In this document: positions 1 to 36,124 of the stretch, one piece after another | Numbering within the stretch: the first letter of the stretch is position 1 | Layout: the number at the start of each line of letters is the position of its first letter | Source of the DNA: an uncultured bacterium | GTDB taxonomy: Bacteria; Cyanobacteriota; Vampirovibrionia; Gastranaerophilales; Gastranaerophilaceae | Direction of reading: 5' to 3' | DNA: 36,124 nt | NCBI GenBank assembly: GCA_902797985.1 | Contig: CADBUZ010000023.1 | Location: 1 to 36,124, forward strand | Made by a program: the position numbers and the translations under genes | The notes under the pieces: generated by a model | Told to the model about the DNA's origin: nothing | Database searches by the model: none | What the model saw: the letters and a program-made list of their open reading frames with translations, nothing else

Positions 1-69
1 TAATTTTTCTATGGTTTATTATTTCTAGGGATGTTATGATGTTGCAAAGAATAATAAATAGGAGAAAGT

Positions 70-347
70 ATGACTTCAATTTTACCTGATTATGCAATTA
101 ATCCGGAAAAAAATATACAATAGACGGAGTTGTTCAGTATATTTGGGATTCCCCGACAAGTACAAAATATACTATTAAAAATATTGATTTTGATACAACA
201 TATAGTCAGATAGCTCAAGAAGTTTCAGGTTGGTTAAAAGAAGGTAACAAATATATTTATGCAACTCAAGTATTGCAAGAGGGCAGTACAAAAGAAATAA
301 ATACTTTACTCGCATTTTATGATAAAGCTTTTAATGTAAAGGGTTAA
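70..347 (+). pseudogene. Frameshifted small protein gene, unknown function
   Basis: An ATG at 70 follows a good Shine-Dalgarno (AGGAG at 60-64). It opens a reading frame that stops after 17 codons at 121-123. The codons that would continue it lie in the next frame, from about 113 to the TAA at 345-347, and encode roughly 77 ordinary residues including a DGVVQYIWDSP stretch and an acidic, aromatic C-terminal half. One extra A in the seven-A run at 107-113 would join both parts into a 92-residue protein beginning MTSILPDYAINPEKKYTIDG. I do not recognise the family. The break could be a true mutation, a sequencing error in a homopolymer, or a slippage site. It ends 5 bases before a MITE-like element. 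Confidence 0.6.
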
Positions 348-352
348 AGGGG

Positions 353-538
353 TAAATTATAGTTTAGCAATGAACGAAGTTCGTCGCTAAACTATGGTCG
401 TTAAGACGTTAAGTCGTTAAGACGTTAGGTTCATTTAGTCGGCAAAGCCGACTATTTTATAATAATATGTAAAATTGAACCTCACGACCTAGCGACCTAG
501 CGTCCTAGTATCTGTTTAGCTCGATAAACTATAATTTA
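353..538. mobile_element. MITE-like palindromic element, copy A
   Basis: A non-coding, fully palindromic unit with perfect 14-base terminal inverted repeats (TAAATTATAGTTTA at 353-366, its complement at 525-538). Inside the left end is a hairpin with a GAA loop (361-393). Then come four 8-base units of the form NCGTTAAG (398-429), a central hairpin TAGTCGGC-AAA-GCCGACTA (436-454), and three units CGACCTAG or CGTCCTAG (485-508) that pair back to the left arm, partly through G-U pairs. The right end is a shortened form of the GTTTATCGAG hairpin seen in copy B at 15980-16134. No transposase is encoded, so it would be non-autonomous. Confidence 0.7.
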
Positions 539-623
539 ACATTGTTAATTTTTAGTTAATTTTTCAGGGATTTTTATAAAATTGATACATAATAATAATG
601 TAGATAGTAATTAAATATTAAGA

Positions 624-676
624 GGTAATATTTACCGACAATATCCCTAAATATTACTCCTTATATGAAAGGAGTA
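624..676 (+). promoter_or_regulatory. Thermometer-like 5' UTR hairpins of hsp20
   Basis: TACTCCTT (655-662) pairs perfectly with AAGGAGTA (669-676) around a 6-base loop. The right arm contains the whole Shine-Dalgarno of the Hsp20 gene that starts at 681. A second helix, GGTAATATTTA (624-634) with TAAATATTACT (648-658, one G-U pair), shares bases 655-658 with the first, so the two folds exclude each other. Occluding the Shine-Dalgarno with a short weak hairpin is how known small-heat-shock RNA thermometers work (fourU, ROSE, Synechocystis hsp17). Temperature control here is inference. Confidence 0.7.
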
Positions 677-680
677 CATT

Positions 681-1145
681 ATGAAATTTTTAATTAAAAA
701 ATCCCCTGATAGTTTTATCAAATCTGTTAATGATGAAATCAACACAATTTTAAACAGAAATTTTGATAGTTTATTTCCTGAGTTTGTGTATAACGAAGAT
801 TATACCGATACAAATAAATTATCAATGCCTGTAGAACTTCATGAACATGAGAAAGATTTCTGTGTTCAAGCAGAGCTTCCGGGAGTTAAAAAAGAAGATT
901 TAGATATTGATATTGATAAAAATTACATAACTATCAATGCTAAAAAAGAAGAAGAACATGAAGAAAAAGATTCTCATTATAAAAAATCCGAATTTAGATA
1001 TGGTGAATTTTCAAGAACTGTTTATTTTCCAAAAGATATTGATGTTGAAAAAACTACTGCAAAACTTGAACATGGTATTTTGAAAATTAATGCACCAAAG
1101 AAAGAAGTAGAAAAAGAAAGTATCAAAAAATTAACGGTTAAATAA
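681..1145 (+). CDS. Small heat shock protein, Hsp20/alpha-crystallin family
   Basis: A 154-residue ATP-independent holdase chaperone that binds unfolding proteins in the cytoplasm. The alpha-crystallin domain spans about 48-140: it opens with MPVELHEHEKDFCVQAELPGVKKEDL, given here only as its key P-V-x-L and ELPG features, continues with the F-R-Y-G-E-F-S-R-T segment and closes with the L-x-x-G-I-L-x-I motif (HGILKINAPK). The length is normal for bacterial class A Hsp20. The ATG follows AAAGGAG by 5 bases, and that Shine-Dalgarno is held in a hairpin (624-676). It is monocistronic, with a strong terminator 27 bases downstream. Confidence 0.93.
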   Translation: MKFLIKKSPDSFIKSVNDEINTILNRNFDSLFPEFVYNEDYTDTNKLSMPVELHEHEKDFCVQAELPGVKKEDLDIDIDKNYITINAKKEEEHEEKDSHYKKSEFRYGEFSRTVYFPKDIDVEKTTAKLEHGILKINAPKKEVEKESIKKLTVK

Positions 1146-1171
1146 TTAAGTTATTAACTCAAGATACACAT

Positions 1172-1203
1172 AAAAGGGGTGATTATCATCCCTTTATTTT
1201 TTT
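1172..1203 (+). terminator. Intrinsic terminator of hsp20
   Basis: AAAGGGGTGA and TCATCCCTTT form a 10-pair stem (one G-U) around TTA, followed by a T-run. Confidence 0.85.
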
Positions 1204-1295
1204 GTTTTTGATTTTATATATAAAATGCTTGTAAGCTATGTATATATTTATTTCCTTTGTTAATTTTTGTAAACAATTTGGTTCAAATTGAGCAA

Positions 1296-1325
1296 TTACT
1301 TTGCATTCGGCGTGTTTATTATAGT
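1296..1325 (+). promoter_or_regulatory. Possible promoter of the lipoprotein pair
   Basis: TTACTT (1296-1301), an 18-base spacer and TATAGT (1320-1325). It lies 44 bases before the first lipoprotein start in an otherwise empty AT-rich gap (1204-1368). The -35 is a weak match. Confidence 0.35.
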
Positions 1326-1368
1326 GTGTGCTCGTAGTTTCGTGTATTTGACAGAAAGAAGGTTTTTT

Positions 1369-2127
1369 ATGACAAATATTAAAGCTGTAAGTTTTACCCC
1401 AAATACGTTTGTGGATTCTAAAAAAGAGGCAAATGTTAGAAAATATGAACTTGTAGAAAATCCGCAAGTAATAAATAAATCTTTATTAGCATTAGCGGCG
1501 ATTGGTTTAGCTACTTTATCAAGTTGTTCGCAAAGCCCGATAGATATAGAATATGAAGATATGAACCCTAAACCAACTGAAATTATGGGTACAAAAAGTG
1601 CTCCGTATACAAAAAGAGTTTCTACTTCTGAGAGATTAGACAGTATATTTAATGCTTTGGGTATATTAAAATCTGATTCAGCGTCTATAAAAAATGTTAC
1701 AACAATAAATGCAAAAGATGATAATAATATTCAATATTGGATAAAACCAAATAGAATAAGTAATAATGTTGTGTACGGACAAGGTTTAACTATTTTACCT
1801 GATTGGTCAGAAGGTTCAAATTATGTGTTTAATGCAAAAGCTTCTCAAAATGGCGGAGTTGATGTAACAAAAACATATAAAGACGGTACTACATCCACTT
1901 ATAATTATAAATTAAATAATGATGGTACTGTAACAGAATATTTAGTCGTTGACAATGGTTATATGTTAGAAAATTCTGTTTATGAAAAACAAAATGACGG
2001 GAAAATAGTAAAAACGTTCTCTAATGGTGAAAAATGTGTATATGACAAAATAGGTAATAATAATGAATATCCGACTGAAATTTCATTTGATGCGAGGGTT
2101 TCCGATTGGGAAACCGATAATGTATAA
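1369..2127 (+). CDS. Lipoprotein paralog 1, unknown function
   Basis: A 252-residue protein started at the ATG after AGAAAGAAGG; an in-frame upstream start at 1288 has no ribosome site. Residues 1-36 are polar, 37-50 are hydrophobic (SLLALAAIGLATL), and L-S-S-C ending at Cys53 fits a lipobox, so it is probably lipid-anchored at the cell envelope. The mature part has a Y-W-I-K-P and V-V-Y-G-x-G core, then YKDGT, NDGTV, NDGKI and SNGEK turns that look like a short beta-repeat region near the C-terminus. It is clearly paralogous to the next gene, with the lipobox Cys at the same residue. I do not recognise a named family. The long polar stretch before the hydrophobic core is unusual for a type II signal. 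Confidence 0.85.
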   Translation: MTNIKAVSFTPNTFVDSKKEANVRKYELVENPQVINKSLLALAAIGLATLSSCSQSPIDIEYEDMNPKPTEIMGTKSAPYTKRVSTSERLDSIFNALGILKSDSASIKNVTTINAKDDNNIQYWIKPNRISNNVVYGQGLTILPDWSEGSNYVFNAKASQNGGVDVTKTYKDGTTSTYNYKLNNDGTVTEYLVVDNGYMLENSVYEKQNDGKIVKTFSNGEKCVYDKIGNNNEYPTEISFDARVSDWETDNV

Positions 2128-2165
2128 AGTATTGTATAGTATTAAAAATTATAAAGGCAGGTAGT

Positions 2166-2927
2166 ATGTTAAATGTTCAATCAACAAAAATCAATTTAAA
2201 TGAGTATGGGAAATCTCCAAGAGAATTAAATTCTCATAAGTTTGAACATGCAGACAATCCTCAATTTATAAACAAATCCCTGTTAGCATTAGCGGCAATT
2301 GGATTAGCTACTTTATCAAGTTGTTCAAAAGATTCTTATCTTGGACCGGATCTTGATGAGATTCAGTCAAAAGTAGAAATTGGTGATTCAACCAGATTTA
2401 GTTTTACCAACCCTCCTGTTATGTTGAATGAAAGAGTAGATAATATTTTTAAGGCATTAGGAATATTAAATGATACAACTTCATTAAGTGATGTAAAAAC
2501 TATAAGTTGCAGAGATAATAAAGATATTAGACATTGGATTAAGCCAACAAATGTATTTAGCAATGTCGTATATGGAAAAGGTATGTCTTTGCTTCCTGAT
2601 GATTCAGCAGGAGAAATTTATTCTTTCCAAATGACAAGTGCTCAAAACGGTGGCGTTAATGTTGAGAAAGTTTTCAATGACGGCATTGTACAAAAATTTA
2701 ATTATTTACAAAAAGATGATGGTTCTGTTGTTGAGTATGAAGTATTTGGCAAAAATTTTAAAGCAGAAAAATCGGTTTATAAAAAACTAGAAGATGGCAA
2801 TATTGAAAGAACTTTCTCAGATGGTTCAACAATTGTATATGGTGATATTAAACAAGATTTTCCTTATCCTACAGCCATAACATTTGATGGTTGTGTTACT
2901 GAAGATTATGAACAGTATGAATTTTAA
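2166..2927 (+). CDS. Lipoprotein paralog 2, unknown function
   Basis: A 253-residue tandem paralog of the preceding gene, 38 bases downstream and probably cotranscribed. A Shine-Dalgarno (AAAGGCAGG) precedes the ATG. It shares N-P-Q-x-I-N-K-S-L-L-A-L-A-A-I-G-L with the first copy and the lipobox Cys53. It also shares the R-H-W-I-K-P, N-V-V-Y-G-K-G and S-A-Q-N-G-G-V segments and the later YKKLEDGNIERTFSDGS turn. The first 30 residues and the segment just after the Cys have diverged most, and both copies end in an acidic tail. It probably sits on the same membrane face as copy 1. No enzyme motif was seen. A strong terminator closes the pair. Confidence 0.85.
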   Translation: MLNVQSTKINLNEYGKSPRELNSHKFEHADNPQFINKSLLALAAIGLATLSSCSKDSYLGPDLDEIQSKVEIGDSTRFSFTNPPVMLNERVDNIFKALGILNDTTSLSDVKTISCRDNKDIRHWIKPTNVFSNVVYGKGMSLLPDDSAGEIYSFQMTSAQNGGVNVEKVFNDGIVQKFNYLQKDDGSVVEYEVFGKNFKAEKSVYKKLEDGNIERTFSDGSTIVYGDIKQDFPYPTAITFDGCVTEDYEQYEF

Positions 2928-2971
2928 GCAGAATTATTAATATTTTTAAAATCAATGTATAATAGTATTTT

Positions 2972-3012
2972 AATACGGTTGGTATAAATTTTATACCAAC
3001 TGTATTATTTTT
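2972..3012 (+). terminator. Intrinsic terminator of the lipoprotein pair
   Basis: A 16-pair stem (2972-2987 with 2991-3006, one G-U) around a 3-base loop, followed by a T-run at 3007-3012. Confidence 0.9.
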
Positions 3013-3115
3013 GAAAATAGTTTTATTTATGTTCTCAAGATAGTATTCCGGCTAGCAAAAAATATTTTTATGCGTGTTAAAATAGATGTATGAATTGAGG
3101 ATGAGGAAAAGATTT

Positions 3116-6100
3116 ATGGCAATGAATTTAGACGCACTTAGAAAAATGTTATCAACAAAAGAAAATGTTGAAATTATAGATATAAATGAACAATATAATC
3201 ATTGTTTGGGTACTGCTAACAATAGAGGAAATATTGTTCTATATTTTAAAGGGTTAACTGACGTTTCGGATTTTCAGTATACAAGAAGCGGTAGAACTCT
3301 TATGATTAATTATGGTGACAGACTAAGACAAAGGGTTTATATAAAAAATTATTTTGCTGATGATAAAGGTACTACTACAAAATCAATGGTAAAATATATA
3401 CGTTATGATAACCCAAATAGCACAAGTTCAAAAGATAAAACGATAGATGTTTCTATTATTGATTCAGGTGCTTATCATACTGAAGGAATAGAATATACTT
3501 ATAATAAAAAAGGTGTTGTAAGCGGAGCAACCGTATTTTCTGACACAATAAATATGTATGATAGTTTGGATGAGGCTATCGGGAAAAATAATAAAGGTTT
3601 GACTATTAATGCAGGCAAAGGAAACGATAGTATTACAGGTTCTAAATTTAATGATACTATTACAGGAGGTGTTGGGGCTAACACATATAATTTTGATTTT
3701 GGTGTGGTATCAGGTGCTGACACTATTAAATTAACTAAAGGTGAAACACTCACTTTGAATATCACAAATGCCGGCAGTCAAATCGCTTTAAACGAGTTGT
3801 CATATAAAAAATCAGGCAACGATTTGTATATTTATCAAATAGTTGGAGCTGATAAAACGGAATCTGACAATAAGCTTATTATAAAAAATTATTTTAAAAA
3901 CACAGATAAAGTTTCAATAGGTGATGTTAAATTGATTGATTTTATATCATCAGCAGAATATCCTGTTTTGAATATTATAGGAAAAGGTAAAATAAAAGGC
4001 ACTGATTATAATGATAACATTACAGGAAGTTTAAAAAATGACACAATCACAGCCGGAAAAGGTGATGATTTTATCTCTACAGCAGGTGGTAAAGATACAG
4101 TTGTTTTAACAGGTGAATATGGACACGATATTATTGATTCAATCGGAAGTTCTAAAGTTACTCTTAAGTTAAGTTCGTTTGACTCTAAAAACTATAGTTA
4201 TGACAGTAATAATTTAACTTATACGACTGATGAAAAATCAAGTTTTCAATATAATGATTTTATGTCAGCTGATAAAGATGCTGCTGATTTGTGGATTAGC
4301 GCAAAAAACAAATCTTATCATATAATTAATGAAAAAAGTAATTTAGAAACAGATTATTCTACGAATAAAAACAATAATGTAATTTTCTTATCCGCAGGTG
4401 ATAATCAAAAATATACAGGTGCTAAAAATCAAAAAGGGATAAACGTAATTTATTCCGTAAACGGAAATAATAGTTATGTATATCAAGGCGGTAAAGATAC
4501 TTATGTAGATTACGGTACAACATCTGATAATTATAGTGCTACTATCAACAAAAATACAAAACTTGTTATTGATGACAAAGGCGGTGTTGATAGTTTAGTT
4601 TTAAATAATAAGGTTGACGATTTAGCATTATTCTTCGACACTGATAGTGACAGTTTTGGAGAGGATTTGTATATATATAATGCAAAAACAATGACATATT
4701 CAAATTTAACTAATGCAATAAAATCTAATAGCTATAAAGGTTCTATCGAAATTGACGATTATTTTTCTGATGGGAAAATAGAAAATATTAAATACGGTGA
4801 AACTAGTTTTGATATGGATGGTTGGACTTTATATGCCAAAACAGAAGTTTCTGATTGGTTAAATTCGTTAGAAAATGTTAAATTACATAAATCAGTTAAG
4901 GATGTATTTTTAACAGGTACGAAAGCTGAAAAAGTATCCTTGACTAATTTGTTTAAAGCTTTGAATTATTCTGAATATCAAAAACTTTATAATTCAGCAG
5001 TTAAGTATTCTGATTATAAGTTTGTAAAAGAAGGAAATGACTTGAAGATATTTATATCAGGGGATTTGAATACATCATATGAAAATTATTTCACAGCTGA
5101 TGACTATGATTCGATATCTTTTTATGCATTAGATAATGAGGGTAATTTTGGTCTTTATGAAATGGGTTCAAAAGAAAATCCTATCCATGTTGTGGCTACA
5201 TCTGAAACTATAGATGGGACAAAATATCATGATGTAATTGAAACAAAAGGCGAAACTAATATTAATTTATATGAAAGTGATGACGAAGTTGTGTTCCTAA
5301 AAGATTACACTTCTGATAAAGTAGTCACTACTGCTAATGGTTCAAAGGACACTTTTGTGTTTGAAGATAAGGAATATACTGATTTTTATACAAAAGGAAC
5401 TTTATCAGGTGCATATAGCGCAGGTGATCCATTGATTATTAAAGATGGAAATGATTTGAAAATCGGTGATATTACTGTTAAAAATGTTGATGGTATGCCA
5501 AACGAAATTCAGCTTGTTGATAAAAACGGCAAAACAAAAAATATAATCATAGGACAAGGTACGATAAACGGAACTCATGAAAGTGAAATTATAATTGGTA
5601 GTAATTCTGCTGATGTAATTAATACAAACGGTAGAAACGATTTGGTTTATATGGGTGAAGGAAAAGATATTCTTAACCTTACATCAACAACAGGTGATGA
5701 AACAGGTAAAAACACCGCTGAAATGATAGGTATCGGAGGAACTCATTCTATAAGTAATGACTTGGATGTGCCGGCAATTAGTGTTTATAGCGCATCAGGT
5801 GACGATACATATAATACAACATTAAAAGATTTTGGATTGTATATAGAAGATTATGCAGGAACTGATACATTAAATATTACATATTCCGACAATAATTTAA
5901 TGTATTTGTTTGATGTTGTTAATCCAAAACATGCAAGTGAAAATCCTACTATATATACGGATTTAATGATTTGTGATAAGAGTCAATTTACATCTGCAGG
6001 CATGAGTGCATTCTCAAGTCTGTCAGGTTCGGGCATGAAAGCTATAATGGAATCTATGCAAGGAACATTCGGTTATGCATGGATTGATGATTATTATGGC

Positions 6101-6328
6101 GGAGCTCAAAAAATTGAAAATATTAATATAATCAATGAAACGGATGGAACAACATCTGCTTTGGATATTGATACAGAGATAGCTTCAACTCAGGCTAAAA
6201 TTGCAGCGTGGTTATCCTCAACCAGCGGTTTCTTTAAGCCTTCTCAAGATTATGCAACAGCTTGGGATGTTATTGAAGGCTCATCTACTTCAGATAAAAT
6301 GTATTTGGCTATGTTGTACATGAGTTAG
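3116..6328 (+). CDS. RTX-like (hemolysin-type Ca-binding repeat) large secreted protein
   Basis: 1070 residues, acidic and rich in Asn, Asp, Ser and Thr, with no N-terminal signal peptide. I chose the ATG at 3116 because GAGGAAAAG lies just upstream; an ATG 30 bases earlier lacks a site. Degenerate RTX nonapeptides (G-x-G-N-D-x-I form) occur at about residues 162-187 (NAGKGNDSITGS, NDTITGG), 288-325 (GTDYNDNITGS, GKGDDFIS), 696-710 and 815-850. A GDDTYN / AGTDTL block sits near 895. Many repeats have lost the second Gly or the Asp, so only some sites should bind calcium. Export by a type I system is the family norm, but no transporter genes are in the window. No protease or lipase domain was recognised; a surface-layer, adhesin or structural role is possible. 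Confidence 0.8.
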   Translation: MAMNLDALRKMLSTKENVEIIDINEQYNHCLGTANNRGNIVLYFKGLTDVSDFQYTRSGRTLMINYGDRLRQRVYIKNYFADDKGTTTKSMVKYIRYDNPNSTSSKDKTIDVSIIDSGAYHTEGIEYTYNKKGVVSGATVFSDTINMYDSLDEAIGKNNKGLTINAGKGNDSITGSKFNDTITGGVGANTYNFDFGVVSGADTIKLTKGETLTLNITNAGSQIALNELSYKKSGNDLYIYQIVGADKTESDNKLIIKNYFKNTDKVSIGDVKLIDFISSAEYPVLNIIGKGKIKGTDYNDNITGSLKNDTITAGKGDDFISTAGGKDTVVLTGEYGHDIIDSIGSSKVTLKLSSFDSKNYSYDSNNLTYTTDEKSSFQYNDFMSADKDAADLWISAKNKSYHIINEKSNLETDYSTNKNNNVIFLSAGDNQKYTGAKNQKGINVIYSVNGNNSYVYQGGKDTYVDYGTTSDNYSATINKNTKLVIDDKGGVDSLVLNNKVDDLALFFDTDSDSFGEDLYIYNAKTMTYSNLTNAIKSNSYKGSIEIDDYFSDGKIENIKYGETSFDMDGWTLYAKTEVSDWLNSLENVKLHKSVKDVFLTGTKAEKVSLTNLFKALNYSEYQKLYNSAVKYSDYKFVKEGNDLKIFISGDLNTSYENYFTADDYDSISFYALDNEGNFGLYEMGSKENPIHVVATSETIDGTKYHDVIETKGETNINLYESDDEVVFLKDYTSDKVVTTANGSKDTFVFEDKEYTDFYTKGTLSGAYSAGDPLIIKDGNDLKIGDITVKNVDGMPNEIQLVDKNGKTKNIIIGQGTINGTHESEIIIGSNSADVINTNGRNDLVYMGEGKDILNLTSTTGDETGKNTAEMIGIGGTHSISNDLDVPAISVYSASGDDTYNTTLKDFGLYIEDYAGTDTLNITYSDNNLMYLFDVVNPKHASENPTIYTDLMICDKSQFTSAGMSAFSSLSGSGMKAIMESMQGTFGYAWIDDYYGGAQKIENINIINETDGTTSALDIDTEIASTQAKIAAWLSSTSGFFKPSQDYATAWDVIEGSSTSDKMYLAMLYMS

Positions 6329-6354
6329 TATAAATTTATAGTTTATAATATTGG

Positions 6355-6390
6355 AAAAGGACTTGATATATTATATATTAAGTCCTTTTT
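6355..6390. terminator. Bidirectional intrinsic terminator
   Basis: A 16-pair stem (6355-6370 with 6374-6389, one G-U) with A and T runs on its two sides, lying between convergent genes (the RTX-like gene and the transglycosylase). Confidence 0.88.
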
Positions 6391-6398
6391 ATAAGTGT

Positions 6399-8360
6399 TT
6401 ATTTGTAAATATTTGAATACATCCAATAGCTTTTAAAAACTTTTTTTACATAAGTTTGGGTTTCCGGGTAAGGTATTTTTTCTACAAAATCATCAATATC
6501 GATGAAATTTAATTTTTTTAGCCAATTATCAACACTATACCAACCGCCATTATATGCCATAACGGCATATATATCTTTATCCCACAAGGAGGCTTTCATT
6601 TTAGAATAATATAAACTTCCTAATCTGATATTGTTTTCCGGATTATATAAGTTGTTATCTAAATTGTGTATGGATGCGATTTCATTGGCTGTTGCAGGCA
6701 TTAGTTGCATTAAGCCAATAGCTCCTACAGGGCTTTCTATATTAGAGTTAAAATGGCTTTCTTCTCTAATTATAGACAGTATCATTAGGCCATCTTCTTC
6801 GCCTCTATATTTATCGACATAGTTATAAAAGTTTAGAGGATAAACTAACCGCCATTTTGCGTCATCAAATTTTGGTTTAGGATATGTTTCCTCCATTTCT
6901 TTTTGAGCAGTTATAACGGATTGAACTATGTTTCCTTCTTTGTAATCTATCCAGCTTTGTACAAATTGGTTTTCTTTGTATAATTCAGATACAAAATCAT
7001 AATCTCCGACATCTATTAATTTTGATGCCATTTTTTGTTCGTGTCTGTCTGAACAAGGAAATTCTATTGGTTTTTGTTTTATTTTTTTTGAGATAAAAAT
7101 ATCTTTATTTTTATGCAATTGGCAATAAGCACGATAGCTATAATAACTATCAGGATATTTTGATATTACACCTCTGTAATAACTTTTTGCTAAAGATGAG
7201 TTGTTTTTGTATTCGTATATTTTGCCCATCCAAAACATTACGGCAGGTGCTGTATCAGAGGTTTGGAAGGATGCAAGGTGTTTTTGCCCCAGCTTTATTG
7301 CTTCATCATAATGTTTTTTATTTACATTAGAATAAAATACTTTATATAATGCTTCTGCAGAAAAGGTGCTATTTGGGTACAATGTGAATATGTTTTCAAA
7401 AAGTTTATATTGTTCGGTTTCGTTTGTTGTGTATTTTGCTTTGAGGTAGGTGAAATAGTCTGCATATATAGATTTTGGATATTTGTTTATAAGTGTATTA
7501 ATAGTAGTTATTTTATCAGACTTCGTGCTGATATATTCATCAATTGTATTATAAACATCTTCTTTTTCTAATTCCGCTGAAGCGTTTTCCAGCCCTTTGT
7601 TTATTATTTTTTCTGCATATTCAAGGTTATTATTTTTTAGTTCATTGAGAGAGTATTTTGCCCAAGAATTTTTAAACGGTGATTTTGCATAATAATTACT
7701 TGCTTGTTTATATTGTTCTCTTTTAAAATACGAATTGGCAATGGCTAAATTATCTTCAGGCGAAATGACAATTCCTAAATTTTCAATGTTATCAATAGAT
7801 TGTTGAGCAAATCTGCCATCAGGTGATAATTTAACGTATCTGATAAAATGACTGAGTGCCTTATTTTTTAGTTTTTTGCGTTTCCAATAAAACCTTGTTT
7901 TATTAGCTTTATTCATATCAATACTTGCAACATAATATTCTGATGCGAGAGCATAATCTGTGTGTGGAAAGTATTTAATAATATGTAAAAAATGTTTTTT
8001 TGCAGAACGACTATTTTGTTCATAAAGTAAGGATGCAAGATTGTATTCACTAACTACATATAATTGTGAATTTGGAAATCTAAATAATAGTGACTTATAA
8101 TTGCGTTTCGCTGCAGAATAGTCGCCTAAAAGAGTTGCACTTCTTGCTCGTCTGAATATTGCAGGCGGTTTTATATCCGAAAATAAAGATATTTTCCCAA
8201 AATATTTGTATGAAGCTTGGTAATTTTCTTTTTTATATTCTGAAAGAGCAATTTTGTAATTTTTCAAATCACTTTTTTCAGAAATTTTAGAATGTACAAA
8301 TCCTGCTCCGCAAAGAGTTATAAGTATTAATATTATAAGTGTTATAATTTTTTCTTTCAT
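6399..8360 (-). CDS. slt: Soluble lytic murein transglycosylase (Slt-like) with TPR-type superhelix
   Basis: 653 residues. An N-terminal hydrophobic segment (about 5-22) exports or anchors it at the periplasmic face. Residues 30-480 are TPR-like helical repeats (several A-x-x-x-Y and Y-P-x-S turns), as in the Slt70 doughnut. The C-terminal SLT domain shows the catalytic REES motif (Glu534-Ser535), then GLMQLMPATA, NIRLGSLY and AYNGG, the last differing from the usual AYNAG. It cleaves the MurNAc-GlcNAc bond of peptidoglycan, forming 1,6-anhydro ends. The ribosome site is weak (GGTGA, 10 bases away). It is separated from rplL by a terminator, so it is transcribed alone. Confidence 0.92.
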   Translation of the reverse strand: MKEKIITLIILILITLCGAGFVHSKISEKSDLKNYKIALSEYKKENYQASYKYFGKISLFSDIKPPAIFRRARSATLLGDYSAAKRNYKSLLFRFPNSQLYVVSEYNLASLLYEQNSRSAKKHFLHIIKYFPHTDYALASEYYVASIDMNKANKTRFYWKRKKLKNKALSHFIRYVKLSPDGRFAQQSIDNIENLGIVISPEDNLAIANSYFKREQYKQASNYYAKSPFKNSWAKYSLNELKNNNLEYAEKIINKGLENASAELEKEDVYNTIDEYISTKSDKITTINTLINKYPKSIYADYFTYLKAKYTTNETEQYKLFENIFTLYPNSTFSAEALYKVFYSNVNKKHYDEAIKLGQKHLASFQTSDTAPAVMFWMGKIYEYKNNSSLAKSYYRGVISKYPDSYYSYRAYCQLHKNKDIFISKKIKQKPIEFPCSDRHEQKMASKLIDVGDYDFVSELYKENQFVQSWIDYKEGNIVQSVITAQKEMEETYPKPKFDDAKWRLVYPLNFYNYVDKYRGEEDGLMILSIIREESHFNSNIESPVGAIGLMQLMPATANEIASIHNLDNNLYNPENNIRLGSLYYSKMKASLWDKDIYAVMAYNGGWYSVDNWLKKLNFIDIDDFVEKIPYPETQTYVKKVFKSYWMYSNIYK

Positions 8361-8434
8361 TTAAAATATTCACCGTTAATATAGTTTATATTACCATGAA
8401 CACACAAATGTCCTTAAAATTAAAATGAAAAAAT

Positions 8435-8466
8435 AAAAGAGGTCACGAAAACTCGTGACCTCTTTT
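8435..8466 (-). terminator. Intrinsic terminator of rplJL
   Basis: A perfect 14-pair stem (AAAAGAGGTCACGA at 8435-8448 with its complement at 8453-8466). It is T-rich after the stem on the minus strand and ends the rplJ-rplL unit before the transglycosylase gene. Confidence 0.9.
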
Positions 8467-8486
8467 TATATAGAACAAACTATAAA

Positions 8487-8864
8487 CTACTTGATTTCAA
8501 CAGTAGCACCAGCTTCTTCTAATTTCTTCTTAAGTTCTTCAGCTTCTGGCTTTTTCAAACCTTCTTTAACAGGTTTTGGAGCGTTATCAACTAAGTCTTT
8601 AGCTTCTTTCAAACCAAGACCGGTGATTTCTCTAACTTGTTTAAGAACAGCGATTTTGTTAGCACCAGCTGAAGCTAATACTAAAGTAACTTCAGCATCA
8701 GCATCATCAGCTGCAGGAGCTGCACCACCAGCTGCAGGAGCTGCTGCAACTGCTACAGGAGCTGCTGCTGATACGCCAAATTTTTCTTCCATAGCTTTTA
8801 CTAATTCAGAAGCTTCTAATAATGTTAAGCTTTCGATTTCTGCTAAAATAGTTTCTACACTCAT
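8487..8864 (-). CDS. rplL: 50S ribosomal protein L7/L12
   Basis: 125 residues, the normal length. The N-terminal dimerisation and L10-binding helices span about 1-32, an Ala/Pro/Gly hinge 33-56, and a C-terminal factor-binding domain includes G-A-N-K-I-x-V-L-K-x-V-R and [12 protein letters not shown]. As the multicopy stalk protein it recruits and stimulates translational GTPases. An AAGGAG site lies 6 bases before the ATG. It lies 74 bases after rplJ in one transcript under the L10 leader, and a terminator follows. Unlike the common arrangement, rpoB does not come next. Confidence 0.98.
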
Positions 8865-8938
8865 GATATTCTCCTTTTATTTTATCTTTGTTCTACTTAT
8901 TTTATCCAAACTGAGTTTGGACTTTTTCCTGCTTAAAA

Positions 8939-9460
8939 TTAAGCAGTTTTTGTATCTCTAACAGCTGCCATAGTTCTTGTAAGTTGTGACATAACAGCAT
9001 TGATAGAGTTTGCGATACCTGATGCAGGTGAATTGATGCAACCAAGCATTTTTGCATAGATTTCTGCCTTTGTAGGAAGATTAGCTAATGCTTTAGCCTC
9101 AGCTGCAGATAACAATTTGCCATCCATTGCTGCACCAATGATTTCGCCTTTTTTGTTTTCTTTAATGAATTTTGCCAATGCTTTTGCAGGCATAACTTGA
9201 TCGCCATAACCGAATGCTATTGCGATTGGACCTGTAAGAGCATCTGTCAATACTTCATATTCTGTTCCTTTTACGGCAATTTTTGCTAATGTATTTTTTG
9301 TTACCATATAGTCGCCATCTTCTTTTTGAAGTTCACGTCTAAGTTTGGTAATTTCTTCTACTGACATACCTTTATATTCAGTAAGTATAGCAACGTTTGC
9401 CTTTTCAATTTTTTCCTTAATTTGAGCGATTTTATCACTTTTAAAGGCTTTTGTTGACAT
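8939..9460 (-). CDS. rplJ: 50S ribosomal protein L10
   Basis: 173 residues from the ATG at 9460, which follows AAAGGAG by 7 bases. The frame could open at 9505, but those 15 codons include the Shine-Dalgarno and have no site of their own. The L10 features are an N-terminal rRNA-binding half with A-I-L-T-E-Y-K-G-M, L-R-R-E-L and TKNTLAKIA, a G-P-x-A-I-A-F-G segment, and a C-terminal helix that carries L7/L12 dimers. L10, as the L10-(L12) complex, is the usual repressor of its own operon through the leader at 9600-9703. rplK-rplA are not upstream in this window; gatA is divergent. Confidence 0.97.
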   Translation of the reverse strand: MSTKAFKSDKIAQIKEKIEKANVAILTEYKGMSVEEITKLRRELQKEDGDYMVTKNTLAKIAVKGTEYEVLTDALTGPIAIAFGYGDQVMPAKALAKFIKENKKGEIIGAAMDGKLLSAAEAKALANLPTKAEIYAKMLGCINSPASGIANSINAVMSQLTRTMAAVRDTKTA

Positions 9461-9502
9461 GTTTTGCTCCTTTTGTTTAATTTTTATCGACCTATTTTTA
9501 TG

Positions 9503-9539
9503 CAAAGTAAAAAGACTTTGCGAAAAACCGCAAAATCTT
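9503..9539 (-). terminator. Attenuator-like hairpin upstream of rplJ
   Basis: On the minus strand an 11-pair stem (9529-9539 with 9512-9522, one G-U) around a 6-base loop is followed by TTTTTACTTT. It stands between the L10 leader and the rplJ start, so it can act as a leader terminator. Confidence 0.65.
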
Positions 9540-9599
9540 ACACATAAAAATACTATTATATTTCGACTCTTGTGTAACCTAGGCTAGTCGGGTTTTCCC

Positions 9600-9703
9600 T
9601 TTTATAATTCGATGGTCTGAAAATCTGTGACTTTCATCTACGACAAGGACTCGCACCTTGTATCGCCACCGTAATAACTAACTGTCTGCGGTTTTGTGAG
9701 TCC
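9600..9703 (-). promoter_or_regulatory. L10 leader (ribosomal protein autoregulatory RNA)
   Basis: Read on the minus strand, the region starts with GGACTCAC (9703-9696), which pairs with GTGCGAGTCC (down to about 9647). It encloses ACCGCAGACAG and GGTGGCGA elements like those of the L10 leader family bound by L10-(L12). A second hairpin (GATG...GAC-CATC, about 9612-9637) and a GGGAAAACCC segment follow. It begins just after the promoter at 9704-9731 and precedes rplJ. Identification is from remembered family features plus gene context. Confidence 0.75.
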
Positions 9704-9731
9704 ATGATAGCAGATAAAACTTAAAAATCAA
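9704..9731 (-). promoter_or_regulatory. Promoter of rplJL
   Basis: On the minus strand, TTGATT (9726-9731), a 16-base spacer and TATCAT (9704-9709); transcription would start at the foot of the L10 leader. Confidence 0.7.
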
Positions 9732-9803
9732 GTACATGTTTTATTATGCGTTACATTTTTTAAAAATAACAGATATTCTTTAATTGCACTGAACACTTGC
9801 TGT

Positions 9804-9832
9804 TTTACTTTAGACTATTTTTTTGTTATAAT
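9804..9832 (+). promoter_or_regulatory. Promoter of gatA
   Basis: TTTACT (9804-9809), a 17-base spacer and a perfect TATAAT (9827-9832), 38 bases before the gatA ATG and divergent from the rplJL promoter. Confidence 0.65.
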
Positions 9833-9870
9833 CCCCTCATAGAGATTATTAGACTAAGAAAGGCGAATTG

Positions 9871-11349
9871 ATGAAAGAAATTTTAAAAAAGAGTGCAGCC
9901 GAACAAAGCAGATTGATTGCCGAAAAGCAAATTTCTGCAACTGAATTAACGCAAGCTGCATTAGATAGAATAAACGAAGTTGATGAAAAAATTGGTGCTT
10001 TTAATTCAGTAACCAATGACATAGCGTTAGAAACCGCAAAAAAAGTTGACAATATGGTTTCAAAAGGTGAACAACTACCACTGTTAGCAGGTGTTCCGTT
10101 AGCATTAAAAGATAATATGAATTTAATCGGTTCTAAAACAACTGCATCAAGTAAAATATTAGAAAATTTTGTTTCACCATACAATGCTACTGTTACTCAA
10201 AAACTTTTAGATAATTGTATTCCTATTGTTGGTAAAGCAAACTTAGATGAATTTGCAATGGGTTCATCAAATGAAAATTCAGCCTTCAAAAAGGTACATA
10301 ACCCTTGGGATTTAAATAAAGTTCCGGGAGGTTCATCAGGAGGCTCAGCAGCATCAGTTGCTGCTTGCGAAGCTACACTTGCATTAGGTTCAGACACAGG
10401 CGGAAGTATTCGTCTTCCTGCAAGTTTCTGTGGCGTTGTTGGTATGAAACCTACTTACGGTAGAGTTTCAAGATATGGTCTTATTGCATTTGCATCTTCA
10501 TTAGACCAAATAGGACCTTTCTCAAGAACTGTTGAAGATTCAGCTATGTTATTAGAAGTTATTTCAGGACATGATCCTCATGATTCTACTTCTTTGGACA
10601 TACCTGTAGAACAGTTCTCTAAGCATTTAAATGATGATATTAAAGGAAAGAAAATAGGTGTAATATCCGATCTTATGACTGACGCTGTGTCTGAAGACGT
10701 TAGAAAAGCAGTAGAACACGCTGTTGAAGTGTATAAATCATTAGGGGCTGAAGTTGTTGAAGTTTCACTACCTAAACTAAAATATTCTATCGGAATATAT
10801 TATATTTTAGCGACAGCTGAATGTAGTTCTAACCTTGCAAGATTTGACGGTGTTAGATATGGTCATAGAACAGCTAACCCTGAAAACTTGATTGATTTAT
10901 ATTGTAAATCAAGAGCAGAAGGATTTGGAGATGAAGTTAAAAGAAGAATAATGTTGGGTACATATGCTTTGAGCTCAGGCTATTATGATGCATATTATAA
11001 AAAAGCTCAACAAATGAGAAGACTAGTCGCTGATGAATTTAATGAAGTATTCAAAAAGGTTGATGCATTAATATCTCCAACTTGTCCAAACACAGCATTT
11101 GAACTGGGTGCCAGAACAGAAGATCCGCTTGCGATGTATTTAACAGATATTGCAACAATTTGTGCAAATTTAGTTGGTATTCCTGCAATGAGTGTTCCTG
11201 CAGGCTTTGACTCTGACGGCATGCCTATCGGATTACAGTTGATGACTCCTCAGTTGAAAGAAGCTGATTTGTTCAACTTTGGATACAAATTTGAACAAGA
11301 AAATGATTTTTATAAACAACTTGCAAAAGATATTTGTTGTTGTGCATAA
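9871..11349 (+). CDS. gatA: Asp-tRNA(Asn)/Glu-tRNA(Gln) amidotransferase subunit A
   Basis: 492 residues, full length for GatA. The amidase-signature Ser-cisSer-Lys triad is visible: Lys80 in PLALKDN, Ser155 in GGSSGGSA and Ser179 in SDTGGSIRLP. GatA hydrolyses glutamine and channels ammonia to GatB, which amidates mischarged Glu-tRNA(Gln) or Asp-tRNA(Asn). The ATG at 9871 follows AAAGGCG; a TTG three bases earlier is less likely. It is monocistronic here, with gatB and gatC elsewhere. Its own TATAAT promoter and a strong terminator flank it. The CCC at residues 489-491 is a small oddity. Confidence 0.97.
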   Translation: MKEILKKSAAEQSRLIAEKQISATELTQAALDRINEVDEKIGAFNSVTNDIALETAKKVDNMVSKGEQLPLLAGVPLALKDNMNLIGSKTTASSKILENFVSPYNATVTQKLLDNCIPIVGKANLDEFAMGSSNENSAFKKVHNPWDLNKVPGGSSGGSAASVAACEATLALGSDTGGSIRLPASFCGVVGMKPTYGRVSRYGLIAFASSLDQIGPFSRTVEDSAMLLEVISGHDPHDSTSLDIPVEQFSKHLNDDIKGKKIGVISDLMTDAVSEDVRKAVEHAVEVYKSLGAEVVEVSLPKLKYSIGIYYILATAECSSNLARFDGVRYGHRTANPENLIDLYCKSRAEGFGDEVKRRIMLGTYALSSGYYDAYYKKAQQMRRLVADEFNEVFKKVDALISPTCPNTAFELGARTEDPLAMYLTDIATICANLVGIPAMSVPAGFDSDGMPIGLQLMTPQLKEADLFNFGYKFEQENDFYKQLAKDICCCA

Positions 11350-11366
11350 AATATTATATTTAATAT

Positions 11367-11398
11367 AAAAGCCGACTTGAAAACCAAGTCGGCTTTTT
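11367..11398. terminator. Bidirectional intrinsic terminator
   Basis: A perfect 12-pair stem (AAAAGCCGACTT at 11367-11378 with 11386-11397) between convergent gatA and the uridine-kinase-like gene. Confidence 0.92.
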
Positions 11399-11419
11399 AA
11401 TGTTTAAAAATTAATTTTA

Positions 11420-12256
11420 TTAACAAATTTCAGATAATCTGTTTAAAATTTTATCTGTAATTTCTTGAATATATTCTTGTGTAACCATACCATTGATAAT
11501 ACAATCAGCAATTTCATAATTTGGTCTGATATATTGTTGAGCTGTTTTATTAACATCTGCATATTGCATATCTGCTGCAGCACCGGTTTTACCTCTTGAA
11601 GCAGCTCTTGAGTACCAACGATCCTTTATTACGTTTAATGGTGTAAATACATAAACTTTCACATCCATAACGTCACGAACTTCTTTATTTAACACGTACA
11701 AACCTTCTGTTAAAACAACTTTTGCAGGACGTTTAATTTCCCCATTAACATCTGATACACAAGTTTTAAAATCATATTTCGGAGAAACAATTGCTGTTCC
11801 TGACTTTAAACACAACAAATGTTCTCTCATAAGTTCTAAATCAATAACATCAGGAGTATCGAAACTAAAACCTGTTTTGAATAACTCCTCATAACTTCCT
11901 GCTTCTTGAAGTTCTTTAGACGTATCTTTATAATAATCGTCTTGACGAATAACTGTATAAATACCGTCTTTATTGTCTTTCACACAAGCTTTTACGGTAT
12001 TATCAACAAAAACCGTTTTTCCTGATGCGCTTTCTCCTGTTATACCGATAAGAAAAGTTTTTTTCTTTTCTTGGACAACTTTTCTTGCAATATCCATAAT
12101 AAAACCATCTCTAACATGCAAAAATAATGGTTGTTCAACTCGACTGTCTTCATCAAGTATTTCTTTTAAACACTCAACAATACTGGATATTAGGTTCATG
12201 TCCAATCGGCTTGAATAAAAATTGTAATCTGTAAACTCGTAAGTATCTAACATCAT
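11420..12256 (-). CDS. P-loop kinase of the uridine kinase/phosphoribulokinase family
   Basis: 278 residues. A Walker A motif GESASGKT (residues 74-81) sits in a GITGESASGKTVFVDN context typical of this family. It is followed by the R-Q-D-D-Y-Y-K segment (like QDSYYK of uridine kinases), the F-D-x-P-D-x-I-D-L block and V-V-L-T-E-G-L-Y-V (like LEGILL). A basic R-A-A-S-R-G-K-T-G lid is present. It probably phosphorylates a nucleoside or a sugar-type alcohol with ATP. The first about 65 residues precede the kinase fold and are not typical of Udk, so the substrate is uncertain. Two ATGs stand at the start (12256 and 12253) after GGTGTG. It is single, between a terminator and a long gene-free gap. 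Confidence 0.8.
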   Translation of the reverse strand: MMLDTYEFTDYNFYSSRLDMNLISSIVECLKEILDEDSRVEQPLFLHVRDGFIMDIARKVVQEKKKTFLIGITGESASGKTVFVDNTVKACVKDNKDGIYTVIRQDDYYKDTSKELQEAGSYEELFKTGFSFDTPDVIDLELMREHLLCLKSGTAIVSPKYDFKTCVSDVNGEIKRPAKVVLTEGLYVLNKEVRDVMDVKVYVFTPLNVIKDRWYSRAASRGKTGAAADMQYADVNKTAQQYIRPNYEIADCIINGMVTQEYIQEITDKILNRLSEIC

Positions 12257-12694
12257 TTCACACCATCAACTATTTAATTATTAAATCTATTTTACAGTAA
12301 ACCATATTATTTTTCTTTCATTTATTATGAATTGTTAACTATAATTTTTAGAAAATATTTTGGGTTGATACATTTATTTTCTGAATCAATAATCGGGTAC
12401 AATTCAATTATACACTTGTTATTCAAATAAAGCTCGCAACAAATTTTTTTTGCTATCTAATATGTTAAAAATTGTATCAATTTCAATGATATCAATATAA
12501 AAGCATGCTTTTTTATATTTTTAAAAATAAGATTTTTTTAAATCACACCTTCGAATACACTGTCCTCATTGAGTTACAGCCTTTATGTAATTTCTTTAAA
12601 CTGCCTAAAACCTTGCGTGATGTGTAAACACACAAACTTAATATATCGTTACATTAGATAGCAAAAATAATCAAAAAAATGTTTTTATCTAAAT
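12257..12694. other. Gene-free AT-rich region with long inverted repeat
   Basis: No convincing reading frame. It holds a perfect 15-base inverted repeat (TTTTTGCTATCTAAT at 12447-12461, complement at 12653-12667) about 190 bases apart, ending 27 bases before the next gene. Inside are a terminator-like palindrome AAAAGCATGCTTTT (12499-12512) with following T-runs and an imperfect GTGAT/ATCAC pairing (12541-12620). A possible plus-strand promoter, TTGATA (12365-12370), 17 bases, AATAAT (12388-12393), would give a short RNA ending at the palindrome. All of this is weakly supported except the repeats themselves. Confidence 0.5.
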
Positions 12695-14140
12695 ATGAAG
12701 ATTAATCACAATAACCTTATTGGTGTTGTACCTGCTTCTCAAAAGCCAACAAACCAAGAGAAGCAGTCTTGTGCTGTTCGTGATTATAAAGAAAGCGGAT
12801 TAAATAATATTGCCGCATATAATAAAGCTTCAATAAATTTTAAAGGATATTACGGTGATCAACAACCTGCAAAAAAACTTTTTTGGATATTAACAGGTAG
12901 AAACAATATTTATAAAGATGATGAAACAGAGATGAGAACGTATCACACTCAATCAGGCAAAAAATGGGTAACTACCAATCCTGAAGATTTACTAAAACGT
13001 TCTCCTGAACAGGCTATACAAAGTATTTGTACATTAAATAATAATTATGAAATTCCTTCTTATATATTATCCCCAAATTACGGTGACAAGTGGGGAAGAA
13101 GGGCAAATTATATTGAGATTAATCCTCGAACAGTTGCAATGACAATAGGTGATGAAAAACAAGAGGGATTATTGAATGTAATAAAACTATTACCTGCGAT
13201 ACCGCCATCATCTAAAAGTTACGCAAACTGTATAATATTATCACAGTTATATCCGACAATGTTCGGACAAGATAACAAAATAGGAGATAAGTCGCTTTAT
13301 ACCGTAGATTTACATTCAGGAATATCACCCAATCTAACATCAAGAAATTTAGCTCGAGGTGGTCAACGTATGGGCGATGACGAACAAGTAAAAGCCTTTA
13401 ATGATTTAGCACATATAAGAGGTCTGAAAACAGGAATAAGAATGCCTTTATCAGAAGGACAAATGACTGTTCAAGGCAGACCTTTCAATTGGGATAAAGA
13501 CGAGAAAGCATTTATTGATGCTTGCTGTTGGGCTGTAGAATTGGGATTTGATTCAATCTTTTTTGATAGTGCAAAACATGTTGGCGATTATGATATGGGT
13601 AATTATTGCGGACAAGGCAGAGTTCCTAATTACAAACAAATGCAATATATAACAAGTCAAATTCGAGAAAAGACAGGAAGAAATGATATTTCTATAATTG
13701 GTGAAAAATGTACAGATGACAACAGATTTAATGATTTAGGTTATACTGCAGGAAATGACTGGGGCAAAGCTGACAATTTTGACAGTGTAATGCACGAATT
13801 TAAAAAACAACGTTGGAATGATGAATATGCAGCAGGGCCAATCATATCTGATGATAACGACTATGGTGAAATCAATTTTGAAACACGATTAAACAGAATT
13901 AAAAATGCTTTCAATGCATATGAAGACATTAGCTATAGATTGCCAACATATATGCAAATGACCGATATATTTCCTCTTTCACCATATACAAGTACTCACG
14001 AGCAAATGATGAAAAGTGAAAATCGTTCTACATATGGTGATATAGAAAGCGGTTATAATAATATTTTCAACACATCTCCTGAAGCTTATGACTACAGAAT
14101 GAACGTGTATAAAGAATTTGCTAATTCTATCGGACAATAA
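12695..14140 (+). CDS. Unknown protein, possibly a divergent TIM-barrel glycoside hydrolase
   Basis: 481 residues, no signal peptide, no membrane segment and no clear Shine-Dalgarno before the ATG. Three spaced motifs resemble the alpha-amylase (GH13) order. First is an L-Y-T-V-D-L-H-S segment. Next is GFDSIFFDSAKHVGDYD near residues 284-300, where D-S-A-K-H mimics the nucleophile strand R-x-D-A-A-K-H. Then comes SIIGEKCTDD, which mimics the acid/base Glu strand. The N-terminal INFKGYYGD is a style I associate with Gastranaerophilales proteins. No classical GH13 His-Asp (NHD) region was found, so activity is uncertain. A long inverted repeat ends just upstream. Confidence 0.6.
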   Translation: MKINHNNLIGVVPASQKPTNQEKQSCAVRDYKESGLNNIAAYNKASINFKGYYGDQQPAKKLFWILTGRNNIYKDDETEMRTYHTQSGKKWVTTNPEDLLKRSPEQAIQSICTLNNNYEIPSYILSPNYGDKWGRRANYIEINPRTVAMTIGDEKQEGLLNVIKLLPAIPPSSKSYANCIILSQLYPTMFGQDNKIGDKSLYTVDLHSGISPNLTSRNLARGGQRMGDDEQVKAFNDLAHIRGLKTGIRMPLSEGQMTVQGRPFNWDKDEKAFIDACCWAVELGFDSIFFDSAKHVGDYDMGNYCGQGRVPNYKQMQYITSQIREKTGRNDISIIGEKCTDDNRFNDLGYTAGNDWGKADNFDSVMHEFKKQRWNDEYAAGPIISDDNDYGEINFETRLNRIKNAFNAYEDISYRLPTYMQMTDIFPLSPYTSTHEQMMKSENRSTYGDIESGYNNIFNTSPEAYDYRMNVYKEFANSIGQ

Positions 14141-14163
14141 ATATTTACTATAATAAAAGTAAT

Positions 14164-15246
14164 TTATATTTCGCCTGTTAACTTGTTATAGTTATTAAGG
14201 TAAATTTTTGCTTGTTTTTCTTTTCCAAGTTTTTTGTATACATATGCCATATTATAATGAAAATCCGCAATACTATTTTTTATCTCTAATGCTCTTATAA
14301 AAGCAGTTTTAGCCTTTTTTAAATCTCCAATTTTTAAATATGCACAACCTAAGTTATAAAATACATATGGATTATTTGGGTTGTATTTCCCTGCCATTTT
14401 ATATTGCTCTATTGCCATATTAAATTTATCATCACTCAAATAAAGATTTCCGAGATTGTAATATGCTTTATAATAAGTTTTTTCTACTAAGATAGCCCTT
14501 CCATACATAAAAGCAGCTTCGTCTTTTTTATCTTTATCCATTAAAATATTTCCCATCAAAAGCCAAGCTTCCGCAGGTCTTTTATCTTCAGGAATTTTAG
14601 CAAAGGCACTCAAAGATTCATCCAAATTGTTATCTGTGTATAATGCAACAGCTTGCTGATATTGATTGGATAATTCCTGTAATTCTCTATATTGTTGTTT
14701 CTCTTTTTCTTGCTGCTGTCTTAACTTTTCTGCTTTTTCTTCTTCCTTTATTATTTTTTGAGCAGGTTCAGTTGTGTGAACGGTTTCTTTTTCAGTTGGT
14801 ACATCTTTTTTTGATTTTGTCACACTTTCATTTTTTAGAGGTGACTTTTCTTGTTTTATTTTATTTGTTTGTTTTTCATCTGTTTTAGTGACATTTTTTG
14901 AAGGTTCTGCCGTTTTAACAGTTTCTTTTTTTACGGGTGTATCCTTTTTTAATTTTGTAATACCCTCATTTGGAGCAGGTAATTTGTCTTGTTTTATTTC
15001 ATTAATAAGTTTTTCATCAGACTTATTTAGCTTAATAGAAGACTTATTTTTAGATTTAATCTTTTTCTCAGTTGGTTTTATTCTATGAATAATCCAATTT
15101 GTATTTTTACTTTGTGAAAAAGAAGAATTAATTTCTTCTGCAGGGTTAGTAAAACCATTTTCGGGAGTGCTTACAGAAAGCTCAGCTGAATTAACAAAAT
15201 TCATTGAACACAAACATAACCATAATGTTAAAGCAATCTTTTTCAT
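14164..15246 (-). CDS. Exported TPR protein with Lys-rich linker
   Basis: 360 residues. A signal peptide (about 1-20, ending N-S-A) directs export. Residues 55-170 are a Lys/Glu/Thr-rich low-complexity linker built from two about 46-residue copies (76-121 and 122-167, both S/T-D-E-K ... P-x-x-N-E ... T-K-x-K-K-D ... K-E-T-V). A short coiled coil follows (about 168-200). Four or more TPR units fill 200-355 (A-Y-Y-N-L-G-N-L-Y, Y-F-N-L-G-C-A-Y type helices). TPRs mediate protein contacts, and the linker could span the periplasm or peptidoglycan. The ATG has no Shine-Dalgarno and is predicted leaderless from the promoter at 15253-15282. Partner unknown. Confidence 0.85.
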   Translation of the reverse strand: MKKIALTLWLCLCSMNFVNSAELSVSTPENGFTNPAEEINSSFSQSKNTNWIIHRIKPTEKKIKSKNKSSIKLNKSDEKLINEIKQDKLPAPNEGITKLKKDTPVKKETVKTAEPSKNVTKTDEKQTNKIKQEKSPLKNESVTKSKKDVPTEKETVHTTEPAQKIIKEEEKAEKLRQQQEKEKQQYRELQELSNQYQQAVALYTDNNLDESLSAFAKIPEDKRPAEAWLLMGNILMDKDKKDEAAFMYGRAILVEKTYYKAYYNLGNLYLSDDKFNMAIEQYKMAGKYNPNNPYVFYNLGCAYLKIGDLKKAKTAFIRALEIKNSIADFHYNMAYVYKKLGKEKQAKIYLNNYNKLTGEI

Positions 15247-15252
15247 AACTTA

Positions 15253-15282
15253 ATTATACGATAAGTTTTGTATAAAATCCAA
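15253..15282 (-). promoter_or_regulatory. Leaderless promoter of the TPR gene
   Basis: On the minus strand, TTGGAT (15277-15282), 18 bases and a perfect TATAAT (15253-15258). The ATG starts exactly 6 bases after the hexamer, which places +1 on the start codon. Confidence 0.75.
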
Positions 15283-15302
15283 TTTTGGACAATAAAAATC
15301 CC

Positions 15303-15353
15303 TTGTTTAATAAACAATTGTTTATAGACTTTAAGCCAACAATACATTATAAT
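15303..15353 (+). promoter_or_regulatory. Promoter and palindromic operator candidate
   Basis: TAGACT (15325-15330), 17 bases and TATAAT (15348-15353) serve the phosphatase-like gene. Directly upstream are a perfect 14-base palindrome TAAACAATTGTTTA (15311-15324) and an overlapping near-palindrome TTGTTTAATAAACAA (15303-15317). These sit between two divergent promoters and could bind a dimeric regulator. Confidence 0.55.
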
Positions 15354-15373
15354 AATAAAAAGAGGTACTACTT

Positions 15374-15982
15374 ATGTTAAAAAGAAAATGCAAAATTACA
15401 TTTATATCTCACGGTGAAACTGTATATTCTCAAGAAGGCAGAATATCAGACTCAGAAAAATACCCTCCGTTGACTGAAAATGGACAGGAAGAAATTGAAA
15501 AAGTATGTGAATATTTAAAAAAACGTGGAATTAAAAACGATAAAATATTTACAAGTCCCGCTGTCAGATGTATTCAAAGCGTTGAACCAATAACAAAATT
15601 ATTCAAAAAAGATTTTGAAGTTTTGGATAATTTATATGTTAGAAAATGCGGATGTTTAAACGGAAAAACATTTGAAACAGTTTCAAAACAATATTCTGAT
15701 GATTTCCCGACAATAGCAAACATAGATGTAAAAGATTGCGAAAAACTTGTAGATTTTAACAAAAGAGTACTGGATGAGATAACAAAATTAGTAAAATCAA
15801 ACCTTAACTCAAGATTGATAATAGTGACCTATCCAATGGTAATACAGTCAATAGTTGCACAAATTTTAAACGTAGAACCTAAAGATCAATATAAAATCCT
15901 AATAAAAACAGGCAGTTTGACGCAAATAAGTTTTTTTGAAAACTGGGCAAGCTTAATCTACTCCGGATATGTTCCGTTGTAA
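15374..15982 (+). CDS. Degenerate histidine phosphatase (phosphoglycerate mutase fold)
   Basis: 202 residues after AAAGAGG. The fold is recognisable: I-S-H-G-E-T at 11-16, the D-x-E-K-Y-P-P-L-T-x-x-G-Q-E substrate segment and T-S-P-A-V-R-C-I-Q-S. However, the first Arg of the R-H-G motif is Ser12, and the second catalytic His, normally in S-H-G near the C-terminus, is replaced by T-Y-P (Tyr153). His13 and the middle Arg remain. The missing residues suggest a non-catalytic family member with a binding or regulatory role, or decay. Its TAA stop is the first three bases of a MITE-like element, so the C-terminus may have been set by the insertion. It is divergent from the TPR gene. Confidence 0.8.
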   Translation: MLKRKCKITFISHGETVYSQEGRISDSEKYPPLTENGQEEIEKVCEYLKKRGIKNDKIFTSPAVRCIQSVEPITKLFKKDFEVLDNLYVRKCGCLNGKTFETVSKQYSDDFPTIANIDVKDCEKLVDFNKRVLDEITKLVKSNLNSRLIIVTYPMVIQSIVAQILNVEPKDQYKILIKTGSLTQISFFENWASLIYSGYVPL

Positions 15983-16134
15983 ATTAAAGTTTAGCAAACG
16001 AAGTTTGCTAAACAGTGAATAGGTGAATAGTGAATAAGTGACTAAGTATAAATCTTATTCACATAGTCACTTAATCACTTAATCACTTAATCACTTTAAA
16101 GTTTATCGAGCGAAGCTCGATAAACTTTAATTTA
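15980..16134. mobile_element. MITE-like palindromic element, copy B
   Basis: Same build as copy A at 353-538. It has perfect 14-base terminal inverted repeats (TAAATTAAAGTTTA at 15980-15993, complement at 16121-16134), one base different from copy A. The left hairpin GTTTAGCAAAC-GAA-GTTTGCTAAAC spans 15989-16013. The left arm carries 7-8-base GTGAATA-type units (about 16013-16045) and the right arm five 8-base units (16055-16094), three of them TTAATCAC. The right hairpin AGTTTATCGAGC-GAA-GCTCGATAAACT spans 16100-16126. It has no coding capacity. The inner repeat word differs completely from copy A while the ends are conserved. Confidence 0.75.
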
Positions 16135-16489
16135 AACAAATCTTGCTTTTTAAAAAGGGCATGAAAACTGATAACATGCTAACTTTTTTACAAAAGTTAA
16201 TAAAAAATGAAATCATGGAAACATGCACCATGCATGGGTTTCCATGTTTTAATATCAAGCAAACCATGTAATACTCTCATGTACAGAGAAATCAAAAGCA
16301 GGTGTTTCAGTAATAGCGTGGGTTATAGTGTCTTGAAAACACTTGTAATAATCGTTTACAAACCTCTTGTAATACCGCACTTAATCAATATAATGATAAT
16401 AAGGGTAAGACCTAATGGAATGGCGGAGAGCCATTGGGATAGTTGATAATATTAAAGAATAATTGATTATATAATTTTGGAGGAATATA
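16135..16489 (+). other. Gene-free structured region, candidate noncoding RNA or leader
   Basis: No credible gene (a 79-codon frame at 16207-16446 lacks a ribosome site). It holds a series of hairpins: GCATG...CATGC (16159-16179), AACTTTT-TTAC-AAAAGTT (16181-16198) and a 14-pair two-part stem CATGGAAAC...GTTTCCATG with inner ATGCA-CCA-TGCAT (16214-16246). It continues with TTGTAA...TTACAA (about 16343-16360) and AATGGC-GGAGA-GCCATT (16419-16435). The last lies in the leader of the small gene at 16490 if the promoter at 16367-16394 is real. The region precedes hpf (raiA) by one gene. The raiA-motif RNA family is known near such genes, but I do not recognise its consensus here. Confidence 0.45.
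16367..16394 (+). promoter_or_regulatory. Probable promoter of the small Cys protein and hpf
   Basis: TTGTAA (16367-16372), 16 bases and TATAAT (16389-16394). An upstream direct repeat, TTGTAATA, occurs at 16343-16350 and 16367-16374. Confidence 0.5.
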
Positions 16490-16708
16490 TTGTTTAGAAG
16501 TCGTGATATGGGGAGAGCTGTTGCGGTAAGACGATGGACAACGACCGCTATTGAGTGCTATAAACGTGGTTGCAATTGTGAAGGATGTTTCTATAACGAT
16601 TTCTTCAGTGGTTCGTATCAAAAATGCCAAATGAAAGCTTCTGTGCTTGAATTGGTAAGAGTGATAGGAACTCCTGATGTAGATTTACCTCAAGTTATAG
16701 GAGATTAA
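16490..16708 (+). CDS. Small conserved-looking cysteine protein, unknown function
   Basis: 72 residues starting at TTG, because a strong GGAGG lies 6 bases upstream and no ATG fits. A basic N-terminus (R-R-W-T-T-T-A-I-E-C-Y-K-R) is followed by a compact Cys set C-Y-K-R-G-C-N-C-E-G-C and then Q-K-C-Q-M-K, ending with an LELVRVIGTPDVD helix. The Cys spacing (C-x4-C-x-C-x2-C, then another C) suggests a zinc or Fe-S site, and the end looks like a small helix-turn-helix. I vaguely associate such short proteins with Melainabacteria and Firmicutes but know no function. It lies 61 bases before hpf, possibly in the same transcript. Confidence 0.75.
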   Translation: MFRSRDMGRAVAVRRWTTTAIECYKRGCNCEGCFYNDFFSGSYQKCQMKASVLELVRVIGTPDVDLPQVIGD

Positions 16709-16711
16709 CAC

Positions 16712-16740
16712 TTTAAAAATATAAAAACTTAGTGTATAAT
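16712..16740 (+). promoter_or_regulatory. Possible promoter of hpf
   Basis: TTTAAA (16712-16717), 17 bases and TATAAT (16735-16740), 29 bases before the hpf ATG. The -35 is weak. Confidence 0.45.
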
Positions 16741-16769
16741 AAAAATGGTACATTATTTTGGAGGCATAA

Positions 16770-17138
16770 ATGCACATTCACGTAAATGGTAAAAACATTG
16801 AAATCACTGATGCTATCAAGGCATACGTTAAAGAAAAATTAGGTAAAGTAGCAAATCACTATGATCAAATTACAGCAATAGACGTTATTCTTACTGTAAT
16901 TAAAAATCCTGCTGCTTCCGGTAAATATATTGCAGAAGTTTCTTGCAAACTTAACGGAAAAAATATTCACGTTGAAGTTTCAGAAGATGAATCTATGTAT
17001 GCAAGTATTGATTTGGTTGCAGATAAATTAGACAGACAAGTAAAAAAATTCAAGGACAAATCTTTATCTTCAGGTAAAGGTTCTATCAGAAATGTTGTTG
17101 AAGAACCTGATACAGAAGAAGAACTTGAAGAAGTATAA
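16770..17138 (+). CDS. hpf: Ribosome hibernation promoting factor (short form)
   Basis: 122 residues with the beta-alpha-beta-beta-beta-alpha fold of the HPF/RaiA/YfiA family: M-H-I-H-V-x-G-K-N-I-E-I-T opening, I-K-x-Y-V-K-E-K-L, V-D-V-I-L-T-type strand and the D-x-Y-A-S-I-D-L-V-A-D-K-L-D-R-Q helix. It binds the 30S decoding centre and silences or stores ribosomes in stationary phase. It lacks the long C-terminal dimerisation domain of the Gram-positive long form and ends in an acidic tail. GGAGG precedes the ATG. A strong terminator follows. It is downstream of the small Cys protein. Confidence 0.95.
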   Translation: MHIHVNGKNIEITDAIKAYVKEKLGKVANHYDQITAIDVILTVIKNPAASGKYIAEVSCKLNGKNIHVEVSEDESMYASIDLVADKLDRQVKKFKDKSLSSGKGSIRNVVEEPDTEEELEEV

Positions 17139-17158
17139 GTAAATATATTTTGACTTGC

Positions 17159-17190
17159 AAAAAAGGATGACTATATAAGTCATCCTTTTT
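17159..17190. terminator. Bidirectional intrinsic terminator
   Basis: A 12-pair stem AAAAGGATGACT (17161-17172) with 17178-17189 around 5 bases, A-run before and T-run after, between convergent hpf and the activase gene. Confidence 0.9.
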
Positions 17191-17212
17191 ACTATTAATA
17201 CTTAATTTTTTA

Positions 17213-18226
17213 TTATCCGATATCCCATCTGCCGCAAGTACCGCCCCAACGAGCAATGACATTACCTTTGATATCGCTGATTTTTTCAACGTGCTGAGGT
17301 CCTTCATAACCTTCAACAATAGTAATAACTTCACAATTATTTGAACAACCTGTGCATTGACAAGTAATTGATTGAAAATTCATATTACCGACATTCCAAC
17401 CTTTAAATGTTGTTTCGTTATCTGTATATTGATGATTTTCCATTGCCAAAAGAGCTGCCCCGATAGCACCCATTGTTTGGTGGTGATCAGGAACAACAAT
17501 TTCTGTTTCCAAAGCTTCTTCAAAAGCTTTAACCATACCTGTATTTGTCGCAACTCCACCTTGGAAAGAAACGGTAGGAAGTAGTTCTTTCCCTAACGCA
17601 AGGTTACTTAAATAATTCCTAACAAGTGCTTGACAAAGCCCATATAATAAATCTTCCACCGGATAACCCAATTGTTGTTTGTGGATTAAATCACTTTCTG
17701 CAAAAACTCCGCAACGCCCTGCGATACGAGCAGGATTTTCTGATTTCAATGCTGTTTCGCCAAAAATTTCAATCGGAACATTAAGCCTTTGAGCCTGATG
17801 ATCCAAAAAGCTTCCTGTACCTGCTGCACAAACAGTATTCATTGCGAAATCTGTGACAATACCGTCTCTTAAAATAATTATTTTACTATCTTGTCCGCCG
17901 ATTTCAAGAATTGTTTGAACTCCCGGAATGTTTGTAGCAGCAGCAACTGCGTGGGCTGTAATTTCATTTTTTACAATATCCGCACCAACCAGCGCCCCTG
18001 CAAGATTTCTACCCGAACCGGTTGTACCTACACCTTTTATATCGTATTCTCTGTTTGCAGCTTGTGCCTGCTCAAGAATTTTATTCATACCTGTTTGAAC
18101 TGCTAAAACAGGTTTCCCTGCTGTTTTAAGCATGTATGAATCTATATATTTACCGGTTTCATCTACTAAAGCCAGTTTTGTTGTAACTGAACCTACATCT
18201 ATTCCTAAATATGACGTTATACTCAT
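17213..18226 (-). CDS. 2-Hydroxyacyl-CoA dehydratase activase-like ATPase (HgdC/BadF family) with Cys-rich C-terminus
   Basis: 337 residues of the ASKHA ATPase fold: L-G-I-D-V-G-S-V-T-T-K opening, GVGTTGSGR, E-I-G-G-Q-D-S-K and a closing H-Q-T-M-G-A-I-G-A-A-L-L. Cys133 (NTVCAAGTGSFLD) and Cys172 (AGRCGVFAESD) are the ligands that let the dimer hold one [4Fe-4S] cluster. Such proteins hydrolyse ATP to drive low-potential electron transfer to a dehydratase or double-cubane partner. HgdC itself is about 260 residues. Here about 75 extra residues carry Cys289, 291, 294, 298 and 331 (C-x-C-x2-C-x3-C ... GGTC), a pattern I recall from larger activase-related proteins in which further domains follow. 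No dehydratase gene is adjacent. AAGGGG precedes the ATG. Confidence 0.88.
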   Translation of the reverse strand: MSITSYLGIDVGSVTTKLALVDETGKYIDSYMLKTAGKPVLAVQTGMNKILEQAQAANREYDIKGVGTTGSGRNLAGALVGADIVKNEITAHAVAAATNIPGVQTILEIGGQDSKIIILRDGIVTDFAMNTVCAAGTGSFLDHQAQRLNVPIEIFGETALKSENPARIAGRCGVFAESDLIHKQQLGYPVEDLLYGLCQALVRNYLSNLALGKELLPTVSFQGGVATNTGMVKAFEEALETEIVVPDHHQTMGAIGAALLAMENHQYTDNETTFKGWNVGNMNFQSITCQCTGCSNNCEVITIVEGYEGPQHVEKISDIKGNVIARWGGTCGRWDIG

Positions 18227-18287
18227 AACAACCCCTTTTTACTTCCTTTATTTAATTTTAGCATAAACATTAATTATAAATTACCGA

Positions 18288-18315
18288 TTGTTATATATTT
18301 AATTTTTTATATAAT
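18288..18315 (+). promoter_or_regulatory. Promoter of the acetyltransferase gene
   Basis: TTGTTA (18288-18293), 16 bases and a perfect TATAAT (18310-18315). Transcription would start near 18322, so the leader is at most about 12 bases. Confidence 0.65.
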
Positions 18316-18334
18316 CAAATATATGAGGTTAGAT

Positions 18335-18889
18335 ATGAACGAAAAAGAAAAAATGTTAAATGGTGATTTATATAATGCGGCACTGGAAGGCCCACTGTTC
18401 AAAGAAAGACAAGCATGCAAATGTCTGTGCCACGAGTATAACCATCTTTCGCCAGACAAAATTGAACAAAGGAAAGATATAATAAAAAATTTGTTAGGAA
18501 AAGTTGGTAACACATATATGATAGAACAACCATTTATCTGTGATTACGGATATAATATTGAGCTTGGAGAAAATTTTTATTCCAACCATAATTTAACAAT
18601 ATTAGATCCTGCAAAAGTGATTTTTGGTGATAATGTTTTTATTGGACCTAACTGTGGGTTTTACACAGCCGAACATCCTATTGATTATCAATCTCGCAAT
18701 AAAGGATTAGAATATGCAAAGCCAATAAAAGTTGGGAATAATGTATGGATTGGAGGAGGGGTAACAGTTCTATCAGGGGTTATTATCGGAGATAATACTG
18801 TTATTGGTGCGGGAAGTGTCGTTACAAAAAACATCCCTTCAAATGTAGTAGCCTGTGGAAACCCTTGCAGAATTATCAAAACAATATAA
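18335..18889 (+). CDS. Sugar O-acetyltransferase, left-handed beta-helix (maltose/galactoside acetyltransferase type)
   Basis: 184 residues. The N-terminal maltose-acetyltransferase cap (EKEKMLNGDLYNA, about 3-15) is followed by hexapeptide repeats (I-G-x-N-V-F-I, V-G-N-N-V-W-I-G, V-I-I-G-D-N-T-V-I). The catalytic His114 lies in TAEHP, and the protein closes with N-P-C-R-I-I. It transfers acetyl from acetyl-CoA to a sugar hydroxyl as a trimer. I chose the ATG at 18335 because GAGG lies 6 bases upstream and it matches the family start. The ATG at 18323, 7 bases after the -10, could instead be a leaderless start adding four residues. It is divergent from the activase. Confidence 0.92.
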   Translation: MNEKEKMLNGDLYNAALEGPLFKERQACKCLCHEYNHLSPDKIEQRKDIIKNLLGKVGNTYMIEQPFICDYGYNIELGENFYSNHNLTILDPAKVIFGDNVFIGPNCGFYTAEHPIDYQSRNKGLEYAKPIKVGNNVWIGGGVTVLSGVIIGDNTVIGAGSVVTKNIPSNVVACGNPCRIIKTI

Positions 18890-18942
18890 ATAATAGAATT
18901 TTGTGATAAAATTTTGTTGTGGAATTATGAAGGGAAAAACCT

Positions 18943-19842
18943 ATGAAAAAGATTATATTTGCAATTGTACTTACGTTATTTTGTAATATAGCAGTTTATT
19001 CTGCTACTGCAACTACTACAGCTACATCTACAACAAATTGGGATTCTGCAGCAGCTGTTCAAAGAGTAAACACTATTGGGAAAAAACTCATTGTAGCAAA
19101 TGGTATTGGACAAAACGTTACATTTAAAGTATCTGATCAAGCTGACGTAAACGCATATGCAAATATTAATAAAGAAGTTTATGTATATAGAGGTTTGTTA
19201 GAATATGTGAATAACGATGAGGAGCTTGCAGCTGTAATATCTCACGAACTTGGACATATTTTGAACGGGCATTGCGCAAAACAAGGAATTTTAAATACAG
19301 GTGTAAATATTCTTGCCAATGCAACAGCCAAAGTAACGGGTTCAACTGTTGTTGCTGGTGTCGGTCAGCAACTTGCTTCCTCTAAGTTAAGCAGAAAAGA
19401 CGAATTTGAAGCTGATATTACAGGGGTTGATATAATGACAAAAGCAGGTTATAATCCGCTTGCTATGATTTCTGTTTTGAATAAAATTTGCGGAAATTAT
19501 ATAGATATTCTTCAATCTCACCCATCCGGAGAAAAAAGACTATTAAATATTTATAACTATGTTGAATACAATTATCCTGCAAAGTTAAAAACAGGATTTA
19601 ATTCTGATTCGTACAAAAAAGCTTTAGCAATGTTAACACCTACCGTCGAAAAACGTAGAGCAAGTACAAGTCTTACTAAAAAATATGAAAAAGAGCAAGC
19701 GAAACTTTTAGCAAAAAAAGAAAAGAGAATGAAGAAAGTTGCTAAAACTTCAACTATTTGGGATGGATATTATACTGGCTCAATAATAATTGTAAAAAAT
19801 ACAATTAATGTTAATTTAAGTAACGATTTACTATTTTTTTAG
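18943..19842 (+). CDS. Exported M48-family zinc metalloprotease
   Basis: 299 residues. A signal peptide (1-20) is followed by a Thr/Ala stretch and the protease core. H-E-L-G-H at 101-105 gives two zinc ligands and the catalytic Glu102, E-F-E-A-D at 154-158 gives the third ligand, and HPSGEKRL (H-P-x-x-x-x-R) is the C-terminal signature of the BepA/Oma1-like branch. It should act in the periplasm in protein quality control. After a Lys-rich stretch (about 230-268) the last about 20 residues are unlike the rest, and the last seven codons lie inside a hairpin (19822-19851), so the C-terminus may be recently altered. AAGGGA precedes the ATG. Confidence 0.92.
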   Translation: MKKIIFAIVLTLFCNIAVYSATATTTATSTTNWDSAAAVQRVNTIGKKLIVANGIGQNVTFKVSDQADVNAYANINKEVYVYRGLLEYVNNDEELAAVISHELGHILNGHCAKQGILNTGVNILANATAKVTGSTVVAGVGQQLASSKLSRKDEFEADITGVDIMTKAGYNPLAMISVLNKICGNYIDILQSHPSGEKRLLNIYNYVEYNYPAKLKTGFNSDSYKKALAMLTPTVEKRRASTSLTKKYEKEQAKLLAKKEKRMKKVAKTSTIWDGYYTGSIIIVKNTINVNLSNDLLFF

Positions 19843-19851
19843 TAAATCGTT
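19822..19851 (+). terminator. Hairpin over the protease stop codon
   Basis: AACGATTTACTA (19822-19833) pairs with 19840-19851 around a T6 loop. The TAG stop (19840-19842) is in the right arm. The T-tract after the stem is weak, so termination is only probable. Confidence 0.5.
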
Positions 19852-19898
19852 TCATTTATATGGTTTACTATAATTAGGGAAGTGATGAAAGGTTAAAT

Positions 19899-20159
19899 AT
19901 GAATATTACAATCAACAACGACTATAAAACTGCTTTTGGAACAAAGTACGTAGTTTTGGGTGATAAGAATAAATCTGTTCCGTTTTTGTATAATAAAGTT
20001 GTAGATACTATTAAAGGGAAGGGCGTTTCAACACTTTTTGATATGGGAAAAGACACCATCACATTATCTGTTGAAACAAAAGAAGCTGAAAAATCTATAC
20101 TTGATAAATTTAAAGAATTTGGAATAAAAACAATCCGTTCTGAAAAAACAAAAGTGTAG
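19899..20159 (+). CDS. Small protein of unknown function
   Basis: 86 residues, well-formed, with AAAGG before the ATG and a TATAAT at 19869-19874 upstream. The sequence alternates beta-like and helical stretches: NITINNDYKTAFGTKYVVLG, given as the N-terminal beta part, a F-L-Y-N-K-V-V-D-T-I-K helix, D-T-I-T-L-S-V-E-T strand and E-A-E-K-S-I-L-D-K-F-K-E-F-G-I-K-T-I ending. That would fit a small alpha/beta ferredoxin-like fold. It has no Cys, signal peptide or membrane segment. I do not recognise the family. It stands alone between the protease and udp. Confidence 0.7.
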   Translation: MNITINNDYKTAFGTKYVVLGDKNKSVPFLYNKVVDTIKGKGVSTLFDMGKDTITLSVETKEAEKSILDKFKEFGIKTIRSEKTKV

Positions 20160-20172
20160 TTTTGTTATAAAT

Positions 20173-20201
20173 TTGCACAGATTCATGAAATATGCTAGAA
20201 T
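20173..20201 (+). promoter_or_regulatory. Promoter of udp, extended -10
   Basis: TTGCAC (20173-20178), 17 bases and TAGAAT (20196-20201) preceded by TGC (extended -10). The leader contains CACC...GGTG inside an ATATG...CATAT pairing (about 20203-20235). Confidence 0.7.
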
Positions 20202-20249
20202 ATATGTCCACCCATAGAGGTGAGTACCCATATATTAAAGGAGTTTTTT

Positions 20250-21020
20250 ATGAAATATGCACAAGACGGCTTACAGTATCATATTGCCGTAAAATCAGGC
20301 GACGTTGGTGAATATGTTATTCTTCCCGGAGATCCTAAACGTTGTAAAAAAATTGCTGCATATTTTGATAATGCCGAGTTAATTGCTGATAACAGAGAGT
20401 ATGTTACGTACACAGGTTATTTAGACGGAGTTAAAGTTAGTGTTACATCAACAGGAATTGGAGGCCCGTCTGCATCTATTGCATTGGAAGAATTAGTTAA
20501 AGCAGGCGCCAAAACATTTATCCGAATAGGCACATGCGGCGGAATGGATGTTAATGTAAAAGGCGGAGATGTCGTTATTGCCACAGGTGCAATCAGAATG
20601 GAAGGGACTACTAAAGAATATGCCCCAATCGAATTTCCTGCTGTTGCAAATTTAGACGTAGTTAATGCATTAGTAAAATCTGCTAAAAATTTAGATTATA
20701 CATATCACGCTGGGGTTGTTGAATGCAAAGATTCTTTTTACGGTCAGCATGAACCAGAGAAAATGCCTGTTAACTATGAATTAATGAATAAATGGAATGC
20801 ATGGCTAAAACTTGGTTGTCTTGCATCTGAAATGGAATCAGCTGCACTGTTTGTTGTGGGCAGTTATCTTAGGGTTAAAGTAGGTTCTGTATTCCTTGTT
20901 GTGGCTAATCAAGAACGAGAAAAACAAGGATTGGAAAACCCTGTTGTCCACGATACGGAAAAAGCTATAAAAGTAGCAGTAGAGGCTATTCGTGAACTAA
21001 TTAAAAATGATAAATCATAA
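20250..21020 (+). CDS. udp: Uridine phosphorylase
   Basis: 256 residues of the NP-I nucleoside phosphorylase family. [10 protein letters not shown] binds phosphate, [20 protein letters not shown] and IRIGTCGGM form the core, [13 protein letters not shown] is typical of uridine-specific enzymes, and SEMESAALF carries the Glu-Met-Glu ribose-binding motif. It splits uridine and phosphate into uracil and ribose-1-phosphate in pyrimidine salvage. The start at 20250 follows AAAGGAG by 6 bases; the frame is open back to 20220, but that part contains the Shine-Dalgarno. It has its own good promoter and is probably monocistronic. Confidence 0.94.
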
Positions 21021-21131
21021 TTGGTCAATCATTTACTTTAGTATTTTTTTATAAGTTCATACATATACACGATAAAATCCATCCCTAAATATATATAATA
21101 GATATGTAAACACTTATTATGGATAAGCGGG

Positions 21132-21956
21132 ATGGAGAACGAAAATAGCTTTAGCAGTTATAATAATATAAAGCGACTCTCAGACGAAGAAATTGTAAGT
21201 CTTTGGGAACAATATCTTAATGACCACGACAATAAGGAATTAAGAGATAAGTTAATTGTGCAATATATTTACCTTACTCGTTATGTAGTTGGTCGTGTTA
21301 AAGTTGCTTTGCCTCCTACCTTTACTTTTGAAGATATATCCAGTTATGGTATTGAAGGCTTAATTGATGCAGTAGAAAAATATACTCCTCGTAATGGTGC
21401 AAGATTTGAAACTTATGCGCTTGTTAGAATCAGAGGAAATATTATTGATAAAATACGTTCACAAGATTTCTTACCAAGAAGCGTAAGAAGAAAAATCCGT
21501 GACGTTAAAGAAGCGCAAGAACAATTAAAAAAACAATTTGGACGCCCTGCAACTAATTCTGAAGTGGCAGAATTATTAGGAATGGAAACAGATAAAGTTG
21601 ACCAAATTCTTGCAGATGATACAACCATTACCTCTATTTATGACAAAAAAGGTTCAGGTGAAGATAGTCTTGAAATCATTGACACAATCAAAGATTCAAC
21701 GCATAAAGCACCACACGAAGAATATGAAGAAAAAAATATTAAAGGTCAATTAGAAGCAGCATTAAAACGTCTGCCTGAACGTGAAAGAATGATTATGGTT
21801 CTTTACTACCACGAGAATATGACCTTTAAAGAAATTGGCGAAACTGTTAATATTTCGGAATCAAGAGTTTGCCAAATCCACGCACAAGCTATCATGAAAT
21901 TGAAAAACTTACTTAGCGAAAATCGTTCTGTTCGTATGCAACAAAGTATTGTTTAA
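21132..21956 (+). CDS. RNA polymerase sigma factor, FliA/WhiG (sigma-28) group
   Basis: 274 residues. Region 2 (about 45-115) includes FEDISSYGIEGLIDAVEKY and FETYALVRIRGNIIDKIR, followed by the group-typical D-F-L-P-R-S-V-R-R-K (usually W-x-P-R-S-V-R). Region 3 is QFGRPATNSEVAELLGM. Region 4 has LPERERMIMVLYYHENMTFKEIG, cut here to its L-P-E-R-E-R opening, and an ISESRVCQIHAQA helix-turn-helix. The group directs flagellar, chemotaxis or developmental genes. No flagellar gene is seen in this window, so its regulon here is open. The ribosome site is poor (AAGCGGG). Its neighbours are udp and a convergent YkgJ protein. Confidence 0.92.
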   Translation: MENENSFSSYNNIKRLSDEEIVSLWEQYLNDHDNKELRDKLIVQYIYLTRYVVGRVKVALPPTFTFEDISSYGIEGLIDAVEKYTPRNGARFETYALVRIRGNIIDKIRSQDFLPRSVRRKIRDVKEAQEQLKKQFGRPATNSEVAELLGMETDKVDQILADDTTITSIYDKKGSGEDSLEIIDTIKDSTHKAPHEEYEEKNIKGQLEAALKRLPERERMIMVLYYHENMTFKEIGETVNISESRVCQIHAQAIMKLKNLLSENRSVRMQQSIV

Positions 21957-21977
21957 GTATAAGTTATATTTTTAGTT

Positions 21978-22685
21978 TTATCCTATTCTATCTTTATAGA
22001 ATTTAATAAGGTCTTCTCTGGCTTTAATTGACATTGCAAGTTTGCTTACTGATTCGTGCCAAGGTAAATATCCGCATGTATCAGGAAGAATTTTTAGTGC
22101 AGTTAAAGGGAAATCCTTACAAATATCAGGTCTGTTTTCATAATCTGAGCATAAATCATCAGCCCCTAATTTACTACAATAGTAGAAATATAAACGTTCG
22201 TTTTCATCCATAATATTTTTTAACTTGTTATAATAATCGGGACAAATAGCTTCAGCCATTTCCTCCGATTCATATGGAACATATATTGATGAAAATTCTC
22301 TTGCATATTTATCACCCCTAATAGCTTTTTGTTTCAATTGCATTGGTGAAAATTCACTTATAGCAAGTTTGCAACATCCCCCGCATTTTGCACAAGAATA
22401 TTCATTTTTCTTTTCCATCATTGCTTTTTTACTCACACGAAGTTTTGCTTTATATTCATTGGTTAAATGAGATAATGCTTTAATTTGCCAAGTGCCATAA
22501 GGACAATTTGGCGGAAACACACTAAATATATCAGGTTTTTGTATATCACAAGGTATTGTGCAAAATTTACAGTTATAATCAGGTTTAAATTTATCAATTT
22601 CTTGCCTAATAACTTTTGCTGCTTCTATAAAAATTTCTTTGTATTCAGCTTCTCGTCTTTCTGCTTCCGTTCCGTAATCTGCCAT
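21978..22685 (-). CDS. YkgJ-type cysteine-cluster protein (paralog 1)
   Basis: 235 residues from the ATG at 22685; an ATG two codons earlier (22691) is possible, but neither has a Shine-Dalgarno. The signature C-A-K-C-G-G-C-C (about 97-104) and a later C-x-D-Y-E-N-R-P-D-I-C-K-D-F-P block mark the YkgJ/UPF0153 family, thought to bind a metal or Fe-S cluster. An extra N-terminal Cys group (N-C-K-F-C-T-I-P-C) and C-x-Y-L-P-W at the end are present. Function is unknown in general. A second family member lies at 34854-35408. The promoter at 22692-22721 fits a leaderless start and carries a palindrome. Confidence 0.82.
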   Translation of the reverse strand: MADYGTEAERREAEYKEIFIEAAKVIRQEIDKFKPDYNCKFCTIPCDIQKPDIFSVFPPNCPYGTWQIKALSHLTNEYKAKLRVSKKAMMEKKNEYSCAKCGGCCKLAISEFSPMQLKQKAIRGDKYAREFSSIYVPYESEEMAEAICPDYYNKLKNIMDENERLYFYYCSKLGADDLCSDYENRPDICKDFPLTALKILPDTCGYLPWHESVSKLAMSIKAREDLIKFYKDRIG

Positions 22686-22691
22686 ATTCAT

Positions 22692-22721
22692 ACAATATCA
22701 TAAATTGCCCAACACGGCAAT
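22692..22721 (-). promoter_or_regulatory. Leaderless promoter with overlapping inverted repeat
   Basis: On the minus strand, TTGCCG (22715-22720), 17 bases and TATTGT (22692-22697), then 6 bases to the ATG at 22685. ATTGCC (22704-22709) and GGCAAT (22716-22721) form an inverted repeat over the -35 and spacer, a possible repressor site shared with the divergent dfx gene. Confidence 0.5.
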
Positions 22722-22771
22722 AATATTAACTTTAATAATAGGTTATATATATTCAGAAAAGGAGAAAAACT

Positions 22772-23164
22772 GTGACTAATAAATTTGAATTATATAAATG
22801 CAAAATATGTGGAAACGTAATAGAAATTTTAGTATCAGGTGATGGTCATCCCGTTTGTTGCGGGGAAGAAATGGAGAGAATGGAAGCAAAAAACGATAAC
22901 CAAAATAGTGTAGGATTAACAGAAAAACATTCTCCGATAATAGAATATGACTCTGACGGAAATGTTAATGTTGCCATTTATAATCACCCTATGGAGGATG
23001 CGCATTATATTATGTTTGTACAAACTATTTCCAAGGACAAAAATGAAGCCAAAATAAAATATTTTTATCCGAATGAAAAAGTTCAGATGAGCACAGATAT
23101 AAATGGAGATAGTATATCAGCTCGCTCGTACTGTAATATACATGGTGTTTATTTAAATCAATGA
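22772..23164 (+). CDS. dfx: Desulfoferrodoxin (superoxide reductase, two iron centres)
   Basis: 130 residues starting at GTG, 7 bases after AAAAGGAG. The N-terminal rubredoxin-like centre I has Cys10, Cys13, Cys29 and Cys30. The catalytic centre II has E-K-H (51-53), His72 and His78 (Y-N-H-P-M-E-D-A-H-Y-I), and Cys121 with His124 (S-Y-C-N-I-H-G). All ligands are present. It reduces superoxide to peroxide without releasing oxygen, a defence typical of anaerobes, and fits the Fe-S-rich gene set here. It is divergent from the YkgJ gene; a tiny Cys-rich frame follows 12 bases downstream. Confidence 0.96.
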   Translation: MTNKFELYKCKICGNVIEILVSGDGHPVCCGEEMERMEAKNDNQNSVGLTEKHSPIIEYDSDGNVNVAIYNHPMEDAHYIMFVQTISKDKNEAKIKYFYPNEKVQMSTDINGDSISARSYCNIHGVYLNQ

Positions 23165-23176
23165 AAAGGAATAAAA

Positions 23177-23281
23177 ATGAAAAGTTTTATTATCAGAAAA
23201 TTGGTGTGTGCAACAGGGATTTGTCAATGTTTATTTGTATGCGGTAAAGCTGTAAAATATTTTATTATGACGCAAAAATAA
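23177..23281 (+). CDS. Putative 34-residue Cys-rich peptide downstream of dfx
   Basis: MKSFIIRKLVCATGICQCLF opens the peptide, which continues with V-C-G-K and ends F-I-M-T-Q-K. AAAAGGA lies 6-7 bases before the ATG, and the frame starts 12 bases after the dfx stop. Cys11, 16, 18 and 22 sit in a mostly hydrophobic stretch, so a membrane-associated, metal-binding peptide is conceivable. It overlaps the tail of the convergent permease gene by 17 bases. There is no homology evidence, and so short a frame may occur by chance. Confidence 0.4.
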   Translation: MKSFIIRKLVCATGICQCLFVCGKAVKYFIMTQK

Positions 23282-24575
23282 CGACACCTGCCAAAGCAGA
23301 TAAAATTAAAGCAATGTTAAAATGCAAAAATGTAGGTATACAAGTATCCCAAATGTGATTATGTTGCCCATCAACATTTAATCCTGCAGTAGGTCCCAGA
23401 GTTGTATCAGATGCAGGGGAACCTGCATCGCCTAATGCAGCGGCAGCAGCTAAAACAATAGCTGTTTGAGCCACATTAAATCCCATTTTCATAAAAACGG
23501 GAATGAATACTACCGCTAAAATAGGAATCGTTCCGAAAGAAGTACCTATTCCCATAGTTATTACCAACCCTACAAATAGCATTATCAATGCTGTCGCAAG
23601 TTGACTTTCAGGCAAAATTGATATTGCAGAATTAACAAATGCTTCTATTCCGCCGGTTGATTTTAATACAGTTGCAAATCCTGAGGCTACAAGCATAATA
23701 AATGCAACATACCCCATCATATAAATACCTTCATCCATAAGTTTATCCATCTTAGAATGTTTAACTGCACCAAGAGAAAAGATTATTCCCAATCCGCATA
23801 ACGCACCTAACGGTAAAGAATGCGTTAATATCTGCACTCCAAATGTTATTAATGCAGCTAATATAGTTATATAATGTTTATAATTTAATTTTAAATGTTC
23901 TTGAGTATCTTCTTTTAAAAGAATATCATTATATTCTCTAGGCTTTCTATAAGTCACAAAAATGGCAATCAAAAGACCTATTAACATACCTAAACCCAAT
24001 ATCCACATATGTTTCCAAACATCATTTTTAGCAATAATCATTCCATTTTGAACCATGTTTTCCGCAATCAAATTTTGGAAAATCAAACCAAACCCCGCAG
24101 GTATAACAATATATGGAGTTTTTAATCCGAATGCAAGTACGCACGATATTGCTCGTCTGTCTATTTTCATTAAATTCATTGTGTGTAACAATGGCGGAAT
24201 TAAAATTGGAATAAATGCTATGTGAATAGGGATAATATTTTGAGATGCCATTGATATTAGGATTAATATTGTGAATAAAATTCGTTTTTTGCCATTTACA
24301 AATTTAATTATTCCTTCTGATACTATATCTGTTAATCCCGTATGGTTCATTGCTGCCGCAAAAGCACCCAACAAAATATAACTCAAAGCAGTTTCAGAAT
24401 TTCCTCCCATACCTGAAATAAACGTATTCATAATTTCAGTAATATGCATGCCTGATACCAATCCACCTAAAATAGTTGATATAATTATTGATAACAAAAC
24501 ATTAACTCTCAATAAACAGAGTATAAATAAACATATTATTGATAATATTACGGGGTTAAAAATAAGTTCTAACAT
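23265..24575 (-). CDS. Integral membrane transporter, YuiF/NhaC-like Na+/H+ antiporter family
   Basis: 436 residues, nearly all hydrophobic, with about 11-12 membrane segments. I-S-M-A-S-Q-N-I-I-P-I-H-I-A-F-I-P-I-L in the middle and the late GDAGSPASDTTLGPTAGLN with H-N-H-I-W-D-T are typical of the predicted histidine or Na+/H+ permease family (COG2056), within the ion transporter superfamily. It would exchange cations or a carboxylated or amino-acid substrate across the inner membrane. The ATG overlaps the stop of the preceding small gene by one base (TAATG), implying translational coupling. Confidence 0.85.
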   Translation of the reverse strand: MLELIFNPVILSIICLFILCLLRVNVLLSIIISTILGGLVSGMHITEIMNTFISGMGGNSETALSYILLGAFAAAMNHTGLTDIVSEGIIKFVNGKKRILFTILILISMASQNIIPIHIAFIPILIPPLLHTMNLMKIDRRAISCVLAFGLKTPYIVIPAGFGLIFQNLIAENMVQNGMIIAKNDVWKHMWILGLGMLIGLLIAIFVTYRKPREYNDILLKEDTQEHLKLNYKHYITILAALITFGVQILTHSLPLGALCGLGIIFSLGAVKHSKMDKLMDEGIYMMGYVAFIMLVASGFATVLKSTGGIEAFVNSAISILPESQLATALIMLFVGLVITMGIGTSFGTIPILAVVFIPVFMKMGFNVAQTAIVLAAAAALGDAGSPASDTTLGPTAGLNVDGQHNHIWDTCIPTFLHFNIALILSALAGVVIFAS

Positions 24576-24880
24576 TATGATTGCTCTAATTTTTCAATAA
24601 TTTCCAAGGAAACTTCTTTTTGCATTTCAAAAGGCATTATTTTTAGATACTGAAAAGCATCAGCAAGCTCTTTATCTTTATCATACCAACGTTTGCAAAA
24701 ATAATTAAAGGCTTCTTCGAGTTTATTTTTAGGAATATGAATATTAAAATCCTTAGCCTTATTAATAATCAATTTAGCGCACTCGGACTGTTTGTCAGCA
24801 GAAGCATCATGCATAAGACTAACCGCTAAACTCATAGTCGGATCTAAGTCATACCAGCGTTGTTTTAAATTTGTTTCCAT
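24575..24880 (-). CDS. Small helical protein coupled to the permease, unknown
   Basis: 101 residues, all predicted helical, with two similar halves: RWYDLDPTMSLAVSLM (8-23) and RWYDKDKELADAFQYL (64-79). Cys34 and Cys62 are the only cysteines. I know no family. It leads a two-gene operon with the permease (one-base overlap), so it may be an accessory or regulatory subunit; that is inference. There is no Shine-Dalgarno. A near-consensus promoter (TTGACA, 17, TATTCT) ends 6 bases before the ATG, so the message should be leaderless. Confidence 0.75.
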   Translation of the reverse strand: METNLKQRWYDLDPTMSLAVSLMHDASADKQSECAKLIINKAKDFNIHIPKNKLEEAFNYFCKRWYDKDKELADAFQYLKIMPFEMQKEVSLEIIEKLEQS

Positions 24881-24886
24881 AACTTA

Positions 24887-24915
24887 AGAATAAGACATTT
24901 TAAAAGGGTTGTCAA
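24887..24915 (-). promoter_or_regulatory. Near-consensus leaderless promoter of the permease operon
   Basis: On the minus strand, a perfect TTGACA (24910-24915), 17 bases and TATTCT (24887-24892), then TAAGTT and the ATG at 24880. Confidence 0.8.
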
Positions 24916-24927
24916 CATTTATATTTA

Positions 24928-27291
24928 TCAATTTATATCAACAACGCTAACTCCATCACCGCCTTCTGTGTTTTCTCCTACCCTATATTTTGCAACGTAA
25001 GGTGATGTTTCGAGAAAATCTCTAACAGCGGATTTTAATGCTCCTGTACCGTGCCCGTGTATTATATAAACAGGAGTGAGATTTACTAAGCTTGCTTTAT
25101 CTAAATATGCTTCTAATTCATCCAGTGCTTCTTCTACTCTAAACCCTCTTAAATCGAGTGTGCTGGACATTGAATAACGTTTCAATTCAATATTTGCAGA
25201 TGGTTTGACAGGTTTGAACAGTGGTTTTTTAACTAAAGATTTGTTATATACAGCAAGTTTATCCTGTTTGATTTTTGTTTTTATATTTCCCATTTGAACA
25301 AACACATTTTTATTTTTATCAGGGAGTGATAATAATGTTACTTCTTGATGTAAATCTTTAACAATATATGTTTCATTTATTTTAGCTTTTCCCCAATCAA
25401 TTTCTTCATATTTTTCTGCTTCCTCAAGTTCGCTCAATTCCCCGCGGAATTTATGTTCAAGGTTTGCCAATCTTAAATATGAACGGCGTGCTATTTTTTC
25501 TGATTGATTTTTTCTTAATTCATCAAGAATTTCTTTTATTTCTTTTTTTACTTCATCCAATTCATTATCAAATCTGTTTTTTATATGTTTTATTGTTTTA
25601 TTTTTTGTTTTTTTAAGCTCGGAAACTTCTTTTTCATATTTCTTTTTAAGGCTATCTGCTTCAGCACTGACCACTTCTGCGTTTTTCAAGTTTTGTGTCA
25701 ACTGTTGATGTGTATCTTGTAATTTTTCTACGACCTCTAATGAAGTATCTTTTTTATTGTAAAGTAAATCTTGAGCTTGAGAAATCATACTTTTATCTAA
25801 CCCGAGATTTGCACTAACAGCTATAGCATTACTTAGTCCCGGAATACCTATGACGAGATTATATGTCGGGGATAATGTTTCTGTGTCGAATTCGACACTT
25901 GCATTTTTAAAATAATTATCTGTATATTCTAACGATTTTAATTGACCATAGTGAGTTGTTATAACTGATTTTGCAGATAATTTTTTCAATCTTTTTAGAA
26001 TAACTTCGGCAAGCACAGCTCCTTCAACAGGGTCGGTTCCTGCGCAGAGTTCATCTAATAGTACAAATGTTTCTGAATTAGAAAGATTTAAAATATCTAT
26101 TATATTTGTCATATGTGACGAAAAAGTAGATAAATTTTGTAATATATTTTGATCATCACCAATATCGGCAAAAACATTCTTAAACGGATATATTACTGCA
26201 TAAGTACATGGTAAAAACATTCCGGATTTTGCCATCAATAAAAACAATCCAATTGTTTTTAAAGCAACCGTTTTCCCGCCTGTGTTTGAACCTGTTATTA
26301 AAACTGAATGATAATCTTTTCCTATTTCAAAGTCATTTTCAACAAGTTTTTCCACCCTGCCAATTAGCAAAGGATGACGCATCTTTTCTATTTGAACATA
26401 TTTTTTATCGGTTAAAATTGGCTCAATTGCTTGTGTTTTTACTGCATATCTGGCTTTTGAAAAATGGAAATCTATCTCACCTGCAATTACAATACTATGC
26501 TTTATTTCTTCTAAATTACTTTTAATTTGTCTGCTTAAATCTGTCAAAATGGTAATTATTTCACCATGGATTTTTGATTTTACCTCTCTAATTTTATTAT
26601 TTAACGGAATTACTTGAGATGGTTCAATATAAAAAGTTTTGTTTGTAGCTGAAACATCGTGAACTATTCCTTGAATTTTATTTTTAGACGGAGCTTTTAC
26701 TTGAAAAACCACTCTATCATCTCTTATTGTATATATTTGTTCTTGCAAATGCTTATTAAAATCAGGTGAATTTAAAAGCTTTGTAACCGTTTCTTTTAAA
26801 GTTATTTCTGTTTCTTTGAGAGATGAGTATAAACCGCTTAAAGTTTGAGTTGCATCGTGTCTTACATTATAATTTTCATCAAAAGTATCAAAAATTCTAT
26901 CCTCTAATTCTTTGTCAGAAAAAAGTTTTTGACTTTGATTAAACAATAAAGATTCCGGTATAGAATTTTCTTTTAAAAAATTTTTTATTAATCTAAAACT
27001 TTTTAGCGTTTTTGCAAAATCTATCAGTTCATCTTCTGCAAAATATTCAGGTCTTAAATCAATTTCCTCAATATTTATAATATAATCTAACGGAATGTCG
27101 ATCGCATTATCTAAAATTTGCAAAGCTTCTTTTGTATAATTCAACATTGTTTGAATTTCAGAAACTTCTTTAGCAGGAGTCAAATCTATACAAAGTCGTT
27201 TAGAGTAAAAGCATCTTGTAAAGTTAGCTAATTCTTCTAAAATTTTATTATATTCTAAAGATTTTAATGTTTTTTGAAAAGCGCCACCCAT
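24928..27291 (-). CDS. mutS2: MutS2 endonuclease/ribosome-collision factor
   Basis: 787 residues. The MutS core and clamp occupy the first half. Walker A GSNTGGKT has its Lys at about 340, Walker B LLDELCAGTDP follows, and a long coiled coil (about 500-620) leads to the C-terminal Smr domain with L-D-L-R-G and HGHGTGALK. MutS2 has been linked to suppression of recombination and to splitting collided ribosomes. I set the start at 27291: the frame is open to 27345, but that stretch contains the pgi terminator and the gene's own promoter, and the resulting N-terminus (K-T-L-K-S-L-E-Y-N-K-I) and length match the family. It is predicted leaderless. Confidence 0.95.
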   Translation of the reverse strand: MGGAFQKTLKSLEYNKILEELANFTRCFYSKRLCIDLTPAKEVSEIQTMLNYTKEALQILDNAIDIPLDYIINIEEIDLRPEYFAEDELIDFAKTLKSFRLIKNFLKENSIPESLLFNQSQKLFSDKELEDRIFDTFDENYNVRHDATQTLSGLYSSLKETEITLKETVTKLLNSPDFNKHLQEQIYTIRDDRVVFQVKAPSKNKIQGIVHDVSATNKTFYIEPSQVIPLNNKIREVKSKIHGEIITILTDLSRQIKSNLEEIKHSIVIAGEIDFHFSKARYAVKTQAIEPILTDKKYVQIEKMRHPLLIGRVEKLVENDFEIGKDYHSVLITGSNTGGKTVALKTIGLFLLMAKSGMFLPCTYAVIYPFKNVFADIGDDQNILQNLSTFSSHMTNIIDILNLSNSETFVLLDELCAGTDPVEGAVLAEVILKRLKKLSAKSVITTHYGQLKSLEYTDNYFKNASVEFDTETLSPTYNLVIGIPGLSNAIAVSANLGLDKSMISQAQDLLYNKKDTSLEVVEKLQDTHQQLTQNLKNAEVVSAEADSLKKKYEKEVSELKKTKNKTIKHIKNRFDNELDEVKKEIKEILDELRKNQSEKIARRSYLRLANLEHKFRGELSELEEAEKYEEIDWGKAKINETYIVKDLHQEVTLLSLPDKNKNVFVQMGNIKTKIKQDKLAVYNKSLVKKPLFKPVKPSANIELKRYSMSSTLDLRGFRVEEALDELEAYLDKASLVNLTPVYIIHGHGTGALKSAVRDFLETSPYVAKYRVGENTEGGDGVSVVDIN

Positions 27292-27297
27292 AGCTAA

Positions 27298-27326
27298 AAT
27301 ATACAAGAAGCAAAACATTATTGCAA
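27298..27326 (-). promoter_or_regulatory. Leaderless promoter of mutS2
   Basis: On the minus strand, TTGCAA (27321-27326), 17 bases and TATATT (27298-27303), then TTAGCT and the ATG at 27291. It starts right after the pgi terminator. Confidence 0.75.
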
Positions 27327-27328
27327 AC

Positions 27329-27362
27329 AAAAAGACCACATCCATTATGAATGTGGTCTTTT
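27329..27362 (-). terminator. Intrinsic terminator of pgi
   Basis: A perfect 12-pair stem (27330-27341 with 27351-27362) and a T-run on the minus strand, just 16 bases after the pgi stop. Confidence 0.9.
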
Positions 27363-27378
27363 AAAAACATTTTAAGAA

Positions 27379-28677
27379 CTAAGAAATTCTACCCGGAACA
27401 ACAACTCCGCCTTTAAGATTTTTCTTGTAATATTCAACGTGTGGTTGAAGAACACTGTCAAATACTTCAGGAAGTTGTTTACCTGTCATAACAGCTGTAA
27501 CAATTTCTTGATATACAGTTGCATAAGCTCTTAATTGAGTCATTGCACCTGCAGCAGCAGCTGTTAAACCTAATTTAGATGTTTCTAATTCTTCTACAAA
27601 TAATGCTCCTGTAGAATCGTATGACTTAGTCAATGCGCCAATATATGCTTTAGCATTTTCAGAACATACACCCTTGTCAGAAGGAACTGTTAATGCAAAT
27701 ACTAATTTGTTAGCAGGGTTAAAATGTGCTTCTGCAGAATGGTGCATTGCATCAGGAACTTTTGCTACTTGTTTTAAAGTATCTTTAACAGATTCATTTT
27801 GCATTTGAGCGTGCCAATATACAGTATTTTCAAACATTGAACCCATATATTGATGTACAGATGCTTCTATTCCATTCAATTTAGCATCTGCCCAGAAAAT
27901 ACCTTCTTTTAATGCATCATTTGCTTCTAAATCATCTGAAAGTGATAATTCAGAAACTTCTTGAGCAGCACTAAGCATAGAAATCATATCTTCTTTTGAC
28001 ATGCCTGCCCAAATTAATGTGAATAATGCGTGATCATCAAATGCTGAGAATCTTCCGCCAACATCATCATGAATATATAAATCACCAATCCAGCCTTGTT
28101 CCATTGAGGTTCTTCTTAATTCAGATTTTTCAGAATTTTTATCTGTTACAGCAATAAAGTGTTTTGCAGATGCTTTTAATGCTTCATCTTCTGACATACC
28201 TTGTGATTTATACGCATCTATAAGCATTTTTTGAACTCTTAAAAAACCGTCTTTTGTTTCAAAGGTTGAACCTGATTTTGAAGCAATCATAAAGTTTGAT
28301 GATAATACATTATTACCAAGCTTAGTTAAAAATCTTTCTAAGCTTATTGAATCTACATCAGAATAGAATTGAACTTTGTCTGAACATATGTTTAAACCGT
28401 TTATTGAAAGCATGTGTTCAACAGTATGTTTTGAACCGCCAATACCCATAACACTCAATACTGTATTACCTGTTTGAGCTCTGAAGTTTTCTACCATTGA
28501 ATATAATTCATCAACACGTTTAAGTTGTTCTTGCGGTAAATTTACCCAATTTAAGAATTTACCTTCCTTGTTTGCTCTTGATGAAAACTCACTAACAAAT
28601 TCAGACACTTTAGATTTGTAATTTGAAAAATCTATACCTGAAAAAGTTGTTTTTAAAACTGACATTTTTGTTACCAT
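27379..28677 (-). CDS. pgi: Glucose-6-phosphate isomerase
   Basis: 432 residues, the short bacterial type. The sugar-phosphate binding signatures are MGIGGSKHTVE (usually GIGGSxLG), ASKSGSTFETK (usually S-K-T-x-T-T-x-E) and DDVGGRFSAF. E-x-S-V-H-Q-Y-M-G-S and H-S-A-E-A-H-F-N-P follow in the second SIS domain. It interconverts glucose-6-phosphate and fructose-6-phosphate in glycolysis and cell-wall sugar supply. AAAAGGAATT precedes the ATG at 28677; an ATG four codons in is an alternative. The departures in the first motif suggest a divergent branch but not loss of function. Confidence 0.94.
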   Translation of the reverse strand: MVTKMSVLKTTFSGIDFSNYKSKVSEFVSEFSSRANKEGKFLNWVNLPQEQLKRVDELYSMVENFRAQTGNTVLSVMGIGGSKHTVEHMLSINGLNICSDKVQFYSDVDSISLERFLTKLGNNVLSSNFMIASKSGSTFETKDGFLRVQKMLIDAYKSQGMSEDEALKASAKHFIAVTDKNSEKSELRRTSMEQGWIGDLYIHDDVGGRFSAFDDHALFTLIWAGMSKEDMISMLSAAQEVSELSLSDDLEANDALKEGIFWADAKLNGIEASVHQYMGSMFENTVYWHAQMQNESVKDTLKQVAKVPDAMHHSAEAHFNPANKLVFALTVPSDKGVCSENAKAYIGALTKSYDSTGALFVEELETSKLGLTAAAAGAMTQLRAYATVYQEIVTAVMTGKQLPEVFDSVLQPHVEYYKKNLKGGVVVPGRIS

Positions 28678-28774
28678 AATTCCTTTTCCTTATTGTTATA
28701 TCTACATTTATTATTGTATTATAAATAAATTTAAAATGTAGCATTTAATTTATTTGTATTCCAAAATTATCAAT

Positions 28775-28787
28775 TATAATGTATAAT
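28775..28787 (+). promoter_or_regulatory. Two overlapping -10 candidates for glf
   Basis: Two perfect TATAAT hexamers (28775-28780 and 28782-28787) 25 to 37 bases before the glf start; neither has a strong -35. Confidence 0.45.
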
Positions 28788-28811
28788 ATATGGAAAAAGA
28801 GAGGGCAAAAT

Positions 28812-29915
28812 ATGATATTAGTAGTAGGTGCAGGATTCTCAGGGGCAACAATTGCGAACTTATTAGCAGATAAAGCTGACGAAAAAGTTTTAATTATAGA
28901 TAAAAATAGCCATATTGGCGGAAGCTGTTATGATTATCGTGACAAAAACGGTATTATGATACAAGCGTATGGCTCGCACATTTTCCATACTAATTCAGAA
29001 AAAGTTTGGTCATATCTAAAGCAATTTACTGATTTCAACACTTACATGCACAAAGTTATCGGACTGCTTGACGGAATTGAAACACATATTCCTTTCAATT
29101 TCAACACTCTATATGATGTTTTTCCAAAATCATATGCTGAATTATTGGAGCACAAACTATTAGATAACTTTAATATCAATACTAAAGTTCCTATTTTAGA
29201 ATTTCAAAAACAAGACGATGACGATTTAAAATATTTAGCTAATTATGTATATGATAAAATCTTTTTGCACTATACAACTAAGCAATGGGGTGTATCACCA
29301 ACAGATGTAGATGATGCTGTTACTGCAAGAATACCTGTTTATTTAAGCAAAGACGACAGATATTTCCAAGACAAATATCAAGGCATCCCTCTAAATGGGT
29401 ATACAACCGTTATTAAAAATATGTTAAGTCATAAAAATATAAAAGTTAAATTAAATACGGATTATCAATCCATTGATATGAAGAAATTTGATAAAATCTT
29501 CTTTACAGGTTCAATTGATGAATTTTTTGGATATAAATTCGGTCAATTACCGTATAGAAGCGTTAAGTTCAAATTGGAAACACATAACAAAGAATTTTAT
29601 CAATCAAATGCTGTAGTTAATTATCCGTGCAACTACGATTTTACAAGAATACATGAATATAAATATTATTTAGATGACAAATCCGATAAAACAGTTATTG
29701 CAAAAGAATACTCAGAAGAATTTGAACCGGGGAAAAACGAAAGATATTATCCTATCCCTAATGATGATAATTCTGATTTGTACCATAAATATTTATATGA
29801 ATCTGAAAAATTAAAAAATGTATATTTTTTAGGGCGTTTAGGCGATTACACATATTATAATATGGACGGTGCTATAGAGCGCGCAATTAATCTATATGAA
29901 AGTTTATATGAATAG
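28812..29915 (+). CDS. glf: UDP-galactopyranose mutase
   Basis: 367 residues, the same length as the classical enzyme. The N-terminal FAD Rossmann motif V-V-G-A-G-F-S-G-A-T is followed by D-K-N-S-H-I-G-G-S-C-Y-D, Y-G-S-H-I-F-H-T and the substrate-binding Y-T-T-K-Q-W-G. F-L-G-R-L-G-D-Y-x-Y-Y-N-M-D-G-A-I-x-R-A is the C-terminal flavin-binding end. It converts UDP-galactopyranose to UDP-galactofuranose for surface glycans. I started at 28812 because GAGGGC lies upstream and the Rossmann fold begins at once; an open stretch from 28779 has no site. No other glycan genes are adjacent. Confidence 0.96.
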   Translation: MILVVGAGFSGATIANLLADKADEKVLIIDKNSHIGGSCYDYRDKNGIMIQAYGSHIFHTNSEKVWSYLKQFTDFNTYMHKVIGLLDGIETHIPFNFNTLYDVFPKSYAELLEHKLLDNFNINTKVPILEFQKQDDDDLKYLANYVYDKIFLHYTTKQWGVSPTDVDDAVTARIPVYLSKDDRYFQDKYQGIPLNGYTTVIKNMLSHKNIKVKLNTDYQSIDMKKFDKIFFTGSIDEFFGYKFGQLPYRSVKFKLETHNKEFYQSNAVVNYPCNYDFTRIHEYKYYLDDKSDKTVIAKEYSEEFEPGKNERYYPIPNDDNSDLYHKYLYESEKLKNVYFLGRLGDYTYYNMDGAIERAINLYESLYE

Positions 29916-29985
29916 TCTTAAAATATACAATATAACTATTGATATTTATCAAAAATTTGTTAAATATATTAAAGGTAACTATTCT

Positions 29986-30252
29986 ATGAAAAAACTTATA
30001 TTATTTATTATATTTACAATGGTATGCCAAGTATCTGCATTTGCATACAGCTTTAGTGAGGCAAGTTCACAATATTCAGAAGTAGCGAGAACAAGGGCAA
30101 AATATATACCTCAAGGTCAGTTTGTAAACAGATATCGCAGACAACAAAACAATCGTATATATTCTCCTCAACAAGCCAGATATTATGGCTACAGAGTCCC
30201 TCAACAAAACTACTATAATAATCCATACTATAACAGATATTACAGAAGATAG
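29986..30252 (+). CDS. Small exported Tyr/Arg/Asn/Gln-rich protein
   Basis: 88 residues started at the ATG after AAAGG. A signal peptide (1-20, ending A-F-A-Y) is followed by a basic mature part. Its last 45 residues are nearly all Tyr, Arg, Asn, Gln and Pro (S-P-Q-Q-A-R-Y-Y-G-Y, P-Q-Q-N-Y-Y-N-N-P-Y-Y-N-R-Y-Y-R-R). Such composition suits an unstructured envelope or matrix protein. No family is recognised. The open frame reaches back into glf, but that extension lacks a ribosome site. It is 70 bases after glf and may be cotranscribed. Confidence 0.7.
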   Translation: MKKLILFIIFTMVCQVSAFAYSFSEASSQYSEVARTRAKYIPQGQFVNRYRRQQNNRIYSPQQARYYGYRVPQQNYYNNPYYNRYYRR

Positions 30253-30388
30253 TAAGATTCTTTATATGTAAAAATATCTGAAAAATTTATTCAAAAATAA
30301 GAATGCTATATATTTTAATATATAGCAAAAACTCTCTTCTTTTTTTAAACTTAAGACCTTAGGATATACAATCCATTCATAAAAGGCG

Positions 30389-30419
30389 AAATCTTAATTA
30401 CGCCAAGTAATTAAGATTT
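30389..30419 (-). terminator. Hairpin over the stop codon of the 89-residue gene
   Basis: A perfect 13-pair stem (30389-30401 with 30407-30419, 5-base loop) containing the TAA stop, followed on the minus strand by a T-rich tract. A second AT-only hairpin lies at 30305-30326. Confidence 0.65.
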
Positions 30420-30667
30420 TTGATATCTTTTTTAAGTTGAGCTTCTGAGTGTTTCTTCCAAGCAGAAGCAACTTGATACATAAATTGTGCTTTAATCATA
30501 TCATTACTGTTTTTTACATCTTGTTGATGTAATGCGTTAAAGTTTGTTTCTCCTGCACCAATATTTCTAATTCCACTAAGCATGTTGTTGCTTGTAGACA
30601 TCATAGCCATGCCTGCTCTATGTTGAGCATCTATAGCCTGAAATGTAGCAATTGCTGAAACTAACAT
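30398..30667 (-). CDS. Small helical protein, unknown
   Basis: 89 residues after AGGAT. It opens with LVSAIATFQAIDAQHRAGMA, then M-M-S-T-S-N-N-M-L, an Asn/Gln-rich middle and a basic amphipathic helix (Q-V-A-S-A-W-K-K-H-S-E-A-Q-L-K-K). The Ser/Asn/Met-rich N-terminal helix recalls small needle or rod-type secreted subunits, but no such system is seen here and this is only resemblance. It is monocistronic, with its own hairpin at the end. Confidence 0.65.
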   Translation of the reverse strand: MLVSAIATFQAIDAQHRAGMAMMSTSNNMLSGIRNIGAGETNFNALHQQDVKNSNDMIKAQFMYQVASAWKKHSEAQLKKDIKNLNYLA

Positions 30668-30817
30668 CTAACATCCTTCACTAATAATATTTATCCGCAT
30701 GCCAATAATATCACATAAATTGTTTTTTATCAACTATTCTGTTTACTTATATTAATCATTTTTACAAATTTTATTATTATTTACAGAGTTGCATTATATA
30801 AAATTTTTATATAAATT

Positions 30818-31483
30818 ATGATTATGAAAGAGATTGCGGAATTTTTTAATAAACTTTTAGATTATATTTACAAAAAGAAATGTTATTTTTGCGGAAAAAG
30901 TAACGAGTCAGTAAAAATGTGTTCAAAATGTTATGAAGAATTGTCTTTTAATGATGTTAAAGAAAATCGTTATATAAACGGAGTAAAAGTTTATTCTGCC
31001 GGATTGTATGATAAAAATCTTCAAAAAATGATTAGAGGGATTAAATATCATAAACAAAAAGAGCTGGCTTTTTATATGGCAAAATTTATGTGGAATTATT
31101 TTTCTGAAATAATTAAAGAATTCGATTTGCCGAAAAATTATCAAGTTGTACCGGTTCCTTTGCATAAAGCTCGTCAAAAAAAGAGAGGGTATAATCACAT
31201 GGAGCTTGTTGCAGAAGAATTTTGCAGGCTTAGCGGGTTTAGTCCTAATTATGAACTTATTACAAGAATTAAAAATACAAAACCACAGTATAAGCTTTCA
31301 TATTCTGAAAAACAAACAAACTTGCAAAATGCATTTAAGGTAGATAAAACAAAATTATTAGATTTACCTGTTTTGATTATTGACGATATATGTACTTCCG
31401 GTGCAACATTTGGCTCTATGATTGAAGAAATGAAATCACAAGGGGTTTTAGATATTACTTGTTTTGCTGTGTCTTCTCCATAG
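30818..31483 (+). CDS. comF: ComF family phosphoribosyltransferase-like protein
   Basis: 221 residues. The N-terminal zinc ribbon has Cys22/Cys25 and Cys35/Cys38. The type I phosphoribosyltransferase fold has Q-V-V-P-V-P-L-H-K, K-K-R-G-Y-N-H-M-E and the PRPP loop V-L-I-I-D-D-I-C-T-S-G-A-T. In transformable bacteria it helps single-stranded DNA uptake; elsewhere the role is unclear. There is no Shine-Dalgarno. The ATG at 30824, two codons in, lies 6 bases after TAAATT with TTGCAT 17 bases further, so a leaderless start there is equally possible. It ends two bases before the convergent fur stop. Confidence 0.93.
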   Translation: MIMKEIAEFFNKLLDYIYKKKCYFCGKSNESVKMCSKCYEELSFNDVKENRYINGVKVYSAGLYDKNLQKMIRGIKYHKQKELAFYMAKFMWNYFSEIIKEFDLPKNYQVVPVPLHKARQKKRGYNHMELVAEEFCRLSGFSPNYELITRIKNTKPQYKLSYSEKQTNLQNAFKVDKTKLLDLPVLIIDDICTSGATFGSMIEEMKSQGVLDITCFAVSSP

Positions 31484-31484
31484 T

Positions 31485-31913
31485 TTATTCACAAAAAGAG
31501 TGACATTTTGGACATTCACCATAGATTTCAAATTTATGTCCTGAAATTTTAAATCCGGTTTGTTCTACAATTTTATGTTCTATTTCGTGAAATGGACAAA
31601 AATCAAGAGGTACAATGTTTTTGCAATTTGTACAAATTATGTAATGTTTATGATGTTCTTGGGCAAGTTCATACATTGACTTATCGCCATCTTTAAAGGT
31701 TTCTCTAATAATATCTAACTCTATCAATTTATCTAATGTCCGATATACTGTTGATAAAGCAAGTTTTTTGTTTTTTATTTTTAATTTATGAAAAATATCA
31801 TCTGCTGATAATGGGTTTTTTGCTTGACGAAAGGCATTCATAATTAAATCTCTGTTTTTTGATTTTTTGAGATTTTGTAATTTTAATTCAATATCATCTG
31901 TCAGTTTTATCAT
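31485..31913 (-). CDS. Fur-family metalloregulator
   Basis: 142 residues from the ATG at 31913. An earlier in-frame ATG at 31961 would overlap cca and its promoter and add residues foreign to the family. The winged helix includes P-L-S-A-D-D-I-F and L-S-T-V-Y-R-T-L-D-K-L. The metal part has HHKH (87-90) and the structural zinc pairs C94-x-x-C97 and C134-x-x-C137. It represses by binding an operator with Fe(II), Mn(II) or Zn(II), or senses peroxide; which (Fur, PerR or Zur) cannot be told here. The -10 lies 7 bases before the ATG, so the message is leaderless or nearly so. Confidence 0.92.
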   Translation of the reverse strand: MIKLTDDIELKLQNLKKSKNRDLIMNAFRQAKNPLSADDIFHKLKIKNKKLALSTVYRTLDKLIELDIIRETFKDGDKSMYELAQEHHKHYIICTNCKNIVPLDFCPFHEIEHKIVEQTGFKISGHKFEIYGECPKCHSFCE

Positions 31914-31920
31914 ACAAATA

Positions 31921-31949
31921 ATAATAGCATAAAAAATTAATGCTAAAAT
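31921..31949. promoter_or_regulatory. Interlocked divergent promoters of fur and cca
   Basis: Plus strand: extended -10 TGC-TAAAAT (31941-31949), 6 bases before the cca ATG. Minus strand: extended -10 TGC-TATTAT (31929-31921), 7 bases before the fur ATG. The two hexamers are 17 bases apart, so each occupies the position of the other's -35. Only one polymerase should fit at a time. Confidence 0.65.
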
Positions 31950-31955
31950 AAACTT

Positions 31956-33053
31956 ATGCAAACTCTAAAAGACGAAAAACTGTATTACATCGGCGGTGTT
32001 GTTCGAGATAGTATTCTCGGGCATAAAAGTTTTGACATTGATATTACTTATCAAGGTAATGCGATAGAATATTGTAAATCTTTAGAAGAAAAAGGTGTCG
32101 GTGAAATTATAAAAATTAATGAACCATTCGGAACTGTGAGAATGATTATTGATGGTGAAGAAATCGATATTGCATCAACCAGAAATGAAATTTATGAAAA
32201 AAAAGGACATTTGCCTACAGTGACAGAGATTGGTTGTTCACTTAAATCAGATGTTATGAGGAGAGATTTTACAATAAATGCTCTTGCAAAATCTACGTTA
32301 ACCGATGAAATTATTGATTATGTTGGCGGGTTGGAGGATATAAACAATAAAATTTTGAAAGTGCTGCATGAAAATAGTTTTATTGATGATCCGACAAGAA
32401 TAATTAGAGGATTAAAATTTTCTGTGCGTTTTGGATTTAAACTAGAAGAAAAAACAGAAAAACTTCAAAAGGATTATTTGAATAATATTAATTATGATAT
32501 GAGCTACAAACGTGTAAAAAAAGAGCTTATGGAAACTTTTAACCTAAATTCTCAAAAAGCTTATGACGAATTTTTTAATCAAAAAATTTATAAACTTATA
32601 TCAGAAAAAGAAATAATTCCTCCAAAATATAATATAGAAAAATTAGTTAATGAACATATGCCAAAACATGTATGGCTTGTGTATTTAGGATGGATGAATT
32701 TAGAAAAACTTCCATTTACAAAAGAAGAACAAAAAATTATTAATGATTATAAATTATTAATTGAATCAAATATTTTAGAGGACGATTATTCCATCTATAA
32801 AGCTTTCAGCGGGAAAGAGCTTGAAGCTGTTTTGTTGTATATAATCACTCAACAAAATAATAAGGGAATTAGATATTTAGAAATAAAAGATATTTATATA
32901 AATATAAACGGAAATGATTTAAAATCTATGGGAGTTGCCCCTTCAAACAGATATTCCGAGTGTTTTGATTATGTGCTTAAGTATAAATTAAATAATATAA
33001 ATATGACTAAAGATGATGAAATAAATCTTGCCAAAAAGTTTTTTAATTTATAA
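31956..33053 (+). CDS. cca: CCA-adding tRNA nucleotidyltransferase (class II)
   Basis: 365 residues. The nucleotidyltransferase head shows GGVVRD (13-18), D-I-D with Asp27 and Asp29 binding metal, V-M-R-R-D-F-T-I-N-A-L-A and DDPTRIIRGLKF. The remainder is the helical tRNA-binding body. It adds or repairs the 3'-CCA of tRNA. The family includes A-adding and CC-adding enzymes, and a small class member like this cannot be assigned more finely by eye. There is no Shine-Dalgarno; it is leaderless by the promoter at 31941-31949. It overlaps yraN tail-to-tail by 11 bases. Confidence 0.92.
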   Translation: MQTLKDEKLYYIGGVVRDSILGHKSFDIDITYQGNAIEYCKSLEEKGVGEIIKINEPFGTVRMIIDGEEIDIASTRNEIYEKKGHLPTVTEIGCSLKSDVMRRDFTINALAKSTLTDEIIDYVGGLEDINNKILKVLHENSFIDDPTRIIRGLKFSVRFGFKLEEKTEKLQKDYLNNINYDMSYKRVKKELMETFNLNSQKAYDEFFNQKIYKLISEKEIIPPKYNIEKLVNEHMPKHVWLVYLGWMNLEKLPFTKEEQKIINDYKLLIESNILEDDYSIYKAFSGKELEAVLLYIITQQNNKGIRYLEIKDIYININGNDLKSMGVAPSNRYSECFDYVLKYKLNNINMTKDDEINLAKKFFNL

Positions 33054-33402
33054 AAATATTTTCAAGATGTTCTATTTTTAATTCAGGTTTTATTATTATC
33101 GAAATAGCATCAATTCTGTATTTTTTATATTGTGGATTTTCGTTGAGATATGTATAAAGACCTGTTTTTATGTGGTTATATTTTGTTTTGGTTATTGCCT
33201 CAAAAGGGCTCCCGCAAAAATCTGTTTTTCTTGTTTTAACTTCTACAAAAACAAGAACCCCTTTTTTGTCTAATGCAATAATATCGATTTCGCATGCTCT
33301 TGAAAAATGTTTGTTTCGCTCCAGAATTTTATAGCCTTTTTTTGTTAAATAATTAACGGCTAAATCTTCACCGTTATTTCCAAGTGTTTTGTTATTAGGC
33401 AT
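33043..33402 (-). CDS. yraN: YraN family (UPF0102) endonuclease-like protein
   Basis: 119 residues of the PD-(D/E)xK nuclease fold: G-E-D-L-A-x-x-Y-L (Glu12), E-I-D-I-I (Asp40) and V-F-V-E-V-K-T-R (Glu54 and Lys56), plus the later T-K-x-K-Y-N-H-I-K. All core residues are present. The family is nearly universal, usually next to rnhB or rsmI, and is thought to process DNA or recombination intermediates. Here it is the last gene of an unusual operon, overlapping the activase-like gene by 8 bases. Confidence 0.93.
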   Translation of the reverse strand: MPNNKTLGNNGEDLAVNYLTKKGYKILERNKHFSRACEIDIIALDKKGVLVFVEVKTRKTDFCGSPFEAITKTKYNHIKTGLYTYLNENPQYKKYRIDAISIIIKPELKIEHLENIFIN

Positions 33403-34099
33403 GTGTTAAAACGTCCTCTTTTTTATCAGAATTAATTAATCCTTCACATAGAATAAATCGTCCTAAAGATTCTATATCACAATATTGTTTTAAAGACTCA
33501 ACAAAACATTTATTTTCACAAAATCCACCTGACAGATATATTTTTTCAGGTTTTTTTGCAAATGACCACGCATTATATGCGATACCGTGTACAAATTTTG
33601 ATATTGCTTCAACAGGTTTTGTTCCATTCGAAATATCATCCATAATTTTTTCAAGTCCAAATATACCGCAGGTTACAGCAAATTTTTCTTCGTTAAATTC
33701 AAGTTCTTCTCTTTTAACGTTATAGAATTTTAGAAGCATTTCAACTGTTGCACCTGTAGAGCTTGCGCAAGAGGTGTTCCAGTCCATATCGTGAAATTTT
33801 CCGTCTTTGAATTTTATCCATTTTGCATCACGACTTCCTAAATCAAGAACGGTTGAATCTGTGTCTATAATGTTTCTTGCCCCGTTTGCAAGCGCTATTA
33901 TTTCATTTTCTGTAGCTGATGACATGTGTCCGCAAGATTTTGTGATTTTAAGATTTTTAGATTTAATCATAGATGATGGGAGAATGTAGTATTTTCTATC
34001 ATTTTCTTCTTTTATTAAAAAAGAATTTATCTCGGAAAGGTTGGCTTCTCCTATAGATATGATTTTTGAATATGTTGTGCCTGCGTCTAAATATATCAT
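33395..34099 (-). CDS. Compact activase-like ATPase (BadF/HgdC family) with cluster cysteines
   Basis: 234 residues, shorter than HgdC. It has Y-L-D-A-G-T-T-Y-S-K (phosphate loop), L-D-L-G-S-R-D-A-K (the counterpart of E-I-G-G-Q-D-S-K), Cys111 in N-T-S-C-A-S-S-T-G-A-T, Cys144 in A-V-T-C-G-I-F-G-L and the late L-S-G-G-F-C-E-N-K. The paired Cys and the nucleotide motifs match the [4Fe-4S] ATPase branch, so I expect a dimer bridging one cluster. It starts in a 4-base overlap with the upstream gene, after GAGG, so the two are coupled. Its target may be that upstream protein. It is distinct from the longer activase at 17213-18226. Confidence 0.85.
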   Translation of the reverse strand: MIYLDAGTTYSKIISIGEANLSEINSFLIKEENDRKYYILPSSMIKSKNLKITKSCGHMSSATENEIIALANGARNIIDTDSTVLDLGSRDAKWIKFKDGKFHDMDWNTSCASSTGATVEMLLKFYNVKREELEFNEEKFAVTCGIFGLEKIMDDISNGTKPVEAISKFVHGIAYNAWSFAKKPEKIYLSGGFCENKCFVESLKQYCDIESLGRFILCEGLINSDKKEDVLTHA

Positions 34100-34812
34100 C
34101 TTAACCTCAAAAATGCTTCTATTTTGGCTTTTATTGAATTGTTTGCATAATCATCAATATCAATATACAAACCATTGTATTTATCTGCTAAATATTTTGC
34201 AAGTTGTGCTTTAGAACAAAATGCTTGAGCATAAAAAACAGTCGGCACATCTTCATCGACGTACATTTCTAAATCAATATCCGCAGGAGTGCCGGCTTCA
34301 ACACATCTAGTCCAGCCATATATATGTGTTTCGTTTGGAAATAGATTTAAAATCTCCATATCGTTTGGCGGAACACCCCAAAACCCAAATTTTGGTTTTA
34401 CTTCTTCAAAATTATATTTTTTAGGAGTAATAATATTATTCATTATAGTGTTAACTTTATCAAACAACGGCAAATTGCTTTTTGAAATAATAATTGGGTT
34501 TTTATTGCTTGTTTGTTCATACTTAGTTTCTATAATATCTAATCCTTTATCTCTTAGGACTTGTGCTGCAAACCAACCGCTATCGCATTTATCTTTACCT
34601 ATTGGGGCAATTATCTTAATAGGTTTTATTTCTAAAGAATTGTTTATAATGTTTTTTATAATTTTACAATATGATTCGGGCAGAATGTTTTTGTCCGGAT
34701 AATTATAATCAATATCCAAATCAATCCATTCAGCATTCGGATATTCTTTTTTAATTTTTTCAACTATTTCAGGATCGGGATATCCCCAAAAACCTATTTT
34801 ATCACTACTCAT
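34096..34812 (-). CDS. Unknown two-repeat Cys protein coupled to the activase
   Basis: 238 residues with two related segments: I-G-F-W-G-Y-P-D-P-E-I (6-16) and F-G-F-W-G-V-P-P-N-D-M (142-152). Each is followed by a P-N-A-E-W-I or P-N-E-T-H-I-Y type strand. Four cysteines (49, 76, 170, 199) sit in conserved-looking contexts (DKCDSGW, GWTRCVEAGTPADID, YAQAFCSKAQLAKYLA). It could be the electron acceptor or cluster-bearing partner of the downstream activase, loosely like a reduced HgdA/HgdB unit. I do not recognise a named family. It is first in a three-gene operon with overlaps of 4 and 8 bases, leaderless from a strong promoter. Confidence 0.75.
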   Translation of the reverse strand: MSSDKIGFWGYPDPEIVEKIKKEYPNAEWIDLDIDYNYPDKNILPESYCKIIKNIINNSLEIKPIKIIAPIGKDKCDSGWFAAQVLRDKGLDIIETKYEQTSNKNPIIISKSNLPLFDKVNTIMNNIITPKKYNFEEVKPKFGFWGVPPNDMEILNLFPNETHIYGWTRCVEAGTPADIDLEMYVDEDVPTVFYAQAFCSKAQLAKYLADKYNGLYIDIDDYANNSIKAKIEAFLRLR

Positions 34813-34818
34813 ACGAGT

Positions 34819-34847
34819 ATTATAGATGGAACAGTTGTAAATGTAAA
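34819..34847 (-). promoter_or_regulatory. Leaderless promoter of the Cys protein/activase/yraN operon
   Basis: On the minus strand, TTTACA (34842-34847), 17 bases and a perfect TATAAT (34819-34824), then ACTCGT and the ATG at 34812. Confidence 0.8.
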
Positions 34848-34853
34848 ATTATT

Positions 34854-35408
34854 TTACCATTTTTCAGAATCATATTTATCATATAATTTAACACGTTCAT
34901 TTATTTTTTTTATGAGTTGTTCATATAATCCTTTTTCGTGTTCAGAAATATTTGTTTTTAGTTTCGCTTTATAAAAAATAGCTTCTTCTTTAAGTTTTCT
35001 GATATGTTGTTTGTGAAATTCTCTTTGTTGAAATAACCATCCTTCAAATCCGCATTCAGGTGGTACGACTGCCCATGGGGAGGATGGGAAAAACCTACAA
35101 ACATCATATCTGACTTCATATCGTGGACATAAATTGCTATCTCCAATATGTTTGCATCGATAAAATGTTCTGTTTTGATAATCAGGAATGTTTTTGACTG
35201 TTTTTTCGTCAGCTTTCAATGCATCTTCTAATGATGGGTATGGTTCAAATGTGTCTAAAAATTCTATAGAGCTTTTGTCACCTGCTTCTGCACTTTTTTT
35301 TAATTCTTCGTACGAAATTGATGCTGTTAACACTCTACAGCATTTACCGCACATTTTGCACAACCTTTGCGGACGACTTTCTAAAAACTCTTTTTGTGTG
35401 TAATCCAT
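34854..35408 (-). CDS. YkgJ-type cysteine-cluster protein (paralog 2)
   Basis: 184 residues from the ATG at 35408. The frame is open to 35501, but that part holds a TATAAT promoter placed exactly 6 bases before this ATG. C-K-M-C-G-K-C-C (17-24), Y-R-C-K-H-I-G-D-S-N-L-C-P-R-Y and V-C-R-F-F-P-S-S-P-W form the family signature, with a later C-G-F-E-G-W. The C-terminal half is a Lys/Glu-rich helix. It is probably a metal- or Fe-S-binding cytoplasmic protein of unknown role. It ends 42 bases before the activase operon on the same strand, with the operon promoter between. Confidence 0.82.
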   Translation of the reverse strand: MDYTQKEFLESRPQRLCKMCGKCCRVLTASISYEELKKSAEAGDKSSIEFLDTFEPYPSLEDALKADEKTVKNIPDYQNRTFYRCKHIGDSNLCPRYEVRYDVCRFFPSSPWAVVPPECGFEGWLFQQREFHKQHIRKLKEEAIFYKAKLKTNISEHEKGLYEQLIKKINERVKLYDKYDSEKW

Positions 35409-35414
35409 ATTTAT

Positions 35415-35444
35415 ATTATAGCTTGCATATTTATCTATTGTCCT
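35415..35444 (-). promoter_or_regulatory. Leaderless promoter of YkgJ paralog 2
   Basis: On the minus strand, AGGACA (35439-35444), 18 bases and a perfect TATAAT (35415-35420), then ATAAAT and the ATG at 35408. Confidence 0.7.
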
Positions 35445-35531
35445 TTGTAACAAATTGTAAATTGCGTTTTTATAAAATTTTGACTTCTTTGGAAATGTCA
35501 TTAAACAAAATATTGTAGATATGAGGTGATA

Positions 35532-35906
35532 ATGTTTTTAATGGATTTGTTCAGACGTCATAGTACGTGTACACACGATCATGTAGCTATAGATAGCCAA
35601 TATAGTTATTGTCCTGATTGTGGTGAGTTAATTGAAAATGAATGGTTTATAACCAGATGTGCTTGCTGTGGAATTAAACAAAGAGCGATTATAAAAAATG
35701 GTGAAATAATTCCTGAAGCAAATTTCTGTCATAATTGCGGCGGAAATGAATATGTTATCGAAAAATTAGATAAAATAAATTTTATTGATATAAATTATGC
35801 AGTATTAGTGAAAACTGTTGTAAGAGAAGAAGAACCGGAAGAAGTTACTCAATGTTGGGAAGAAAAAAATACAAATATTCCTAAATTGCTTCAATTATTT
35901 AAATAA
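35532..35906 (+). CDS. Zinc-ribbon protein, unknown function
   Basis: 124 residues from the ATG preceded by GAGG (5-base gap); a GTG two codons earlier overlaps that site. After a basic start with S-T-C-T-H-D-H come three Cys pairs: Y-C-P-D-C-G (27-30 region), C-A-C-C-G and F-C-H-N-C-G. These build one or two zinc ribbons, as in small RNA-, DNA- or protein-binding adaptors. The C-terminal third is acidic and unlike the rest. No family name is recognised. It is divergent from YkgJ paralog 2 and followed by a terminator. Confidence 0.8.
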   Translation: MFLMDLFRRHSTCTHDHVAIDSQYSYCPDCGELIENEWFITRCACCGIKQRAIIKNGEIIPEANFCHNCGGNEYVIEKLDKINFIDINYAVLVKTVVREEEPEEVTQCWEEKNTNIPKLLQLFK

Positions 35907-35923
35907 AACTATTATACAGAATA

Positions 35924-35958
35924 AATATTATTGGAATATATCAACAATATTATTTTTT
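35924..35958 (+). terminator. Probable intrinsic terminator
   Basis: AATATTATTG (35924-35933) pairs with CAACAATATT (35942-35951) with one mismatch, followed by ATTTTTTAA. Confidence 0.6.
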
Positions 35959-35990
35959 AAATTTGTCTAATAGTGAATGGTTTTAGTTAT

Positions 35991-36124
35991 GTTCATTTCT
36001 TTCTTTTTTTTGCGACGAAAAAAGCAAGAAACGAACCAAAGAAAGAAAAACTCGCTGTTGCTTGGACGGGAGCCATCTTCGATGGCTTTCAGGTTTTGTC
36101 CTTCAACAACTCGTCATCCGACTC
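35991..36124. repeat. Partial repeat-like palindromic region at the window edge
   Basis: A purine/pyrimidine-biased hairpin (GTTCATTTCTT... at 35991-36009 with its complement to 36036) is followed by another C/T- and A/G-rich stretch and the stem AGCCATC-TTC-GATGGCT (36071-36087). No reading frame is supported. The composition is richer in GC than the flanks at its right end and looks like the start of a dispersed repeat cut by the window. Confidence 0.4.

Follow-up and report, generated by a model that had tools for sequence, protein, structure and literature searches.

The two palindromic elements of the window (the whole stretch of 36,124 nucleotides analysed here), copies A and B, represent separate subfamilies of a single genus-specific family, made up of small non-coding elements whose positions, but not whose contents, are shared between species. 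Fourteen sites of the own genome (G000, 1.86 Mb) were compared with sister species (labelled G001 to G007; sites carry L numbers), and 11 of these hold an element or a remnant in at least one sister species, nearly always to the base. The interior at a shared site is never of the same type in the same orientation. The reading that we favour, with about even confidence, is that the sites are long-lived while exchange between copies replaces what they contain.

Both copies lie where the preliminary description placed them (Table 1), and their 14-base inverted ends differ, as it held, at a single base (TAAATTATAGTTTA versus TAAATTAAAGTTTA). The 8-base arrays were likewise confirmed as inverted arms in each copy, and both copies fold far better than their shuffled versions (z of -5.9 for A and -12.8 for B). 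GAA-loop hairpins had been reported at the ends; they are present at three of the four, the right end of copy A being degenerate (GTTTAGCTCGATAAAC). There are no Rfam matches above the gathering score within the window. A histidine-phosphatase-like ORF (15374-15982) ends in a stop codon formed by the first three bases of copy B (15980-15982), and several other copies (L004, L006, L042) also seem to abut a stop codon. Elsewhere in the window, a 129-nt direct repeat with 76% identity (1401-1529 and 2198-2326) lies in two neighbouring ORFs, probably tandem paralogues, and an ORF of 1080 aa (3086-6328) carries RTX calcium-binding repeats.

Table 1. Features of copies A and B in the window.
Feature	Position	Strand	Basis and remarks
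Copy A, whole type-A element	353..538	+	Upstream of hsp20 gene; 9 related copies aligned
Copy A, left end TAAATTATAGTTTA	353..366	+	Sequence; probable AATT duplication 355-358 inside target TA-AATT-TA
Copy A, left end hairpin GTTTAGC..GAAC-GAA-GTTC..GCTAAAC	362..392	+	Sequence
Copy A, left arm GTCGTTAA GACGTTAA GTCGTTAA GACGTTAG	397..428	+	8-base word array
Copy A, centre hairpin TAGTCGGC-AAA-GCCGACTA	436..454	+	Sequence, folding
Copy A, right arm, inverted, CGACCTAG x3	485..508	+	8-base word array
Copy A, right end TAAACTATAATTTA	525..538	-	Sequence; probable AATT copy 533-536
Copy B, whole type-B element	15980..16134	+	10 related copies
Copy B, left end TAAATTAAAGTTTA	15980..15993	+	Sequence; probable AATT copy 15982-15985
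Copy B, left hairpin GTTTAGCAAAC-GAA-GTTTGCTAAAC	15989..16013	+	Folding
Copy B, left arm, GTGAATA(G) words	16014..16047	+	Word array, folding
Copy B, right arm, TTAATCAC words	16054..16096	+	Word array, folding
Copy B, right hairpin GTTTATCGAGC-GAA-GCTCGATAAAC	16101..16125	+	Folding
Copy B, right end TAAACTTTAATTTA	16121..16134	-	Sequence; probable AATT copy 16129-16132

The expectation that these ends recur elsewhere in the genome was borne out: the 15-base end AAATTAWAGTTTAKC has 39 exact places in the 1.86 Mb, against zero for its reversed control. Type A, built of the word GWCGTTAA, has nine copies with a mean identity of 96.5%, type B has ten with 87% identity, and type C has two (at C8 and C25), which carry CTCTCC/GAGAGG stems and are without octamers. 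One decayed copy of a GAAAATTG type is also present, and two mosaic elements (L021 and L036) mix GGCACTAG words with type-A words (GACGTTAG). Alignment shows that copies differ in entire 8-base words and in the loop at hairpin centres, which flips from GAA to TTC. The inner words had been thought specific to each copy, and this idea was dropped once the own-genome copies were read and aligned, as the words mark subfamilies with many copies each; neither the word of A nor that of B was therefore made separately in a single copy. The elements are short (140-330 bp), non-coding, multi-copy (39 exact ends) and bounded by terminal inverted repeats, as in MITEs, and they combine conserved end modules with variable inner tandem modules, as in BOX elements.

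Four sister species (G002, G004, G005 and G006) show the end hairpin as a full palindrome of 41-49 bp, TAAATTAT(A/T)GTTTA-core-TAAAC(T/A)ATAATTTA, found solo as well as joined to arms. Its core varies (GAGC, AAAC, GGCTGA, AAGGAC, GATGAAC and others) and pairing is always kept, so that the earlier suggestion of selection for structure rather than sequence fits these end hairpins. A large element begins with the palindrome, followed by a left arm of some four words, the centre, the right arm and the second end. When read by eye, own type A and the GGAAAGTTGAAA type of G006 have a common centre (TATTTTATAATAATATACAGCC versus TATTTATAATAATTACAGCC) and different arm words, and in two G005 elements (L088 and L230) a type-C segment replaces the end-hairpin core next to octamer arms. 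The family thus has conserved outer ends, (G)TAAATTAWWGTTTA, variable but perfectly paired end-hairpin cores, and modular interiors. Two unusual arrangements were seen in G006. A solo palindrome at L131 (approximately 3404-3447) lies exactly within a ~12 bp inverted repeat (ATGGCAAGTTTG / CAAACTTGCCAT), as though it had entered the loop of a second hairpin, and at L169 (7611-7837) and L192 the octamer arms are broken by a different segment of ~100 bp, which has stems of its own and is a nested element from another family.

The family appears to be restricted to a single genus of MAGs from the rumen, with tens to more than 100 elements in the own genome and sister species. The 15-mer ends of the ATAG/AAAG form number 39 in G000, 41 in G002 and 243 in G006, the latter two being of the same genus as the own genome, and none in G005; the other relatives searched have 0-2 matches per genome, which is the level of the reversed control. 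G005 has a sister version with ATTG ends (TAAATTATTGTTTA), of which there are 31 palindromes there, one in G004, and none in G000, G002 or G006; the ends are species-specific. The family is absent from G001, G003 and G007 of the same genus. A wide scan with the strict palindrome against one genome per species (257 Gb) gave 93 stretches, and among the matches listed all are in RUG12841, SRR11784292_bin.17, RUG770 and RUG11040, where we take the RUG names to be those of a rumen series. Free arrays of ATTTTCCATTTTCCATTTTCCATTT, unconnected with palindromic ends, were also observed in the right flank of L004 (G000:C3 near 22050) and at dozens of places in G002, G004, G005 and G006, with none in G001 or G007 among the matches listed.

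Outside the hairpin, TAAATTA is 96-99% conserved in copies anchored by the inner stem only, and a G occupies the next outer position in 63%. From the sequences, the target is probably TA-AATT-TA with AATT duplicated on insertion, a reading drawn from about three informative empty sites. Two of the few empty sites that keep AATT, with diverged flanks, are in G002 (TAAATTTG at L021 and TGTAAATTTTTATTC at L002); the own copy reads TAAATT..AATTTGCAATT against AAATAAATTTGCAATTT in G002, and G006 has ATAATTTAACATTG (AATTTA) at the site of copy A, which could instead be a remnant. Duplication of TA alone was our first reading and was dropped, as AATT is retained at empty sites. The element proper is then, most economically, probably AWAGTTTA..TAAACTWT. 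Exact TAAATTTA is unoccupied at 297 places in G000, and two of its seven occurrences in the window are intergenic.

Comparison of sites between species, in which the G006 sites and part of those in G005 lie at the ends of draft contigs, shows that the distance from the conserved anchor is equal where measured, except at L021, shared with G006 at a 4-base offset, and at the copy B site in G006 (6 versus 7 bases). Four species have an element 21 bases from the lepA start codon, each with an interior of its own, namely type A in the own genome, GGCACTAG in G002, GTGATTAA in G006, and type C with octamers in G005, and the lepA site is empty in G001, G003, G004 and G007. The fabD-fabG site has type B versus type C, and at L014 type C stands against octamers in two species; at L019, L038 and L008 the own element is matched by an octamer element in G006. 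At L016 the own genome has type A, G006 a GGAAAA type and G005 an octamer remnant. The site of copy A holds type C in G005. At that of copy B, G006 has octamers, G005 has other words, and G004 has the remnant of an ATTG-type end. Both species have type C at L031, but in opposite orientations. Sharing at the same position with a sister species was not found for L006, L042 and L002. All five of the type-A sites tested hold something else in another species, and since type-A copies differ by 3.5% and flanks by ~14-16% between species (whose tree is poorly resolved), the similarity among the copies of one species is too high for them to be as old as speciation. Recent type-A copies at positions used by other lineages point either to replacement in place or to repeated use of a rare target.

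Replacement by exchange would begin with insertion into TA-AATT-TA, probably with duplication of AATT to judge from the few empty sites, by an enzyme that we did not find here. An occupied site would then stay occupied across species divergence, and gene conversion between copies, via the shared palindromic ends and word arrays, would repeatedly replace the interior; the same exchange would homogenise the ends, so that each species comes to have its own ends and the interiors at the same site differ. Slippage would alter the number of words per arm, and flips at palindrome centres would turn GAA loops into TTC. Counted in its favour are the different interiors at the same position, the ends exclusive to each species, the closeness of the type-A copies despite the presence of something else in another species at all five type-A sites tested, the differences in word number and loop orientation, and the mosaics, whose mixed arms argue for recombination between copies. 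Counted against it, a replacement event was never caught directly, the homology between subfamilies is short (ends of 14-40 bp), which is little for ordinary recombination, and TAAATTTA is a specific target, so that independent insertions can reuse a site. Such reuse, the main rival, in which MITE-like elements insert independently in each species at this rare and strongly preferred palindromic intergenic target, is possible though somewhat doubtful. The conservation of TAAATTA and the limited supply of exact targets agree with it, and interiors and ends peculiar to each species follow from it at once. However, the target is gone in most element-free species (TAAATAC and TATAATTA at lepA, TAAATAC at L038, none at L016) even though the elements look recent, and for some ten sites to agree to the base across two to four species, the target would have to have survived only at places that were used later. 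We prefer replacement in place because the target, though limited in number, is mostly not preserved at unoccupied orthologous sites. The preliminary proposal that interiors are rewritten after insertion with the plan kept gains support from the differing interiors at orthologous sites, the mosaics and the shared centre with other arm words, but not as regards a word arising within one copy.

Three further accounts are less probable. The palindromic ends could act as landing pads of a site-persistent cassette, with a dedicated recombinase or transposase exchanging what lies inside (arms, centre or core) while the chromosomal site stays fixed, which we consider unlikely. Somewhat less likely again, the elements could be functional structures (bidirectional terminators, promoter insulators or mRNA-end hairpins) under selection for folding, with sequence drifting through compensatory change; strong folding, intergenic sites beside housekeeping genes, retention of sites, and cores that are varied yet perfectly paired would all be in keeping with this, but at shared sites the interiors represent separate subfamilies, closely matched elsewhere in the same genome, rather than drifted versions of one another, and the family is missing from three sister species. 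It is highly improbable that the interior differences stem from misassembly of repeats in the draft genomes. Many G006 contigs do terminate inside elements, but complete elements are found inside contigs next to unique flank (G002 L228, G005 L230, G006 L264, own L010 and copy B), the first arm at contig ends is still contiguous with unique flank, and such errors cannot produce species-specific ends.

The search for a mobiliser covered several transposase families in draft assemblies, which break at repeats, and among these families no transposase with matching ends was found; the MITE-like character proposed earlier is fair as to size, inverted ends and a probable target duplication, though no parent transposase came to light among these families. 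No IS630-type DDE_3 was found in the eight genomes, and an IS630/Tc1 parent was rejected; the one DDE_Tnp_1, in G006, is broken. No matching ends lie beside the inspected rve genes. Pairs of ends 0.7-3.3 kb apart were considered as autonomous copies and rejected, since where inspected they enclose housekeeping or unrelated genes, and the four inspected end-bounded intervals contain no transposase ORF. At L273 (1837-4189, G000:C45) a protein of 559 aa that weakly matches rve is followed by a 226-aa ATPase-like ORF, and from this arrangement the pair is possibly of Mu type or TnsB/TnsC type; as a mobiliser this Mu-like transposase of own contig 45 was discarded, having no matching ends nearby. 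The own genome also has three Y1 transposase genes that are RAYT-like, of which one contains in-frame stops (L112 1-2000, L114 1280-2080 and L107, on own contigs 20, 43 and 14). Beside the own-genome RAYT genes that were inspected lie hairpins with a GTAG tag (GGTGCGTC..GACGCACC, GGTCGGC..GCCGACC), never family ends. These hairpins and RAYT-like genes are a separate REP system in the genus, and a RAYT/REP origin is excluded, as the Y1 transposases are tied to their own GTAG hairpins and the family is without the GTAG tag.

In agreement with the preliminary description, we found no family with this plan in the open literature, a scope outside which most subscription journals lie. Earlier work has reportedly dealt with very small mobile repeats in cyanobacteria. 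Closest among the known kinds are BOX elements and the GC clusters of yeast mitochondria. In Streptococcus pneumoniae and S. suis, BOX elements are small, multi-copy, intergenic modular repeats for which TIRs and TSDs are reported, and in S. suis differing end modules flank the same inner modules (PMC3049150). The likeness is one of architecture, conserved end modules flanking a varying number of inner tandem modules; unlike BOX, the elements here have two inverted arms of 7-8 base words in several unrelated word sets, ends that can be full palindromes, and shared sites with different interiors between species. The yeast GC clusters, such as GC42, are ~42-nt hairpins, solo or merged into composites, with a short putative target duplication (PMC4478555), and with other mitochondrial hairpin elements (PMC2800124) they share merger, shuffling and differing forms at the same position; the present family differs from the yeast clusters in residing on a bacterial chromosome and in its longer octamer arms and different target. 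REPINs and BIMEs moved by RAYT (PMC3116915, PMC8266576) are also dispersed, non-coding, intergenic inverted hairpin pairs, but the family lacks their GTAG tag, and the RAYTs of the genus have GTAG-tagged hairpins of their own. Cyanobacterial heptamer arrays (STRR) and the TAACTGA repeats of Beggiatoaceae (PMC4679880) resemble it as intergenic arrays of 7-8 base words, but are direct arrays without conserved inverted ends.

In the usual view, small palindromic repeats are insertions that later decay. Here the same positions carry one plan with different content and species-specific ends in up to four species, which offers a test of in-place recombination versus reuse of a rare target, in a system that is testable by virtue of its compactness (units from 41 bp) and its clean empty relatives. 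If a cassette system were indeed at work, the site would outlive the species and its content would be exchanged.

Follow-up and report, generated by a model that had tools for sequence, protein, structure and literature searches.

A helically phased CATG array with a promoter as the probable control region of a small Cys-protein gene in Gastranaerophilaceae

The gene-free gap at 16135-16489 is, with a probability of roughly 0.8, a transcriptional control region of the gene for a small Cys protein, composed of a phased array of CATG half-sites, the putative operator, and a promoter. The window, i.e. the whole stretch of DNA that we analysed, is 36,124 nucleotides long and represents contig C23 of a 1.86 Mb genome. 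In the window, a histidine-phosphatase-family gene is followed by a repeat of ~ 150 bp (15985-16130), the gap, and the Cys-rich ORF at 16490-16708. The features relevant to this reading are:

15374-15982, histidine-phosphatase-family gene, upstream neighbour of the repeat and the gap
16173-16200, + strand, distal conserved block AACATGCTAAC-TTTTTTACAAAAGTTAA, probably a protein-binding site
16214-16246, + strand, 33-bp putative operator CATG-N4-CATG-N7-CATG-N6-CATG, the 14-pair stem of the first-pass annotation
16261-16281, + strand, second CATG cluster AAACCATGTAATACTCTCATG, with CATG at 16265 and 16278
16340-16363, + strand, promoter-proximal dyad CACTTGTAATAATCGTTTACAAAC, probably the site of a second regulator
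16367-16394, + strand, sigma-70-type promoter TTGTAA-16-TATAAT, 10 of 12 consensus matches
16395-16489, + strand, predicted 5' leader of the small Cys-protein mRNA, from the promoter position and the SD sequence GGAGG
16419-16435, + strand, leader hairpin AATGGC-GGAGA-GCCATT, with compensatory changes in the genus
16436-16449, + strand, GGGATAGTTGATAA, conserved single strand 3' of the hairpin
16490-16708, + strand, small Cys protein of 72 aa with a TTG start, the gene that the gap seems to serve
16770-17138, + strand, hpf (ribosome hibernation factor), Ribosomal_S30AE, PF02482, E 9.3e-24

Orthologues of the gap were present in six of the seven other genomes of the genus, with 70-81% identity, and the only match to the gap in its own genome was the gap itself. 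In the alignment of seven congeneric gaps, near-invariant blocks were located at approximately 16173-16200, 16214-16246, 16261-16268 and 16340-16372. The -10 hexamer (16389-16394) and leader segments around 16436-16480 were also nearly invariant, and the sequence between the blocks varied freely. The first-pass annotation saw no credible gene here, and we agree: the 79-aa ORF at 16207-16446 has no match in Pfam or NCBIfam. The search of the phage collection gave no match, and PHROGs returned two weak matches, both to families of unknown function.

The array itself was analysed in the DNA upstream of 144 orthologues of the Cys-protein gene (142 from the family sample, plus G001 and G007), 140 of which had at least 420 bp. 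CATG occurred on average 8.06 times per 360 bp, compared with 1.59 in dinucleotide shuffles, and was above expectation in 138 of the 140 regions. For comparison, the 330 bp 5' of dnaA in 30 family genomes had 0-4 CATG each. The 355-bp gap holds 9 of the 64 CATG tetramers of the window. With one genome taken per genus (40 genera), the spacing between CATG copies had a period that peaked at 10.5 bp, i.e. one DNA turn. The phasing resultant was 0.397, against a mean of 0.063 and a maximum of 0.135 in 500 trials of a jittered null, which ignores the shared ancestry of the genera. The half-sites are thus repeated at the helical period of DNA, and this phasing, together with the occurrence of the 33-bp site in both orientations, is as expected of protein-bound DNA. 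Most regions without the 33-bp site upstream (73 of 81) still have at least five CATG; in g13, g33 and g41, the genomes that were sampled have 0-3 per region. Within the second CATG cluster, AAACCATG (16261-16268) was invariant across the seven congeneric sequences.

The consensus of the 33-bp site is CATGnAAwCATGCnCnnnnCATGGnTTTyCATG. A search with the CATG-N4-CATG-N7-CATG-N6-CATG skeleton, allowing at most one mismatch, found 64 sites, spread over 63 of the 146 family genomes and 23 of the 41 genera, whereas the control gave one match in total. The skeleton is nearly always found once per genome in these 63 genomes, and 60 of the 64 sites are located 231-404 bp upstream of the orthologous small Cys-protein gene. 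Genus g19 accounts for two of the remaining sites, at 322-325 bp downstream of the start of the Cys gene, and the one in G100 lies elsewhere, away from that gene. The last, in G091, sits on a contig other than that of the gene; its sequence equals that of the site listed at the start of the gene's contig, and an assembly overlap is the probable cause. Several positions that the search pattern leaves free are nevertheless fixed, namely A6, A7, T27 and T28 in 62 of 62 sites, T26 in 61 and C13 in 60. Relative to the gene, the site has the same orientation in 19 cases and the opposite one in 43 (62 cases), and both orientations are mixed within genera g11, g14, g23, g25 and g40.

The blocks on either side of the array are conserved as well. 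Most columns of the distal block were invariant in the seven congeneric sequences, and similar blocks can be recognised by eye upstream of orthologues, with a TTTACATTTCTTAA-like variant in other genera. The promoter-proximal dyad was nearly invariant in the same seven sequences, and TTTACA/TTGTAA is enriched over the full upstream regions (mean 2.05 vs 0.59 in shuffles). The promoter-like site was found exactly where the first-pass annotation had placed it. In 128 of 143 orthologous leaders, a search biased towards TATAAT recovered this hexamer at the corresponding position, so that the count is an upper estimate; the -35 and -10 elements of the sigma-70 promoter lie at a conserved position.

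The Cys protein is almost universal in the family. It had matches with E ≤ 1.2e-33 in 142 of the 146 genomes, and the remaining four gave weaker matches only. It had no match in Pfam, NCBIfam or the PDB sequence search, and its AlphaFold model (mean pLDDT 40.6) is unusable. Two paralogues are encoded in the same genome (L157 1507-1731 and L158 1447-1653, 43% and 37% identity), one of which adjoins an ORF resembling, by eye, a LexA-type repressor; other families of the class have homologues with an identity of roughly 37-44%. Downstream of the Cys gene, hpf was found in only 89 of 144 cases within the fetched DNA (at most 700 bp per genome, often ~ 560), and it has a promoter-like site of its own at 16712-16740. 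The nearest upstream ORFs, on both strands, formed 58 clusters among 97, an upper bound because many of these ORFs are cut off where the fetched sequence ends. Since the upstream ORFs vary and hpf was not always found downstream, the control region seems to follow the Cys gene. The position near hpf/raiA had reminded the first-pass annotation of the raiA-motif RNA, although it did not recognise the consensus; from the above counts, the nearness to hpf looks incidental and the link to that RNA accidental.

The gap is indeed rich in hairpins, as the first reading claimed. The centroid fold of the gap contains ten top-level helices, which include those at 16159-16179, 16181-16198, 16208-16251, 16275-16289, 16298-16346, 16356-16372 and 16419-16435. 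The two-part 14-pair stem at 16214-16246 is also present, with nine pairs, a 2-nt bulge and five pairs. The folding energy of the gap is only mildly unusual, with z of -2.04 on the + strand (equalled by 4 of 100 shuffles) and -1.61 on the - strand (6 of 100). In the Rfam covariance scan of the whole window, no family reached its gathering score. At E ≤ 10, 15950-16800 had 23 matches, from which raiA, OLE and 6S were absent, leaving a raiA-like RNA unsupported. Twelve of the 23 were microRNA families, mostly over the neighbouring repeat; the best match, MIR5274 (E 0.0024), scored 27.5 bits vs a gathering score of 100.

If the gap were a new structured ncRNA or a long riboswitch-like leader, its hairpins would be RNA stems. 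The folding of the gap speaks for this reading, as do the mean z of -1.79 for RNA folds of the CATG region (40 genus representatives), a terminator-like scan match at 16232-16247, overlapping the 33-bp site, and the modest covariation of the leader hairpin described below. A DNA dyad, however, would also give the better-than-shuffled fold of the CATG region. An RNA stem should covary at its variable positions, but in the seven congeneric sequences the large stem had no covariation above shuffles (11 of 19 pairs never vary), and only 1 of 46 pairs in the consensus fold of the whole gap was compensatory. Among 60 distinct 33-mers, the variable stem positions paired in 33-60%, at or near the shuffled level except for position 5/29 (0.47 vs 0.38 in shuffles, p 0.023). 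Inner-spacer pairing in quadruple sites was slightly in excess (0.668 vs 0.631, sd 0.015), which could stem from shared ancestry. Moreover, the CATG sites occur in both orientations with 10.5-bp phasing, and the conserved promoter sits downstream of them. We consider such an RNA quite unlikely. The first-pass annotation had left a choice between a new ncRNA and a cis-regulator; the phased, two-orientation CATG sites argue for the latter, and the lack of an Rfam match and of stem covariation argues against the former. The leader alone is a different matter, as 16395-16489 might be a small cis-acting RNA (hairpin and GGGATAG) that adjusts Cys-protein translation, a reading compatible with the operator and one to which we give a little less than even odds. 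The AATGGC-GGAGA-GCCATT hairpin was found as annotated, within the leader predicted for the downstream gene, whose start point would follow from the -10. Four of its six pairs showed compensatory changes in the seven congeneric sequences, and 66.7% of the cells were paired. The covariation score was 0.341; shuffles gave 0.224, with 30 of 500 at or above the observed score, and slid registers gave at most 0.151. The mean stem before GGG[GA] was 5.2 across genera vs 4.0 in shuffles, and GGGG was present in 101 of 143 leaders vs 54.9 expected; GGGATAGTTG was present in six of the seven congeneric sequences and missing from G003. Leader folding had a mean z of -0.95 in 41 genus representatives. 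On the other side, one third of the hairpin cells are unpaired within the genus, an individual stem p ≤ 0.05 was reached in only 5 of 30 genus representatives, 35 of 143 leaders have no usable GGG[GA], and in a second genus just 1 of 16 pairs was compensatory.

Two further explanations concern the DNA itself. Instead of an operator, the 33-bp element might be a dif-, parS- or ter-like site for chromosome maintenance, present once per genome, as it is quasi-palindromic, occurs about once per genome and is found in both orientations. However, 83 of the 146 family genomes do not have the element in this form, the number and spacing of the boxes vary, the element goes with the same gene while the upstream neighbours differ, and CATG arrays are multi-copy in some other families, where some precede pilin-like genes; a maintenance site is therefore very improbable. 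The repeats in the gap might also be remains of a mobile element, as the ~ 150-bp dispersed repeat ends at 16130, directly 5' of the gap. This repeat has at least ten long copies in the genome, itself included, with 80-100% identity and in both orientations; with its terminal hairpins and AGTGAATA/TCACTTA repeats, it appears MITE- or REP-like. The gap, however, is single-copy and kept at its orthologous place in the genus, so decay of a mobile element, which the first-pass annotation named as a possible refutation, does not account for it and is hardly credible.

CATG arrays are not confined to this gap. In the same genome, CATG pairs at 10-11 bp numbered 26 vs 10 in the reversed control, several of them coding. 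Other intergenic arrays precede an uncharacterised repeat-rich protein (L164) and yggS-sepF (L165); another (L161) is located just downstream of a mini-RNase III-like gene, so that not every array precedes a nameable gene. The dnaA promoter region (L159 1484-1580; C2:40788 of the same genome) likewise holds a CATG array, accompanied by a TTTACA..TTAA element. The dnaA array is not generally conserved and was missing from most of the 29 relatives read: among 30 dnaA loci, the own genome included, from 58 matched genomes, the upstream 330 bp contained 27 CATG in total, with four in two genomes, three in one and 0-2 elsewhere. Triple CATG arrays exceeded the control in 52 of 58 relatives and did not in the other six. 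Four genomes from other families of the order, chosen for their high triple-array counts, had 9-27 such arrays vs 0-1 in the control, many of them near-copies. In four of eight loci read (L341, L353, L344 and L356), multi-copy arrays lie upstream of ORFs whose starts look prepilin-like (GFTLAE/GFSLAE), and the one ORF of the four that was checked, at L341, carries the N_methyl motif. From the arrays in other families, a CATG-reading regulator may be older than Gastranaerophilaceae. Intergenic CATGTT..AACATG pairs were also seen around position 1500 of L249, L250, L254 and L258, often near uncharacterised genes, with several adjoining TTAAGA or TTTACATTTCTTAA; they perhaps represent a related regulon.

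MraZ boxes, AbrB sites and MetJ/Arc-type ribbon-helix-helix operators consist of short half-sites repeated every ~ 10-11 bp upstream of a promoter. The CATG array resembles these phased multi-box operators in its half-site period, which suits an oligomeric regulator. It differs from them in its CATG core, its A/T-rich spacers and its 8-11-10 arrangement, and its 33-bp form has effectively one conserved target gene in the family. Cyanobacterial HLR1/RpaB sites are boxes of OmpR-family response regulators. The TTTACA..TTAA and TTGTAA..TTTACAA elements described here resemble them, with a spacing that, judged by eye, does not match HLR1 exactly. With the raiA-motif RNA (PMC11706538), the gap shares an hpf/raiA gene nearby in the window; it differs in having no covariance match, in seeming to serve another gene, and in a main stem without covariation. 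The gap also resembles the leader of lrtA, the cyanobacterial HPF gene (PMC4956104), as probable non-coding regulatory sequence close to hpf in a relative of the cyanobacteria. The leader in our case, however, is that of the Cys-protein gene, and a separate promoter-like site precedes hpf. Among the papers listed in the literature searches, none dealt with this operator or with CATG arrays in the lineage.

Based on these observations, we propose that an oligomeric DNA-binding protein would read the CATG half-sites aligned on one face of the helix. It would nucleate at the 33-bp site, ~ 120 bp upstream of the -35, and spread from there over the neighbouring phased CATG boxes. Factors bound at the TTTTTACAAAAGTTAA block and at the promoter-proximal TTGTAA..TTTACAA dyad would act jointly with it, so that the CATG regulator and at least one further factor would adjust the sigma-70-type promoter. 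Since the 33-bp site and the promoter do not overlap, we slightly favour activation or looping over repression. The upstream hairpins would then be DNA dyads, leaving the small hairpin that precedes GGGATAG in the leader as the sole plausible RNA element, with a possible role in tuning translation or stability. A more specific proposal is that an undescribed DNA-binding protein has the array as its operator. This protein might be the 72-aa Cys-rich protein, which would then regulate itself, and the related CATG codes before the pilin-like genes of neighbouring families would form its wider regulon. An autoregulatory circuit would agree with the finding of nearly one site for one gene over 23 genera; we regard this proposal as speculative and rather unlikely.

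The case also carries a caution, in that dyads in AT-rich intergenic DNA may be mistaken for structured RNA unless their orientation, phasing and covariation are examined. For the uncultured gut Gastranaerophilales, the gap provides a precise and testable putative operator with an unusually fixed code, tied to a small protein that is almost universal in the family. The 33-bp site, with its known sequence, could serve as bait to identify a regulator.
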